Assembly (NCBI RefSeq): GCF_025399795.1
Contig: NZ_JAODTZ010000034.1
Coordinates: forward strand, 1 to 64,000
DNA length: 64,000 bases
Origin: Streptomyces rhizosphaerihabitans
GTDB lineage: Bacteria; Actinomycetota; Actinomycetes; Streptomycetales; Streptomycetaceae
Reading direction: 5' to 3'
The notes under the pieces were generated by a model, which worked only from the letters and a program-made list of their open reading frames with translations, did no database searches and was not told where the DNA came from. Made by a program: the position numbers and the translations under genes. This document shows positions 1 through 64,000 of this stretch, in pieces. The stretch's first letter is position 1, and each line of letters begins with the position of its first letter.

Positions 1-306
1 TGGGCCGCGTCTGCTCGGCTCTGCCTGGGTCGACGGCGGACGGGATGAGAGCACCCCGCGCACGCCACTTCGGACCCGCAGTCGCGAACGGCGCCCCCCC
101 ATCCCGGTGCCGGCCGATCCCCCGCCGGAGGCATCGTTCTGACCGTGGCCCTGCCCGTTTAGGTTTCTACTCAGGGCCGTAACTCGCTTGCGGCCCCAGG
201 GGCACGGCCCGGCGCCGAAGGCGCAGAGGGGCCGGGCCCAAGGGGCCTGCCCGCGCTTGCGCGGGCCCTTGATGACGTAGAGAAGGTCTGAGCCAACAGG
301 GGTCTG
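1..306. other. Gene-free start of window inside the element
   Basis: I see no credible coding region here. It contains GC-rich inverted repeats, including a GGCCCGGC / GCCGGGCC pair around 206-238 and the hairpin listed at 249-266. It lies downstream of the repressor gene, so it may hold that gene's terminator and whatever separates it from element genes left of the window. Confidence 0.5.
249..266 (-). terminator. Stem-loop downstream of the GntR gene
   Basis: GCCCGCGC (249-256) pairs with GCGCGGGC (259-266) around a 2-base turn. It lies about 40 bases past the stop codon of the minus-strand regulator, with no T run. It is a plausible but weak terminator. Confidence 0.4.
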
Positions 307-1047
307 CTACAGCCTGAAGGAGAGCTCCAACTCGTCGCCCGGTAGGTGGAATTCCTCCAGGGCCAAGGGCTTGTCTGCGTCCGTGAGTGTCACGCGTAGG
401 ACGTGGAGGAGCGGGACTCCCTCCGGGAGTCGGAGAGCCTGGGCCTGGTCGGGTAGGGGCATGCGAGTGCGGACGTACTCCGTGAAGTGGAGTTCGTGGC
501 CCAGGTCGGCGAGCGCGGTGTAGAGCTCCGGGGCCGGGGGTGGGGCCTCGTCCTCGTACTTGGTGTCGATGAGTACGGAGAACGGGACGTACGTCCGGTG
601 GAGTTGGCGCAGGCGGCCTTGGTCTGCTGTCTGTAGTGCGTCGTACGTGAACATCGGCTCGCCTGGCGGGATGCGGAGTAGGTCCGCCAGGGCCATCGGG
701 GCGTCGGTGCGGGTGGCTACGGACGGTTCGGCGTCGGTCCAGCGGATTCCGTCGGCCTCGACGTATCGGGCCTCGGGAGTCCGGCGTACGCCGCGCGGGC
801 GCGTGAGGCTAGGGCGGCCGTGGGGGGAGCGGGCGAAGGTGCCGCGGCCCATGATGGCCTCGACGAGACCTGACGCCCTTAGTTCCGTGAGCCCTTGACG
901 CACTGTGGGGCGCGTCACGCCGAACTGTTTCGCCAACGCCTCTTCTGATGGGAGCGGTTGGCCGGCCGGGAACGTGCCGTTCAGGATGCCTTCGCGCAGG
1001 TAGTCGGCGATCTGCCGGTACTTCGGCTGCGTGTTCTTCGGCGGCAT
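307..1047 (-). CDS. GntR-family (HutC-type) repressor of the element, KorSA-like
   Basis: A 246-residue regulator. The N-terminal winged helix-turn-helix covers about residues 5-75 and includes YRQIADYLREGI, LPSEEALAKQFGVTRPTVRQ and GRGTF; the rest fits a UTRA ligand-binding domain typical of HutC-subfamily GntR proteins. I chose the ATG at 1047 because GGAGGG lies 6 bases upstream; a longer frame from 1146 lacks this and would run through repeats that look regulatory. In pSAM2 the equivalent protein KorSA represses the excision/replication activator. Here it is divergent from the transfer operon, and two palindromes lie in the shared control region. The true ligand is unknown. Confidence 0.85.
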   Translation of the reverse strand: MPPKNTQPKYRQIADYLREGILNGTFPAGQPLPSEEALAKQFGVTRPTVRQGLTELRASGLVEAIMGRGTFARSPHGRPSLTRPRGVRRTPEARYVEADGIRWTDAEPSVATRTDAPMALADLLRIPPGEPMFTYDALQTADQGRLRQLHRTYVPFSVLIDTKYEDEAPPPAPELYTALADLGHELHFTEYVRTRMPLPDQAQALRLPEGVPLLHVLRVTLTDADKPLALEEFHLPGDELELSFRL

Positions 1048-1087
1048 GTGGGCCCTCCGTGGCCGTGGCCTCTTCGGCTGTTCATCG

Positions 1088-1121
1088 TCGTGGACAGCTT
1101 GCCCACGATCGTGGACAGCTT
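1088..1121. promoter_or_regulatory. Direct and inverted repeats in the regulator's 5' region
   Basis: TCGTGGACAGCTT occurs at 1088-1100 and again at 1109-1121, a 21-bp (two-turn) spacing, and the perfect palindrome CCACGATCGTGG lies between at 1103-1114. With the ATG at 1047 these are upstream, non-coding bases of the GntR gene. They could bind a second regulator or form part of the repressor's own promoter. Confidence 0.45.
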
Positions 1122-1140
1122 CCCTCATCGCCAGACCTGT

Positions 1141-1165
1141 TGACAACCCGTACTACGGGTTGTCA
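1141..1165. promoter_or_regulatory. Putative operator O1 overlapping a -35 element
   Basis: A perfect 25-bp palindrome: TGACAACCCGTA (1141-1152), central C, TACGGGTTGTCA (1154-1165). A consensus -35 TTGACA (1140-1145) lies inside it for rightward transcription, with a weak CACTCT at 1164-1169 as -10. The GT-N3-AC core resembles HutC/GntR operators. Repressor bound here would block the transfer operon promoter. Confidence 0.65.
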
Positions 1166-1177
1166 CTCTGGAGCAGG

Positions 1178-1194
1178 CACCCGTACTACGGGTG
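1178..1194. promoter_or_regulatory. Putative operator O2
   Basis: CACCCGTA, C, TACGGGTG: a perfect 17-bp palindrome with the same CCCGTACTACGGG core as O1. Its centre is 33 bp (about three helical turns) from that of O1, so two dimers would sit on the same DNA face. It falls where transcription from the TTGACA promoter should begin. Confidence 0.6.
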
Positions 1195-1202
1195 GTCTAG
1201 CA

Positions 1203-1225
1203 ACCCGAAGGGGCGTCCTTCGGGT
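1203..1225 (+). promoter_or_regulatory. Leader stem-loop of the transfer operon
   Basis: ACCCGAAGG (1203-1211) and CCTTCGGGT (1217-1225) form a perfect 9-bp stem with a 5-base loop, ten bases ahead of the AAGGAG ribosome binding site at 1235-1240. It lies in the presumed 5' untranslated region and could stabilise the mRNA or limit translation. Confidence 0.4.
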
Positions 1226-1249
1226 GCCAGAGATAAGGAGATCCGAACA

Positions 1250-1597
1250 GTGGCAAGCCTTCCGATAGACACCGCGAAGTTCACGGGGATCATCTGCGCC
1301 GTACCCCCGGCTCCGCGGGTTGCCAACCGTGAGACCGGTCAGCTCCGCGTTGACCGTGAGACCGGCAAGACCATGTACCAGGTCGGCCTTTGCCTGATGG
1401 CAGGGGCGTCGGCGGACGTCGTGAACGTGAGCGTGGTCGGTGAGCCGGCCGGAGTGCAGCTCGGCATGCCGGTGGCCGTGCGGGACCTGGTCGCCACGCC
1501 GTGGGAGAACGACGGGCGGCACGGCGTCGCGTTCCGCGCCGCGGAGATCCGGCCTCTGAACACTCCCGCTCCGGCGGGCAAGGGGGCCGGACAGTGA
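1250..1597 (+). CDS. Small element protein, probably the SCO3933-type regulator that precedes the transfer gene
   Basis: 115 residues from a GTG start with AAGGAG nine bases upstream. It contains a short repeated stretch (VANRETGQLRVDRETGK) and a predicted beta-rich fold; no catalytic motif is visible. Proteins of this size directly before the FtsK-like gene of Streptomyces integrative elements are commonly named SCO3933-family regulatory proteins; I assign that from memory of position and sequence style. It is the first gene of the rightward operon, and its stop overlaps the next ATG (ATGA), so the two are translationally coupled. Its molecular role is not known. Confidence 0.65.
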   Translation: MASLPIDTAKFTGIICAVPPAPRVANRETGQLRVDRETGKTMYQVGLCLMAGASADVVNVSVVGEPAGVQLGMPVAVRDLVATPWENDGRHGVAFRAAEIRPLNTPAPAGKGAGQ

Positions 1598-2916
1598 TGA
1601 AGCTGGCCTCCACCACTTCGGCCGGTGCGACCTGGCCGAGTTGGGTTCTGGTGGTGGCCGCAGTGCTGGTGTCGGGCCTGCTGATCGCGGGCCCGGCCCT
1701 GCGCCGCCGCTACCCCGTGGCCTGGTGGCTCTTATTAGGGTTCCCGGCCACAGCGTTCCGGGTCGTGCGGACCTGGCGGCCCCTGATGGCCGGGTGCGGT
1801 CTCGCCGTGAGCCGTCGACCGGCGCTGATGGTCGTGTCCGGGCTCGTCGGCAACGGGGCGCCTCCGCCGCAGCCGCGTGTACCTCGTCGCGGTCTCATAC
1901 GCCCGACCTTCGGGGGCTTCGCGGTGCTGGTGCGGCTTCTGCCGGGGCAGGTACCGAAGGACTTCGTCAAGGCCGCGCCTGCCATGGGGGAGAGCTGGCA
2001 GGTGCACACGGTGCGGGTGACCTCCTGGAAGCCGGGGGTTGTGCGGATCGTCGTGTCGGCGTCCGACCCGTTGGCTGTTCCTCGGGCGCCGAAGCAACGG
2101 GGGCCCGGCCATTTGCTCCGGGTGAGCGTGGGCGCGCTGGAGACGGGAGCTGCGTGGGTGGTCGACCTGCGGCGTGTGCCGCACTGGTTGATCGTGGGGG
2201 CCACCCGCTCCGGAAAGTCGACGCTGATCAACGCACTCGTGGCGGGGCTCGCTCCGCAACCCGTCGCCCTGGTCGGGATCGACTGCAAGGGCGGCATGGA
2301 ACTGTCCCTCTATGAACCGCGGTTGTCCGCTCTGGCGACTAACCGAGAGCAAGCCGTTCGGCTGCTGACTGCCCTCGTAGACCTGACCCTCGACCGCATG
2401 ACCGTCTGCCGGAAGGCCCGGGTCCGCAACATCTGGGGACTCCCGGAGAAGGAATGCCCGGTCCCCATCGTCGTGATCGTCGACGAGATCGCGGAACTGT
2501 TCCTCGTGGCGAGTCGGAACGAGAAGGACGAAGCGCAAGCGGCAGGCACGGCGCTCATTCGAATCGCACAACTCGGCGCGGCCCTCGGGGTGTTCCTCGT
2601 CGTCGCGGGCCAACGTGTCGGCTCCGACCTCGGGCCCGGTGTCACCGCCCTGCGGGCCCAGCTTGGCGGCCGGGTGTGCCACCGCGTGGCCGACCCCGGT
2701 ACGGCAGAGATGGCGCTCGGCGATCTCAATCCTGACGCACTCAAGGCAGCACAGGCCATCGCCCCGGAACAGGCCGGCACGGCAGTCCTCGCCTCCGGCG
2801 ACGGCTGGGAACGCGCCCGTTCGCACCTGATCACCGAGGCGGAGGCGGAAGCGGTCGCCGCCGAGTACGCGCACCTGACTCCCGTCCTGTCCGAACTGCA
2901 CGTCGAAGCGCCGTGA
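1597..2916 (+). CDS. FtsK/SpoIIIE-type DNA transfer protein (TraSA/TraB-like)
   Basis: 439 residues; the ATG at 1597 overlaps the upstream TGA. Two N-terminal hydrophobic segments (about residues 13-30 and 38-55) anchor it in the membrane. The motor domain has Walker A G201-ATRSGKST and Walker B IVVIVDEIAEL around D296-E297. Such proteins move double-stranded element DNA between hyphae through the septum-like FtsK mechanism, without a relaxase. It is shorter than host FtsK and lacks an obvious gamma domain, as expected for element proteins. It leads the group of spread and replication genes that follow. Confidence 0.9.
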   Translation: MKLASTTSAGATWPSWVLVVAAVLVSGLLIAGPALRRRYPVAWWLLLGFPATAFRVVRTWRPLMAGCGLAVSRRPALMVVSGLVGNGAPPPQPRVPRRGLIRPTFGGFAVLVRLLPGQVPKDFVKAAPAMGESWQVHTVRVTSWKPGVVRIVVSASDPLAVPRAPKQRGPGHLLRVSVGALETGAAWVVDLRRVPHWLIVGATRSGKSTLINALVAGLAPQPVALVGIDCKGGMELSLYEPRLSALATNREQAVRLLTALVDLTLDRMTVCRKARVRNIWGLPEKECPVPIVVIVDEIAELFLVASRNEKDEAQAAGTALIRIAQLGAALGVFLVVAGQRVGSDLGPGVTALRAQLGGRVCHRVADPGTAEMALGDLNPDALKAAQAIAPEQAGTAVLASGDGWERARSHLITEAEAEAVAAEYAHLTPVLSELHVEAP

Positions 2917-2928
2917 AAGGGGCCTGCC

Positions 2929-3123
2929 GTGCTGGTGTCCACCTCCGCCGTTCTGCTGCTCGGACTGCTGATCTGGTTCCTCCTGCGCATCCGCTACCTG
3001 AGGTGGGCCGACGCGCTGATCTGCGGAACCTTCGGCTTCCTGCTGTCCCAGACGCTGGCCGCGCCACTCGTTCAGGCGTTCCTCGACGCCGTGAGCGGAC
3101 TCCTCGGCTCACTCCGTTTCTGA
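2929..3123 (+). CDS. Small two-segment membrane protein, spread-type
   Basis: 64 residues starting at GTG with a GAAAGGGG-like site just upstream, 12 bases after the transfer gene. Residues about 7-20 (VLLLGLLIWFLLRI) and 30-50 are hydrophobic, so it is probably a membrane protein with a short basic loop. Position right after the FtsK-type gene is where small Spd (spread) proteins lie in pSAM2-like elements; sequence alone does not prove that role. No motif is recognised. Confidence 0.6.
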   Translation: MLVSTSAVLLLGLLIWFLLRIRYLRWADALICGTFGFLLSQTLAAPLVQAFLDAVSGLLGSLRF

Positions 3124-3155
3124 GGCCACTCATCAACCCGAGAAAGGAACTCGCT

Positions 3156-3446
3156 GTGTCCGACTACGTCATTCGCTCCGGTGACCGTGCGGCCTTCCTG
3201 GCCGGTCTGCGGGAGCTGATCGACTTCCTGACCGCCAACCCGGCTGTCCTCGTACCCCGTAGCGCATCCGTCGCCGTCGTGGTCGATGCCACCGACTCTG
3301 ATGCTCGCCGCATCGGGGTGGCGTCCGTCGCGGCTCCGCTCGGCTTACCGGCGCAGGACAACGGCCGGGGCTACTTCAGTGCACGCCGCGACTTCGGGTC
3401 GATTTCGTACGGCGTCGTCGGGGTTCCTCCCGAGGAGCGGCTGTGA
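3156..3446 (+). CDS. Hypothetical element protein, 96 aa
   Basis: The GTG start has AGAAAGGA seven bases upstream. The protein is predicted mixed alpha/beta, with no membrane segment and no motif I recognise; the centre is Val/Ala rich (SASVAVVVDATDSDARRIGVASVA). Its stop overlaps the GTG of the next gene (GTGA), so it belongs to the transfer-replication operon. Similar small soluble proteins sit here in other AICEs without known function. Confidence 0.65.
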   Translation: MSDYVIRSGDRAAFLAGLRELIDFLTANPAVLVPRSASVAVVVDATDSDARRIGVASVAAPLGLPAQDNGRGYFSARRDFGSISYGVVGVPPEERL

Positions 3447-3811
3447 TCGCCCGAATGACGGGCTCCCAACGGGGCGCGAAGTCGCCAAACCCGACCCCGT
3501 CAGGAACCCACTCCATCCGCCACATGAGCAGTGAAAGGAGTACTCACACTTTGTCCAACGCGCATCATTCGCGCAAATCTCCGCTGTCCGACTGTGAACT
3601 GAGGAGGAAAGACTCCGAGAGCTCGACCTGCGCCGGACCCGAACACGTCGTCCTCGTCGGGCTCGACGGCACGGAGCAGCATCTGTGCCCGGCGCACGCT
3701 GCCGCGTTCTGGCTCACGGACCCGACACTTCGGTTCAGTGCCAAGACCCGGCCGGAGGGGATCTCGGCCGTGATGCGGCAGGCGTTCGGCGGGGGCGGTG
3801 GCCGACGATGA
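3443..3811 (+). CDS. Small Cys/His-containing element protein
   Basis: 122 residues from GTG 3443, preceded by GAGGAG at 3432-3437. A second possible start is TTG 3551 with GAAAGGAG upstream, giving 86 residues; the conserved-looking part begins after that point, so either may be used. The C-terminal half has C-x3-EH and LCPAHAAAFW, an arrangement of Cys and His that could bind zinc. It overlaps the initiator gene by ATGA, indicating coupling to replication. Function unknown. Confidence 0.6.
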   Translation: MIARMTGSQRGAKSPNPTPSGTHSIRHMSSERSTHTLSNAHHSRKSPLSDCELRRKDSESSTCAGPEHVVLVGLDGTEQHLCPAHAAAFWLTDPTLRFSAKTRPEGISAVMRQAFGGGGGRR

Positions 3812-5178
3812 CCACGACCTTGCCGGAGAGCGCTGCCGCCTTGGTCGCCAGGGCTTCGGCCCCCGGGTTCGCTGCCTGGCGCCGCAACATCGTCCGCCTC
3901 GGCGGCTGCACCAACCCGATTCACCTGGTCGGCGGGGCAATTATCTTCGACGCGACCACGGGTGAGGCCCTGCTGTCGCACGGGGCGGATACCTACGGCG
4001 GTCGCTTGCTGACCGCCTGCGGCAACCGGCGGGCAACGGTGTGTCCGACCTGCTCGGGCCTGTACCGGGCGGACACGTACCAACTCGTCCGCGCTGGCCT
4101 CGTGGGAGGCAAGAACGTCACGGAGGCGGTGAGCGGATATCCGCGAGTGTTCGCCACGCTCACCGCTCCCGGCTTCGGCCCGGTTCACACCCGTCGTGAA
4201 CACGGCGGCCGCGTACGTGCCTGCCGTCCCCGCCGCGTTGGGGACTGTTGCCCGCACGGCGCTCCGATCGGTTGCCACGAGCGGCATGCGGCGGATGATC
4301 CCCGCCTCGGCGAACCGCTGTGCCCGCGCTGCTACGACTACGCCGGCGCCGTGCTGTGGCAGGCGTACGCCGGTCGGCTCTGGCACCGGTTCGGGTTGGA
4401 ACTGCGGCGCGACGTCGCGCGGCGGGCCGGTCTGTCGCGCTCGGAGTTCGGGGAAGTCGCCCGGCTGTCGTACGCGAAAGTCGCCGAGTACCAGCGGCGG
4501 GGCCTGGTCCACTTCCATGCGGTGATCCGCCTCGACGGACCGGACGGACCCGACTCGTCGCCGCCGAGTTGGGCGACTGCGCCACTCCTGGTGGACTCGG
4601 TACCGGCCGTGGTCGGTCGGGTGAGGCTGACCGCCCTGGGTGCGGACGTCATCGGGCCGCGGGTGCTGCGGTTCGGCACACAGGTCGACGTTCGGTCGGT
4701 CACCCCGTACGAACGGGGATCGGGCGCGCGGCTGGCCTCCGCTGCTGCCGTGGCGGGATACATCGCCAAGTACGCCACGAAGGGGGCGGAGTCGGCTGGC
4801 GCGGTGGACGGGCGGATTCACGACGCGCGGGAGATGGTCATGCTGCCCGTACGCGCACACGTGCTGCGCATGATCGGCACGTGCTGGTGGCTCGGTGGCC
4901 TGCCGGAGTTCGCGTCACTGGGGCTGCGACGCTGGGCGCACATGCTTGGCTACGGCGGCCACTTCTCCAGCAAGTCGCGTCGCTATTCGACCACGCTGAC
5001 CGCACTCCGGCAGGCCCGTGCCGACCATCGCGCCGAGCAACAACGGGCCTTCCTCGGCCTGGCCGACCGCCTGACGGTCACGGTCGGCGAGTGGCGCTAC
5101 GCAGGGCGCGGCTACTCACCGGAAGCGGCGCTCCTGGCCGCCTCGGTACGGGAGGGCGGTGTCTCTCATGGCGCGTGA
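3808..5178 (+). CDS. repSA: Replication initiator, RepSA-like
   Basis: 456 residues from an ATG overlapping the preceding stop. Features fit rolling-circle initiators of pSAM2-type elements: a CxxC/zinc-like region (ACGNRRATVCPTCSGLY), a metal-binding HxH motif GLVHFHAVIRL at H235-H237, and a downstream Tyr-containing motif GYIAKYATKG around Y318/Y322 that should carry the nicking tyrosine. It would nick the element origin after excision, producing single-stranded intermediates. It is followed immediately by xis and int, an operon order known from pSAM2 (repSA-xis-int), so replication and excision are probably switched on together. Confidence 0.85.
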   Translation: MTTTLPESAAALVARASAPGFAAWRRNIVRLGGCTNPIHLVGGAIIFDATTGEALLSHGADTYGGRLLTACGNRRATVCPTCSGLYRADTYQLVRAGLVGGKNVTEAVSGYPRVFATLTAPGFGPVHTRREHGGRVRACRPRRVGDCCPHGAPIGCHERHAADDPRLGEPLCPRCYDYAGAVLWQAYAGRLWHRFGLELRRDVARRAGLSRSEFGEVARLSYAKVAEYQRRGLVHFHAVIRLDGPDGPDSSPPSWATAPLLVDSVPAVVGRVRLTALGADVIGPRVLRFGTQVDVRSVTPYERGSGARLASAAAVAGYIAKYATKGAESAGAVDGRIHDAREMVMLPVRAHVLRMIGTCWWLGGLPEFASLGLRRWAHMLGYGGHFSSKSRRYSTTLTALRQARADHRAEQQRAFLGLADRLTVTVGEWRYAGRGYSPEAALLAASVREGGVSHGA

Positions 5179-5380
5179 CACCCGTGCGAAGTCGGCCGAA
5201 CTCCTCACCGTGCGGCAGGTGCTCGACGAGCTGGGCGGCATCTCCCGGCGCACCTTCTACCGCTGGCGGGAGCTCCGTATCGCCCCGGCCTGTATACGGC
5301 TGCCGAACGGTGAGCTGCGGGTCCGGCGCGAGGTGCTCAACGACTGGCTGGAGGAGCGGGCGGAGGGGGCGGCATCGTGA
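5168..5380 (+). CDS. xis: Excisionase, helix-turn-helix
   Basis: 70 residues. The ATG at 5168 overlaps the end of repSA; a GTG at 5159 is possible but too close to GGAGGG at 5151-5156. LTVRQVLDELGGISRRTFYRWREL is a MerR/Xis-type helix-turn-helix, followed by LPNGELRVRREVLNDWLEE, the usual wing. It would bind the attachment arms and direct the integrase towards excision. Its TGA overlaps the integrase GTG. Confidence 0.85.
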   Translation: MARDTRAKSAELLTVRQVLDELGGISRRTFYRWRELRIAPACIRLPNGELRVRREVLNDWLEERAEGAAS

Positions 5381-6765
5381 AGTCGTACAAGGTCGTCATC
5401 TGGAAGCTGAGCATCAACCGCTCCGCGAAGAAACCGACGTACCTCGTCCGCTGGTCCGTGGACGGCGAGCCGTTCCACGAGTCGCACAAGACGAAGGCGC
5501 TCGCTGACCGCTTTCGGGTCAAGCTCCTTCGCGCTGCCGACAAGGGCGAACCGTTCGACACCGTCACCGGTCTGCCCGACTCGCTTCGCGGGGGAAAGGC
5601 GGCGCTGTCGTTCCTCGACCTGGCGCGGAAGTACGTGGAAGCGCGCTGGGCCGAAGTGTCCGCGAAGCAACGCGACAGCATGACCGATGCTTTGGCGACC
5701 GTCGTTCCCCTCCTCGTCAAACCGGGGCGGGGGCGGCCCGCTCCCGAGGTGCTGCGGCGGGCGCTGCGCTCGTATGTCCTGCCGGTCAACCGCCGAGAGC
5801 GGGAGCGGCCGGAGGAGATCGTCGCGGCCGTGCGGTGGATCGACAAGGCATCGCTCCCCGTGGGGGAGTTGCAAGAGATCGCCCGTGTTCACGGTTTGAT
5901 CGACGGATTGGGGCGGAAGCTGGACGGCAAGCCTGCTGCCACCCAGACGTACCGCCGTCGGCGGGCGGTGGTCTTCAACGCACTGGAATTCGCAGTGGAG
6001 TTGGAATACCTCACGTCCAACCCGATGAGCCGGGTGCGCCGCAAACGGGGCAAGCGGGCGGTGCAGGAGGTTGACCGTCGGGTGGTGGTCAACCCTCGGC
6101 AGGCTCGGGAGCTGCTGACCGCGCTCACCTACGTGGGTGGTTACGAGCGGGCGAGCGGCCGGCGGCTCCGGGCGTTCTTCGGATGCCTGTACTACGCGGC
6201 CATGCGGCCGGGGGAGGCTCTCGGGCTTCGCCGCTCCGACTGCACACTTCCGGCGTCCGGCTGGGGGCGTATCGAGCTGGCGGAGACACGCCCCACTGCT
6301 GGAAAGGCGTGGACGGACTCTGGGGAGGCACACGATCGGCGCGGCCTGAAGCAGCGGGCTCACGGGGAAGTGCGCATCGTGCCGATTCCGCCTCCACTGG
6401 TGCGGCTGCTCCGGGAGCACCTGACGGAGTTCGGTACGGCCACCGACGGCCGGCTCTTCTGCAGCGAGCGGGGCAACGTGATCGCGGCCTCATCGTACTC
6501 CCGGGCGTGGAAACAGGCTCGGGAACTGGCATTCGTCCCGCACCAAGTGTCCTCGGCGCTGGCCTTCCGCCCGTACGACCTCCGTCACGCGGGCGTCTCC
6601 CAGTGGCTCAACTCCGGAGTGCCTGCGCCGGAGGTCGCTGCTCGCGCGGGTCACTCGGTGGATGTCCTGCTCAAGATCTACGCCAAGTGCATCGACGGCC
6701 AGGAGCAGGAGATGAACGACCGGATCTTGCGCGGGTTGGGAGAGGGGGAGGACAAGACCGAGTAA
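5377..6765 (+). CDS. int: Tyrosine site-specific integrase
   Basis: 462 residues from GTG 5377 overlapping the xis stop. The N-terminal part (to about 170) is arm-binding/SAM-like. The catalytic domain shows Arg I in YYAAMR277PGEALGLR, the box II region RPYDLR403H404AGVS with Tyr in place of the first His of HxxR, GH426 and the nucleophile Y435 in KIYAK. It recombines the element with the 3' end of tRNA-Arg, whose gene lies 1 kb downstream. Length and motifs match AICE integrases. The motif set is complete, so it is probably active. Confidence 0.93.
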   Translation: MKSYKVVIWKLSINRSAKKPTYLVRWSVDGEPFHESHKTKALADRFRVKLLRAADKGEPFDTVTGLPDSLRGGKAALSFLDLARKYVEARWAEVSAKQRDSMTDALATVVPLLVKPGRGRPAPEVLRRALRSYVLPVNRRERERPEEIVAAVRWIDKASLPVGELQEIARVHGLIDGLGRKLDGKPAATQTYRRRRAVVFNALEFAVELEYLTSNPMSRVRRKRGKRAVQEVDRRVVVNPRQARELLTALTYVGGYERASGRRLRAFFGCLYYAAMRPGEALGLRRSDCTLPASGWGRIELAETRPTAGKAWTDSGEAHDRRGLKQRAHGEVRIVPIPPPLVRLLREHLTEFGTATDGRLFCSERGNVIAASSYSRAWKQARELAFVPHQVSSALAFRPYDLRHAGVSQWLNSGVPAPEVAARAGHSVDVLLKIYAKCIDGQEQEMNDRILRGLGEGEDKTE

Positions 6766-6790
6766 ACCAGGCATTGCCGGAATGCGATCA

Positions 6791-6816
6791 TGAGCCTCGG
6801 AGCAATCCGAGGCTCA
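6791..6816. terminator. Terminator between int and the convergent cargo gene
   Basis: TGAGCCTCGG (6791-6800) and CCGAGGCTCA (6807-6816) form a perfect 10-bp stem with a 6-base loop. It lies 25 bases after the int stop and 22 bases before the end of the convergent gene, so it can serve both directions. Confidence 0.75.
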
Positions 6817-6837
6817 GTCGTATGAGCACGTTCAGAA

Positions 6838-7581
6838 TCAGTCGAACTCGGGTGGAGTGATGAAGCTGGCTGCGGCTCCGTCGTACCAACTCCATTCCCA
6901 TCGGTGGTCAAAGCCGTTGACTGGAGTTCCGGAGGTGGCGAAGGAGCCGCCCTCCGGCACGACCGGTATCACGCGGCGCTTCCCCGCCTGGGATGTCTCG
7001 ATGTTTAGCCACCAGGAGCACCGCACGGTGTCGGCACGACCAGTGACGAGAAGCGATTGGGTCTCTCCGGGCGAGAGGTTGATGACGTGATCGTCGAAGT
7101 AGGGGCGGCTGCCTGTGCGGACCGGCCGTTCAGCCAAGCTCTCGTACGTAGCGCTCCATGCCGAGGGTTGCTCCTCGTCAAGCAGGAAGTCCAGAACGAG
7201 GGCCTCTGCCGCACCTGCTGGGGGGTACCTGACCCAAGCAGCGCTTAAAGGCGCGCCTTCCTGCTCCTTGTGAACCGTGATGTTGGTGATGGTGAGTGGC
7301 TGCTCTGAGCGGTTCTCTATGAGGACTTTCGCGTTGGTGACTTTGAAGTCCGCAGCACCGCGATGATGGAGCAGCCAGTACATCGGCCAATACGAGCGCT
7401 TGTCCTCAGGTACGTGCGACGGCAGGGCGTCCGCTGTCGGTAGGGCGAGCTCCCAAGCCTTCGGCACGATGATCTCTCCCGTTACCGCAAGGGGATCCCC
7501 GCGCTTCAGCCAACGCCTAACCCCCACTACGAGCCCGATGAGCGCTGCAACAACCAAGGGAGCGATGAGATTGTCGATCAC
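6838..7581 (-). CDS. Membrane-anchored hypothetical protein, cargo of the element
   Basis: 247 residues from GTG 7581, chosen because AAGGAG lies six bases upstream; longer frames from 7680 lack this. Residues about 4-21 (NLIAPLVVAALIGLVVGVRRWL) form one membrane segment followed by a soluble domain of about 220 residues, probably beta-rich, with many Trp. No family is recognised. It lies between int and the attachment site, opposite in direction to the element operon, and its base composition is unlike its surroundings: I counted 36/60 G+C at 6841-6900 and 32/60 at 7261-7320, far below the rest of the window. That supports recent acquisition as cargo; a defence or surface role is only a guess. 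Confidence 0.7.
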   Translation of the reverse strand: MIDNLIAPLVVAALIGLVVGVRRWLKRGDPLAVTGEIIVPKAWELALPTADALPSHVPEDKRSYWPMYWLLHHRGAADFKVTNAKVLIENRSEQPLTITNITVHKEQEGAPLSAAWVRYPPAGAAEALVLDFLLDEEQPSAWSATYESLAERPVRTGSRPYFDDHVINLSPGETQSLLVTGRADTVRCSWWLNIETSQAGKRRVIPVVPEGGSFATSGTPVNGFDHRWEWSWYDGAAASFITPPEFD

Positions 7582-7745
7582 GAGGGGCTCCTTGCAGGCT
7601 CGGTTCTCGGATTCGACCATCCCATCAGAGCGTGGTCGAGGAGACATCATCTGACCAGGCGAAAGACCTGCCAAGATCATTACGTCGCCATTACGTGATC
7701 ACAGGCAAACGGCTGCTTTTGGCGGCGTCTGGCTGCACATACGCG

Positions 7746-7785
7746 AAGACCCCGGCCTCAGCGTTTCCGCTGGTGACGGGGTCTT
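7746..7785 (-). terminator. Stem-loop downstream of tRNA-Arg
   Basis: AAGACCCCG (7746-7754) pairs with CGGGGTCTT (7777-7785), with an inner CAGCG/CGCTG stem. Read on the minus strand it follows the tRNA 3' end by about 18 bases. If the crossover is inside the tRNA gene, this terminator belongs to the element and replaces the chromosomal one. Confidence 0.65.
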
Positions 7786-7803
7786 TGGGCACCTCATAAG
7801 GGG

Positions 7804-7875
7804 TGCCCCCGGCAGGATTCGAACCTGCGCACACGGCTCCGGAGGCCGTTGCTCTATCCCCTGAGCTACGGGGGC
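7804..7875 (-). tRNA. tRNA-Arg, anticodon CCG
   Basis: On the minus strand a complete cloverleaf can be drawn: acceptor GCCCCCG/CGGGGGC, D arm GCTC/GAGC, anticodon stem ACGGC/GCCGT with loop CTCCGGA (anticodon CCG), and T arm GCAGG-TTCGAAT-CCTGC. The total is 72 bases with discriminator A; CCA is not encoded. The gene remains intact after integration, as is usual when an element restores the tRNA 3' end. Confidence 0.95.
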
Positions 7876-8096
7876 GTGTCGGGCGCGTTGTGCGGCGACG
7901 GGTAGAACCCTACCAGCTCCTTCAGGGGTGATCGCCACGTGTTTTGGTCGGGGGCGGGTGGTGTTGCGGGGGGTGCGGGAGGAAGTGGGGGAGTGCTGGG
8001 CGGGTGGGGTGCGTCTGCGGTGGGTGGCGGGGTCCGCACGGGGTGGAAGTGGGGAAAACCCGGACGCGGCGATGGGCGCGGACCTACTCTCGAGTT

Positions 8097-8540
8097 GTGC
8101 CAGGCGTGTCCGGTCGGGTGCTTGTTGTGGACGACAACAAGGTCATCCGGCAGCTGATCAGGGTCAACCTCGAGCTGGAGGGTCTCGAGGTCGTGACCGC
8201 GGCTGACGGTGCCGAGTGTCTGGACGTCGTCCATCAGGTTCGGCCCGATGTCGTCACCCTCGATGTCGTGATGCCTCGGCTCGACGGCCTGCGCACCGCT
8301 GCTCGGCTGCGTGCCGATCCCCGGACGCGGAACCTGCCCCTCGCCATTGTCAGCGCCTGCACGCAGTACGAGGTCGAGAGCGGGCTGGACGTCGGTGTCG
8401 ACGCCTTTCTCGCCAAGCCCTTCGAGCCCTCTGAACTCGTGCGACTCGTAAGGCAGTTGATGGAGCGGCGTGAGGTAAGCGATGGTGTCGTGGGCGGCGC
8501 CGTCGAGGAGACCGAGCGGGCGGGGCGAACCGGTCACTGA
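8097..8540 (+). CDS. Single-domain response regulator
   Basis: 147 residues consisting almost only of a receiver domain: VLVVDDN acidic pocket, phosphorylatable D56 in VVTLDVVMPRLDG, and the conserved Lys in FLAKPFEP. There is no DNA-binding output domain, so it acts through protein contact or as a phosphate carrier. GTG 8097 was chosen because a TACTCT -10-like hexamer ends six bases before it, suggesting a leaderless transcript; GTG 8106 is also possible. No histidine kinase lies beside it. It marks the first host gene next to the element. Confidence 0.85.
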   Translation: MPGVSGRVLVVDDNKVIRQLIRVNLELEGLEVVTAADGAECLDVVHQVRPDVVTLDVVMPRLDGLRTAARLRADPRTRNLPLAIVSACTQYEVESGLDVGVDAFLAKPFEPSELVRLVRQLMERREVSDGVVGGAVEETERAGRTGH

Positions 8541-9290
8541 GCCGTACTCGGTGTCTTGGCCGGTGGAGCGTTCCGGTCTGTTGGCCGGCCGACCCGTGTG
8601 GAGCAGCCCGGTCGCCCATCGATGTATGCCGGACCTGCCAATCGCCGGACGCACCCGTCCCTCTGCCGATGTGGGAGGGGCTGGGCCGGGACTGGGGCCG
8701 GGACTGGTCCAGCCCAAGGTATCGAGGTGTCGCCCTGGGGCGCGGCGAGCAGCAGGCACGCACGCACGCCGAGGGCCGGCCGGGTGCGTCCAGTGTCTCG
8801 GGTGAGAGCCCGGTCCCCGAGCCGGTGGCGGAGTCCGGTGCGAAGTCCGGTCCCGGAGTCCGCCCCACGCCCCCAGTCGTGCCGCCGGAGTAGTCCCGTC
8901 GAGCCGCAGGAGGGGGCTCCGTCGTGCCGCTGAAGTGCGGCCGCCGGAACACGTCCCGAGTCCACTCCCGGGTTGCGGCCCCCGGGGGTCCACGGACCCC
9001 GACCCCCGCTCCCGGACACCGGACGCCCCCAACCCCAGCGGCCGTCTCTCGGACACCGGGGTGCCGCCCCCAGCCCCAGCCACCGTCTCCCGCCGCCGGA
9101 GTGCCGCCCCCACCCCGACCCCCGACACCGGGGTGCCGCCCCTAACCCCAGCCACCGTCTCCCGCCGCCGGAGTGCCGCCCCCACCCCGACCCCCCCCAG
9201 AGACCGCGCCCCCTTCGCGCCCGTCCACATCGCGGACCATCGTCCAAACTCGCTCGCGTACCCACCCCCCTCCTCCCCTAGGCTTGTCCC
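8541..9290. other. 750-bp gene-free, repeat-rich spacer
   Basis: Very C-rich on the plus strand. No reading frame here has a ribosome binding site and a recognisable protein. Degenerate GAGTCCGG/GTCCGG motifs occur around 8830-8880 and a 72-bp tandem repeat at 9052-9195. Position 9279-9284 (TAGGCT) is a -10-like hexamer seven bases before the next GTG. Confidence 0.6.
9052..9195. repeat. 72-bp tandem repeat, two copies plus a partial copy
   Basis: The unit beginning GACACCGGGGTGCCGCCCC at 9052 repeats at 9124 with only two differences seen (CAG to TAA near position 20 of the unit). A degenerate half copy (GACACCGGACGCCCCCAA) precedes it at about 9015. The period is exactly 24 codons, but no convincing gene runs through it. 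Confidence 0.8.
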
Positions 9291-10505
9291 GTGACCCCCG
9301 TCGAGCTCTCCCGTACCGTGCTGTGCGCGGTACGTCGTGCTGTCGACGTGGGGGAACTGAGCGTCCCCGTGCCCGCGAGCGCGGTGGTCACCCCACCGGG
9401 GCCGGGTGGGTGCGGTGACTACGCGACGAACATCGCGTTGCGGCTGGCCGGTCCGGCCGGGCGGCCCGCTCTGGAGGTCGCCGAGATCCTGCGGCCGCAC
9501 ATCGCGAGTGCCCCCGGTGTCGCCGACGTGGCCGTCACCGGACCGGGTTTCCTCAACGTCACCCTCGGGGGTGGAGCGTTCGCCGCCCTGGTGGAAGAGG
9601 TCCTGGAGCAGGGGACGCGGTACGGGTACGGCGACACCCTCGCCGGGCAGGTCGTCGAGTTGCGCGTGCCGCACGACACCCGGGCCGAAGTCGTCGCCGA
9701 CACCCTCGTACGGATCGTGGCCACCCAGGGCGGACGTGCCGAGGTGCGTCACACCGAGCCCGTCAACCTGCGGCCCGTGCCCGCGCCCGAGGACCCCGCC
9801 CCCCTCGGCCCCGACGCCGCCCGCTGGGCGCTGCTTCACCCCGCGCCCCACGACCGGCCCCGGATCAGCGCCGACCACCTGGTTCAGCGCGAGAGCAACC
9901 CTCTCTTCCGTGTCCGTTACGCCCACGCCCGCACCCGGGCCCTGCGCCGCAACGCCGCCGCCCTCGGCCACGTCGGCGCCCCCCACGGCGTACGCCCTCC
10001 GAGCGGCTCCGGCGACCTCGGCCTCACCGAGGCCGTTCCCCATGAAGGCTCGCCCACCCTCTCGGCGGAGGACCTGCGCACCCCCGGTGACACCAGCGTC
10101 CCGACCGGTGCTCGTCGTACGGACGCCTCCCTGGAGATCTCCGCCCGCGCATCCATCCCCGCCTCTCCCGCCTCCCCTGTATCCCCCGTCTCTCTCGCCT
10201 CGGTCCCCCGCGAAGCCGTCCTTCCCAGCCCTCCCCGACAACACGAAGCCGATCTCCTCGCCGCCCTGGCCGACTATCCGCACGCCCTGTGTGTCGCCGC
10301 GCGGCATCGGGCCCCTGACAGGCTGGCGCGGCATCTTGTTGTGACCGCCGACGCTCTTCTCGGTTTCCAGCACGTCGTGCTGCCGCTCGGCGACGAGAAA
10401 CCCTCGGCCGCCCACCGCACCCGGCTCGCGCTCGCCGAAGCCGCCGGGACGGTGCTGGCCGGCGGCCTGTCCCTGCTCGGCATCAGCGCACCCGAATACC
10501 TCTGA
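9291..10505 (+). CDS. nrtL: ArgS-related anticodon-binding protein NrtL
   Basis: 404 residues. The N-terminal 100 residues resemble the additional N-terminal domain of arginyl-tRNA synthetase (GDYATNIALRLAG) and the C-terminus resembles the DALR anticodon-binding domain (NPLFRVRYAHARTRALRRNAA ... LLGISAPEYL). The catalytic Rossmann domain with HIGH/KMSK motifs is absent, so it cannot charge tRNA. A Pro/Ser-rich insertion (about residues 220-310) splits the DALR part. Actinobacteria carry this protein just upstream of lysA, as here; function unknown, possibly tRNA-Arg binding. GTG 9291 appears leaderless behind TAGGCT. Confidence 0.8.
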   Translation: MTPVELSRTVLCAVRRAVDVGELSVPVPASAVVTPPGPGGCGDYATNIALRLAGPAGRPALEVAEILRPHIASAPGVADVAVTGPGFLNVTLGGGAFAALVEEVLEQGTRYGYGDTLAGQVVELRVPHDTRAEVVADTLVRIVATQGGRAEVRHTEPVNLRPVPAPEDPAPLGPDAARWALLHPAPHDRPRISADHLVQRESNPLFRVRYAHARTRALRRNAAALGHVGAPHGVRPPSGSGDLGLTEAVPHEGSPTLSAEDLRTPGDTSVPTGARRTDASLEISARASIPASPASPVSPVSLASVPREAVLPSPPRQHEADLLAALADYPHALCVAARHRAPDRLARHLVVTADALLGFQHVVLPLGDEKPSAAHRTRLALAEAAGTVLAGGLSLLGISAPEYL

Positions 10506-10550
10506 CCAGCAGATGACACAGCCGAAGACACAGCAGAAAGCCCTACAGAC

Positions 10551-11942
10551 ATGAGTCGTTCCGCACATCCCGCCGGGCCCCGTCACGCCGACGTCTTCGC
10601 CGAGGGCCACTACAGCGCCCCGCCCGCCGACCTCAACGCCCTCGACCCGAAGGTGTGGTCGCACACCGTCAGCCGTACGGAAGACGGTGTCGTGAGCGTC
10701 GGCGGGCGCGAAGTCACCGCGCTGGCCGAGGAGTTCGGCACGCCCGCGTACTTTCTCGACGAGACCGACTTCCGGGAGCGGGCGCGTGCCTGGCGCACCG
10801 CGTTCGGGCACGACGCCGATGTCTTCTACGCGGGCAAGGCCTTCCTGTCGCGCGCCGTCGTGCGGTGGCTGTACGAGGAGGGGCTCAACCTGGACGTGTG
10901 TTCCGGGGGCGAGCTGACGACGGCCCTCTCCGCCGGGATGCCCGCAGACCGCATCGCCTTCCATGGCAACAACAAGTCCGAGAACGAGATCCGTACGGCT
11001 GTCGAGGCCGGGGTCGGGCGGATCGTGCTCGACTCCTTCCAGGAGATCGTGCGAGTGGCCCACATCGCGCAGTCCCTGGGCAAGCGGCAGAGGGTGCAGA
11101 TCCGGGTGACGGTGGGCGTCGAGGCGCACACGCACGAGTTCATCGCGACGGCCCACGAGGACCAGAAGTTCGGCATCGCGCTCGCCGACGGGCAGGCCGC
11201 CGAGGCCGTACGGCGGGCGCTCGCGCTCGACGCGCTCGAACTCGTCGGGATCCACTCGCACATCGGGTCCCAGATCTTCGACATGGCCGGCTTCGAGGTC
11301 GCCGCCCGACGTGTGGTCGCGCTGCTGGCCGCGGTGCGGGACGAGCACGGGGTCGAGCTGCCCGAGATCGACCTCGGCGGCGGGCTCGGCATCGCGTACA
11401 CCAGCGACGACGACCCCCGCGAACCGCACGAGATCGCCAAGGCGCTGGGCGAGATCGTCACGAGGGAGTGCGAGGCCGCCAAGCTGCGCACGCCGCGGAT
11501 CTCCGTGGAGCCGGGGCGTGCCATCGTGGGCCCCACCGCGTTCACGCTGTACGAGGTCGGCACCATCAAGCCGCTCGACGGGCTGCGGACGTACGTCTCG
11601 GTGGACGGCGGCATGTCAGACAACATCCGGACCGCGCTGTACGACGCCGAGTACAGCGTCTCCCTCGTCTCGCGCACCTCCGACGCCGAGCCGATGCTCG
11701 TGCGCGTCGTCGGCAAGCACTGCGAGAGCGGTGACATCGTCGTGAAGGACGCCTTCCTGCCCGCCGACCTGGCCCCGGGCGACCTCATCGCGGTCCCGGC
11801 CACCGGCGCGTACTGCCGGTCCATGGCCAGCAACTACAACCACGCGCTGCGCCCGCCGGTCGTCGCCGTGAAGGACGGCGCGGCACGGGTGATCGTCCGC
11901 CGCGAGACGGAGGAGGACCTCCTGCGCCTCGATGTCGGGTGA
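10551..11942 (+). CDS. lysA: Diaminopimelate decarboxylase
   Basis: 463 residues. Decarboxylates meso-diaminopimelate to lysine, the last step of the pathway. The PLP-binding Lys is K96 in FYAGKAF; the phosphate-binding [16 protein letters not shown] and [10 protein letters not shown] motifs and the active-site Cys C391 in GKHCESGD are present. Length is slightly above the E. coli enzyme, with an N-terminal extension of about 30 residues. It starts 45 bases after nrtL and is probably cotranscribed with it. No stem-loop terminator follows; instead there are tandem repeats. Confidence 0.95.
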
Positions 11943-11951
11943 CCGGAGGGA

Positions 11952-12007
11952 CTTGACCCGAGGGTCTTGACCGTAGGGGCTTGACCGTAGGGACTTGACC
12001 AGGGGGG
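11952..12007. repeat. 14-bp tandem array after lysA
   Basis: CTTGACC recurs at 11952, 11966, 11980 and 11994, always 14 bp apart, in a unit close to CTTGACCGTAGGGR. Four units are clear and a fifth is degenerate. The period is not a multiple of three and the region is non-coding. Confidence 0.85.
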
Positions 12008-12066
12008 CTTCCGGCGGTCCGGGTGACGCCGGGGGCCGGGGCCGGGATGACATCGGGTGTCCAGGT

Positions 12067-12137
12067 GTGACGTCAGGTGACAGGGGGTGACTTCGGGTGA
12101 TCGGATGTACCGGATGTACCGGATGCGCCGGGTGTGT
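12067..12137. repeat. 10-bp and 9-bp tandem arrays upstream of hom
   Basis: GTGA recurs at 12067, 12077, 12087 and 12097 (10-bp period, one helical turn). It is followed directly by CGGATGTAC at 12102 and 12111, and a variant CGGATGCGC at 12120. Together with the 14-bp array, the whole 341-bp spacer between lysA and hom is repeat-built. A hairpin CCGGACG (12208-12214)/CGTCCGG (12230-12236) precedes the hom start. Confidence 0.8.
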
Positions 12138-12283
12138 GCCGGGTGCGCGTCGGGCGGAAGATCTCCTGTCGCCACCCGGCAGGAAAATGAAATGGACGTC
12201 TCACGATCCGGACGAAGGGTAGAAACTCCCGTCCGGTGAGTGAGACTGGTCCAACCGAACGCGGTATGAGGAAACGAGGTCGG

Positions 12284-13576
12284 ATGATGCGTACGCGTCC
12301 GCTGAAGGTGGCGCTGCTGGGCTGCGGGGTTGTCGGCTCAGAGGTGGCGCGCATCATGACGACGCACGCCGACGACCTCGCGGCCAGGATCGGCGCCCCC
12401 GTCGAGCTCGCGGGCGTGGCCGTCCGTCGGCCCTCCCGGGTGCGCGAGGGCATCGACCCCGGCCTGGTCACCACCGACGCGACAGCCCTCGTCAAACGCG
12501 GGGACATCGACGTCGTCGTCGAGGTCATCGGCGGCATCGAGCCCGCCCGTACGCTGATCACCACCGCGTTCGAGCACGGCGCCTCCGTCGTCTCCGCGAA
12601 CAAGGCGCTGCTCGCCCAGGACGGTGCCGCCCTGCACGCGGCGGCCGAGGAGCACGGCAGGGACCTCTATTACGAGGCCGCCGTCGCCGGCGCCATCCCG
12701 CTGATCCGGCCGTTGCGCGAGTCCCTCGCCGGCGACAAGATCAACCGGGTGATGGGGATCGTCAACGGAACCACCAACTTCATCCTCGACAAGATGGACT
12801 CCACGGGGGCGGGTTACCAGGAGGCCCTCGACGAGGCCACCGCGCTCGGGTACGCCGAGGCCGACCCCACCGCCGACGTCGAGGCGTTCGACGCCGCCGC
12901 CAAGGCCGCCATCCTCGCCGGGATCGCCTTCCACACGCGCGTGCGCCTCGACGACGTCTACCGCGAGGGCATGACCGAGGTCACCGCCGCCGACTTCGCC
13001 TCGGCGCGGGGGATGGGCTGCACCATCAAGCTGCTCGCCATCTGTGAGCGGGCCGCCGACGGCGGGTCGGTGACGGCGCGCGTGCATCCCGCGATGATCC
13101 CGCTGACCCACCCGCTCGCCTCCGTGCGCGGCGCGTACAACGCCGTGTTCGTCGAGTCGGACGCCGCCGGTCAGCTGATGTTCTACGGGCCGGGTGCCGG
13201 CGGCGCCCCGACCGCCTCCGCCGTGCTCGGCGACCTGGTGGCCGTGTGCCGCAACAAGCTCGGCGGTGCCACCGGGCCCGGCGCCTCCGCGTACACCCAG
13301 CTGCCCGTCTCACCCATGGGTGAGGTCGTCACGCGCTATCACATCAGCCTCGACGTGGCCGACAAACCCGGTGTGCTCGCCCAGGTCGCCACCGTCTTCG
13401 CCGAGCACGGGGTGTCCATCGACACCGTGCGTCAGTCGGGCAAGGACGGCGAGGCCTCCCTCGTCGTCGTCACCCATCGTGCGTCCGACGCGTCCCTCGC
13501 CGGGACCGTCGAGGCGTTGCGCAGCCTCGACACCGTGCGGGGTGTCGCCAGCATCATGCGGGTTGAAGGAGAGTAA
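12284..13576 (+). CDS. hom: Homoserine dehydrogenase
   Basis: 430 residues. Reduces aspartate semialdehyde to homoserine at the branch to threonine and methionine. NAD(P)-binding VALLGCGVVGSEVA at the N-terminus, catalytic core with GIVNGTTNFIL and GYAEADPTADVEAFDAAAK, and a C-terminal ACT domain (RYHISLDVADKPGVLAQVATVF) that usually gives threonine feedback control. I chose ATG 12284 (next codon also ATG), with GAGG close upstream; an in-frame GTG 12236 would add 16 residues. It begins a threonine cluster with thrC six bases downstream. Confidence 0.93.
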   Translation: MMRTRPLKVALLGCGVVGSEVARIMTTHADDLAARIGAPVELAGVAVRRPSRVREGIDPGLVTTDATALVKRGDIDVVVEVIGGIEPARTLITTAFEHGASVVSANKALLAQDGAALHAAAEEHGRDLYYEAAVAGAIPLIRPLRESLAGDKINRVMGIVNGTTNFILDKMDSTGAGYQEALDEATALGYAEADPTADVEAFDAAAKAAILAGIAFHTRVRLDDVYREGMTEVTAADFASARGMGCTIKLLAICERAADGGSVTARVHPAMIPLTHPLASVRGAYNAVFVESDAAGQLMFYGPGAGGAPTASAVLGDLVAVCRNKLGGATGPGASAYTQLPVSPMGEVVTRYHISLDVADKPGVLAQVATVFAEHGVSIDTVRQSGKDGEASLVVVTHRASDASLAGTVEALRSLDTVRGVASIMRVEGE

Positions 13577-13582
13577 CCAGCA

Positions 13583-14641
13583 ATGACCCACCAGTGGCGC
13601 GGAATCATCGAGGAGTACCGGAACCGGCTTCCGGTGTCCGACAGCACGCCGGTCGTGTCGCTCCGCGAGGGCGGCACGCCGCTCGTACCCGCGCAGGTGC
13701 TCTCGGAGCGCACGGGGTGCGAGGTCCACCTCAAGGTGGAGGGCGCCAACCCGACCGGTTCCTTCAAGGACCGCGGTATGACCATGGCCATCACCCGGGC
13801 GAAGGAGGAGGGCGCGAAGGCCGTCATCTGCGCCTCCACCGGCAACACCTCGGCGAGCGCCGCGGCGTACGCGGTACGAGCCGGGATGGTCTGTGCCGTC
13901 CTCGTGCCGCAGGGCAAGATCGCGCTCGGCAAGATGGGCCAGGCGCTCATCCACGGCGCCAAGATCCTCCAGGTCGACGGCAACTTCGACGACTGTCTGA
14001 CGCTGGCGCGCTCGCTGTCCGACAACTACCCGGTGGCGCTGGTCAATTCGGTCAACCCGGTGCGTATCGAGGGCCAGAAGACCGCCGCATTCGAGATCGT
14101 GGACATGCTCGGCGACGCACCCGACATCCATGTCCTTCCGGTGGGCAACGCGGGCAACATCACCGCGTACTGGAAGGGGTACACGGAGTACGCCGCCGAC
14201 GGCATCGCGCGGCAGACCCCGCGCATGTGGGGATTCCAGGCGTCCGGTTCCGCGCCGATCGTGCGGGGCGAGATCGTCAAGGACCCGTCGACCATCGCCA
14301 CCGCGATCCGTATCGGCAACCCGGCCTCGTGGAAGTTCGCGCTGGCCGCGCGGGACGAGTCGGGCGGTTTCATCGACGAGGTGACGGACCGTGAGATCCT
14401 GCGCGCCTACCGGCTGTTGGCCGCCCAGGAGGGCGTCTTCGTCGAGCCCGCGTCCGCCGCGTCCGTCGCCGGTCTGCTGAAGGCCGCCGAGCAGGGCAAG
14501 GTCGACCCGGGGCAGCGCATCGTCTGCACGGTCACCGGAAACGGTCTCAAGGACCCCGACTGGGCCGTCGCGGGCGCCCCGCAGCCGGTCACGGTCCCGG
14601 TGGACGCGGCGACGGCGGCGGAGCGGCTCGGTCTGGCGTAG
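13583..14641 (+). CDS. thrC: Threonine synthase
   Basis: 352 residues. Converts O-phosphohomoserine to threonine. PLP-binding Lys K62 in [11 protein letters not shown], phosphate-binding [13 protein letters not shown] and [14 protein letters not shown] are visible. Size and motifs are those of the short, plant/actinobacterial thrC1-type enzymes. GAAGGAGAG overlaps the end of hom and precedes the ATG, so the two are cotranscribed. thrB follows after a repeat-filled 492-bp gap rather than directly. Confidence 0.95.
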
Positions 14642-14651
14642 ACCGAGGCCT

Positions 14652-14775
14652 GGTCCGGCGTCGATCCGGGCCCGGTCCGGCCTGAATTCAGGCCTGGTCC
14701 GGCGTAAAACCAGGTTCGGTCCGGCGTGAAACCAGCTCCGGTGTGGCGTGAACCCGCCAGGCGTGAACCCGCCAG
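14652..14775. repeat. 22-bp tandem array in the thrC-thrB spacer
   Basis: GGTCCGG occurs at 14652, 14674, 14696 and 14718 and GGTGTGG at 14740, each 22 bp apart. Two exact 15-bp copies of GCGTGAACCCGCCAG follow at 14746 and 14761. The array contains the perfect palindrome GGCCTGAATTCAGGCC at 14679-14694. Non-coding. Confidence 0.85.
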
Positions 14776-14987
14776 GCGGGGCCGGCCGGGCCCGCCCGAT
14801 CCGGCGGAACCCGTCGAACAGGGCCGGAACGCGCCGTGGGCGGGCGGGAAACCGTCAGAAAGCCGCCGGAAACCGTCCGCTCGCGAGGGTCATCCCTGCG
14901 GCGACCCGACGGGGGGTGCACGAGGGGCTTACGACACGCATCGTGCGCCTCCTGTGCGCCCTATGTCGCCACAGAACCTTCCTTCGA

Positions 14988-14993
14988 TAGGCT
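14988..14993 (+). promoter_or_regulatory. Putative -10 element upstream of thrB
   Basis: TAGGCT fits the TANNNT form of principal-sigma -10 elements and lies about 140 bases before thrB, implying a leader of roughly 130 bases. I cannot find a good -35 at 17-18 bp. The remaining spacer 14776-15133 shows no other feature. Confidence 0.3.
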
Positions 14994-15133
14994 GTACCGA
15001 ACCCGCCCGCCGCATATGCCGCGGTGCCGCGCCGACTTTGCGGACTCAGGGTCCTGTGCCCGTCTGTCGCGGTTCATCTCGCAGTTCTTCGAAAATCTCG
15101 TACATCACGCAGCTCAAGGAGAGTCATCGAGCG

Positions 15134-16063
15134 ATGGCCGGTCCAGCGTTCCGCGCCGCCGCCGTCCGGGTGCGCGTCCCCGCCACCAGCGCCAACCTCG
15201 GCCCGGGTTTCGACGCCTTCGGGCTGTCACTGGGGCTGTACGACGACGTGGTCGTCCGGGTGGCCGACTCCGGGCTGCACATCGACATCGCGGGTGAGGG
15301 CAGCGAGACGCTGCCGCGCGACGAGAACCATCTCCTCGTACGTTCCCTGCGCACCGCCTTCGACCTGCTGGGCGGACAACCGCGCGGCCTCGAGATCGTC
15401 TGTGCCAACCGCATCCCGCACGGCCGGGGCCTCGGCTCCTCCTCGGCCGCCATCTGCGCCGGCATCGTCGCCGCCCGCGCGGTGACGATAGGCGGGGACA
15501 GCAGGCTCGACGACACCGCGCTCCTGGAGCTCGCGACCGAGATCGAGGGACACCCCGACAACGTCGCGGCCTGTCTGCTCGGCGGGTTCACGCTCTCCTG
15601 GATGGAGTCCGGCGCCGCGCGGGCGATCAGGATGGAACCCGCCGATTCCATCGTTCCGGTGGTCTTCGTACCGGGAAAGCCCGTGCTCACCGAGACCGCG
15701 CGCGGTCTCCTGCCGCGCACCGTCCCGCATGTCGACGCCGCCGCCAACGCGGGGCGCGCAGCACTGCTCGTCGAGGCGCTGACCCGGCGCCCCGGGCTGC
15801 TGCTGCCCGCGACCGAGGACCGGCTGCACCAGGAGTACCGAGCGCCGGCGATGCCGGAGAGCGCCGCGCTCGTCGAGCGCCTGCGCGCCGACGGCATCCC
15901 GGCGGTGATCTCCGGCGCGGGACCCACGGTCCTCGCGCTGGCGGACCGCGCGTCGGCCGACAAGGTGGCCGATCTCGCAGGTCAGGGCTGGGCCGCCAAC
16001 CGTCTGGACCTCGACGCCCAGGGGGCGTGCGTGTTGCCGCTCGCACCTGTCGGGGTCAATTGA
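15134..16063 (+). CDS. thrB: Homoserine kinase
   Basis: 309 residues. Phosphorylates homoserine to O-phosphohomoserine, the substrate of ThrC. GHMP-kinase motifs: VPATSANLGPGFDAFG at the N-terminus, the ATP loop PHGRGLGSSSAAI, and the C-terminal VISGAGPTVLAL. ATG 15134 is supported by AAGGAGAG nine bases upstream; the frame stays open far upstream, but that part overlaps the repeat array and is not protein-like. It is physically separated from hom-thrC and probably has its own promoter. Confidence 0.94.
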   Translation: MAGPAFRAAAVRVRVPATSANLGPGFDAFGLSLGLYDDVVVRVADSGLHIDIAGEGSETLPRDENHLLVRSLRTAFDLLGGQPRGLEIVCANRIPHGRGLGSSSAAICAGIVAARAVTIGGDSRLDDTALLELATEIEGHPDNVAACLLGGFTLSWMESGAARAIRMEPADSIVPVVFVPGKPVLTETARGLLPRTVPHVDAAANAGRAALLVEALTRRPGLLLPATEDRLHQEYRAPAMPESAALVERLRADGIPAVISGAGPTVLALADRASADKVADLAGQGWAANRLDLDAQGACVLPLAPVGVN

Positions 16064-16451
16064 CGACGCTCGGTTGCCGGATTTGGAGAGGGGGAATGTT
16101 TGTTGGATCCGGTAGTGTTAACCTCAAGTCTGCACCCGACCCCACCATGGCGAGGTGCTTCGCGTCCCCGTCCGGGACACCCATTCTTCCGGGAGCCTCC
16201 CAAACTGCTACGTGCCTTGCATTGGGTGCTATGCGCTGAGCAGTGCTGAGCACGCTCCGGAACCGGCGTGACCGAGCCGATGACACCGAACCTCAGTGCC
16301 ACGGCTCCGGAATCGTCATCATCAGCAATGTCTTCCGCCGCTTTGGCGGACCACCGCCCCGGCACGGTCCACACAGCAAGGACCAATGCCGGACAGCACA
16401 ACCGGTCGCCGAGCCAGACAGGCCGACGTCCGCTCCAGGGAAGGACCCTTC
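16064..16451 (+). other. rho leader region
   Basis: 388 bp without a recognised gene. It is less GC-rich near 16090-16130, where TAGTGT (16113-16118) could be a -10. In many bacteria rho mRNA has a long leader through which Rho attenuates its own synthesis, and this length would allow that; I see no diagnostic structure. Confidence 0.4.
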
Positions 16452-18506
16452 GTGAGCGACACCACCGATCTGATGGGCGCACGTGTCGAGGAGACCGCTG
16501 CCGCGCCCGCCACGGACGCCTCCGCGCCTGCCACCGGTGCCGGCTCCAGGCGACGCCGCGGTACCGGCCTCGAAGGCATGGTGCTGGCCGAGCTGCAGCA
16601 GGTCGCATCCGGCCTCGGAATCAGGGGCACCGCGCGTATGCGCAAGAGCCAGCTGATCGAGGTCATCAAGGAGGCGCAGGCCGGAGGGGGTGCTCCGGCC
16701 AAGACGGCGTCCGACGACGCCGCCGAGACCAAGCCGAAGCGCCGGACCACCTCGAAGGCCCGTACGGGCAACGAGGCCGCGGCGCCGGCCGAGGACAAGG
16801 CCGAGAAGGTCGCCGCCGAGAAGGCCGTGGCCCAGCAGCAGATCGAGATCCCCGGCCAGCCGCTCAGCGACGACGCTCCCGCCGAGCGCCGCCGTCGCCG
16901 TGCCACCGCCGAGGCGGGCAGCCCCGAGACGGTCGCCGCCGAGGCGAAGAGCGAGCCGAAGGCCGAGACGCAGGGCGACGCCGAGGGCGCCGACGGACGT
17001 CGTGAGCGCCGTGAGCGCCGTGACCGCGACCGGGGCGGCCGTGACCGCGACCGCCGTCCGGGCAAGGGCGACGAGCAGCAGGGCGGCCAGGGTGCCGGAC
17101 AGCAGCGCCCGGACCGTCAGGAGCGCCAGGACCGTCCGGACCGTCAGCAGGACCGCCAGCAGCAGGGCGGCGGCCGTCCGGACCGCCAGCAGGACCGCCA
17201 GCAGGTCCGCGACAACGGCCCCCGCGACAACGGTCCGCGCGACAACGGCCCGCAGGACGACGACGACTTCGAGGGCGGCCGCCGCGGCCGGCGCGGCCGT
17301 TACCGCGACCGCCGTGGGCGTCGTGGACGCGACGAGATCGCCGAGCCGCAGGTCGCCGACGACGACGTGCTGATCCCCGTCGCGGGCATCCTCGACATCC
17401 TCGACAACTACGCGTTCATCCGTACGTCGGGCTACCTGCCGGGTCCCAACGACGTGTACGTCTCTCTCGCCCAGGTCCGCAAGAACGGTCTGCGCAAGGG
17501 TGACCACGTCACCGGTGCGGTCCGTCAGCCCAAGGACGGCGAGCGCCGCGAGAAGTTCAACGCGCTGGTGCGTCTGGACTCGACCAACGGCATGGCCCCC
17601 GACTCCGGGCGCGGGCGACCGGAGTTCAACAAGCTGACGCCGCTCTACCCGCAGGACCGGCTCCGCCTGGAGACCGACCCGGGTGTGCTGACGACCCGGA
17701 TCATCGACCTCGTCGCGCCGATCGGCAAGGGCCAGCGCGGTCTGATCGTGGCCCCGCCGAAGACCGGCAAGACCATGATCATGCAGGCGATCGCCAACGC
17801 GATCACGCACAACAACCCCGAGTGCCACCTGATGGTCGTCCTGGTCGACGAGCGTCCGGAAGAGGTCACCGACATGCAGCGGTCGGTCAAGGGCGAGGTC
17901 ATCTCCTCGACCTTCGACCGCCCGGCCGAGGACCACACCACGGTCGCCGAGCTCGCCATCGAGCGCGCCAAGCGTCTGGTGGAGCTGGGTCACGACGTCG
18001 TCGTGCTGCTCGACTCGATCACGCGTCTGGGCCGTGCGTACAACCTCGCCGCCCCGGCCTCCGGCCGCATCCTGTCCGGTGGTGTCGACTCGACCGCGCT
18101 GTACCCGCCGAAGCGCTTCTTCGGTGCCGCGCGCAACATCGAGGACGGCGGCTCGCTGACCATCCTGGCCACCGCGCTCGTCGACACCGGCTCGCGCATG
18201 GACGAGGTCATCTTCGAGGAGTTCAAGGGCACCGGCAACGCCGAGCTCAAGCTCGACCGGAAGCTCGCCGACAAGCGCGTCTTCCCGGCGGTGGACGTCG
18301 ACGCGTCCGGTACCCGTAAGGAAGAGCTCCTGCTCGGCAGCGACGAGCTCGCCATCACCTGGAAGCTGCGTCGCGTGCTCCACGCGCTCGACCAGCAGCA
18401 GGCGATCGAGCTGCTGCTCGACAAGATGAAGCAGACGAAGTCGAACGCCGAGTTCCTGCTCCAGATCCAGAAGACCACGCCGTCGCCGGGCAACAGCAAC
18501 GACTGA
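16452..18506 (+). CDS. rho: Transcription termination factor Rho, with long actinobacterial insertion
   Basis: 684 residues from GTG 16452 (GGAAGGA six bases upstream). Domain order: Rho_N helical domain (about residues 38-75, [18 protein letters not shown]), a disordered Arg/Asp/Gln-rich insertion of about 200 residues with repeated [18 protein letters not shown] and DNGPR units, the RNA-binding cold-shock fold from about 295 ([22 protein letters not shown]), then the hexameric ATPase with P-loop PPKTGK440T and [14 protein letters not shown]. The insertion is known in high-GC Gram-positive Rho and increases RNA binding. A strong intrinsic terminator follows. Confidence 0.97.
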
Positions 18507-18559
18507 GGTCTCCGCGACCGAAGTCCGCAAAGACCGAGGTCCGCAGGGCAGGAACCACC

Positions 18560-18599
18560 AGGGCCGCCCCCGTCACGCACGTGACGGGGGCGGCCCTTT
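18560..18599 (+). terminator. Intrinsic terminator of rho
   Basis: A perfect 17-bp stem, AGGGCCGCCCCCGTCAC (18560-18576) and its complement (18581-18597), with a 4-base loop and a short T run. This ends the rho transcript before the protease gene. Confidence 0.9.
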
Positions 18600-18683
18600 G
18601 CGCTGTCCGGGGCGCATGTACGATCACGCCCTCGATCTTTTGCTGAAACACATCTGAACTCTTATCTCTGAGGGGGGACTTGA

Positions 18684-20537
18684 GTGGACACGTCCATGTC
18701 TGGGGGCGGTCGGCACAGACGCCGCATACGGATCGCCGTCCCGGTCGCCGCGGCCGGCCTCGCCGCCGTTGTCGCCGGAGCGCTCCTGATGTCGTCGGCG
18801 AACGCCGCGCCCGGCTCGGCGCTGCCCACGCCCAGCACCCGGCCCACGAACTCCACGCCGTCCCAGGCGGTGCTGGAGGAGCGCGCCGCGGGCGCCCTCG
18901 CCGGTGACGACATCGCGGGCCGGGTGACCCGGAAGACGTCCCTGAGTGCCGCGACGACCCCGGTGCACGTCGACCCGAAGATCATCGGCGGTTCCACGAC
19001 CACCATCAGCACGGCCCCGTGGATGGCGCAGCTCTGGTACTCCGACACCAAGGGCACCGCCAGCACGGCCGACGACCTCGGCTTCTTCTGCGGTGGCTCC
19101 GTCGTGTCGCCGACGAAGATCCTCACCGCCGCGCACTGCACCGTGGACGAGAACGGCAAGCCCTACGACTGGCAGGCGCACGGCGTCGTCCTGACCGGCA
19201 CCTCCCAGCTGCTGAGCAGCGACGCCGACGACAACATCGACCTGCACGGTGGCACCCTCAGCGCCCCCCTGCGGCAGTGGACCCACCCGTCGTACAACCC
19301 GGACAAGATCGACAACGACATCGCGGTCATCACGCTGGCGAACCCCGTCACCGCCAAGCCGATCAACATGACGTCGTCCGGTGACACCGCCTCGTACAAG
19401 TCGGGCACCAACGCGACGCTCTACGGCTGGGGCCGCACCAGCTCCGCCTCGCAGAACATCTCCCAGGCGCTGAAGACCGCCGTGCTGCCGATCAACTCGG
19501 ACACCACGTGTGCCAACGCCTACGGCAGCTGGTTCATCAAGGGCCACATGGTCTGCGCGGGCAAGCCGGCGACCGGCAGCGACACCGGCACCGTCTCGGC
19601 CTGCAACGGCGACTCCGGCGGCCCGCTGGTCGTCACCGACGCGGCCGGCGTGAGCCGCATCGTGGGCGTCGTCTCCTGGGGCGTCGAGGACTGCGTCACG
19701 AAGGGCGCGTACAGCGTCTTCTCGAAGGTCAGCACCTACGTCGGTGCCGCCTACCCGCGTGTCGAGGACACCAACCTGAGCGGCGACCACAAGGCCGACC
19801 TGTTCCTGCGCCGCGCCTCCGACGGCACCGGCTACGAGGCGGACTCCAAGGGCACCTCGTTCTCCGCGCGGCTGAACCTCGGCAGTTCCCAGTTCAAGGA
19901 CCTCAACCTCGTCCTGCAGTCCGACCTGAACCGGGACGGCTACCAGGACTACGTGATCCGCCAGACCGCCACCGGCGATGTCTACTGGCTCCACTGGATG
20001 TGGTCGACGCGCGAGTGGGCCAACGACAAGATCTTCAGCGACTGGAAGACCCGCACCCGGATTGTCGCCCCCGGCGACCTCACCGGCGACGGCCTGCCCG
20101 ACATCCTCTCCGTCGACTCCGCCGGCAAGATGTGGGAGTACCCGGGCGCGGGCAACGGCACCTTCCCGACGCGTGTCTACGTCGGCATGGGCTGGAACCA
20201 GTACAACTCCGTTCGCGGACATGGTGACTTCACCGGCGACGGCAAGGCCGACCTGATCGTGCGCAGCAGCACCGGCTCGTACATCTACCTGTACAAGGGC
20301 ACCGGCAAGACCGGCGCCGGCGCCTTCTCCACCCGCGTCAAGGTGCGCACCTGGCCCGACTACAACGCCTTCGACGCCGTCGGTGACGTGACCGGCGACG
20401 GCAAGGCCGACTTCCTGGCCCGCACCGCCGGCGGCACGCTGTACCTGTACCCCGGGACCGGAAAGGCCACCAGCGAGATCTTCGCCACAAGGATCTCGGT
20501 AGGTACCGATTTCAAGCAGTTCGACATCTTCGGCTGA
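18684..20537 (+). CDS. Secreted trypsin-like serine protease with C-terminal FG-GAP/VCBS repeats
   Basis: 617 residues from GTG 18684, six bases after a G-rich ribosome site. Residues 9-42 form a twin-Arg-like/basic Sec signal (GRHRRRIRIAVPVAAAGLAA...ANA). A propeptide leads to IIGG at about 100; the S1 triad is H151 (LTAAHC), D212 (DNDIAVI) and S311 (CNGDSGGP). Residues about 365-617 hold several repeats of the type GDLTGDGLPDIL and GDFTGDGKADLI, calcium-binding blades of a beta-propeller. It is likely exported and used on proteins or surfaces. I do not recall it between rho and the LCP gene in S. coelicolor, so it may be lineage specific. Confidence 0.88.
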   Translation: MDTSMSGGGRHRRRIRIAVPVAAAGLAAVVAGALLMSSANAAPGSALPTPSTRPTNSTPSQAVLEERAAGALAGDDIAGRVTRKTSLSAATTPVHVDPKIIGGSTTTISTAPWMAQLWYSDTKGTASTADDLGFFCGGSVVSPTKILTAAHCTVDENGKPYDWQAHGVVLTGTSQLLSSDADDNIDLHGGTLSAPLRQWTHPSYNPDKIDNDIAVITLANPVTAKPINMTSSGDTASYKSGTNATLYGWGRTSSASQNISQALKTAVLPINSDTTCANAYGSWFIKGHMVCAGKPATGSDTGTVSACNGDSGGPLVVTDAAGVSRIVGVVSWGVEDCVTKGAYSVFSKVSTYVGAAYPRVEDTNLSGDHKADLFLRRASDGTGYEADSKGTSFSARLNLGSSQFKDLNLVLQSDLNRDGYQDYVIRQTATGDVYWLHWMWSTREWANDKIFSDWKTRTRIVAPGDLTGDGLPDILSVDSAGKMWEYPGAGNGTFPTRVYVGMGWNQYNSVRGHGDFTGDGKADLIVRSSTGSYIYLYKGTGKTGAGAFSTRVKVRTWPDYNAFDAVGDVTGDGKADFLARTAGGTLYLYPGTGKATSEIFATRISVGTDFKQFDIFG

Positions 20538-20580
20538 CATCGCAGGTGAGCGGGTTTCCCCCGGTCCCGTCGAGCACCCG

Positions 20581-20611
20581 GTGTGCCCACCGCGTCACGC
20601 GGTGGGCACAC
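20581..20611 (+). terminator. Terminator of the protease gene
   Basis: GTGTGCCCACCGCG (20581-20594) and CGCGGTGGGCACAC (20598-20611) give a perfect 14-bp stem with a 3-base loop. No T run follows, as is common in Streptomyces. Confidence 0.8.
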
Positions 20612-20746
20612 TGCGTTGTGCAACCCTTTCCCGAGTTTCCCCGTCTGACCGTACGGAGTGACCATGGATCGGTACGCCTTGTCACGACCAGATGGGCCTG
20701 GCCCTGAAAGCAGGGGGTAACCGACCGCAGAGGAACTGAGGAGCAC

Positions 20747-21883
20747 ATGCCTGCCGAGAGCACGCCGGAGCCCGGGATACCGGGGGATCCCGGCAACAGC
20801 ACCCAGCGCCGCCCGAAGGGCCGCCGCCGCAAGACCCGCAGCCCGCGGAGCAAGGCCCTGCTCATCACGGCCTGGAGCGCGGCGGGCATCGTGGTGCTCG
20901 GCGGTACCGGAGCCGGCTACCTGTATTTCAAGCTCAACGGCAACCTCAAGAGCGTCGACATCAACCAGGCGCTCGGCAGCGACCGGCCCACGAAGGTCGA
21001 CAACGGCTCCGAGAACATCCTGGTCCTCGGCTCCGACACCCGCTCCGGCACCAACAAGAAGCTGGGCGGCGGCGCCGACGACGGCAGCGCCCGCTCCGAC
21101 ACCGCGATGATCGTCCACGTGTACAAGGGCCACAAGAAGGCGAGCGTGGTCTCCATCCCCCGCGACACCCTCGTCGAGCGGCCCTCCTGCGTCGACGCCC
21201 GGGGCACCGTCCACGGCGCGGTCTCCGGCGCGATGTTCAACTCCGCCTACTCCACGGGCGGCGCCGCCTGCGCGGTGAAGACCGTCGAGTCCATGACCGG
21301 CATCCGCATGGACCACTACCTCGAGGTCGACTTCAGCGGCTTCCAGAAGCTGATCGACGACCTCGGCGGCGTCACGGTCACCACGACCAAGGCCATCTCG
21401 GACCACGAGAGCCATCTGCATCTGACGGCCGGATCGCATGACCTCGACGGCAAGCAGGCGCTCGGCCTGGTCCGCACCCGGCACGGCGTCGGCGACGGCT
21501 CCGACCTCGGCCGCATCCAGCTCCAGCAGGCGTTCATGAAGGCCCTGGTCGACCAGGTCAAGCACATCGGGATCCTGTCCAACCCGAAAAAGTTGTACGA
21601 CCTCGCCGACACCGCGACCAAGACGGTGACCACCGACTCCGACATCGGCAGTGTCACCCGCCTCGCCTCCTTCGCGAGCGGCCTCAAGGGCATCGGCTCG
21701 TCCCACATGAACATGGTGACGATGCCGGTCCAGTACGACCGTGCCGACGCCAACCGCGTCCTCGTCGACAAGGCCAAGGCCGAACTGGTCTGGAAGGCGC
21801 TGAAGGCCGACCGGCCGATCCCGAAGGCGGCCACCGAGGGAACCGCCACCGGCACCGCCAAGGGCGTCGTCAGCCCCGGCTGA
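20747..21883 (+). CDS. LytR-CpsA-Psr (LCP) family cell-wall polymer ligase
   Basis: 378 residues. A basic N-terminus ([16 protein letters not shown]) and one membrane segment (about residues 38-60) put the LCP domain outside the membrane. LCP hallmarks: [33 protein letters not shown] and [21 protein letters not shown], which bind the polyprenyl pyrophosphate. Such enzymes transfer wall teichoic acid or other polymers from lipid carriers to peptidoglycan. A WecA/TagO-like enzyme that starts such polymers is encoded 5 kb downstream, which fits but does not prove a shared pathway. RBS is GAGGAG. Confidence 0.88.
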
Positions 21884-21901
21884 CCTGCGCGCGTACCTCC
21901 A

Positions 21902-21928
21902 GGGAATAGATCGTCGCGTCCCCCCGTT
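21902..21928 (+). promoter_or_regulatory. Sigma-R type promoter of rpmE
   Basis: GGGAAT (21902-21907), exactly 18 bp, then GTT (21926-21928) matches the known Streptomyces sigma-R consensus GGAAT-N18-GTT. rpmE is a reported sigma-R target in S. coelicolor, where thiol-oxidative stress induces replacement of ribosomal proteins. A C5GTTTTG5 hairpin overlaps the -10. Confidence 0.8.
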
Positions 21929-22031
21929 TTGGGGGATACGGCCAGTGCTGGCAGACTGGTACGTCGGCCCCGGTTCACGCATCCGCATCCAGCGGCGGCG
22001 ACCCGGTGCCCTCCCGAAACTAGGAGACACC

Positions 22032-22253
22032 TTGAAGCGCGACATCCACCCCGAGTACGTCGAGACGCAGGTCAGCTGCACCTGTGGCGCGTCGTTCACC
22101 ACCCACAGCACGATCTCCAGCGGCGCCATCCGCGCCGAGGTCTGCTCCGAGTGCCACCCGTTCTACACGGGCAAGCAGAAGATCCTCGACACCGGTGGCC
22201 GTGTGGCCCGCTTCGAGGCCCGCTTCGGCAAGGCTGCCGCTGCCAACAAGTAG
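22032..22253 (+). CDS. rpmE: 50S ribosomal protein L31, zinc-binding form
   Basis: 73 residues from TTG 22032 with AGGAGA upstream. The zinc ligands are C16, C18, C38 and C41 (SCTCGASF ... EVCSECH), so this is the C+ form that holds zinc and is exchanged for a Cys-free paralogue under zinc shortage. The upstream sigma-R promoter links it to the disulfide-stress response; the redox-active zinc site makes sense of that. The terminator 22263-22309 separates it partly from prfA. Confidence 0.95.
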
Positions 22254-22262
22254 CGAGCCCAC

Positions 22263-22312
22263 AGCGCCGGTCTTCGGAGTTCCCGCACGGGGACGCCGGG
22301 ACCGGCGCTTTG
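22263..22312 (+). terminator. Terminator after rpmE
   Basis: AGCGCCGGTC (22263-22272) pairs with GACCGGCGCT (22300-22309), enclosing a second small hairpin; TTT follows. It starts 10 bases after the rpmE stop and probably gives partial read-through into prfA. Confidence 0.7.
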
Positions 22313-22422
22313 CGGTCCAGCCCCCTCCCCGGGCTCTCGATCCGTTAGAGCAGGGGAACCCCACGCCGTACCTACGTCCCCGAGCCCGTCATGGAGCGGG
22401 GGACAGTCCATTGGAGCCGGAG

Positions 22423-23499
22423 ATGTTCGAGGCGGTCGAGGAACTGATCGGCGAGCACGCCGATCTGGAGAAGAAGCTCGCTGACCCGTCGGTCCACGCC
22501 GATCAGGCCAACGCGCGCAAGCTCAACAAGCGCTACGCCGAGCTGACCCCGATCGTCGCGACGTACCGCTCCTGGAAGCAGACCGGGGACGACATCGGCA
22601 CGGCGAAGGAGTTCGCCGCCGCCGACCCCGACTTCGCCGCCGAGGTCAAGGACCTGGAGAAGCAGAAGGAGGAGCTCACCGAGAAGCTCCGCCTGCTGCT
22701 GGTCCCGCGCGACCCGAGCGACGACAAGGACGTCATCCTGGAGATCAAGGCGGGCGCCGGCGGCGACGAGTCCGCCCTGTTCGCCGGTGACCTGCTGCGC
22801 ATGTACCTGCGCTACGCCGAGCGCGTCGGCTGGAAGACCGAGCTCATCGACGCCACCGAGTCCGAGCTCGGCGGCTACAAGGACGTCCAGGTCGCGGTGA
22901 AGACCAAGGGCGGCCAGGGTGCCACCGAGCCCGGCCAGGGTGTCTGGGCCCGGCTGAAGTACGAGGGCGGCGTGCACCGGGTGCAGCGCGTGCCCTCGAC
23001 CGAGTCGCAGGGCCGCATCCACACGTCGGCCGCCGGTGTCCTGGTCACGCCCGAGGCCGAGGAGGTCGACGTCGAGATCCTCGCGAACGATCTCCGTATC
23101 GATGTCTACCGCTCCTCGGGCCCCGGCGGCCAGTCCGTCAACACGACCGACTCCGCGGTGCGCATCACGCACATTCCCACCGGAGTCGTCGCTTCCTGCC
23201 AGAACGAGAAGAGCCAGCTGCAGAACAAGGAGCAGGCGATGCGTATCCTGCGCTCCAGGCTCCTCGCGGCGGCGCAGGAGGAAGCGGAGCGGGAAGCCTC
23301 CGACGTCCGCCGCAGCCAGGTCCGCACGGTCGACCGCTCCGAGAAGATCCGTACGTACAACTTCCCGGAGAATCGCATCTCGGACCACCGCGTCGGCTTC
23401 AAGGCGTACAACTTGGACCAGGTCCTCGACGGTGAGCTCGACGCCGTCATCCAGGCCTGCGTCGACGCGGACTCGGCCGCCAAGCTCGCCAACGCGTAA
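22423..23499 (+). CDS. prfA: Peptide chain release factor 1
   Basis: 358 residues, the usual RF1 length. It recognises UAA/UAG and triggers peptide release. Codon-recognition loop [14 protein letters not shown] (Ser in the usual PAT position) and catalytic GGQ in [15 protein letters not shown] are present. ATG 22423 follows GGAG by six bases. The neighbour prmC methylates the Gln of this GGQ, so the pair is a functional unit seen in most bacteria. Confidence 0.96.
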
Positions 23500-23535
23500 C
23501 AGCAAACGACAACAGCCCAGCCCCGGAGGACCAGC

Positions 23536-24417
23536 GTGCAGCAACATTTTGGGGGTCGACCCCCGAACCCCCGCAGCGTGCTGCTCGCGGAAGTGGCCCA
23601 GGCCACCCAGCGGCTGGCCGACGCCGGCGTGCCCTCGCCGCGCAACGACGCGGAGGAGCTCGCCGCCTTCGTGCACGGCGTGAAGCGGGGCGAGCTGCAC
23701 AGCGTCAAGGACGCGGACTTCGACGCCCGCTACTGGGAGGTGACCGCGCGCCGCGAGGCCCGCGAGCCGCTCCAGCACATCACCGGGCGCGCCTACTTCC
23801 GCTACCTCGAACTCCAGGTGGGGCCGGGCGTGTTCGTCCCCCGCCCGGAGACCGAGTCGGTCGTCGGCTGGGCCATAGACGCCGTCCGCGCGATGGATGT
23901 CGTCGAACCGCTGATCGTCGACCTGTGCACGGGCTCGGGCGCCATCGCGCTCGCCCTCGCCCAGGAGGTCCCGCGCTCCCGTGTGCACGCCGTGGAGCTG
24001 TCCGAGGACGCCCTCCAGTGGACGCGCAAGAACGTCGACGGGTCCAGGGTCGACCTGCGCCAGGGAGACGCCCTCGCGGCCTTCCCCGACCTCGACGGCC
24101 AGGTGGACCTGGTGATCTCCAACCCTCCGTACATCCCGCTCACCGAATGGGAGTACGTGCAGCCGGAGGCCCGGGACTACGACCCCGAACTCGCCCTCTT
24201 CTCGGGCGAGGACGGACTCGACCTCATCCGCGGCATCGAGCGCACCGCGCACCGGCTGCTGCGTCCCGGCGGCGTCGTCGTCATCGAGCACGCCGACACC
24301 CAGGGCGGACAGGTGCCCTGGATCTTCACCGAGGAGCGGGGCTGGGCCGACGCGGCCGACCACCCGGACCTCAACAACCGGCCGCGGTTCGCGACCGCCC
24401 GCAAGGCGATGCCGTGA
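23536..24417 (+). CDS. prmC: Release factor glutamine methyltransferase
   Basis: 293 residues. Uses SAM to methylate the Gln of the RF GGQ motif. SAM-binding LCTGSGAIALALA, catalytic NPPYIPL, and the N-terminal helical RF-binding domain are present. GTG 23536 has GGAGGA five bases upstream. The first 14 residues (MQQHFGGRPPNPRS) are an extension relative to the usual start at LLAEVAQATQ and are encoded across a perfect 14-bp palindrome (GGGGGTCGACCCCC, 23551-23564). Confidence 0.93.
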   Translation: MQQHFGGRPPNPRSVLLAEVAQATQRLADAGVPSPRNDAEELAAFVHGVKRGELHSVKDADFDARYWEVTARREAREPLQHITGRAYFRYLELQVGPGVFVPRPETESVVGWAIDAVRAMDVVEPLIVDLCTGSGAIALALAQEVPRSRVHAVELSEDALQWTRKNVDGSRVDLRQGDALAAFPDLDGQVDLVISNPPYIPLTEWEYVQPEARDYDPELALFSGEDGLDLIRGIERTAHRLLRPGGVVVIEHADTQGGQVPWIFTEERGWADAADHPDLNNRPRFATARKAMP

Positions 24418-24533
24418 GCACCGCCCACGGGGCCTGGGCATGCGGCGCCGTCGTGCGCCCGCGCACCGCGACCCCCCGCACCGCGTTTCTTCGCACCCCC
24501 AGCCAGCAGTACGTGTATGAGGAGGCCCGCTAA

Positions 24534-25181
24534 ATGGCACGGCGATACGACACCAACGACGCGACCGACCGCACCACGGGTCTGCGTGAGGCAGCGTCCG
24601 CCGTCCGCCGTGGCGAACTGGTGGTCCTCCCGACGGACACCGTCTACGGCATCGGTGCCGACGCGTTCACCTCGGAGGCCGTCGCCGACCTGCTGGACGC
24701 CAAGGGCCGGGGCCGCAACATGCCCACTCCTGTCCTCATCGGCTCCCCGAACACCCTGCACGGCCTCGTCACGGACTTCTCCGAGATGGCCTGGGAACTC
24801 GTCGACGCGTTCTGGCCGGGCGCCCTGACGCTCGTCGCCAAGCACCAGCCGTCCCTCCAGTGGGACCTGGGGGACACCCGGGGCACGGTGGCGATCCGTA
24901 TGCCGCTGCACCCCGTCGCCATCGAGCTCCTCACGGAGGTCGGCCCGATGGCCGTCTCCTCCGCCAACCTCACGGGCCACCCGGCGCCGGAGGACTGCGA
25001 CGCAGCGCAGAACATGCTCGGCGACTCCGTCTCGGTCTACCTGGACGGCGGCCCGACCCCGGGCAACGTGCCCTCCTCGATCGTCGACGTGACCGGCAAG
25101 GTGCCCGTGCTGCTGCGCGCGGGCGCACTGTCGGCGGAGGAGCTCCGGAAGGTCGTACCCGACCTCGAGGTGGCGAATTGA
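24534..25181 (+). CDS. L-threonylcarbamoyladenylate synthase (Sua5/YrdC)
   Basis: 215 residues. Makes threonylcarbamoyl-AMP from threonine, bicarbonate and ATP for the t6A37 modification of ANN-decoding tRNAs. YrdC-fold markers: VVLPTDTVYGIGADA, KGRGRNMPTPVLIG, and the SSANLTG nucleotide-binding end. It has no C-terminal Sua5 domain, so it is the YrdC length class. GAGGAGG precedes the ATG. The 116-bp gap after prmC shows no terminator, so cotranscription is likely. Confidence 0.92.
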   Translation: MARRYDTNDATDRTTGLREAASAVRRGELVVLPTDTVYGIGADAFTSEAVADLLDAKGRGRNMPTPVLIGSPNTLHGLVTDFSEMAWELVDAFWPGALTLVAKHQPSLQWDLGDTRGTVAIRMPLHPVAIELLTEVGPMAVSSANLTGHPAPEDCDAAQNMLGDSVSVYLDGGPTPGNVPSSIVDVTGKVPVLLRAGALSAEELRKVVPDLEVAN

Positions 25182-25846
25182 CAGCCCCTGACACGGGGCG
25201 TGGATGGATAGGCGCGGGGATCACGGGGACCGGTGGTTCCCCTCAGGGGTCCTTCCGCATCCTCCACGTCAGCACCGGCAATGTGTGCCGCTCGCCGATC
25301 ACCGAGCGGCTGACCCGGCATGCCCTGGCGGACCGGCTCGGCGACCCCCTGTGGGGCGGCCTCATCGTGGAGAGCGCAGGCACCTGGGGCCACGAGGGCG
25401 CGCCCATGGAGGCCAACGCCGCGACCGTCCTCACCGACTTCGGCGCCGACCCCTCCGGTTTCGTCGGGCGCGAGCTCCTCGACGACCACGTCATCCGGGC
25501 CGACCTGGTCCTGACGGCCACCCGCGACCACCGCGCCCAGGTCATCTCCATGGGCCACTCGGCGGGCCTGCGCACCTTCACCCTGAAGGAGTTCACCCGG
25601 CTGGTCCGCGCGATAGACACGGCGACGCTGCCGCCCCTCCAGGACGGCGTGATCGAACGCGCCGTCGCCCTGGTGCGGGCCGCCGCGGCCCTGCGCGGCT
25701 GGCTGCTGGCCCCGACCGCCGAGGCCGACGAGGTCTACGACCCCTACGGGGCGCCGCTGCCGTTCTTCCGCTCCATCGGGGACGAGATCAACGAGGCCCT
25801 GGACCCGGTCGTCACCGCCCTGACGGGGGTACCCGCACGGACGTGA
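25178..25846 (+). CDS. Low-molecular-weight protein tyrosine phosphatase homologue lacking the nucleophilic Cys
   Basis: 222 residues from TTG 25178, which overlaps the sua5 stop (TTGA) and has GAGG seven bases upstream. The fold is LMW-PTP: the P-loop reads HVS32TGNVC37R38SP and the general-acid loop is YD188PYGAP. In the family signature C-x5-R the first position is the catalytic Cys; here it is Ser (codon AGC), while Arg and Asp are kept. The protein may therefore be a substrate-binding pseudophosphatase or act by another residue (C37). It lies between sua5 and glyA. Confidence 0.75.
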   Translation: MTAPDTGRGWIGAGITGTGGSPQGSFRILHVSTGNVCRSPITERLTRHALADRLGDPLWGGLIVESAGTWGHEGAPMEANAATVLTDFGADPSGFVGRELLDDHVIRADLVLTATRDHRAQVISMGHSAGLRTFTLKEFTRLVRAIDTATLPPLQDGVIERAVALVRAAAALRGWLLAPTAEADEVYDPYGAPLPFFRSIGDEINEALDPVVTALTGVPART

Positions 25847-25916
25847 CACCGGGCGTCCCACCGGTCCCGGTTCTACATTGGACGTAAGCGTCCCCCGTAG
25901 ATGTCCGGAGTCCACC

Positions 25917-27155
25917 ATGCCGGTCGCCACCACACTCGAAGCGGATGTCCTGAGCCGCCAGGACCCCGAGCTCGCCGAGATCCTCATCGGTGAGCTGGAC
26001 CGGCAGTCGACCACGCTGCAGCTGATCGCGGCCGAGAACTTCACCTCGCCGGCCGTGCTGGCCGCGCTCGGCTCGCCGCTGGCGAACAAGTACGCCGAGG
26101 GATATCCCGGCGCCCGCCACCACGGCGGCTGCGAGCTCGTCGACGTCGCCGAACGCGTCGCCGTCGACCGCGCCAAGGCCCTCTTCGGCGCCGACCACGC
26201 CAACGTCCAGTCCCACTCCGGGAGTTCGGCCGTCCTGGCCGCGTACGCCGCCCTGCTGCGCCCTGGTGACACCGTGCTGGCGATGGGCCTGCCCTTCGGC
26301 GGTCATCTGACCCACGGGTCGCCCGCGAACTTCTCCGGCCGCTGGTTCGACTTCGTCGGCTACGGCGTCGAGGCGGAATCCGGGCTCATCGACTACGAGC
26401 AGGTGCGCACCCTGGCCCGCGCCCGCCGGCCCAAGGCCATCGTCTGCGGATCGATCTCGTACCCCCGGCACATCGACTACGCGCTGTTCCGGGAGATCGC
26501 CGACGAGGTCGGCGCCTATCTCATCGCGGACGCCGCCCACCCCATCGGGCTCGTCGCGGGCGGCGCGGCGCCCAACCCGGTGCCGTACGCCGATGTCGTG
26601 TGCGCCACCACCCACAAGGTGCTCCGCGGGCCGCGCGGCGGGATGATCCTGTGCGGCGGCGAACTGGCCGAGCGCGTCGACCGGGCGGTCTTCCCGTTCA
26701 CCCAGGGCGGCGCGCAGATGCACACCATCGCGGCCAAGGCAGTCGCGTTCGGCGAGGCCGCGACCCCCGCGTTCACGGCGTACGCCCATCAGGTGGTCGC
26801 CAACGCGCGCGTACTGGCCGAGGGGCTGGCCGCGGAGGGGCTCGCGATCACCACGGGCGGCACCGACACCCATCTGCTCGTCGCGGATCCGGCGCCGCTC
26901 GGTGTCGAGGGGCACACCGCGCGTGGACGGCTCGCCGCCGCCGGTATGGTCCTCGACACGTGTGCACTGCCTCACGGCGACGCCCGTGGCCTGCGGCTCG
27001 GCACCGCGGCACTGACCACGCAGGGGATGGGCGAGCCGGAGATGGCCCGGGTCGCCGCACTGTTCGCGGGGGTTCTGCGGGACGAGATCGACGGCCGGAC
27101 GGCACGGGAGGAAGTGCGGGAATTGACCGGTAGATTTCCGCCTTATCCGGACTGA
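25917..27155 (+). CDS. glyA: Serine hydroxymethyltransferase
   Basis: 412 residues. Interconverts serine and glycine with tetrahydrofolate, supplying one-carbon units. The PLP Lys is K234 in CATTHKVLRGPRGG; N-terminal IAAENFTSPAVL and NKYAEGYPGARHHGG match the family. ATG 25917 has GGAG six bases upstream. Streptomyces often have more than one glyA; this divergent copy lies in the prfA-sua5 neighbourhood, and I cannot tell whether it is the main one. Confidence 0.92.
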   Translation: MPVATTLEADVLSRQDPELAEILIGELDRQSTTLQLIAAENFTSPAVLAALGSPLANKYAEGYPGARHHGGCELVDVAERVAVDRAKALFGADHANVQSHSGSSAVLAAYAALLRPGDTVLAMGLPFGGHLTHGSPANFSGRWFDFVGYGVEAESGLIDYEQVRTLARARRPKAIVCGSISYPRHIDYALFREIADEVGAYLIADAAHPIGLVAGGAAPNPVPYADVVCATTHKVLRGPRGGMILCGGELAERVDRAVFPFTQGGAQMHTIAAKAVAFGEAATPAFTAYAHQVVANARVLAEGLAAEGLAITTGGTDTHLLVADPAPLGVEGHTARGRLAAAGMVLDTCALPHGDARGLRLGTAALTTQGMGEPEMARVAALFAGVLRDEIDGRTAREEVRELTGRFPPYPD

Positions 27156-27284
27156 CCGGGGGTACGCGTACCGAGCTGCACAGCCACTCGTGCAACCATC
27201 GTCGCTACCCGAAAGTCCTCAACCGTATGCGTGCATCGCTAGGGTGTGGGGCTGTGATGGCCAGCGAGATCTGTGGGGAAGCCC

Positions 27285-28652
27285 GTGCGTGAATACCTGC
27301 TGACGCTCTGCATCACGGCCGCGGTGACGTATCTGCTGACAGGGCCGGTACGGAAATTCGCGATCGTGGCCGGAGCCATGCCGGAAATCCGGGCGCGCGA
27401 CGTGCACCGTGAACCCACGCCGAGGCTCGGCGGCATCGCGATGTTCTTCGGGCTGTGCGCCGGACTGCTGGTCGCCGACCATCTGAAGAACCTGAACGCG
27501 GTCTTCTCGAACTCCAACGAACCACGCGCCCTGCTCTCCGGGGCCGCGCTGATCTGGCTGATCGGCGTGCTGGACGACAAGTTCGAGATCGACGCCCTGA
27601 TCAAGCTGGGCGGCCAGATGATCGCCGCGGGCGTGATGGTCATGCAGGGTCTGACGATCCTGTGGCTGCCGATCCCGGGCGTCGGCCTGGTCGCGCTGAC
27701 CCAGTGGCAGGGCACGCTGCTGACGGTGGCGCTCGTCGTCATCACGATCAACGCGGTCAACTTCGTGGACGGTCTCGACGGACTGGCCGCCGGCATGGTG
27801 TGCATCGCGTCCGCCGCGTTCTTCCTCTACGCCTACCGGATCTGGTACTCGTACGGCATCGAGGCGGCCGCCCCGGCGACGCTGTTCGCGGCGATCCTGA
27901 TGGGCATGTGCCTGGGCTTCCTGCCGCACAACATGCACCCCGCGCGGATCTTCATGGGCGACTCCGGTTCGATGCTCATCGGGCTGGTGCTGGCCGCCGG
28001 CGCCATCTCCATCACCGGGCAGATCGACCCCGACGTGATGAACCTCTTCTCCGGTTCCGAGCGCAACACCGTGCACCAGACGGTGCCGGTGTTCATCCCG
28101 CTGCTGCTGCCGCTGACGATCATCGCGATCCCGGCCGCCGACCTGGTGCTCGCCATCGTGCGGCGCACCTGGCGCGGGCAGTCGCCGTTCGCCGCCGACC
28201 GCGGGCATCTGCACCACCGCCTCCTGGAGGTCGGCCACTCGCACAGCCGGGCTGTCCTGATCATGTACTTCTGGTCGGCGCTGATCTCCTTCGGCGCCCT
28301 CGCCTACTCGGTCAACTCCGGGGCCATGTGGAGCGTGCTCGTCATCGCGGCACTCAGCGCGGTCGGTCTCGTGCTGCTCCTGCTGCCGCGCTTCACACCG
28401 CGTGCCCCGCGCTGGGCCGAACACCTCCTGCCGCCGCGCTACCGCCGCCGCAGGGCCGCCGCCGCGGCTGCCGGAGCGGCCGCCGAAGCGGGGGCGCCCG
28501 TCACCCACGAGGCGGCGGTGGCAGGCGAGCCGGACGAGGCGCGTGAGCACCGTGCGCCGGCGGCTGCCGGAGTCTCAGGAGTCAACGGAGCGACGGCAAT
28601 TGGTGCCCGTCCGAGACTTCTGGACCGACGTGAGGCCGAGTCCTCGCGCTGA
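27285..28652 (+). CDS. Undecaprenyl-phosphate sugar-1-phosphate transferase, WecA/TagO type
   Basis: 455 residues, about ten membrane segments. It transfers a UDP-amino sugar phosphate to undecaprenyl phosphate, starting a wall or envelope polymer. Family motifs: DVHREPTPRLGGIAMF, LDDKFEID, NAVNFVDGLDGLAAG, FMGDSGSMLIG and the cytoplasmic RGHLHHRLLEVGHSH His box. The last 80 residues are an Ala-rich cytoplasmic tail. GTG 27285 follows GGGGAA; GTG 27273 is an alternative. TAGGGT at 27240-27245 may be its -10. It directly precedes the ATP synthase operon, as in other Streptomyces. Confidence 0.9.
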   Translation: MREYLLTLCITAAVTYLLTGPVRKFAIVAGAMPEIRARDVHREPTPRLGGIAMFFGLCAGLLVADHLKNLNAVFSNSNEPRALLSGAALIWLIGVLDDKFEIDALIKLGGQMIAAGVMVMQGLTILWLPIPGVGLVALTQWQGTLLTVALVVITINAVNFVDGLDGLAAGMVCIASAAFFLYAYRIWYSYGIEAAAPATLFAAILMGMCLGFLPHNMHPARIFMGDSGSMLIGLVLAAGAISITGQIDPDVMNLFSGSERNTVHQTVPVFIPLLLPLTIIAIPAADLVLAIVRRTWRGQSPFAADRGHLHHRLLEVGHSHSRAVLIMYFWSALISFGALAYSVNSGAMWSVLVIAALSAVGLVLLLLPRFTPRAPRWAEHLLPPRYRRRRAAAAAAGAAAEAGAPVTHEAAVAGEPDEAREHRAPAAAGVSGVNGATAIGARPRLLDRREAESSR

Positions 28653-28809
28653 GCCGAAGGTAAGAATCTGACTAACGCGTGACCAAATCGTGGGGTAGTA
28701 AAGCGTCTCAATACCAGACAAGTTGGCGCTCGGAGTGCACAGACGCGCACCTTCACACTCATGTGTGACAGTCGGCACACCAGCCAGGTAAAGACCTCAT
28801 CAAATAGTT

Positions 28810-28825
28810 TGTGATACGGTTCACG
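28810..28825 (+). promoter_or_regulatory. Rex-type operator upstream of the ATP synthase operon
   Basis: TGTGATACGGTTCACG matches the Streptomyces Rex operator TGTGA-N6-TCACA except for the final base. Rex represses respiratory genes when NADH is low and releases them at high NADH/NAD+. The TAGTTT just upstream (28805-28810) could be a -10 that Rex would cover. Confidence 0.7.
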
Positions 28826-28883
28826 AGAACCCAGGGCAGAGCCGAAGGACCCGAGCACCACGGTCCCTTGGCGTGAGGTTCTC
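28825..28883 (+). promoter_or_regulatory. Long leader hairpin ahead of atpI
   Basis: GAGAACC (28825-28831) pairs with GGTTCTC (28877-28883), enclosing an imperfect AAGGACC/GGTCCCTT stem. It would lie in the atp mRNA leader. It may stabilise the transcript or attenuate it; no further evidence. The rest of 28653-28946 shows only comparatively AT-rich promoter-like sequence. Confidence 0.4.
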
Positions 28884-28946
28884 TCTCAGCCCGGGACTAC
28901 GCTCGTCCATGACGACACGCCCCCCTTAGCAAGCGGAGTTGCCGCC

Positions 28947-29384
28947 ATGCCGTCCAATGACGCCCGGATCCTCCTGCAGGCCGCTGTACCCACAGCTGCC
29001 GTCGGCGCGATTGCCGCCGTCGTCAGCGGTGTGGTCGCCGGCGGCAAAGGAGCGATCGGGGCGATCGTCGCGACGCTGGTCGTGATTCTCTTCATGGGGC
29101 TCGGGCTCTACGTTCTGCAGCGCGTTGCCAAATCGCTTCCGCACTTGTTCCAGGCGATGGGTCTCTTGCTCTACACGGCGCAGATTCTTCTGCTGTTCAT
29201 CTTTGTCGCCGTGTTCAAGAACACTTCGCTGTTCAACCCCAAGTCCTTCGCGCTCACCCTGGTCGTCACCACCCTCGTGTGGATCGGCGCACAGGCGCGT
29301 GCCCATATGAAGGCCAAGATCCTCTATGTCGAGCCCGACTCCTCGAAGGGCGAAAAGCCCGAAAACAAGGGGCACTCGTCGTGA
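28947..29384 (+). CDS. atpI: ATP synthase accessory protein I
   Basis: 145 residues with four hydrophobic segments (about 8-28, 32-53, 70-92, 97-115). AtpI is a membrane factor that helps assemble the c ring and is dispensable for catalysis in other bacteria. It is the first gene of the operon, followed by a 225-bp gap before atpB. GGAG lies nine bases before the ATG. The C-terminus is charged and ends in a Ser/Lys-rich tail. Confidence 0.9.
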   Translation: MPSNDARILLQAAVPTAAVGAIAAVVSGVVAGGKGAIGAIVATLVVILFMGLGLYVLQRVAKSLPHLFQAMGLLLYTAQILLLFIFVAVFKNTSLFNPKSFALTLVVTTLVWIGAQARAHMKAKILYVEPDSSKGEKPENKGHSS

Positions 29385-29609
29385 GGGGTAGGGCCGGGAT
29401 AAGTGCACGTAGGAGATCCTGCTATCGTCCGGTGCCAACTGCGGCATCGCGGGCGCGGGCATCTGAGCTGACGCCTGCTCAATCGCGAGGCTTGATGCCC
29501 CACTGCCGCCCCCACATCCGTTACACCAGTCCAGTGCCGAACCGCGGCTGTGCGCCGCGCCGACACAACGAGGTTGCCGTACCTATGCGCCACGCTGAAG
29601 GAGCCCGCG

Positions 29610-30437
29610 GTGAGTGCTGACCCGACGCAGGTGCTCGCTTTCGAGACCGACTGCCACATCTTCGAGAACAACGGTTGTGGCTTCCCGGCACCCGGCCTGC
29701 ACTCGTTCCTGTTCGAGCCCCTGTGGGGCGACGGGGACAGCAACTTGTACTTCAACAAGACGATGCTCCTGGCGCTGCTCGGCTCGGTTATCGTCGTCGC
29801 CTTCTTCTGGGCCGCCTTCCGCAAGCCGAAGGTCGTCCCGGGCAAGCTGCAGATGGTCGCCGAGGCCGGCTACGACTTCATCCGCCGCGGCGTCGTCTAC
29901 GAGACGATCGGCAAGAAGGAAGGCGAGAAGTACGTACCGCTGGTCGTCTCGCTGTTCTTCTTCGTCTGGATGATGAACCTCTGGTCGATCATTCCGGTCG
30001 CCCAGTTCCCGGTCACGGCGATCATCTCGTACCCCGCGGTACTGGCCGGAATCGTCTACGTCGTCTGGGTGTCGCTGACGTTCAAGCGCCACGGATTCGT
30101 CGGAGCGTTCAAGAACATCAGCGGCTACGACAAGTCGCTGGGCCCGGTTCTCCCGCTGGCCATGTTCATCGAGCTGCTCTCGAACCTGATCGTCCGGCCG
30201 TTCACGCACGCGGTGCGACTCTTCGCGAACATGTTCGCCGGTCACACCCTGCTGCTGCTGTTCACGATCGCCACCTGGTACCTGCTCAACGGTCTCGGGA
30301 TCGTCTACTCGGGCGTCTCGTTCATCATGGTCATCGTCATGACGGCCTTCGAGCTGTTCATCCAGGCCCTGCAGGCGTACGTGTTCGTGCTGCTGACCTG
30401 CACCTTCATCCAGGGCGCGCTGGCCGAGCACCACTGA
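29610..30437 (+). CDS. atpB: ATP synthase Fo subunit a
   Basis: 275 residues, multispanning. Forms the proton half-channels against the c ring. The essential Arg is in the conserved IVRPFTHAVRLFANMFAGHTLL; the last helix FELFIQALQAYVFVLLTCTFIQG is also typical. GTG 29610 has GAAGGAG upstream; longer frames extend into non-coding leader. TATCGT near 29421 could be an internal promoter in the 225-bp atpI-atpB gap, weakly supported. Confidence 0.95.
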   Translation: MSADPTQVLAFETDCHIFENNGCGFPAPGLHSFLFEPLWGDGDSNLYFNKTMLLALLGSVIVVAFFWAAFRKPKVVPGKLQMVAEAGYDFIRRGVVYETIGKKEGEKYVPLVVSLFFFVWMMNLWSIIPVAQFPVTAIISYPAVLAGIVYVVWVSLTFKRHGFVGAFKNISGYDKSLGPVLPLAMFIELLSNLIVRPFTHAVRLFANMFAGHTLLLLFTIATWYLLNGLGIVYSGVSFIMVIVMTAFELFIQALQAYVFVLLTCTFIQGALAEHH

Positions 30438-30493
30438 GCGCCCGTCCTCTCCGCCCCGCAGTCGTCCGGTGGCCAACCCCCACCGGTCCGTAA

Positions 30494-30739
<246 letters not shown>

Positions 30740-30781
30740 TCCACCCGATCAGCGACAGCCCACTAGACGAAAGGCACTGAC

Positions 30782-31327
30782 ATGAGCCACTTGCTCATTC
30801 TGGCGGCCGAGGAGAAGGAAAACCCTCTCATCCCGCCGATCCCCGAGCTTGTCATCGGCCTGCTCGCCTTCGTCATCGTCTTCGGTTTCCTGGCCTGGAA
30901 GCTTCTCCCGAACATCAACAAGGTTCTGGAGCAGCGCCGCGAGGCCATCGAGGGCGGTATCGAAAAGGCCGAGGCCGCGCAGACCGAGGCCCAGAGCGTT
31001 CTTGAGCAGTACAAGGCTCAGCTCGCCGAAGCCCGTCACGAGGCCGCGCGCCTGCGCCAGGAAGCAACGGAGCAGGGCGCCACGCTCATCGCCGAGATGC
31101 GCGCGGAAGGCCAGCGGCAGCGCGAGGAAATCGTCGCCGCCGGTCACACGCAGATCGAGGCCGACCGCAAGGCCGCCGCTCAGGCGCTGCGTCAGGACGT
31201 CGGCCACCTGGCCACCGACCTGGCCGGCAAGCTGGTCGGCGAGTCCCTCGAGGACCACGCCCGCCAGAGCCGCGTCATCGACCGTTTCCTCTCCGAGCTT
31301 GAGGAGAAGGCCGAGGCGGCTCGATGA
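30782..31327 (+). CDS. atpF: ATP synthase Fo subunit b
   Basis: 181 residues: one N-terminal membrane helix (about 22-45, ELVIGLLAFVIVFGFLAWKLL) and a long, charged, Ala-rich coiled coil that forms the peripheral stalk. Start ATG 30782 follows GAAAGG. It overlaps atpH by ATGA. Unlike mycobacteria, where b and delta sequences are fused, the two are separate genes here. Confidence 0.95.
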   Translation: MSHLLILAAEEKENPLIPPIPELVIGLLAFVIVFGFLAWKLLPNINKVLEQRREAIEGGIEKAEAAQTEAQSVLEQYKAQLAEARHEAARLRQEATEQGATLIAEMRAEGQRQREEIVAAGHTQIEADRKAAAQALRQDVGHLATDLAGKLVGESLEDHARQSRVIDRFLSELEEKAEAAR

Positions 31328-32145
31328 CTGCACACGGAGCGAGCCGCGAGGCAACCGCAGCCGCACGTGAGCGTCTCGACGCGCTGACGGACTCGACGTC
31401 CGTGGACGTGGCACAGCTCGCCGACGAGCTGGCCGCGGTCACCGCGCTGCTCCACCGCGAGGTGTCGCTGCGTCGGGTCCTCACCGACCCGGCGCAGCCC
31501 GGCGAGGCCAAGGCCGAGCTGGTCCAGCGCCTGCTCGGTGGCCAGGTGGGCGGCACCGCCGCCGACCTGGTGTCCGGCATGGTGCGTTCCCGCTGGTCGC
31601 AGCCCCGCGACCTGGTGGACGCCCTCGAGGAGCTCACCGCCACCGCCGACCTCACGGCGGCGCAGCGGACGGGCGCGCTCGACAACGTCGAGGACGAGCT
31701 GTTCCGCTTCGGCCGGATCGTGGCCTCGAACACCGGGCTGCGCGCCGCGCTGACCGACCGGGCCGCCACCACGGCGGCCAAGAGCGAGCTGCTGCGCAGC
31801 CTGCTCGGCGGCCGGGCCGACGTGACGACCGAGCGTCTGGTGACGCGCCTTGTGACCGCGCCTCGCGGACGTAGCCTGGAAGCGGGACTCGAGTCCCTGT
31901 CCCGGCTCGCCGCCGAGCGCCGCAACCGCATGGTCGCCGTGGTCACCTCGGCGGTGCCGCTGAGTGACGGACAGAAGCAGCGCCTCGGCGCCGCTCTGGC
32001 CAAGCTCTACGGCCGCCCGATGCACCTCAACCTCGACGTGGACCCCGATGTCCTCGGCGGGATCCGGGTGCAGGTCGGCGACGAGGTCATCAACGGTTCC
32101 CTCGCGGACCGTCTCGAGGACGCCGCCCGCCGCATGGCGAGCTAG
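31324..32145 (+). CDS. atpH: ATP synthase F1 subunit delta, long form
   Basis: 273 residues, about 95 more than the E. coli protein. The C-terminal half has the delta signature (LAAERRNRMVAVVTSAVPLSDGQKQRL and the closing GGIRVQVGDEVINGSLADRLEDA). The N-terminal surplus resembles the extended delta of actinobacteria. It caps the F1 head and joins it to the b stalk. Translationally coupled to atpF. Three stem-loops follow before atpA. Confidence 0.93.
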   Translation: MTAHGASREATAAARERLDALTDSTSVDVAQLADELAAVTALLHREVSLRRVLTDPAQPGEAKAELVQRLLGGQVGGTAADLVSGMVRSRWSQPRDLVDALEELTATADLTAAQRTGALDNVEDELFRFGRIVASNTGLRAALTDRAATTAAKSELLRSLLGGRADVTTERLVTRLVTAPRGRSLEAGLESLSRLAAERRNRMVAVVTSAVPLSDGQKQRLGAALAKLYGRPMHLNLDVDPDVLGGIRVQVGDEVINGSLADRLEDAARRMAS

Positions 32146-32169
32146 TAATCCCATAAGCAGTAGGCAATT

Positions 32170-32230
32170 ACGGCCCATGTTGGGCCGTGCAGAGGATTCA
32201 CCTCTCATAGGGGGGAGTCCCCATCCCCCC
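32170..32230 (+). promoter_or_regulatory. Three consecutive stem-loops between atpH and atpA
   Basis: ACGGCCCA/TGGGCCGT (32170-32188, 8 bp), AGAGG/CCTCT (32191-32205, 5 bp) and GGGGGGA/TCCCCCC (32210-32230, 7 bp) lie end to end in the 126-bp gap. None has a T run, so they look like mRNA processing or stability elements separating the Fo and F1 halves of the message rather than a full terminator. Confidence 0.6.
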
Positions 32231-32271
32231 AAGTGAAACTTCGGGCCCAACAAGGAGAGCAGGGAACCCAG

Positions 32272-33861
32272 ATGGCGGAGCTCACGATCCGGCCGGAGGA
32301 GATCCGGGATGCGCTGGAGAACTTTGTCCAGTCGTACAAGCCGGACGCGGCCTCGCGCGAGGAGGTCGGTACGGTCACCGTCGCCGGCGACGGTATCGCC
32401 AAGATCGAGGGTCTGCCCTCGGCCATGGCGAACGAGCTGCTGAAGTTCGAGGACGGAACCCTCGGCCTCGCGCTGAACCTGGAAGAGCGCGAGATCGGTG
32501 CGGTCGTCCTCGGCGAGTTCAGCGGTATCGAAGAGGGCCAGCCGGTGCAGCGCACCGGTGAGGTGCTGTCCGTCGCCGTGGGCGAGGGTTACCTCGGCCG
32601 CGTCGTCGACCCGCTCGGCAACCCGATCGACGGCCTCGGCGAGATCGAGACGTCCGGCCGCCGCGCCCTCGAGCTGCAGGCCCCGGGCGTCATGGTCCGC
32701 AAGTCGGTGCACGAGCCGATGGAGACGGGCTACAAGGCCGTCGACGCGATGACCCCGATCGGCCGCGGCCAGCGTCAGCTGGTCATCGGCGACCGCCAGA
32801 CCGGCAAGACCGCGCTGGCCGTCGACACGATCATCAACCAGCGCGACAACTGGCGCTCGGGCGACACCAAGAAGCAGGTCCGCTGCATCTACGTCGCCAT
32901 CGGTCAGAAGGGTTCGACCATCGCCTCCGTGCGTGGCGCCCTCGAAGAGGCCGGCGCGCTGGAGTACACGACCATCGTCGCCGCCCCGGCGTCCGACCCG
33001 GCCGGCTTCAAGTACCTTGCGCCGTACACCGGTTCGGCCATCGGCCAGCAGTGGATGTACGAGGGCAAGCACGTCCTCATCATCTTCGACGACCTCTCGA
33101 AGCAGGCCGACGCCTACCGCGCCGTGTCCCTGCTGCTCCGCCGCCCGCCGGGGCGCGAGGCCTACCCCGGTGACGTCTTCTACCTGCACTCCCGTCTGCT
33201 GGAGCGCTGCGCGAAGCTCTCCGACGAGATGGGCGCCGGTTCGATGACGGGTCTGCCGATCGTCGAGACCAAGGCGAACGACGTGTCGGCGTTCATCCCG
33301 ACCAACGTCATCTCCATCACCGACGGCCAGTGCTTCCTGGAGTCCGACCTGTTCAACGCCGGTCAGCGTCCGGCCCTGAACGTCGGTATCTCGGTCTCCC
33401 GCGTCGGTGGCTCCGCCCAGCACAAGGCGATGAAGCAGGTCTCCGGCCGACTGCGTCTGGACCTGGCCCAGTACCGCGAGCTGGAGGCGTTCGCCGCCTT
33501 CGGTTCCGACCTGGACGCCGCGTCGAAGGCGCAGCTGGAGCGCGGTCAGCGTCTGGTCGAGCTGCTCAAGCAGGCTCAGTACCAGCCGATGTCGACCGAG
33601 GACCAGGTCGTCTCCGTGTGGGCCGCCACCACCGGCAAGATGGACGACGTACCGGTCGCCGACATCCGCCGCTTCGAGAAGGAGCTCCTGGAGTACCTGC
33701 ACCGCAAGGAGCAGGGCCTCATGACCTCCATCAAGGAGGGCGGCAAGATGTCGGACGACACTCTCACCGCCATCGCGGACGCCATCGTGGACTTCAAGAA
33801 GCAGTTCGAGACCTCGGACGGGAAGCTTCTCGGCGAGGACGCTCCGGCCGCCGCCAAGTGA
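32272..33861 (+). CDS. atpA: ATP synthase F1 subunit alpha
   Basis: 529 residues. Non-catalytic nucleotide-binding subunit that alternates with beta in the head. P-loop GDRQTGK179TALA, and the signature [20 protein letters not shown] 32272 matches the usual [11 protein letters not shown] start; AAGGAGAG is 12 bases upstream and AGGGAA is closer. The C-terminus has a short actinobacterial extension ([10 protein letters not shown]). Confidence 0.97.
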
Positions 33862-33882
33862 CGTAAGGAAGGGACCTGACTC

Positions 33883-36233
<2,351 letters not shown>

Positions 36234-36252
36234 ACCTCGTGTTCTGAGTGAA

Positions 36253-36340
36253 GGGGCAGGACCGCGCCTCGCGGGGTGCGGTCCTTCCCCCTCCGTACGC
36301 CTACTAGACTTTGACCCAACACCCGGCAGCAACGCCGGGT
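36253..36340 (+). promoter_or_regulatory. Stem-loops and possible internal promoter between atpD and atpC
   Basis: GGGG-c-AGGACCGC (36253-36265) pairs with GCGGTCCT-t-CCCC (36278-36290). TAGACT (36305-36310) fits a -10 hexamer, and ACCCGGC (36321-36327)/GCCGGGT (36334-36340) forms a small hairpin before the atpC ribosome site. This could lower or separately set epsilon subunit expression. Confidence 0.5.
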
Positions 36341-36360
36341 GGTGACCCGAGGAGCCCACC

Positions 36361-36735
36361 TTGGCTGCTGAGCTGCACGTCGAGCTCGTCGCCGCGGACC
36401 GTAGTGTCTGGTCCGGCGAGGCCACCCTGGTCGTCGCGCGTACCACGTCCGGCGACATCGGCGTCATGCCCGGTCACCAGCCGCTGCTCGGTGTGCTGGA
36501 GTCGGGCCCGGTGACCATCCGTACGAGTGATGGTGGAACGGTCATCGCCGCGGTGCACGGCGGTTTCATCTCATTCGCTGACAACAAGCTGTCGCTGCTG
36601 GCCGAGATCGCCGAGCTGTCGGACGAGATCGATGTCCAGCGTGCGGAGCGGGCGCTCGAGCGCGCGAAGTCGGACGTCGACGCGTCCGCCGAGCGCCGCG
36701 CGGACGTCCGCCTGCGTGCGGTGGCGACCCGCTGA
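36361..36735 (+). CDS. atpC: ATP synthase F1 subunit epsilon
   Basis: 124 residues from TTG 36361 with GAGGAG six bases upstream. N-terminal beta sandwich (ELHVELVAADRSVWSGEATLVVARTTSGDIGVMPGHQPLLG) and a C-terminal helix pair rich in Glu/Arg/Ala that can inhibit ATP hydrolysis. The rare TTG start and the upstream stem-loops suggest limited synthesis. Last gene of the operon. Confidence 0.94.
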   Translation: MAAELHVELVAADRSVWSGEATLVVARTTSGDIGVMPGHQPLLGVLESGPVTIRTSDGGTVIAAVHGGFISFADNKLSLLAEIAELSDEIDVQRAERALERAKSDVDASAERRADVRLRAVATR

Positions 36736-36787
36736 CCATCGGTGCGACCCCAGGCCTTCAGGCGCTGGGGGCGCACTGTGTGAAGCT

Positions 36788-36860
36788 TTGCCTCAGCCGC
36801 GGCTGGGACCGGATCACTCCGGCCCTGGCCGCGGCTGAGGCAAATCCGGAAGTTTTTTCT
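36788..36860 (+). terminator. Strong terminator of the atp operon
   Basis: TTGCCTCAGCCGC (36788-36800) pairs with GCGGCTGAGGCAA (36831-36843); the pairing continues inwards to a TCAC loop at 36814-36817, giving a stem of about 25 pairs with few mismatches. A T-rich run (TTTTTTCTTTT) follows at about 36853-36863. Confidence 0.92.
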
Positions 36861-36895
36861 TTTCCGTTACCTAGGAGACGAGGAGGTCGGTGTCG

Positions 36896-37342
36896 ATGGT
36901 CCTCGCTCTGACTGTGTGCGGAGTACTAGTAGCGCTTGTAGTGGTGGGGCTGTTTGTCTTCGGCCTCCGCCGCCGGCTGATCCAGCGTTCCGGCGGAACG
37001 TTCGACTGCAGCCTGCGCTGGGACGTCCTCGAGAAGGGCGATCCCAGTGGCAAGGGCTGGAGCTATGGGGTCGCCCGCTACAACGGCGACCGGATCGAGT
37101 GGTACCGCGTCTTCTCGTACGCCCCCCGCCCGCGCCGCGTCCTCGAACGCTCGGCGATCGAGGTGGCCGGCCGCCGTGCCGCGGAGGGCGAGGAGGAGCT
37201 CGCGCTGCTCTCCGACGCGATCATCCTCGCCTGTGTCCATCGTGGGACGCGCCTCGAACTGGCGATGAGCGAGGACGCGCTGACCGGATTCCTCGCCTGG
37301 CTGGAGGCGGCCCCGCCCGGCCAGCGGGTGAACGTGGCCTGA
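36896..37342 (+). CDS. DUF2550 membrane-anchored protein
   Basis: 148 residues from ATG 36896 (AGGAGG nine bases upstream; GTG 36890 is too close). One N-terminal membrane segment (about 2-22) followed by RRRLIQRSGGTFDCSLRW, WSYGVARYNGDRIEWYRVFSYAPRPRRVLER and a closing amphipathic stretch. This matches the DUF2550 family found downstream of atpC in actinobacteria, including mycobacteria. Its function is unknown; conserved position suggests an envelope role. Confidence 0.88.
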   Translation: MVLALTVCGVLVALVVVGLFVFGLRRRLIQRSGGTFDCSLRWDVLEKGDPSGKGWSYGVARYNGDRIEWYRVFSYAPRPRRVLERSAIEVAGRRAAEGEEELALLSDAIILACVHRGTRLELAMSEDALTGFLAWLEAAPPGQRVNVA

Positions 37343-37907
37343 TCCGCCTCGCTCCTCGGCTTGCGGGACGCCTCCCGTAGCCCTGGCGTCCCGCAGTCGC
37401 GCCTCCGCGTCCGCGTCCGCACCAGGCCGTCCCCCGTCTGGCGTCCTGCCGCCCCGAGGCCCTGCGGTCGCACACCCCGAAGCCGGTTGCCCCGTGCCCG
37501 GTTGCCCGGCGCCCTGCGGCCCGGTCTCCCGCGCCTGGTTGCCCGTGCCCGGTTGCCCCGCGTCCTGTGGTCCGGTCTCCCGTGCCCGGTTGCCCGGTTG
37601 CCCGGTTGCCCGGCGTCCTGCGGTCCGGAGTCCGTCTGCCCTGCGACCCTGCAACCTCGCCCGCCCGCAGCCCCGCCCGCCTGCAGCCCCGCAGCGCCGC
37701 GTGCTGCGAGCCCGGCGTCCCCGCCCTGCGGATCCTGCGTCCCGCTGCCCACGGCTATGCGTCCGGCCCGTCCGCGGCCATGCGTCCCGCTGCCTGCGGC
37801 CGTACGTCACGCTGCCGGCGTCTCGCTGCCCCGGTGCCCCCGGCGGTCCCCGGTGTCCTGGCGCCTCCGGCGGTCTGCTGCCCCTGCCGGGTGTTCCTCG
37901 GGGGTCC
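37343..37907. repeat. Low-complexity repeat block between DUF2550 gene and chitinase
   Basis: The segment GTTGCCCGGCGCCCTGCGG... starts at 37501 and recurs in varied form at 37552 and 37605 (period 51-53 bp), and TGCCCGGT is repeated three to four times at an 8-bp period at 37583-37612. Open frames through it give only Pro/Arg/Gly/Gln repeats without ribosome sites, so I treat the 565 bp as non-coding. Confidence 0.7.
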
Positions 37908-37948
37908 AAAAAACTGTGCCGCGGGCAGACCCGGAGGTCTGCCCGCGG
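37908..37948 (-). terminator. Terminator of the chitinase gene
   Basis: CCGCGGGCAGACC (37919-37931) and GGTCTGCCCGCGG (37936-37948) form a perfect 13-bp stem; AAAAAA at 37908-37913 is a six-T run when read on the minus strand. It lies 34 bases after the chitinase stop. Confidence 0.93.
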
Positions 37949-37982
37949 CGGTGGTGCGGGGTGGTGCGGGGTGGGACGGGGA

Positions 37983-39809
<1,827 letters not shown>

Positions 39810-39878
39810 TCCACGCCTCCTCGGGGGAGTTGGGGGAGGGGAGGGCGTAACTGAGCCTTCACGCCCACGGTGCCCGTG

Positions 39879-39920
39879 AGAATAGGAAGGTCTGGACCAT
39901 AGGTCAATAGGTCTGGACCA
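39879..39920 (-). promoter_or_regulatory. Chitinase promoter with paired DasR-type direct repeats
   Basis: On the minus strand TGGTCCAGACCT occurs twice (39920-39909 and 39899-39888), 21 bp apart. This is the 12-bp direct repeat of Streptomyces chitinase promoters, close to the DasR site. Between them lies -35 TTGACC (39907-39902) and, 17 bp on, -10 TATTCT (39884-39879). Bound repressor would flank the -35. Confidence 0.9.
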
Positions 39921-40068
39921 CTTGTCCATTGTTGTGCTTGATCATCAACTCCCTTGACGCTGGGGCGGGTTGATGTCCGGTTCGCACGGTCCTGGCTGTC
40001 CGGCAGGCGGATGACGTGGGCTTTCGCGTTACGTGTGCGGTCGGCCGGAGCCTCGGCGGGAACGACGA

Positions 40069-40123
40069 AGGGCGCCTGCGGCAGCGGGCTCGAAGGTCGT
40101 TTCGAGCCCGGCGCAGACGCCCT
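40069..40123 (-). terminator. Terminator of the adenosyltransferase gene
   Basis: CGGGCTCGAA (40085-40094) and TTCGAGCCCG (40101-40110) form a perfect stem, extended outwards by AGGGCGcCTGCG (40069-40080)/CGCAGaCGCCCT (40112-40123). It lies about 42 bases past the minus-strand stop. Confidence 0.85.
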
Positions 40124-40165
40124 GGATCTGTTCGGCGTGTACGGCGTGCAGGGCCGGGAAGTCGC

Positions 40166-40738
40166 TCAGCGCTCCCCGCCGGGGACCCACAGCACGTCGC
40201 CCACATCCTTGTTCGCCGTGCGCGCCAGGATGAACAGGAGGTCGGAGAGCCGGTTGAGGTAGGTGGCGGTGAGCGGGTTCATCGCCTCGCCGTGCACCTC
40301 CAGCGCCGCCCAGGTGGAACGCTCGGCCCGGCGCACGACCGTGCAGGCCTGGTGGAGGAGGGCCGCGCCGGTGGTGCCGCCGGGCAGGATGAAGGAGCGG
40401 AGCTTCTCCAGCCGTTCGTTGAAGAGGTCGCAGTCCGCCTCCAGCTTGTCGACGTAGAACTGCTCCACCCGCAGCGGCGGGTACTTCGGGTCCTCGACCA
40501 CCGGCGTCGACAGATCCGCACCCACGTCGAACAGGTCGTTCTGTACGCGGGTGAGGACCTGGACGACCTCCGCCTCCAGGCCGCCCAGCGCGATCGCCGT
40601 ACCGATCACCGCGTTGGCCTCGTTGGCGTCGGCGTACGCCGAGATCCGCAGATCGGTCTTTGCGACCCTGCTCATGTCCCCGAGGGCGGTGGTGCCCTGG
40701 TCGCCGGTCCTGGTGTAGATGCGCGTCAGATTGACCAT
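40166..40738 (-). CDS. Cob(I)alamin adenosyltransferase, PduO type
   Basis: 190 residues. Transfers adenosyl from ATP to cob(I)alamin, making coenzyme B12. The ATP-binding N-terminus TRIYTRTGDQGTTALGD, the central FILPGGTTGAALLHQACTVVRRAER and NRLSDLLFILAR are the family signatures. It belongs with B12-dependent methylmalonyl-CoA metabolism, whose epimerase and MeaB are encoded 20 kb downstream. No cobalamin riboswitch is seen upstream. The gene stands alone, with its own terminator. Confidence 0.93.
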   Translation of the reverse strand: MVNLTRIYTRTGDQGTTALGDMSRVAKTDLRISAYADANEANAVIGTAIALGGLEAEVVQVLTRVQNDLFDVGADLSTPVVEDPKYPPLRVEQFYVDKLEADCDLFNERLEKLRSFILPGGTTGAALLHQACTVVRRAERSTWAALEVHGEAMNPLTATYLNRLSDLLFILARTANKDVGDVLWVPGGER

Positions 40739-40972
40739 GGAGCCAATTTAGACGCCCCGTGCGGCCACGGGAGATGCCGTACGTCCAGCGTGTGGGTCGC
40801 GGGACGTGGAGACCTCGGCGCGAGCCGGTCCGCGGAGCGCCGGCCGGCGTGAACCCGCGAGGTGGTGGCGGTGCGGTCTCCGATGGTCGGAATCCCTCCG
40901 TCCCCGGCCGGAGAGGGGATCGCCAAGGCCGTCGTGCGGGACGTGACGGGTGTCTCACGCCCTGAGACCGTG

Positions 40973-41057
40973 ACACGCGTTACTTACGGGTTTCCCGGCC
41001 CCTCCCGAACGCTACTCTCCGCCGAAGAGGCATACACAAGCAGCGTGTTACGCGTGT
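40973..41057. promoter_or_regulatory. Inverted near-copies upstream of the dehydrogenase gene
   Basis: ACACGCGTTAC (40973-40983) and GTTACGCGTGT (41047-41057) are inverted copies with one difference, about 74 bp apart, in the 332-bp divergent region between the adenosyltransferase and dehydrogenase genes. The second lies just before the GTG start. They may be operator half-sites for an unknown regulator; nothing else stands out in the spacer. Confidence 0.4.
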
Positions 41058-41070
41058 TGAGGGAGTCGGA

Positions 41071-41919
41071 GTGGCAGGGAAGCTCGCCGTCATCGGAGCC
41101 GGACTCATGGGGTCCGGTATTGCTCAGGTCTCCGCACAGGCGGGCTGGGACGTCGTCCTGCGCGACGTCACCGACGAGGCGTTGAACCGCGGCCTCGACG
41201 GCATCAAGGCCTCGTACGACAGGTTCGTGAGCAAGGGCAAGCTGGAAGCCGCGGACGCGGAGGCCGCGCTCGCGCGCATCACGGCGACCACCGACCTGGA
41301 CGCGGCCGCCGACGCGGACATCGTCGTCGAGGCGGTCTTCGAGAAGCTCGAGGTCAAGCACGAGATCTTCCAGGCGCTCGACAAGATCGTCCGCCCGGAC
41401 ACCGTGCTCGCCTCCAACACCTCCGCGATCCCGATCACCAAGATCGCGGCGGCCACGGAGCGCCCGGAGCGGGTCGTCGGCGTGCACTTCTTCTCGCCGG
41501 TGCCGATGATGCAGCTCGTCGAGCTGGTCCGCGGTTACAAGACCAGCGACGAAACGCTCGCCACCGCACGGGAGTTCAGTGAGTCGGTCGGCAAGACCTG
41601 CATCGTCGTCAACCGTGACGTCGCCGGGTTCGTGACCACCCGCCTCATCTCGGCCCTCGTCGTCGAGGCGACGAAGCTGTACGAGTCGGGCGTGGCCACC
41701 GCCGAGGACATCGACCTCGCCTGCCGGCTGGGCTTCGGCCACGCCATGGGACCCCTGGCCACCGCCGATCTCACGGGCGTCGACATCCTGCTGCACGCCA
41801 CCGGCAACATCTACACCGAGACCCAGGACGAGAAGTTCGCGCCGCCGGAGCTGATGCGCCGGATGGTTGACGCCGGTGACATCGGGCGCAAGAGCGGGCA
41901 GGGCTTCTACAAGCACTGA
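41071..41919 (+). CDS. 3-hydroxybutyryl-CoA dehydrogenase
   Basis: 282 residues from GTG 41071. Oxidises or forms 3-hydroxyacyl-CoA with NAD(P). N-terminal Rossmann motif VIGAGLMGSGIAQV, the catalytic His region RVVGVHFFSPVPMMQLVELV, and the C-terminal helical domain GPLATADLTGVD. Size matches FadB2/Hbd single-function enzymes. It may serve butyrate/PHB-type or ethylmalonyl-CoA metabolism together with the thiolase at 60852. Confidence 0.93.
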   Translation: MAGKLAVIGAGLMGSGIAQVSAQAGWDVVLRDVTDEALNRGLDGIKASYDRFVSKGKLEAADAEAALARITATTDLDAAADADIVVEAVFEKLEVKHEIFQALDKIVRPDTVLASNTSAIPITKIAAATERPERVVGVHFFSPVPMMQLVELVRGYKTSDETLATAREFSESVGKTCIVVNRDVAGFVTTRLISALVVEATKLYESGVATAEDIDLACRLGFGHAMGPLATADLTGVDILLHATGNIYTETQDEKFAPPELMRRMVDAGDIGRKSGQGFYKH

Positions 41920-42133
41920 ACGATCATGCGGCGACCGAAACCGGTCGCCGCACAGGGCACGGAAGCCGCATGCGCCTCTCGGGTATCACCCCATCAGGTG
42001 AATTCGGTATCGGTTCGCTTACAGACGGCAACCTCCGCGGCCCTCAGACAGTCAGACCATGCACAACATGCAGACGCGAAGACGCTGAAACAGACACACG
42101 CGGAGTTACGAGACACATTCTCGGGGAGCGCAT

Positions 42134-42457
42134 ATGTACATCAGGGGCGACCACGCCGAGCTGGTCGTCGGGGGCCGCCTCGACGTACGCAGCGCGGCGG
42201 ACGCCCGTACGGTCCTGCACTCGGCCGTCGACGACGGAGCCGGCGATCTGGTGCTGGACCTGTCCGAGCTGGACTCCTGGGATGCCACCGGGCTCGGTGT
42301 CATCATGGGGGCCCACCGACGCGCCGGGCGGTGCGGCCGACGGCTCGTACTGCGCGGCGTACCACCACAGATGCAGCGCTTGCTGGTGGCCACCCGGCTG
42401 CACCGGATCCTGGCGATCGAGGGTGGTATCGGGGTCGAGTCACTGCCCCGGGTGTGA
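42134..42457 (+). CDS. STAS-domain protein, anti-sigma factor antagonist type
   Basis: 107 residues with GGGGAG before the ATG. The whole protein is one STAS domain: LVVGGRLDVRSAADAR, LDLSELDSWDATGLGVIMGAHRRA. The usual phosphorylated Ser in DSSGLG is replaced by Thr (D50-A51-T52-G-L-G), which could still be phosphorylated. Such proteins bind anti-sigma kinases; none is encoded beside it. Its partner is unknown. Confidence 0.85.
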   Translation: MYIRGDHAELVVGGRLDVRSAADARTVLHSAVDDGAGDLVLDLSELDSWDATGLGVIMGAHRRAGRCGRRLVLRGVPPQMQRLLVATRLHRILAIEGGIGVESLPRV

Positions 42458-42761
42458 CCTGAGCGCGCGCCCCGCTCGCTCCGCGTGTGTGCGACCGCGT
42501 ACGCGCCCCGCTCGCTCCGCGTGTGGAGCGCGTACGTGCCCTGACCGGCGCACGAAGCGCACCACGTGCACAATCCTCACGAAGCTGTGACGGTTCGGAC
42601 GGCGCGGTACCCCGCCTGTTCGTAGATACTGTGCGAAGGTTTAGGGTTCGGCTGCCCGCCGACCGAAACCCTACGAGCGGGCACCGGACCAGAAGCGACA
42701 GAGCGGTGTGCAGCCAGGCCGGGAGGGCATCGGCACACGACGCTTTTGGGGGGCTTGGAAC
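42458..42761. other. 304-bp spacer with 24-bp direct repeat and leader hairpin
   Basis: CGCGCCCCGCTCGCTCCGCG (first 20 of 24 bases) occurs at 42466-42489 and again at 42502-42525, a 36-bp period. Downstream, TAGATA (42623-42628) may be a -10, and TAGGGTTCGG (42642-42651) pairs with CCGAAACCCTA (42663-42673), probably in the mRNA leader of the next gene. Confidence 0.6.
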
Positions 42762-45308
42762 ATGGACCCGATCAACCGGGGATCCGAAGAGTACGGCCAT
42801 GAGGACGACGGCCAGGCACCTCGCCCGCGCCCGCCGCGCGACCCTCTCGCAACCGACCTGGGCCAGCACAAACCCGTGGTCGTCCGCACGGTCCGTCTCG
42901 TCGCGGGCGAATTTCTGCTCACCGTCAACCCCGTCGACGGCAGCGAGATCGAGAACTGCCCGCCGCACGAGCGACCGCAGCCGCCGGTCAAGCACGGCGC
43001 CGCCGAACGCGCCGAGCTGGACCGCGCGGCCCGGCCGCCCGTTCCGCCCGGCCCGGCACAGCCCCGGCTGCCGCTCCTGGAGCGCGAGGAGGAGCGCGAG
43101 CAGCTCGTACGCCTCCTCGCGCGCGGGCGCTCGGTGCGACTGACCGGTCCTTCGGGATCGGGCCGTACCGTCCTGCTGGACGCCGTCGCCGACGACTGCG
43201 CGGACCTCGCCCCCGACGGCGTCGTCCGCCTCTCCGGCTACCGGCGCACGGCGAGCGACCTGCTCCACGACCTCTTCGCCGCCGTCTACGAAGCCCCGCT
43301 GCACCGACCGGACCGCGAGGAACTGCTCCGGCTCGTCCACGAGATCGGCGCGGTCGTCGTCCTCGACGACGTGGAGATCGGCGGCAGCGCCCTCGACGTG
43401 CTGCTCGACGCCACCCCCGAGTGCGCCTTCGTGATCGCCGCCACCCCCGACATACCGGCCCCGTCCGCCCACGCGCTCCTCGAAGAGGTCGTCCTCGGCG
43501 GCCTCGACCGCAGCGGCGGTCTCGAACTGCTGGAGCGCGCCGTCGGACGGGTCCTGACCGAGGACGAGTCGAACTGGGCGGGCGACCTCTGGTTCGAGTC
43601 CGAGGGACTCCCCCTGCGCTTCATACAGGCCGGCGCCCTGCTGCGGCAGCGCGACCGGCTGCAGGCCGGCGAGGACGCCTTCGACGACTACGGCGTCTTC
43701 CAGGAGGCCCCGGCCGACGCGCCCTTCGAGATCGGCGACGGCCACGACGTACCGCTGCCCTCCCTCGCCGAAGGCGCCGCGCCCGCCGCGCTGCTCGCCT
43801 CCCGGCTGAGCGAATCGGCGCGCAGCACCCTGCGCTTCGCCGTCGCGCTCGACGGCGAGGTGCCCCACCAGGCCCATCTGCCCGCACTCGTGGGCGACAC
43901 GCACGCCGACGCGGCGCTCGCCGAACTCGCGGGCAGCGCGCTGGTCTCCCCGGTCGGCTCCCGCTACCGGCTCGCCGCCGGGGTGCAGGCGCAGCTGGAG
44001 GCCTCCGGATACGCGGACACCCTCCAGGAGCGCGCGCTCGCCGCCGCCCAGCACTACGCCTGGTGGGCCGGACACCCCTCGGTCACCCCGGAGCGGGTCT
44101 GCGCCGAGGCCGACGCGCTGCTCGCCGCGCTCGACGTGCTCGTCCCGGTCACCACCGTCCCCGAGGACGAGGAGGACGAGAGCGTCTCCGTCCAGCTCGC
44201 CCGCACGGCCGCGCCCGCTTTCGCGGCGGGGCTGCACTGGAGCGCCTGGGAACGCGCCCTGCGCTTCGGCGTCGAGGCCTCCGAGCTGGCCGAGGACGTC
44301 GGGGAACAGGCCTATTTCCACCATGAGCTGGGCGTCCTCGCGCTCTGCGGCCAGCAGTTGGACCGGGCCCGCGCCGAGCTGGAGGCCTCCGTCGGCATGC
44401 GCGGTGCGCTCGACAAGCGCGGCACCACAGTCGGCCGCCGCGCCCTCGCACTGGTCGCCGACCGCTCCGGAACCCTGCAGATCACCGCCGGGCGCACTCC
44501 GGCGGGCGAAGAGGTGCCCGACGCGCGTCACGACGAGTCGATGTCGCCTCCCGGCGGTGTACCGGCCGCCTTCTCCCGGACCGACCCGTCCGGCGACACC
44601 GTGACGGTGCTCGCCCGTCCGGCCGGCCCCGGCACCTTCGCTGCCAAGCGGCAGGGCGTCGCGGGGCGGCTGGTCGCCGGCACCAGGCGCAACCTGGTGG
44701 CCGCGGGAGCGGGCGCGCTCCTCGTCGCCGTCCTCGGCACCGTGGTGACCCTCGGCGCGACCTCGGACCACAGCAACGACACTCCCTCCGAGAAGGTGGG
44801 CGTCAACCCGTCGGCCACGCCGGGCAGCCAGGACGACAGCCTGGGCGCGGACAAGGCGAAGAAGGGTGACGACTCCGCTCCCAGCGCGGTGGCCAAGCCC
44901 ACCGACCCGGGGCCCGACGGCACCTACGGCACCTCGGACGATCCGACGCCCCCGGCCACGGCCACGACCGGCCATCAGCCCTCCGACGAGCCGAGCGGGA
45001 CGCACACGACCTCGGGCAAGCCCTCGAAGTCGCCGTCCGCGTCGCCCTCGAAGTCGTCCACGGTCAAGCCGTCGCCGACCGGTACGAAGCCGAGCGGTTG
45101 GCCGTCGCCGTCCGGTACGAAGCCGAGCGGTTCGGCGTCGCCGTCCGCGTCGCCCTCGACCGGCACGCCGACGGCTCCCTCCACCTCGGTCTCCGCGAGC
45201 GGTCCCGTGTCGAGCAGCGCGCCGGCGAGCACCTCGGTCGGCGTGCCGGCCGGCAGCGTGCCGGTGAGCACCGGCGTCGCCGCGTCGCCGAGCGGCGCGG
45301 TGATCTGA
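42762..45308 (+). CDS. Large membrane P-loop protein with Ser/Pro-rich extracellular tail
   Basis: 848 residues from ATG 42762 behind a GGGGGG site. An N-terminal region is followed by an AAA/STAND-like nucleotide-binding domain: Walker A reads GPSGSGR135T, with Arg instead of the usual Lys, and Walker B is VVVLDD. An alpha-helical region to about 620 resembles TPR-like repeats; one membrane helix lies at about 645-665 (NLVAAGAGALLVAVLGTVVTLGA), and the last 180 residues are Ser/Thr/Pro/Lys rich, presumably in the cell wall. Orthologues in Streptomyces are called ATP/GTP-binding proteins; function unknown. The adjacent STAS protein could be a partner. Confidence 0.8.
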   Translation: MDPINRGSEEYGHEDDGQAPRPRPPRDPLATDLGQHKPVVVRTVRLVAGEFLLTVNPVDGSEIENCPPHERPQPPVKHGAAERAELDRAARPPVPPGPAQPRLPLLEREEEREQLVRLLARGRSVRLTGPSGSGRTVLLDAVADDCADLAPDGVVRLSGYRRTASDLLHDLFAAVYEAPLHRPDREELLRLVHEIGAVVVLDDVEIGGSALDVLLDATPECAFVIAATPDIPAPSAHALLEEVVLGGLDRSGGLELLERAVGRVLTEDESNWAGDLWFESEGLPLRFIQAGALLRQRDRLQAGEDAFDDYGVFQEAPADAPFEIGDGHDVPLPSLAEGAAPAALLASRLSESARSTLRFAVALDGEVPHQAHLPALVGDTHADAALAELAGSALVSPVGSRYRLAAGVQAQLEASGYADTLQERALAAAQHYAWWAGHPSVTPERVCAEADALLAALDVLVPVTTVPEDEEDESVSVQLARTAAPAFAAGLHWSAWERALRFGVEASELAEDVGEQAYFHHELGVLALCGQQLDRARAELEASVGMRGALDKRGTTVGRRALALVADRSGTLQITAGRTPAGEEVPDARHDESMSPPGGVPAAFSRTDPSGDTVTVLARPAGPGTFAAKRQGVAGRLVAGTRRNLVAAGAGALLVAVLGTVVTLGATSDHSNDTPSEKVGVNPSATPGSQDDSLGADKAKKGDDSAPSAVAKPTDPGPDGTYGTSDDPTPPATATTGHQPSDEPSGTHTTSGKPSKSPSASPSKSSTVKPSPTGTKPSGWPSPSGTKPSGSASPSASPSTGTPTAPSTSVSASGPVSSSAPASTSVGVPAGSVPVSTGVAASPSGAVI

Positions 45309-45319
45309 CCGTACGGAAA

Positions 45320-45359
45320 GGGAGAGGGCCGGGTCCGACATCGGACCCGGCCCTCTCCC
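45320..45359. terminator. Bidirectional terminator
   Basis: A perfect 18-bp stem, GGGAGAGGGCCGGGTCCG (45320-45337) with its complement (45342-45359), loop ACAT, between the convergent P-loop gene and nucS. The A run on the left (AAA) and symmetry allow termination both ways. Confidence 0.92.
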
Positions 45360-45377
45360 GTATACGAAACCGGGGGG

Positions 45378-46049
45378 TCAGAACAACCGCAGCTTGTCGT
45401 CCTCGATGCCGCGCAGGGCGTCGTAGTCCAGGACCGTGCAGCCGATGCCGCGGTCGGTGGCGAGGACGCGGGCCTGCGGCTTGATCTCCTGGGCGGCGAA
45501 GATGCCGCGGACCGGCGCGAGGTGCGGGTCGCGGTTCAACAGCTCCAGGTAGCGCGTGAGTTGCTCCACGCCGTCGATCTCGCCGCGGCGCTTGATCTCC
45601 ACGGCGACGGTCCGCCCCTCGGCGTCCCGGCACAGGATGTCGACCGGGCCGATGGCCGTCATGTACTCACGGCGGATGAGCGAGTAGCCCTCGCCGAGGG
45701 TCTCGATGCGGTCGGCGAGCAGCTCCTGAAGGTGCGCTTCCACGCCGTCCTTGATCAGGCCGGGGTCCACGCCGAGCTCGTGAGAGGAGTCGTGGAGGAT
45801 TTCCTCCATCGTGATGATGAGCTTCTCGCCCGCCTTGTTGATGACGGTCCAGGTGCCTTCGTCGTCGCCTGACCCCTCCTTCAGTGTGCAGGGCGGCGAC
45901 ATCCAGTTGAGGGGCTTGTAGGCCCGGTCGTCCGCGTGGATCGAGACGCTGCCGTCCGCCTTCACGAGGATCAGGCGGGGAGCCGACGGGAGATGGGCGG
46001 TGAGCCGGCCCGCGTAGTCCACGGAGCAGCGGGCAATGACGAGACGCAT
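45378..46049 (-). CDS. nucS: Mismatch-specific endonuclease NucS/EndoMS
   Basis: 223 residues from ATG 46049. Cuts both strands at mismatches and provides the non-MutSL mismatch repair of actinobacteria. N-terminal dimer/DNA-binding half ([20 protein letters not shown]) and a C-terminal PD-(D/E)xK nuclease: [27 protein letters not shown] on the minus strand (46063-46058) ends eight bases before the ATG and there is no Shine-Dalgarno, so the mRNA is probably leaderless. Three codons upstream, TTG 46058 is an alternative start. Confidence 0.95.
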
Positions 46050-46402
46050 GGTCGGCAACGCTACTCGACCGGCGGTGGTGCACGCGATTCTCCCACCCGT
46101 CTCCCGCGATCACCCCCGACGGAGAATCCACGGTTCGCCCTTTTTGTTCTCCGGGCTCCGGTCGCGGCGCCCGACCGGCGTTCGTGCGGGTCACCCCATT
46201 GATCCTGAAGGTTCCCTGTTCGACCGTGGCTGATTGTCGGCCTAGTGGGCGTTCGCTATGTGCGCATTCTCCTGGTGCCGTTACCTGGCGATGCTTACCG
46301 TATGAACGGGAGGTCGCGATGCATGTACTCAGCGTGTTCGATATTGCGACCCCCGTCCCTGTCCGGCAACCCCTGAGGTATAGGGGTGCGAGAGGAGAAC
46401 CC
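46050..46402. promoter_or_regulatory. Divergent promoter region nucS / SCO5389-type gene
   Basis: For the rightward gene, -35 TTGTCG (46234-46239), a 17-bp spacer and -10 TATGTG (46257-46262) are visible. The message would include an in-frame ATG at 46319 with GGGAGG five bases upstream, as well as the ATG at 46403 with GAGGAG. A T-rich patch lies at about 46140-46147. Confidence 0.55.
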
Positions 46403-46795
46403 ATGTCGCTCGACGTCTCACCGGCCCTACTCCAACAGGCCGAGCGAGGCGAGGTCGACGAAGCTGACTTCGTCGACTGCGTCCGGACCTCCCTGCCCTA
46501 CGCGTGGGAGATGATCAGCTCCCTGGTGGCCCAGCTGAAGGTGGACGGTGGAAAGTTCGCCGACAACCAGACGCCTCCGCCGGACGAGCAGGCACGTGGC
46601 CAGCTGCTGCGTGCGCTCGCGAGTGACGCGATACGCGGCGCGCTGCAGCGGCACTTCGGAGTGCGGCTGGCCTTCCAGAACTGCCACCGGGTGGCGGTGT
46701 TCCCACTGGACGACTCGGTGGGCGACACACTGGCACGCTTCACCTCGGTCCGCAGTCAGCTGCTCAACCAGTCCCCGGAGTTCAGGGACTGCTGA
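46403..46795 (+). CDS. Conserved SCO5389-family protein
   Basis: 130 residues from ATG 46403; it begins MSLDVSPALLQQAERGEVDEADFVDCVRTSLPYAW in three overlapping blocks that I recall as strongly conserved in Streptomyces. Predicted alpha-helical, soluble, with no catalytic motif. An in-frame start at 46319 also has a good ribosome site and would add 28 residues (MHVLSVFDIATPVPVRQPL...), so two products are possible. Function unknown; it lies next to nucS in the genus. Confidence 0.8.
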   Translation: MSLDVSPALLQQAERGEVDEADFVDCVRTSLPYAWEMISSLVAQLKVDGGKFADNQTPPPDEQARGQLLRALASDAIRGALQRHFGVRLAFQNCHRVAVFPLDDSVGDTLARFTSVRSQLLNQSPEFRDC

Positions 46796-46898
46796 CGCAC
46801 TGAGCCGCATTGCTTGCCGCTCCGTACGCGGGAGGTGCATTGGTACCGGGGCGGCAAGCTCCCCGCAGCTCCGGCCCACCCGGCCGGACCGCGTGCGG

Positions 46899-47927
46899 TC
46901 ACCGCAGATGGGGCAGCACCTCGGTCCCGAGCCGTCGTACGTTCTCCTCGGTCGCCGCCAGATCGCCCGATCCCTCGACGAGCAGGGCGAAACGCGTGAT
47001 GCCGGTCCGTTCCGAGGTCGCCGCGAGCCGGTCCGCGCACAGTCGAGGGGTGCCCACCGGGTGCAGCCCGCAGAGCAGTTCGGTGTACGCCACCGGGTCC
47101 CGCATCGAGCGGGCGCGGCCGTCGACCGTCACATGCGCGTCCAAGCCCTGCTTCAGCCAGCCAGGCATCGCCTTGACGAGTGTCTCGACGGCGTCGGTGC
47201 GGCGGTCCGCGATCTGGCAGACGCCGGCGGAGACATGGGCGGCCATGAGGATCTCGTCCGACGGGCGGCCCGCCGCGCGGGCGTGCTGCCGCCACAGTGC
47301 CACCATTTCGGCCTTCTCCTCGTCCCCGACGTGCATGCCGAGGAGCATCGGCAGTCCGCGCTCGGCGGCGAGCCGAACGCTCGACGGCGAGGTGCACGCG
47401 ACGACGACCTCGGGGCCCGGAGCGCCGCTCAGCGCCTCCGACGGGCGTGGCACGACGGGGACTTCGCGGAACGAGAAGCGCTCGGAGGTGCCGGCGACGG
47501 ACGGCTCGCGCAGCCAGCGGACCAGCAGATCGAGTGACTCCGGGAACCCTTGCTCGTACGCCGCGAGGCCCCCGCCGAAGACTTCCAGGTCGACCCAGGG
47601 GCCGCCGCGGCCGACACCCAGCGAGAACCGCCCGCCGGACGTCAGGTGCAGCAGCGCGGCCTGCTCGCCGAGCGCCACGGGATGGACGGTGGGCAGCACG
47701 CTGACCGCCGTGCCGATCCGGATACGGTGGGTGCGGCCGAGCAGATATGCGGCGAGCGTGATGGCCGACGGGCATGTCCCGTACGGCACGAAGTGGTGCT
47801 CGGCCAGCCAGACCGCGTCGAGCCCGGCCTCCTCGGCGACCTCGGCCGACCGCGCCGCGCGGTGCAGGGCCTCTCCCTGGCCCTGGCCAGGGAACTGGGC
47901 GGCCAGTACAAAGCTTCCAACGTGCAT
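46899..47927 (-). CDS. LLM-class (luciferase-like) flavin-dependent oxidoreductase
   Basis: 342 residues from ATG 47927 with GGAAG close upstream. A single (beta/alpha)8 luciferase-like domain: GLDAVWLAEHHFVPYG, LLGRTHRIRIGTAVSVLPTVHPVALGEQAALL, GRFSLGVGRGGPWVDLEVF. These enzymes use reduced FMN or F420 to oxidise diverse substrates; the cofactor and substrate cannot be told from sequence. It converges with the SCO5389-type gene 103 bp away. Confidence 0.88.
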   Translation of the reverse strand: MHVGSFVLAAQFPGQGQGEALHRAARSAEVAEEAGLDAVWLAEHHFVPYGTCPSAITLAAYLLGRTHRIRIGTAVSVLPTVHPVALGEQAALLHLTSGGRFSLGVGRGGPWVDLEVFGGGLAAYEQGFPESLDLLVRWLREPSVAGTSERFSFREVPVVPRPSEALSGAPGPEVVVACTSPSSVRLAAERGLPMLLGMHVGDEEKAEMVALWRQHARAAGRPSDEILMAAHVSAGVCQIADRRTDAVETLVKAMPGWLKQGLDAHVTVDGRARSMRDPVAYTELLCGLHPVGTPRLCADRLAATSERTGITRFALLVEGSGDLAATEENVRRLGTEVLPHLR

Positions 47928-48148
47928 CGAACTTCCTGCTTCCTCGGCTCCGACACGGAGCTCCCCCACCCGGCATAACCGCGTGACACGTGCCGAAGAC
48001 ACGGCCTTGCGGAGAGATTTGCGGATTGTCTGGGAATTGGGCTGTCCGATGGGGGATCTGTGCGGGTTGGCGGGGTACGCCTACCCCCGTGCGTGCCGCG
48101 TAGGCTGGAGTTGGCCCCTGCTCCCTGTACAGCTCCGTGAGGTGTCCC

Positions 48149-48481
48149 TTGTCCCCGCGTCGCAACCGTCCGAAGGACGCCGGCTCGTCCGGCAGGAGCC
48201 CGGAGGAGGACTCGTCGGACCGTTACGGCGGCTGGCAGTCCACGGAGAGCTGGCGGGGCGAGGAGTGGAGCGTGCGCCATGTGGCGGGCGCGAGCGCGCA
48301 GGGCAAGACCTACCGCTGCCCCGGCTGCGACCAGTTGATCCCGTCCGGGGTTCCGCACGTGGTGGCCTGGCCGGAGCACTCGGGCGTCGACGAGCGGCGG
48401 CACTGGCACAAGGCCTGCTGGAACGCGAAGGACCGCCGCACCTCGCGGGTGCAGCGGTCTCGTAACGCGCCCAGGTTCTAG
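48149..48481 (+). CDS. Small zinc-ribbon-like protein
   Basis: 110 residues from TTG 48149 with GAGG six bases upstream. The N-terminal half is disordered and Ser/Arg/Glu rich; the C-terminal half has YRCPGCDQLIPSGVPHVVAW ... RRHWHKACW, a CxxC plus H-x2-C pattern likely to bind zinc. Orthologues in Streptomyces are often labelled ATP/GTP-binding protein, but I see no nucleotide motif. The basic C-terminus (RRTSRVQRSRNAPRF) hints at nucleic acid binding. Confidence 0.7.
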   Translation: MSPRRNRPKDAGSSGRSPEEDSSDRYGGWQSTESWRGEEWSVRHVAGASAQGKTYRCPGCDQLIPSGVPHVVAWPEHSGVDERRHWHKACWNAKDRRTSRVQRSRNAPRF

Positions 48482-48494
48482 GCGACTTCGGACG

Positions 48495-48577
48495 GTCCGG
48501 ACTCAAGCCGTCCGGTCTCGGGCTGTCCGGTGTCAGGTCGTCCGGCCCCGGGCTGTCCGGCCCCGGGCCGTCCGGTG
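48495..48577. repeat. 15-bp tandem array, six GTCCGG-cored units
   Basis: GTCCGG occurs at 48495, 48510, 48525, 48540, 48555 and 48570, exactly 15 bp apart, filling the gap between two convergent genes. Units vary in the bases between (for example GTCCGGCCCCGGGCT). No stem-loop terminator is seen otherwise here. Confidence 0.9.
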
Positions 48578-48587
48578 GGCGCGGTCG

Positions 48588-49433
48588 TCACACGTCCCGG
48601 CGCTCAAGGAGCACGAAGGCGCCGACGATCGCCGCCGCCGTCACTCCGGCGAGCAGGCCGAGCTGCGCGCCGCCGTGGCCGTTCTCGCTGCCCAGCCGGA
48701 AGATCTTGGCGAGGGCGTTGGGGGCGTTGTACTCCTGCATCTTCTCGCCGATCGTCCGCAGGCTCTCGGACATCATCAGGAACGCGGGCATGATCGCGGG
48801 CAGCAGCACGACACCGAGCATCGTGGTGATCGCGCCGGCCGAGTGACGCAGCATCGAGCCCACCGCGAGCGCGAGCACGCCGAGCAGCGAGACGTACAGC
48901 GCGCCCATCAGGACGGTGCCGCCCCACGGGACGTCGGAGCCGTCGCTGTGCATTCCCGCGGTGAACAGGCCGACCAGCCCGATCGCGAAGGCCGAGACGG
49001 CGAACGCGACCGCGAAGAAGATGATCAGCTTCGCGGCGAGCACCCGGTGCCGCTGCGGCGAGGCCGTGAACGTCGTACGGATCATGCCCGTGCCGTACTC
49101 GGACGAGACCACCAGCACGCCCAGCGTGAGCAGGCAGATCTGTCCGAGCATCAGCCCGAAGAACGCGGTGATCGTGTACGGAACGTCCTGGAAGTCCTCG
49201 TTCGTGGTCTGCGCGGCGACCAGGAAGCCGATGCCGACCACCAGAAGCAGGAAGATGCCGAGCGTCCACATCGTGGAGCGCACCGACTTGATCTTCGTCC
49301 ACTCGGAGTTGAGCGCGTGCCCGAGGTGGGTGCGGGTCACGGGGATCGGCGAGGTGTACGAAGTGCCGGGCGCCGTCTGCCAGTCGGGGGCAGCGGCGGC
49401 CTGCTGCGGCATCGGGGGCTGGGGCGTGCTCAT
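48588..49433 (-). CDS. ABC transporter permease (first pair)
   Basis: 281 residues with six predicted membrane helices after a Pro/Gln-rich N-terminus. NSEWTKIKSVRSTMWTLGIF, SSEYGTGMIRTTF and GSMLRHSAGAI are typical of ABC-2 exporter permeases. ATG 49433 overlaps the ATPase stop (ATGA), so subunits are made together. Substrate unknown; the related second pair lies at 53142-54916. Confidence 0.88.
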   Translation of the reverse strand: MSTPQPPMPQQAAAAPDWQTAPGTSYTSPIPVTRTHLGHALNSEWTKIKSVRSTMWTLGIFLLLVVGIGFLVAAQTTNEDFQDVPYTITAFFGLMLGQICLLTLGVLVVSSEYGTGMIRTTFTASPQRHRVLAAKLIIFFAVAFAVSAFAIGLVGLFTAGMHSDGSDVPWGGTVLMGALYVSLLGVLALAVGSMLRHSAGAITTMLGVVLLPAIMPAFLMMSESLRTIGEKMQEYNAPNALAKIFRLGSENGHGGAQLGLLAGVTAAAIVGAFVLLERRDV

Positions 49434-50701
49434 CGGGCGTCCTCGGGCTTGGTCAGGTCGGCGGCAGGCGCGGGTGCGGGCGTGGGCTCGGATGCGGGCG
49501 CCGACGCGGGGGCAGTGGGCGCCGGGGCGCTCGCGGGGGCCTGGGCGTACGGGTTGGCGTCCGGGGCGCCGGGGGCGGCCGGAGCGCCGTACGGCCCGGG
49601 ACCGCCCGCGCCGGGGGCGACGGGAGCGCCGTACGGCCCGGTCTGCGGCATCGCGAAGGGCTGCCCGCCCTGCTGGGGCGGCGGCGGCGCGTACCAGCCG
49701 GGCTGGCCCTGGCCCGCCACCGGCATCTGCGGCGGCGGCATGGCGCCCGGCGGCAGCTGCTGCTGGAGCCCGGCCTTCTGGTCGATGGTCGAGCGGTAGT
49801 CGACGGCGCCCTGCGTCATCCGCATGTACGCCTCCTCCAGCGAGGCCTGGTGCGGCGACAGCTCCCACAGCCGGACGTCGGACGAGTGCGCGAGGTCGCT
49901 GATGCGGGGGAGCGGCAGCCCGGTGACGCGCAGCGCGCCGTCCTGCTCGGGCAGCACCTGGCCGCCCGCCTCGGTCAGCGCGGCGGTCAGCTTCTCGCGC
50001 TGCTGCGGCTCGGTGTCGGGGGTGCGCACCCGGGCGAAGTCGGCCGAGTTGTGCGAGATGAAGTCCTTGATGTTCTGGTCGGCGAGCAGCTGGCCGCGGC
50101 CGATCACGATGAGGTGGTCGGCGGTCAGCGCCATCTCGCTCATGAGGTGCGAGGAGACGAAGACCGTACGGCCCTCCGCCGCGAGGGACTTCATCAGGTT
50201 GCGCACCCAGAGGATGCCCTCGGGGTCGAGACCGTTGACCGGCTCGTCGAAGAGCAGCACCTGGGGGTCGCCGAGGAGCGCGGCGGCGATGCCGAGCCGC
50301 TGGCCCATACCGAGCGAGAAGCCCTTGGAGCGCTTTCTGGCCACGTCCTGCAGACCGACGACGCCGAGCACCTCGTCCACGCGGCGGGCCGGGATGCCCG
50401 ACAGCTGGGCCAGGCACAGCAGGTGGTTGCGGGCGTGCCGGCCACCGTGCACGGCCTTGGCGTCGAGGAGCGCGCCGACCTGGCGGGGGGCGTTCGGCAG
50501 CTTGCGGTAGGGGAAGCCGCCGATCGTCACCTGCCCGGAGGAGGGGTTGTCGAGGCCGAGGATCATGCGCATCGTCGTCGACTTGCCCGAGCCGTTGGGC
50601 CCGAGGAAACCGGTGACGGCACCCGGCCGGACCTGGAAGGAAAGGTTGTACACGGCCGTCTTCGCGCCGTAGCGCTTAGTCAGGCCGACTGCCTCGATCA
50701 T
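49430..50701 (-). CDS. ABC transporter ATPase with Pro/Ala/Gly-rich C-terminal extension (first pair)
   Basis: 423 residues. Walker A GPNGSGKST, signature written FSLGMGQRLGIA, Walker B VLLFDEPVNGLD, and H-loop SSHLMSEM. The motif set is of the drug/antibiotic-export (DrrA/NatA) class. After about residue 300, a 110-residue tail rich in Pro, Ala, Gly and Gln (QQQLPPGAMPPPQMPV, YGAPAAPGAP) follows, absent from standard ATPases. Start ATG 50701; GTG 50710 is an alternative. Coupled to the permease. Confidence 0.9.
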   Translation of the reverse strand: MIEAVGLTKRYGAKTAVYNLSFQVRPGAVTGFLGPNGSGKSTTMRMILGLDNPSSGQVTIGGFPYRKLPNAPRQVGALLDAKAVHGGRHARNHLLCLAQLSGIPARRVDEVLGVVGLQDVARKRSKGFSLGMGQRLGIAAALLGDPQVLLFDEPVNGLDPEGILWVRNLMKSLAAEGRTVFVSSHLMSEMALTADHLIVIGRGQLLADQNIKDFISHNSADFARVRTPDTEPQQREKLTAALTEAGGQVLPEQDGALRVTGLPLPRISDLAHSSDVRLWELSPHQASLEEAYMRMTQGAVDYRSTIDQKAGLQQQLPPGAMPPPQMPVAGQGQPGWYAPPPPQQGGQPFAMPQTGPYGAPVAPGAGGPGPYGAPAAPGAPDANPYAQAPASAPAPTAPASAPASEPTPAPAPAADLTKPEDAR

Positions 50702-50928
50702 TCTCCGCACCCATCGAAAGGTTCAGGACGTCGGGGCGCACGCCCCCGTAAGGCTTAGGAGGATATCCGGGCGCAGCTGGTTCCACTCAAGAGAAAGTAA
50801 AGTCATGCCCATCGGCCGGTGAAAGATCCAGTAGAGGGCAAGTTTTCGTACGGGTGTCCTGTCAGGTACCCGCCTTCCCTGGTCGGGCGGGAAAAGGGAA
50901 TCCGCGCGCGTCCGGCCGACGGGGAATT

Positions 50929-51819
50929 TCAGGGCCGGTCCGGCAGGGAATGGTCCAGCGGCGGCAGGTCGTCGTACAGCCGTAGTTCGGCCGATTCGTC
51001 GAGGTACGGCAGAAAGTCGGTCTGCGGCAGCACCCAGCCCTCCTCGCCGAAGATCAGCGTGCCCGCCTCGCGCAGCGACCGTTCGGCCCCCGCCCGGCGG
51101 ACCCAGGCCGCCGGGTCGGGCCCGAGCAGGTCGCGCAGGCGCGCGGAGCCGGCGAGCAGGGCCCGGAGCAGCTCGGACTGGTCGCCGCCGCCGCGGCGGG
51201 GCCGCCCGGTCTCCGGCTCGGCGAGCACGCCGTGCGCGCTGAAGTAGATGTACGCGCCGCCGAGCCGTTCCCCGGAGGGCATCGTCATCGCGAACTCGTC
51301 GCCGGGGAGTATCGCCCGCCGGTAGTCCGGGAACTCGGTGTCGTCGACGGCCTTGAGCTGCGTCGAGTCGAGCCAGGTCACCACGAGCGTCGTCTCGGCG
51401 GTCCGGTCCACGTACGGCGTCCCGGCCACGTAACCCGCCGGGCTGATGTGCCCGGAGCAGCCCACGCCGACTCCGCGCACCCGCACCGGAATCATGGGCA
51501 CCGTCGCCGGGATGCCGAGCCGGGTCAGCTTGTGGGCGACCTGCCCGGGGGAGGCGTTCGAGCCGACGGCGATGACCGGGTGGCGCAGCCCGGTGCCCAC
51601 CTGGCCCAGGTCGGCGAGGGCTTCGTCCAGCCGCTGCTGCTCCTGGCGCTCCTCCACGTACCACTCGCCGAGCCGCAGCGGCCGCACGTCCAGCTGGAGC
51701 AGCTCGCCGCCGGTGAGCAGGGCCGGCTCGGTGGTGGGCCGGCCGGGATAGGTGAGGGGCTTCTTCGCGGGCACGTCGTCCAGGCCCAGCGCCTCGAGGC
51801 TTCGGTCCTTCGTCGTCAC
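50929..51819 (-). CDS. Conserved hypothetical protein
   Basis: 296 residues from GTG 51819, chosen for GAAGGG seven bases upstream; ATG 51852 is the main alternative. Soluble, mixed alpha/beta. The core VIAVGSNASPGQVAHKLTRLG and the following VRVRGVGVGCSGHISPAGYV resemble glycine-rich GSN loops of gamma-glutamylcyclotransferase-like folds, but I cannot confirm a family. It lies between the two ABC pairs and reads in their direction; no obvious operon link. Confidence 0.6.
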   Translation of the reverse strand: MTTKDRSLEALGLDDVPAKKPLTYPGRPTTEPALLTGGELLQLDVRPLRLGEWYVEERQEQQRLDEALADLGQVGTGLRHPVIAVGSNASPGQVAHKLTRLGIPATVPMIPVRVRGVGVGCSGHISPAGYVAGTPYVDRTAETTLVVTWLDSTQLKAVDDTEFPDYRRAILPGDEFAMTMPSGERLGGAYIYFSAHGVLAEPETGRPRRGGGDQSELLRALLAGSARLRDLLGPDPAAWVRRAGAERSLREAGTLIFGEEGWVLPQTDFLPYLDESAELRLYDDLPPLDHSLPDRP

Positions 51820-52016
51820 GGTGACGCCCTTCGGGGGTGGTGTCGCGCGCATACGGGCACAGCCTTTCACGCGAGATGTGCCCGGGCCTTCACGCCAGAT
51901 GTACCCGTCGTGGGGCCCGGTCTCTCCGGTCGGGCGGGGTTGGCCTGAACCGACACCGGGAATGATGCCGTCCCAATTGTACGAGTGGGGGCGAAGTCGG
52001 CTACGGGGAAAGCGAG

Positions 52017-53018
52017 TTGAGGCCGATGAGGCAAGAAGTGCGACGAGCGGGGCGATCGGGGCGGGGGTCGGCGCATCCGCGCTTTCGTACGTCCGTTCGC
52101 TGGTGGATCGCGGGACGCACCGTCCATGCCCTGCTGCTGATGGCACTGGGCGCGCTGGCCGGACTCTCGGTGGTCGTGGCGACGGCGTGGACACTGACCG
52201 AGAACTCGCCGCGTTCGATGGCGGACCGGTTCTCGGACGAGGAGCGCCTCCTCGACCTCAGCCTGGCTGTGCTGCGGGCCTGCGTCGGCACCGACAACCT
52301 CGAACCCGAACCGGACAGCACCGCTCACCAGCTGCTCGCCACGCTCGCCTCCGTGACCGGCGCGCTGGCGCCGGCGGTGCTGCTCGGCATCGTCCTGATC
52401 AAGCTGTTCGCGCTGCGGCCGTTCGTCTGGCGGCAGCGGGCCAGCATCTCGCACGCCTGGACCGCCGACTTCCCGGGCTACGCGCGACGGAACGCGGACG
52501 GCGACGACGCCGTCATCGCCGTCCGTTTCTACAACCGCTTCGACAATCTGTCGGTCGTCGACCTGCGGGCCCGCGCCCATCTGCGCTATCTGGAGCGCTC
52601 CCCGCACGACGGCAGTCTCGTCATCTACAAGCAGTGGCTGAAGGTCCTGGACGCGAACGGCGAGCCGGCCGACGAGAGGAGCTGGCTCGCGGTCGAACGG
52701 GGGGCACCCTTCACGGTCTGGATACCGGTCGAGGCGCCGGTGGCCGAACTGCCGTTCCGCAGGATTCAGGGCAAGGAGCTGTCGGGCTCGTCGGGGGTGA
52801 AGCTTCTCGTCCGGCTCACCGCGCGGACCGTCGGGCTCGGTACCGAGGTCGCGGACGAGCGCTGGTTCGACCTGGAGGCCGGGGACTTCGAGCTGGGCCG
52901 TTTCGTGCCGCTCCAGCCGGACCTCGACAAGGACGTGTGGCACTGGGAGGGGTGGTCCGACTTCGACGGGCTGATCCGCCCGAGTCCGAACGGCGACGAG
53001 CCTCCTGAGCCCTCCTGA
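52017..53018 (+). CDS. Two-helix membrane protein with C-terminal beta-rich domain
   Basis: 333 residues. Membrane helices at about 36-56 (VHALLLMALGALAGLSVVVA) and 107-130 (VTGALAPAVLLGIVLIKLFAL) flank an extracellular loop, then a large soluble domain with repeated short strands (AVIAVRFYNRF, LVVRLTART-like segments). The layout recalls inward-rectifier channel C-domains, but no TxGYG selectivity filter lies between the helices, so it is not a standard potassium channel. TTG 52017 and ATG 52026 are both possible starts. Function unknown. Confidence 0.6.
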   Translation: MRPMRQEVRRAGRSGRGSAHPRFRTSVRWWIAGRTVHALLLMALGALAGLSVVVATAWTLTENSPRSMADRFSDEERLLDLSLAVLRACVGTDNLEPEPDSTAHQLLATLASVTGALAPAVLLGIVLIKLFALRPFVWRQRASISHAWTADFPGYARRNADGDDAVIAVRFYNRFDNLSVVDLRARAHLRYLERSPHDGSLVIYKQWLKVLDANGEPADERSWLAVERGAPFTVWIPVEAPVAELPFRRIQGKELSGSSGVKLLVRLTARTVGLGTEVADERWFDLEAGDFELGRFVPLQPDLDKDVWHWEGWSDFDGLIRPSPNGDEPPEPS

Positions 53019-53141
53019 GTCCCGGGGTCCTCGGCTCGACTCCGGTGCCCAGCCCGTCCGTGACCGGGTTGCCCGCCCGTCCGTGACCGGCGGGGGTGAC
53101 CCGCCCGTCGTCCCCGGCCCGGGAGCCCTCCGTACGAAGCC

Positions 53142-53909
53142 TTACGCGTCCCTCTTCTTGAGCAACGCGTAGCCGCCGATCAGGGCCGCGGCCACCCACA
53201 GCACCATGATGCCGAGGCCGCCCCAGGGTCCGTAGGGGGTGTCGTCGAGGGGCGTCACCACCTGGAGGATCCTGCTGCCGGCCTGGTCGGGGAGGTATCG
53301 GCCGACCTTCTTGGTCGCGGACACGGCGCCCAGGATGTTGGAGATCAGGAAGAAGAACGGCATCAGGATGCCGAGCGAGAGCATCGGACTGCGCAGCATC
53401 GCCGCGACGCCCATCGAGAACACGGCGATGAGCGTCATGTAGAGGCCCCCGCCGATCACCGCGCGCAGCACGCCCGGATCGCTGATCGACGCCCTGTGCG
53501 TGCCGAGTGCGGCCTGGCCCACGAAGAACGTGATGAAGCTGGTGATCAGGCCGACGACGAGGGCGAGTCCGGCCGCCACCGCGATCTTGCTGAAGAGGAA
53601 CGTGCCGCGCTGCGGGACCGCCGCGAGCGAGGTGCGGATCATGCCGGTGCTGTACTCGTTGCCGACGACGAGCACCCCGAACACGATCATCGCGAGCTGG
53701 CCGAGGCCCATGCCCGCGAAGCTGATGCGCGTCGGGTCGAAGGTGAGCCGGTCCCTCGCGCTCAACTTGTCCCACTGGTTGTTGGAGAGGAGCGAGATGA
53801 GGATGCCCAGGGCGATCGTGACGACCGCCGCGAGACTCAGCGTCCACACCGTGGACGACACGGACCGGATCTTGGTCCACTCGGACTTGAGGACCTGGGT
53901 GGCCGCCAT
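53142..53909 (-). CDS. ABC transporter permease (second pair)
   Basis: 255 residues, six predicted membrane helices. LKSEWTKIRSVSSTVWTLSLAA and GNEYSTGMIRTSLAAVPQRG align clearly with the first permease (48588), showing duplication. ATG 53909 lies two bases after the ATPase stop. The N-terminus lacks the Pro/Gln-rich stretch of the first copy. Substrate unknown. Confidence 0.88.
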   Translation of the reverse strand: MAATQVLKSEWTKIRSVSSTVWTLSLAAVVTIALGILISLLSNNQWDKLSARDRLTFDPTRISFAGMGLGQLAMIVFGVLVVGNEYSTGMIRTSLAAVPQRGTFLFSKIAVAAGLALVVGLITSFITFFVGQAALGTHRASISDPGVLRAVIGGGLYMTLIAVFSMGVAAMLRSPMLSLGILMPFFFLISNILGAVSATKKVGRYLPDQAGSRILQVVTPLDDTPYGPWGGLGIMVLWVAAALIGGYALLKKRDA

Positions 53910-53911
53910 CG

Positions 53912-54916
53912 TCAGGCCTTCTTCCAGTCGCCGCCCCATTGCGGGGCGGGGGACGGGCTCGGCGGGCTCGGCGGGCTCGGCGGTGTCGACGAGATCTGCG
54001 GACCCGGCGCGTCGGTGTGCGCGTGGTACTCCACCGACTCCGCGGTCAGCTGCATGAACGCCTCCTCCAGGGAGGCCTGCTGAGGGCTCAGCTCATGCAG
54101 CACGATCTGGTGCTGCGCGGCCAGCTCACCGATGTGCTCCGGCTTCCCGTCGTCCACTTCGAGGGCGCCGCTGCCCGTCCGGACGACGGTGATTCCCGAG
54201 CCCTGCAGTACGTCGAGCAGCCGCTCGCGCTGCGGGGAGCGGATCCGGACGTACGAGCGCGAGTTCTGCTGGATGAAGTCGGCCATCGAGGTGTCGGCGA
54301 GCAGCCTGCCCTGGCCGATGACGACGAGGTGGTCGGCGGTCAGCGCCATCTCGCTCATGAGGTGCGAGGAGACGAAGACCGTACGGCCCTGTACGGCGAG
54401 GGACTTCATCAGGTTGCGGATCCAGTGGATGCCCTCGGGGTCGAGGCCGTTGACCGGCTCGTCGAACATCAGGATCCGCGGGTCGCCGAGAAGGGCGCCC
54501 GCGATGCCGAGCCGCTGGCCCATGCCCAGCGAGAACCCCTTCGCCTTCTTCCGCGCGACCGTGGTGAGACCGACGGTGTCGAGGACCTCGTGCACACGCG
54601 CCCTCGGGATGCCGTTGCTCTGGGCGAGGCAGAGGAGATGGTTGAAGGCGCTGCGGCCGCCGTGCATGGCCTGGGCGTCCAGCAGGGCGCCGATGTACTT
54701 CAGGGGGTCCTTGAGATGGTCGTAGTGCTGTCCGTCGATCCGTACGTCGCCCGCGGTGGGGCGGTCGAGCCCGAGCATCATCCGCATCGTCGTGGACTTC
54801 CCGGCACCGTTGGGACCGAGGAAGCCGGTCACGATGCCCGGTCTGACGGAGAAGGTGAGGTTGTTGACCGCCACCTTCTCGCCGTACCGCTTGGTCAGCC
54901 CCTCGAGCTCGATCAT
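53912..54916 (-). CDS. ABC transporter ATPase (second pair)
   Basis: 334 residues. Walker A GPNGAGKST, FSLGMGQRLGIAGALLGDP, Walker B LMFDEPVNGLD, SSHLMSEMALTADHLVVIG. It is very similar throughout to the ATPase at 49430 but has only a short Pro/Ser tail (SPPSPPSPSP). The two pairs, separated by 3.2 kb, are paralogues from duplication of an ATPase-permease unit. It lies directly upstream of filP on the same strand. Confidence 0.9.
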   Translation of the reverse strand: MIELEGLTKRYGEKVAVNNLTFSVRPGIVTGFLGPNGAGKSTTMRMMLGLDRPTAGDVRIDGQHYDHLKDPLKYIGALLDAQAMHGGRSAFNHLLCLAQSNGIPRARVHEVLDTVGLTTVARKKAKGFSLGMGQRLGIAGALLGDPRILMFDEPVNGLDPEGIHWIRNLMKSLAVQGRTVFVSSHLMSEMALTADHLVVIGQGRLLADTSMADFIQQNSRSYVRIRSPQRERLLDVLQGSGITVVRTGSGALEVDDGKPEHIGELAAQHQIVLHELSPQQASLEEAFMQLTAESVEYHAHTDAPGPQISSTPPSPPSPPSPSPAPQWGGDWKKA

Positions 54917-55052
54917 GCGGCCACGCTAAGACGGCCCCAGGGGGCCTGCCACTTGAGCCATGACCCCCTCGCGCGCACGACAAGGCCCGCGCCCTCGGCA
55001 GAGGGAACGGGCCCTGGTGTCGTGCTGTGCGGTTACCGGAACTGCTGTGCAG

Positions 55053-55988
55053 TCACCGGGACTGCTGTGCCGGAACCCCGCGGGAGATCGGCTCGTCCTC
55101 GGCCGGTCCGGTGGCGGCGGCCACCGCGGCGCCCGTGAGCGTCGCGAGCATCTCGCGGACGTTCGTGAGCTGCGCGTTGATCGAGTCGCGGCGGTTGGTG
55201 AGGGCGGCCAGCTCGCGCTCGGATTCCGAGCGGATGCGGTCGGCCTTGGCGTTCGCGTCGGCCACGATGTCCTCGGCCTGGCGCTGAGCCGTCTCCACCG
55301 TCTGGCGGGCGCGGCGCTCGGCGTCCGTGCGCAGCTTCTCGGCCTCCAGGCGGAGCTGCTCCGCGCGGTGCTCGATCTCCGCGAGGCGCTTCTCGGCCTT
55401 GGCCTGCCTCGACGCCAGGTCGCGCTCGGACTGCTCGCGGCGCTTGGCCAGGTTCGTCTCGAAGTCGGCGGCGGCCTGGGCGGCCTTGGCACGGGTCTCC
55501 TCGAAGAGGGCGTCCGCCTCCTCGCGCTTGGACTGCGCGTCCTTCTGCGCCTCGCCGCGCAGCTGGGAGGCTTCGCTCTTGGCCTTTTCGACGATCCGGA
55601 CGCCCTCGTCCTCCGCCTTGGACTTGCGGTCCGCGGCGAACGATTCTGCGTCGTTGCGCACCTGCTGAGCCGCCGACTCGGCGAGCTCGCGGTGCTGCTC
55701 GGACGCGCGACGGGCCTCCTCGCGCAGGTCCTTGGCCTCCTCCTCGGCGAGGCGGAGGATCTTCTCGACGCGCGCGCCGAGACCCGCGTACGACGGCTCG
55801 GCGTCGCTCACCTGGGCCTGGGCGTTCTGCGTTTCGAGATGGAGTTCTTCGATGCGCTTTTCGAGGGCGGTGATACGGGCCAGAGCGCTGTCACGGTCGG
55901 AGACGAGCTTCGAGATGCGTTCGTCCACCTGAGCGCGGTCGTATCCACGCCGCACAAGCTCGAAGCCGTAGGGGGAAGTGTCGCTCAT
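55053..55988 (-). CDS. filP: Coiled-coil filament protein FilP
   Basis: 311 residues from ATG 55988. A short N-terminal DivIVA-like start (YGFELVRRGYDRAQVDERI) leads into an almost continuous Ala/Glu/Arg/Lys coiled coil to about 280. FilP of S. coelicolor has this length; it forms intermediate-filament-like networks behind hyphal tips and interacts with DivIVA and Scy. The larger relative scy lies just upstream on the same strand, with 182 bp between. No membrane segment. Confidence 0.92.
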   Translation of the reverse strand: MSDTSPYGFELVRRGYDRAQVDERISKLVSDRDSALARITALEKRIEELHLETQNAQAQVSDAEPSYAGLGARVEKILRLAEEEAKDLREEARRASEQHRELAESAAQQVRNDAESFAADRKSKAEDEGVRIVEKAKSEASQLRGEAQKDAQSKREEADALFEETRAKAAQAAADFETNLAKRREQSERDLASRQAKAEKRLAEIEHRAEQLRLEAEKLRTDAERRARQTVETAQRQAEDIVADANAKADRIRSESERELAALTNRRDSINAQLTNVREMLATLTGAAVAAATGPAEDEPISRGVPAQQSR

Positions 55989-56147
55989 GGGGTTCCTGTC
56001 GAATGAGACCGGTGAGGTGATAGGTGGAATCCTAGGGGTCAATGCGGTGTGTCATCGAGCGGATACGTGTTTGATCTGGAGAATGACACTCCTTTTGGGT
56101 GGCTAGCTGCCGGATGGCTTGCCAGAACCTGTGACAAACGTCCCACA

Positions 56148-56166
56148 AAGCACGGAATCAGTGCTT
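56148..56166 (-). terminator. Small stem-loop after scy
   Basis: AAGCAC (56148-56153) and GTGCTT (56161-56166) with a 7-base loop, five bases past the scy stop on the minus strand. Short stem, so it may only partly stop transcription into filP. Confidence 0.4.
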
Positions 56167-56170
56167 CCGG

Positions 56171-59100
56171 CTAGCTCTCCGCCGCCTTGCCACCCGAACG
56201 GGTAGCCCCGGCGGCAGCACCCGCCTTCACCCCGCCGTCCTTGCCACCTGTCGGGGCCTCGAAAGACTCCAACGCTTCCAGGACGTCCTGGACACGGGAG
56301 ATCTCCACGTTGATGTCCTCACGCCGGCGGACCAGGACCTCCAGGTCGCGCTTGCCCTCCTCGACGGCGGCTTTCGCCTCCTGAATGGCCTCGGACCTGA
56401 TCTTCTCGGCCTCGGCGACGAGCGAGGACTTCTTCTGCTCGGCCTCCTTGAGGAGCCCCTCGGCCTTGCGCACGGCGGCGATACGGACCTTGCTCGCCTC
56501 GGAGTTCGCCTCCGACAAAAGATCCTTGGCCTTCGCGTCGGCCTCGGCGAGCTGGTCCTCGGCGGCCTTGATGAGCGCGTCGCACCGGTCGCCCGCGTTC
56601 TTCATCGCCTCGGACGACTCACGGCGCGCCCGCTCGTGCAGGTCCTCGATCTCGGAGGTGACGCGGTCGCGCAGCTCCTCCGCGCGCTCCCGGATCGCCG
56701 TGGCGTCCCGGCGCGCGCCGATGAGCAGCTCGTCCGCGTCCGTACGGGCCCGCTCCACGAGGGTGTTGCCCTGGACGGTCGCCTCCGAGACGAGCCGCTC
56801 GGCCTCGCCCCGCGCCACACCGACCATCGTGTCGGCCTGCGACTCGGCGTCCGCCGTCGCCTTCTGCGCGCTCTGCTGAGCCTCGGAGAGCAGCTTGTCC
56901 GCCTCGGACGCCGTCTCGGAGATGAGCGTGTCGACCTGCTCGGCCGCCTCGGAGCGACGCTTGTTGGCTTCCTGACGGGCCGCGTCCAGCGTGCGCTCGG
57001 CCTCCTCGCGCGCCGACGCCGTGCGCCGCTCGGCCTCCTCCGTCGCCCGCGCCTTGAAGCGCTCGGCCTCGGTGCGGATCCGCTCGGAGTGCTGCTGCGC
57101 GGAACCGACCGCGTCGGCGGCCTCGGCGCGCAGCCGCTCCGCGTCACCGGTCGCGTCAGAGATGAGTTTCTCGGCCTTGGCCACGGACTCGGCGCGTACC
57201 CGCTCGGCCTCGGCCGCGGTCTCGATCCCGAGCCGTTCGGCCTCCGCCGTCGCTTCGGTGATGAGCGTGTCCACCTGAGCGGCCGCGTCCGAACGGATCC
57301 GGTTCGCGTCCTCCCGGGCGTCGGCACGGGTGCGCGCGGCGTCCTGGTCGGCGTTCGCGATGGAGTCCGACACCTCGGTGCGCACCCGCTGGGCGTGGTC
57401 GGCCGCGTCCGAACGCATCCGCTCCGCCTCGGCGATCGCCTCCGTGACCGTGCGCTCCGCGAGGGCGCGCGCGGCCTCCGTCTCCTCGTTCGCCTCGCGC
57501 CGCAGGCGCGCCGCGTCCTCGGACGCCCGCTCGCGCTCGGCGTACGCGTCGGTGCGGACCCGGTCCGCCTCCTCCTGAGCCTCGGTCCGCGTACGGTCCG
57601 CCACGTGCTCGGCGGCCGAGCGCAGCCCGGTGATCTCCTCCTGGGCCTGCTCGTGCAGCCCCGCCACCGCGTCCCGTACCTGCTGCGCGGTCTGCTCGGC
57701 GTTGGAGACCATCTCGGTCGCGCGCCGGTCGGCCTCCTCGACCAGCCGTACGGCCTCGGTCTGGGCCTCCTCGACGCGCTTGCGCGCGGAAGCGAGCAGT
57801 TCCTCGCTCTGCTCGCGGGCCCGCTCACGCTCCTGGTCGGCCTCCTGGCGCGCCGAACCGAGGGTCTCCTCGGCCTCGCGGCGGCGCCGGGCGGCCTCCT
57901 CCTGGGCGGCGGCCAGCGTCTCGGCACCCTCGGTCGCCAGGCGCTCGGCCGCGGCCTGCGCCTCGCTCCGCACCCGGTCGGCGCTGTCCTGGGCCTCCGA
58001 CTTCAGCCGCTCGGCCTCCGCCGCGGCCTCCGAACGCAGCCGTACGGCGATGGCCTCGCCCTCGGCCCGGGACGCCGACGCGTCCCCCGCGGCCTCGTTG
58101 CGCAGCCGGTCGGCCTCCGTCTCGGCCTGCGCCTGGAGCGTACGGATCCGCTCGGCGGCCTCCGAACGCAGCCGATCGGTCTCCTCGGCGGCCTCGCGGC
58201 GGATCCCCTCGGCCTCCGCACGCGCGTCCGTCAGCGCCTGCTCGGCGGCGGTGAGACGCTCCTCGGCCTCCGTGTGCAGTCGCGCCAGTCCCTCGGCGGC
58301 CTCGGCCTGACGGGCCGCTATGGCCCGCTCGGTCTCCTCGCGCTGCCGCTCGGCGGCCCGCTCCGCGTCGGCCGCGATCGTCTCGGCCTGCTCGACGGCG
58401 TCCGTCCGGTGCTTCTCGGCCTCCGCGCGGGTCCGCTCCAGCGTCTCCTCGGCCTGCCGGCGCAGCGTCGTGGCGCGCTCGATGGCCTCGGTGCGGACCT
58501 TCTCGCTGTCGGCCGTGGCGGCCTGGCGCAGTTCGTCCGCGTCCGCCTTCGCCTTGCCGAGCAGCTCCTCGGCGGTCCGTGCGGCCTCCTCGATCTGCTG
58601 GACGGCCTCGCGCCGGGCCTCGGCGCGGATGCGCTCGCCCTCGGCGACCGCGTCCGAACGCAGCTGCTCGGCGTCACCGCGCAGCCGGCGCGCCTCCTCC
58701 TGGAGCTCGACCGTCTTGGCGCGGTATTCCTTGGTGTCGTCCTTCGCCGTGCCCTTGAGCTGTGCGGCGATGTCGTGCGCCTCGGCGCGCAGCCGGTCGG
58801 CCTCGGTCTCCGCCTCGGTGCGGATCCGCTCGGCCTCCTCGGCCGCCGCCTTCGTGGTCCTCTTGGCCTCGTCGGACGCGCGGTTGAGCACGTCCTCGGC
58901 GGTACGGGCGGCCTTGGCGAGCTGGGAGGCGGTCTCCTCGGCCGTGAGGCTGCGGGCGCTGTCCTCGGCCTCGGCGACGATCGTCTCGGCCTTCGCGCGG
59001 GCGTCCGCGACGATCTGCTCGGCCTCGGACTTGGTGGTCTCGGCCTCCTTGGTGGCCTCGCTGACCAGCCGGGCGACCTGCTCCTTGGCCGTGCGGGTGC

Positions 59101-60019
59101 GCTGCTCGTTGACCGACTCGGCGCCGGTGAGCGTCTTGGCCGCGGCTTCCTTGGCCTCGGCCAGAACCTTGTCCGCCTCGGCCTGCGCCTCGCGCAGCGC
59201 CGTCTCGGCGGCGCTCATCCGCTGCTCGGCGGCCCGGCTCAGCTCGGTGGCCTGGCGGCGGGCGTTGTCCGACTCGCTGGCGGTGGAGCTGCGCAGCTGC
59301 TCGGCGTGGTCGGTGGCCTCCTGGGCCTGTGTCGACGCCGCGTTCAGCAGCCGCTCGGCGTCCGTGCGGGCCCGGCGCAGCAGCGCCTCGGCCTCGGCCC
59401 GGGTCGCCTCGGCGTCGTTGGTGAGCCGCTGGCGCGCCTCGGCGGCGACCCGCTCGGCCTCCGCGCGGGCCGCGGCGAGTGCCTGCTCGGCCTCGGCACG
59501 CGACTCGTCCAGCAGACGGCGGGCCTGGGACTCGGAGCGGGCACGCAGCTGCTCCGCCCACGCCACGTTCTCGTTGACGTGCGATTCGACGGTCTGCCGG
59601 CGCTCGGCCAGCTCCTGGTCGAGCTGCTGGCGGCGGGTGACCGCCTCCTGGTGCAGTTCGGCCTGGAGCCGGGCGGCCTGCTCGGCGTGCTCCTGGAGGA
59701 TGCGCTGGGTCTGCGCCCGTGCCTGGCTGATCTCGCGCTCGGCGTCGACGCGCAGCTGGTCGGCCTGCATCTGGGCATTACGGAGCATCTGCTCGGCCTG
59801 ATAGCCGATGTCGGCCCCGTCGTAGGCAGGACGGGTCGCCAGACTGCGGCGCGCCTCATGCAGCTTGGCGCGCAGCACCTCGACCTGATAGCCGAGGTCC
59901 TCGGCGTGCTGGACGGCCTTCTCCCGCTCGGTCTTCAGCCGTTCCATCTCGGCCTCGAACCGAGAGAGGTGGTCGACGTCAGCCGCCGGCTCTCGCTCCT
60001 GGCGTTCGTAGCCCCGCAC
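56171..60019 (-). CDS. scy: Polarity scaffold protein Scy, giant coiled coil
   Basis: 1282 residues from GTG 60019 (an upstream in-frame start at 60067 would add 16). Nearly the whole chain is coiled coil: the first part (about 20-150) is heptad-like, while the rest is built of Ala/Glu/Arg units such as EAERLRSEA and ARTEAE spaced in 11-residue multiples, agreeing with the known 51-residue (hendecad) repeat of Scy. Scy organises the tip-organising centre, recruiting DivIVA and FilP for new branches and coordinating ParA. It is slightly shorter than I recall for S. coelicolor (about 1326). The DNA is internally repetitive. Confidence 0.93.
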   Translation of the reverse strand: MRGYERQEREPAADVDHLSRFEAEMERLKTEREKAVQHAEDLGYQVEVLRAKLHEARRSLATRPAYDGADIGYQAEQMLRNAQMQADQLRVDAEREISQARAQTQRILQEHAEQAARLQAELHQEAVTRRQQLDQELAERRQTVESHVNENVAWAEQLRARSESQARRLLDESRAEAEQALAAARAEAERVAAEARQRLTNDAEATRAEAEALLRRARTDAERLLNAASTQAQEATDHAEQLRSSTASESDNARRQATELSRAAEQRMSAAETALREAQAEADKVLAEAKEAAAKTLTGAESVNEQRTRTAKEQVARLVSEATKEAETTKSEAEQIVADARAKAETIVAEAEDSARSLTAEETASQLAKAARTAEDVLNRASDEAKRTTKAAAEEAERIRTEAETEADRLRAEAHDIAAQLKGTAKDDTKEYRAKTVELQEEARRLRGDAEQLRSDAVAEGERIRAEARREAVQQIEEAARTAEELLGKAKADADELRQAATADSEKVRTEAIERATTLRRQAEETLERTRAEAEKHRTDAVEQAETIAADAERAAERQREETERAIAARQAEAAEGLARLHTEAEERLTAAEQALTDARAEAEGIRREAAEETDRLRSEAAERIRTLQAQAETEADRLRNEAAGDASASRAEGEAIAVRLRSEAAAEAERLKSEAQDSADRVRSEAQAAAERLATEGAETLAAAQEEAARRRREAEETLGSARQEADQERERAREQSEELLASARKRVEEAQTEAVRLVEEADRRATEMVSNAEQTAQQVRDAVAGLHEQAQEEITGLRSAAEHVADRTRTEAQEEADRVRTDAYAERERASEDAARLRREANEETEAARALAERTVTEAIAEAERMRSDAADHAQRVRTEVSDSIANADQDAARTRADAREDANRIRSDAAAQVDTLITEATAEAERLGIETAAEAERVRAESVAKAEKLISDATGDAERLRAEAADAVGSAQQHSERIRTEAERFKARATEEAERRTASAREEAERTLDAARQEANKRRSEAAEQVDTLISETASEADKLLSEAQQSAQKATADAESQADTMVGVARGEAERLVSEATVQGNTLVERARTDADELLIGARRDATAIRERAEELRDRVTSEIEDLHERARRESSEAMKNAGDRCDALIKAAEDQLAEADAKAKDLLSEANSEASKVRIAAVRKAEGLLKEAEQKKSSLVAEAEKIRSEAIQEAKAAVEEGKRDLEVLVRRREDINVEISRVQDVLEALESFEAPTGGKDGGVKAGAAAGATRSGGKAAES

Positions 60020-60262
60020 TGCGCGGTCCCATCCGTCCCCTGGTCGCAAGTAAATCCGAACGAGCACCGTTCTTCCGCCGAACGGGGCCCCCGGGGAATG
60101 GTGTCAGATCAACGGCGGAGCACGGGCTGCTGCCCCGACGCTCGCCCCCCGAAACCTGGACCCCGGCCCTTGGTCCCGCTCGCCGGAAGGCGCCGGGACC
60201 TCGGCCGTCCCCCGCAAAAGGCGACGGCCGACCCCAACCCTACCGGCCCAGATATACGGAGG

Positions 60263-60703
60263 TCAGTGCTCAGCTGACTCAACCGCCGCCGAAGTGACCA
60301 GTTCTGTCAGTACTCCGTGGCAATCCTTGGGGTGCAGGAACGTGATCCGGGACCCCATGGACCCGGTCCGGGGCTCGTCGTAGAGCACTCGGACGCCCTT
60401 GTTCCGGATGTCCGCGGCGTCACCGTCGACGTCCGCGGTGCCGAAGGCGATGTGATGCACGCCCTCACCGTTCTTGGCCAGCCACTTGCCCACGGCCGAG
60501 TCCTCGCGGGTGGGTTCGAGCAGTTGGAGGTAGGAGGCGCCGCCGTCGGACGTCTCGTTGATCTTGAGCATGGCCTCCCGGACGCCCTGCTCCTCGTTGA
60601 TCTCGGAGTGGAAGACTTCGAAGCCGTACGTCGCACGGTAGAACTCGACAGTGGCGTCGAGGTCGAAACAGGCGATCCCGATGTGGTCGATTCGCGTCAG
60701 CAT
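60263..60703 (-). CDS. mce: Methylmalonyl-CoA epimerase
   Basis: 146 residues, vicinal-oxygen-chelate fold. Interconverts (2R)- and (2S)-methylmalonyl-CoA for the B12-dependent mutase. Metal ligands are H7 (IDHIGIA), Q60 (YLQLLE), H84 (VHHIAF) and E134 (GVLTELV). Divergent from the thiolase gene with a 148-bp gap. It fits the nearby meaB and the adenosyltransferase, and supplies propionate-type extender units for polyketides. Confidence 0.95.
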
Positions 60704-60851
60704 GGAGTCAGTGCAGCGCTCCTGGCGTGGTTACGCAACGTGCGCGCGATCACACTGCGGGCCGGATGACGGGTGGCCTACCGCTCAGTACATTCTCAGT
60801 AAACCCTCGTTCACTCCTCGGCTGTGCAAGCCGGTAAGGGGATCGCACCTC

Positions 60852-62054
60852 ATGTCTGGAACGAACAGCAGTACCTCGGTGATCGTCGCGGGCGCCCGAA
60901 CGCCCATGGGACGGTTGCTGGGCTCGCTGAAGTCCTTCTCCGGGGCCGACCTCGGAGGCTTCGCGATCAAGGCCGCCCTCGACCGTGCGGGCATCGGCGG
61001 CGACCAGGTGCAGTACGTGATCATGGGCCAGGTGCTCCAGGCCGGGGCAGGGCAGATCCCGGCACGCCAGGCCGCCGTCAAGGCGGGCATCCCGATGAGC
61101 GTCCCGGCCCTCACCATCAACAAGGTGTGTCTCTCCGGCCTCGACGCCATCGCCCTCGCGGACCAGCTGATCCGCGCCGGCGAGTTCGACATCGTCGTCG
61201 CCGGTGGCCAGGAGTCCATGACGAACGCCCCGCACCTGCTCCCGAAGTCCCGCGAAGGCTACAAGTACGGCGCGATCGAGATGCTCGACGCCATGGCGTA
61301 CGACGGTCTGACGGACGCCTTCGAGGGCATCGCCATGGGCGAGTCCACGGAGAAGCACAACACCCGTCTCGGGATCCAGCGCCCGGCGCAGGACGAGATC
61401 GCCGCCCTCTCCCACCAGCGCGCGGCCGCCGCCCAGAAGAACGGCATCTTCGAGGCGGAGATCACACCCGTCGAGATCCCGCAGCGCAAGGGCGAGCCCG
61501 TCGTCTTCAGCAAGGACGAGGGCATCCGCGCCGAGACGACCGCCGAGTCGCTCGGCAAGCTGCGTCCCGCCTTCGCCAAGGACGGCACCATCACCGCCGG
61601 CACCTCCTCCCAGATCTCGGACGGCGCGGCCGCCGTGGTCGTGATGAGCAAGGCCAAGGCGCTGGAGCTGGGTCTGGAGTGGATCGCGGAGATCGGCGCG
61701 CACGGCAATGTGGCGGGGCCGGACAACTCCCTGCAGTCGCAGCCCTCGAACGCGATCCTGCACGCCCTGAAGAAGGAGGGCCTGGAGGTCGAGGACCTCG
61801 ACCTGATCGAGATCAACGAGGCCTTCGCGGCCGTCGCGGTCCAGTCGATGAAGGACCTCGGGGTCTCCACGGAAAAGGTGAACGTCAACGGCGGCGCCAT
61901 CGCCCTCGGTCACCCGATCGGCATGTCCGGCGCCCGGGTCGTGCTGCACCTCGCCCTCGAACTGAAGCGGCGCGGCGGCGGCGTGGGCGCGGCCGCCCTG
62001 TGCGGCGGCGGCGGTCAGGGCGATGCCCTGATCGTGCGGGTGGCCAAGGCCTGA
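60852..62054 (+). CDS. Acetyl-CoA acetyltransferase (thiolase)
   Basis: 400 residues. Condenses two acetyl-CoA or cleaves acetoacetyl-CoA. Nucleophile C93 in [24 protein letters not shown], the His motif [18 protein letters not shown] and the C-terminal [14 protein letters not shown] 60852; the open frame upstream is non-coding. With 3-hydroxybutyryl-CoA dehydrogenase (41071) it could feed the ethylmalonyl-CoA or PHB routes. Followed 40 bp on by meaB. Confidence 0.94.
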
Positions 62055-62094
62055 CCCGCGTTCGAACGACCGACCCCTCGTGAACGGAGCTGTG

Positions 62095-63051
62095 ATGCAG
62101 GACGTCTCCTCGCTGGTGACCCAGGCCAGGGAAGGACGGCCGCGGGCGGTGGCCCGGCTGATCTCCCTCGTGGAGGGAGCGGCACCGCAGCTCCGTGAGG
62201 TCATGGCCGCGCTGGCCCCGCTGACCGGCAACGCGTACGTGGTGGGGCTCACCGGATCGCCCGGAGTCGGCAAGTCGACCTCGACGTCGGCGCTGGTGAA
62301 GGCCTACCGGCGGCAGGGCAAGCGGGTCGGTGTGCTGGCCGTCGACCCGTCCTCGCCGTTCTCCGGGGGCGCGCTGCTGGGCGACCGCGTCCGGATGTCC
62401 GACCACGCCTCGGACCCGGGCGTCTACATCCGCTCGATGGCGACGCGCGGCCACCTGGGCGGACTTGCCTGGTCGGCCCCCCAGGCGATCCGCGTCCTGG
62501 ACGCGGCGGGCTGCGACGTGATCCTGGTGGAGACCGTCGGTGTCGGCCAGTCGGAGGTCGAGATCGCCTCCCAGGCGGACACCTCGGTGGTGCTGCTGGC
62601 CCCCGGCATGGGCGACGGCATCCAGGCGGCCAAGGCGGGAATCCTGGAGATCGGCGACGTGTACGTCGTCAACAAGGCCGACCGTGACGGCGCCGACGCC
62701 ACCGCCCGCGAGCTCAACCACATGCTCAGCCTCGGTGAGTCCCGCGGTCCGGGGGACTGGCGCCCGCCGATCGTGAAGACCGTGGCCGCGCGCGGCGAGG
62801 GCATCGACGAGGTCGTCGAGGCCCTGGAGAAGCACCGGGCGTGGATGGAGGAGCACGGCGTGCTGGCCGAGCGCCGGCTCGCCCGGGCGTCCCAGGAGGT
62901 CGAGACGATCGCCGTCACCGCTTTGCGGCGGCGCATCGGCGACCTCCACGGCGACCGCCGCCTGAGCGCCCTCGCGGAGCGCATCGTCGCGGGCGAACTG
63001 GACCCCTACCGGGCCGCCGACTCCCTGATCGAGGGCCTCACGGAGGCCTGA
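62095..63051 (+). CDS. meaB: MeaB-type GTPase, chaperone of methylmalonyl-CoA mutase
   Basis: 318 residues from ATG 62095 (GGAG five bases upstream). G3E-family GTPase: P-loop GSPGVGK60ST, VDPSSPFSGGALLGDRVRM, ETVGVGQSEVEI switch and NKADRDGAD base-recognition motif. MeaB gates cofactor loading and protects the B12 mutase. It forms one transcription unit with the thiolase and sits near mce. Two hairpins follow. Confidence 0.94.
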   Translation: MQDVSSLVTQAREGRPRAVARLISLVEGAAPQLREVMAALAPLTGNAYVVGLTGSPGVGKSTSTSALVKAYRRQGKRVGVLAVDPSSPFSGGALLGDRVRMSDHASDPGVYIRSMATRGHLGGLAWSAPQAIRVLDAAGCDVILVETVGVGQSEVEIASQADTSVVLLAPGMGDGIQAAKAGILEIGDVYVVNKADRDGADATARELNHMLSLGESRGPGDWRPPIVKTVAARGEGIDEVVEALEKHRAWMEEHGVLAERRLARASQEVETIAVTALRRRIGDLHGDRRLSALAERIVAGELDPYRAADSLIEGLTEA

Positions 63052-63098
63052 GCGACGGCGAACCCGGCAGTGCGGGGCGCGCGCTCCGACGTGGTGTC

Positions 63099-63122
63099 GC
63101 GCGGTGCGGCGCCGCACCGCGC
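63099..63122. repeat. 24-bp perfect palindrome after meaB
   Basis: GCGCGGTGCGGC (63099-63110) is followed immediately by its reverse complement (63111-63122). It lies 48 bases past the meaB stop, ahead of the terminator at 63164. It could be a hairpin or a binding site. Confidence 0.6.
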
Positions 63123-63163
63123 GGTGCGCTCCGGGGCCGACGCGTGGCTCTCGGCCGTCGTAC

Positions 63164-63204
63164 GCGAAGGGCGCCCGTTCCCTCCTGGAACGGGCGCCCT
63201 TCGC
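63164..63204 (+). terminator. Terminator of the thiolase-meaB unit
   Basis: GCGAAGGGCGCCCGTTCC (63164-63181) and its complement (63187-63204) make a perfect 18-bp stem with a 5-base loop. Confidence 0.92.
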
Positions 63205-63430
63205 GCTGCCCGCGGTGAACCGGAACCGGCCGGGCCAACCGTGTGGCGCGGAGCGCGGGGTTCGGGAAAACTCCTGGCCGACTCCCCGCGCCCGCTGTTA
63301 CGTTGAGCGGCATGTTCCTCCTCCTGGCATAGGGCCCGCCCAGGCCCGCGACGCACACGCGGCACTGTGACCGCGGCGTCGCGGCACTCCGGCGACCCCT
63401 GTCCCGCCTCGCTGTTGAGGAACTCCACCC
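63205..63430 (+). other. Leader of the MFS gene with a possible short ORF
   Basis: No gene of normal size. ATGTTCCTCCTCCTGGCATAG at about 63312-63332 (written here in one 21-base run would exceed the unit; codons are ATG TTC CTC CTC CTG GCA TAG) could encode a six-residue peptide MFLLLA, preceded by TTACGT that resembles a -10 for a leaderless message. GAGGAA precedes the MFS start. Confidence 0.3.
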
Positions 63431-64000
63431 ATGTCTGCGTCATCCTCGCGGCCGTCCTACGCCGCGCTCTTCCTCGTTCCCCATGCCCGCCGCACCTTCG
63501 TGGCGGCCATGACCGGCCGTCTGTCGTACGGCGTCGTCTCCCTGGCCATGATGCTCACCACCGCCCGCGCCACCGGGTCCTACGCCGTGGCCGGCACGGT
63601 CATGGCGCTGTTCGGTGCGATGAGCGTGTTCCTGTCGCCCGCGCGGGCGGCGCTGATCGACCGGTACGGCGCCCGCCGTGCCCTGATCCCCATGGCCTCG
63701 CTCTACGCGGGCCTGCTCACGGCCTTCGCGGCCACGGCCTGGCGGCCCGGCGCGCCCGTACCGGCGATCGGCGCGCTGGCGGTCGCCGCGGGCGCCTGCA
63801 CTCCACCGCTCGGACCCACGATGCGCGCCGTGTGGGGCGAAGTGGTCCAGGACGAGCGGCTGTTGCAGCGCGCCTACAGCCTGGACGGTGTCGTGGAGGA
63901 GATCCTCTTCGTCTCCGGGCCGCTGCTCGTCGGCGCGGTCGTGCAGGCGGCGCCGCCTGCCGCGGCGGTCGCGTTGAGCGCCCTGCTGGTGTGGTCGGGA
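63431..64000 (+). CDS. MFS transporter, N-terminal part (cut by window end)
   Basis: 190 residues visible from ATG 63431. Several membrane helices alternate with the MFS loop motif (DRYGARRALIPMASLYAG, equivalent to the G-x3-DRxGRR loop between helices 2 and 3). RAVWGEVVQDERLLQRAYSLDGVVEEILFVSGPLLVG matches exporter-type MFS proteins of actinobacteria. Substrate unknown; the C-terminal half is outside the window. Confidence 0.85.
   Translation, partial: MSASSSRPSYAALFLVPHARRTFVAAMTGRLSYGVVSLAMMLTTARATGSYAVAGTVMALFGAMSVFLSPARAALIDRYGARRALIPMASLYAGLLTAFAATAWRPGAPVPAIGALAVAAGACTPPLGPTMRAVWGEVVQDERLLQRAYSLDGVVEEILFVSGPLLVGAVVQAAPPAAAVALSALLVWSG

Follow-up and report, generated by a model that had tools for sequence, protein, structure and literature searches.

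A swappable low-GC cargo gene for a putative membrane-anchored protein between the integrase gene and tRNA-Arg(CCG) of a pSAM2-like AICE

The element and its cargo gene

The window, i.e. the whole stretch of 64,000 nt of Streptomyces rhizosphaerihabitans DNA which was analyzed, contains at its left side an element whose genes are arranged as kor, pra, tra, rep, xis and int, next to a tRNA gene (Table 1). The small ORF at the xis position presumably encodes an excisionase; this label follows from its position, by analogy with pSAM2. Since the window corresponds to bases 1-64000 and the contig begins at window base 1, the left end of the element is missing, and the first 400 bases of the window, when used as a query, revealed only partial similarities elsewhere in the same genome. 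The order Kor-Pra-Tra-Rep-Xis-Int is that of pSAM2-like AICEs (PMC8584621, available part). The tRNA-Arg(CCG) gene is probably the integration target of the AICE, and the conserved region next to it could harbour the integrase arm sites.

Table 1. Genes and other features of the element and its attachment region (window coordinates)
Feature	Position	Strand	Remarks
GntR-UTRA regulator, KorSA-like	307..1146	-	Pfam; analogy with SCO3932/KorSA of PMC8584621 (available part)
SCO3933 (Pra)-family regulator	1031..1597	+	NF051478, 1.1e-30
FtsK-like transfer protein (TraSA-like)	1501..2916	+	PF01580, 8.5e-30
RepSA-type replication initiator	3685..5178	+	PF20199, 3.8e-153
Excisionase-like small protein	5159..5380	+	labelled by position
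Tyrosine integrase	5377..6765	+	PF00589, 1e-11
Hairpin between convergent int and cargo gene	6782..6823	.	candidate bidirectional terminator, no T run
Cargo gene	6838..7581	-	247 aa; N-terminal single TM (residues ~2-21), RRWLKR, then domain at residues ~75-230
Promoter-like site TTGGCA-17-GATGAT, weak	7646..7674	-	9/12 consensus match only; upstream of cargo gene
Attachment-side region	7665..7801	.	similar whether a copy is empty or filled; contains ATTACGT repeats and, close to the tRNA, an inverted repeat; putative integrase arm sites
tRNA-Arg(CCG)	7802..7875	-	putative integration target

Inside this Kor-Pra-Tra-Rep-Int element, at its tRNA site, lies the cargo gene, of which a sister copy is present in a second genome (G270). 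The gene is antiparallel to int; the int stop codon is 72 bp away on one side and the tRNA-Arg(CCG) 3' end approximately 220 bp away on the other. Its orientation opposite to the element operon had already been claimed in a preliminary description of this DNA. Its GC content of 62.1% contrasts with a mean of 69.8% (sliding stretches of 744 bp, steps of 50 bp), and of 1229 such stretches that do not overlap the gene region only 0.7% have an equally low value. The lower GC content noted in the preliminary description is thus real, although the two 60-base counts given there (60% and 53%) make the difference look slightly larger than it is.

The 247-aa reading frame with a GTG start was confirmed at this position, and an in-frame ATG at 7680 would lead to an alternative product of 280 aa. 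GTG is the likely start and the 280-aa version less likely, since AAGGAG is located just upstream of GTG, an ATG occupies the corresponding position in the homologue L016, and the comparison of start regions shows that the upstream similarity ends in the homologues L017 and L029. However, some similarity persists over about 17 residues upstream of GTG among the window gene, L028 and L016, which are the members closest to one another, so that the GTG start is likely rather than certain. In agreement with the single membrane helix and the Trp-rich domain of the preliminary description, the deduced protein has one hydrophobic helix, at its N-terminus, and 11 Trp among its 247 residues (counted by eye). 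In all ten pairs among the five homologous ORFs of 245-247 aa, dN/dS was 0.13-0.20, and none of these full-length members contains an internal stop. Thus, 6838-7581 is a real gene under purifying selection, beyond chance.

Upstream of the gene one promoter-like site was found, compared to 0.3 expected in shuffled sequences. The hairpin between the convergent genes has a z of -4.7 in the window (none of 200 shuffles was as good) and of -2.4 in L028 (3 of 200), where the stem is retained with one compensated pair, T-A to C-G. It sits within the segment which, according to the alignment of empty and filled copies described below, is missing from the empty ones. A pattern scan for terminators found none.

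Approximately 38-45 bp of the tRNA-Arg 3' end (the att core) recurs on three other contigs of the same genome (C74, C61 and C100), and a search of this genome revealed no link from these att cores to the left end of the element. Contig C74 carries an integrase of the same type which is truncated (91% identity) and has another gene in its slot. In the corresponding stretch (L045, C74:22000-34150) the integrase copy spans 5106-6359 and the slot gene 6446-7324, the latter encoding a membrane-protein-like product of 292 aa with no family. This second, truncated copy means that the genome carries two slot variants. On C61 (L046, C61:36000-50584) an att remnant at 11524-11663 is adjoined by a minus-strand gene (10645-11394) for a 249-aa protein without Pfam family, and a 56% identical integrase piece is found further out; apparently this is a decayed array. 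Accretion at tRNA-Arg is described in the available parts of PMC9513070 and PMC3218068.

A two-state slot at the attachment side of int

With the integrase as a query (E<=1e-150, best four candidates scored per genome), we found at least 40 places in at least 39 of 392 genomes of the same genus. The 40 intervals between int and the attachment site comprise those of the window, L028, L045 and 37 further stretches, with no row dropped; for L045, L102 and L104 the reading relied solely on the C-terminal portion of the int match. The interval is either 108-155 bp long (empty, 26 of 40) or 598-1491 bp long (filled, 14 of 40), and no length between these ranges occurs among the 40. Ten of the 26 empty copies (L105-L114) have integrases which are only 52-55% identical; those with 77-100% identity (n=30) are divided into 16 empty and 14 filled ones. 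The alignment of empty and filled copies places the insert roughly from the int stop codon up to the conserved region on the attachment side, and the GC content of the insert is below that of its own int in all 14 filled slots. Several of the integrases are split or have internal stops, so that not all surveyed elements need be active.

A tblastn search with the window protein was positive for two of the 40 stretches with an integrase match (window and L028), both of which are filled; the gene was not found there at the same place without the element. The int-to-tRNA-Arg(CCG) interval is a two-state slot which is variously occupied across element copies, and the assignment of 6838-7581 to the swappable cargo of pSAM2-like AICEs is well supported. 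The preliminary description, which had placed a membrane-anchored AICE cargo protein between int and the attachment site and had proposed such a survey of related elements, is borne out in this respect.

To describe the occupants, one ORF per slot, picked by length and third-position GC, was scanned; L080 was left out, and the L028 protein entered the scan solely through the alignment A3 (see below). Above the curated Pfam cut-offs, Mrr_cat was found in the slots of L089 and L099, SduA_C in L104, RAMA in L083 and L096, and an OGG-like domain (PF21790) in L086 (1507-2247, plus strand) and L100 (1374-2186, plus strand). As raw counts from this slot alone, restriction, Shedu or RAMA domains are present in 5 of 14 occupants, or in 7 of 14 if the OGG-like ones are included; OGG-like and RAMA proteins need not mean defence, and the former may act in defence or in repair. 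For the slot ORFs of L045, L084, L091 and L102 there was no Pfam family at E<=0.01. Including the window gene and its L028 homologue, 6 of the 14 occupants are without family, with L080 outside the scan. Some slots are roomy enough for a second small gene.

PADLOC agreed with Pfam for L083, L089, L099 and L104 and gave nothing for L045, L046, L084, L086, L091 and the window gene, in a set that excluded L096, L100 and L102. However, 4 of 10 control ORFs of the window (eight beside the element and two core) matched as well at E<=0.01. Because PADLOC was this permissive, PADLOC matches as sole evidence were rejected and the assignment to defence types rests on the Pfam matches. The integrase-flanking hot spot for defence or host-interaction cargo that the preliminary description assumed is supported as a variable slot with some restriction or Shedu-type genes; the link of the window gene to defence is one of association only. 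According to the available part of PMC11706625, diDNase genes are found in AICEs and near defence systems.

Some further observations were made on individual proteins. The small anchored slot proteins of L084 and L102 were compared with each other, and no kinship was found. Relatives of the catalytic domain of the Mrr-type protein of L099 are widespread, being present in at least 65 of 296 genomes. Beside the tRNA gene, the window ORF 8103-8540 (plus strand) matches a PADLOC SduA model at 1.3e-6. Its sequence is response-regulator-like, and this match, one of those in the control set above, illustrates how a false positive can arise, perhaps through a receiver domain in the model.

Relatives and predicted topology of the cargo protein

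The close family of the cargo protein comprises five members: the window protein, L028 (G270, 84%), L016 (82%), L017 (73%) and L029 (G203, 64%). Besides the window, at least two close members are present in the 392 same-genus genomes (best seven candidates scored per genome). A pattern scan of genome contigs gave two close members, and no further one was found among 394 genomes around G203, which are partly the same genomes (best six candidates per genome). Since only the best few candidates were scored per genome, further copies may have been missed. The cargo family is rare, and no relative was found by tblastn in phage and plasmid records, nor was there any in the viral contigs searched.

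Four of the five members are carried by AICEs. The window and L028 share element and site. L017 and L029 belong to different AICEs, which likewise encode homologues of Kor, Pra, Tra and Rep, and their position there is not that of a slot beside int. The AICE of G471, the integrase of which is 37% identical, carries the same cargo family. L016 is not in a recognisable AICE: homologues of the AICE genes of the window are absent from the 26.6 kb that were read of its 36.8-kb contig, and a search for RNA families (such as a tRNA remnant) nearby gave only a chance match below the cut-off.

In the AICE of G203, RTasHEPN and RT_UG22 genes are located approximately 0.7-2.7 kb from the cargo homologue. 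They correspond to L029 5690-7740 (minus strand), where PADLOC detects a UG22 reverse transcriptase and its HEPN partner at 3.9e-149 and 1.9e-43. Five neighbours of the L017 copy had no PADLOC match at E<=0.01. At the left end of the G270 AICE, L028 702-2816 (minus strand) encodes a NACHT protein (PF05729, 3.8e-8) with apparent membrane segments.

The window protein has no family in Pfam (only a sub-threshold Ig_GlcNase match, E 0.21), no NCBIfam match at E<=1 and no matching PADLOC model at E<=0.1, and a profile search of the PDB gave nothing credible (best E 0.01). Single-sequence searches, by contrast, matched the C-terminal part of larger proteins with E down to 1.2e-8 and 1.5e-9. The homologous stretch, residues ~75-230, is the C-terminal domain of proteins with an HTH_31 (PF13560) domain and a TM helix, with 20-29% identity. 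Of six larger homologues scanned with Pfam, four have HTH_31, and L004 and L011 have no Pfam family; by eye, most of the other larger homologues have a similar N-terminus. Thus, the statement of the preliminary description that the domain belongs to no recognised family holds for the three family collections but not for distant homology; as far as searched, no named housekeeping family includes the homologous domain. A profile from an alignment of 18 sequences including distant relatives (A3) matched in at least 177 of 296 related genomes, in any architecture (best ten candidates per genome). Ig_GlcNase matches 4 of the 18 profile members weakly (best E 0.0027), a faint indication of an Ig-like beta-sandwich. 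Of the profile search and structure prediction proposed in the preliminary description, the former yielded these matches; two AlphaFold2 runs with three sequences gave models too poor to use (pLDDT 42 and 39, with mostly strands at low confidence).

For the analysis of topology, 49 loci drawn from the best matches were reduced to 41 distinct distant relatives (8 repeats), and L015, L133, L135 and L136, which were mis-parsed or cut, were left out of the count. The N-terminal flank of the TM helix is the more positive one in all 37 parsed distant relatives, and their domains contain 2-4 cysteines, with four in 33 of 37. In all five close members, the charge is 0 at the N-flank and +3 at the C-flank, and there is one cysteine; by eye, the longer start would leave the N-flank of the window protein non-positive. 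The window protein matches no HTH family, and its TM helix begins at the N-terminus. By the positive-inside rule, these flank charges suggest that the domain faces outwards in the regulators and inwards in the cargo family. From the charge bias and the cysteine count, the domain of the cargo protein is predicted to be cytosolic (N-out/C-in), and the protein is likely a membrane-tethered, cytosolic, HTH-less form of the sensor domain of such a regulator. We infer both the topology and the direction of recruitment from sequence comparison.

Four distant homologues (L004 1399-2400, L011 490-2040, L033 1372-2394 and L036 1408-2331) combine the homologous domain with the N-in charge pattern and have no obvious HTH; L004 and L011 were scanned with Pfam.

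Possible roles and comparison with known systems

Slot, topology and homology can be combined into one picture. AICE copies fill the slot between int and tRNA-Arg(CCG) with different low-GC genes, some of them of the restriction or defence type. The cargo protein would be a short reverse signal-anchor protein (N-out, C-in) which keeps its domain close to the membrane on the cytosolic side. This domain is kin to the C-terminal part, predicted to face outwards, of one-component regulators of the HTH_31-TM type in the host, with the HTH gone and one cysteine left. The most likely function of the protein would be that of a membrane-tethered sensor or blocker which guards cells bearing the element against phages or rival mobile DNA. 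The proposed protection of the cell against phage or rival elements is based on analogy to slot-mates and neighbours only: some genes in the same slot elsewhere are of the phage-defence type, so that the window gene may act likewise. For the joint reading as swappable AICE cargo with an inward-facing, regulator-derived domain and a role in defence or exclusion, the arguments on both sides appear evenly balanced to us. A more specific version is tentative: a single-gene defence family in an interchangeable AICE defence slot, in which the outside sensor domain of a host regulator was made cytosolic and became a membrane-tethered detector of phage or mobile DNA.

Alternatively, the gene could be a passenger which helps the host otherwise, for example in stress or at the envelope, and is in the slot by chance. 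AICE cargo is indeed functionally mixed and includes restriction and abortive-infection genes (PMC9513070, available part), and the occupants without family mentioned above fit such a gene. However, the restriction, Shedu, RAMA and OGG-like domains of other occupants and the DRT near one homologue make a mere passenger somewhat unlikely. The protein could also serve the element selfishly, by acting at the membrane of the recipient to keep related AICEs or plasmids from entering or becoming established, with no role against phage. A single membrane-anchored protein, borne by AICEs in most of its family, would suit this purpose, and the same genome contains several att copies and another element of this type, now truncated, which suggest competition for the tRNA-Arg site. 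Yet that second element did settle on C74, the slot is empty in most copies, and the presence of the family in the G471 AICE with its distant integrase argues against element-specific immunity; we therefore regard pure exclusion as unlikely. Equally doubtful is a regulatory cargo, i.e. a sensor-domain-only relative which modulates host HTH_31-TM regulators as decoy, heterodimer or ligand sink and thus alters development or antibiotic production. It would agree with the kinship between the cargo domain and the C-terminal domains of such regulators and with the available part of PMC8584621, according to which the AICE regulator SCO3932 can reach host regulation, but the domain is predicted to lie across the membrane from its host counterparts, its cysteines differ, and the identity is low. 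Finally, although much AICE cargo is pseudogenised (PMC9513070, available part), a spurious or decaying ORF is contradicted by the selection result and is highly improbable.

The preferred reading, swappable cargo with a possible protective role, is of interest for several reasons. The slot marks a fixed place, in elements of a common family, from which candidate defence genes can be read off, and with 6 of 14 occupants without family it offers ready-made candidates for tests. The window gene adds a case in which a sensor domain apparently switched the side of the membrane as mobile cargo. If its role in defence is true, one-component sensors of actinomycetes would be linked to immunity. No description of the slot or of the protein family was found in the literature searched.

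Among known systems, Shedu SduA (L104) and Mrr-type restriction endonucleases (L089, L099) occupy the same slot in sister elements, and the window protein is unrelated to SduA or Mrr in Pfam or PADLOC. The AICE cargo of PMC9513070 is likewise variable and shows accretion at tRNA-Arg; in our case there is one defined position, at the attachment side of int, and no such slot was found in the available part of that paper. Like pSAM2-like AICEs, the element lies next to a tRNA gene and has its genes in the order kor, pra, tra, rep, xis and int, but it has an extra cargo gene between int and att, which is absent from 26 of 40 copies, and has lost its left end. With the HTH_31-TM proteins of actinomycetes, for which no family name was found, the cargo protein shares residues ~75-230. 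It differs from them by the absence of the HTH, a short N-terminal anchor with reversed flank charge, and one cysteine instead of mostly four.
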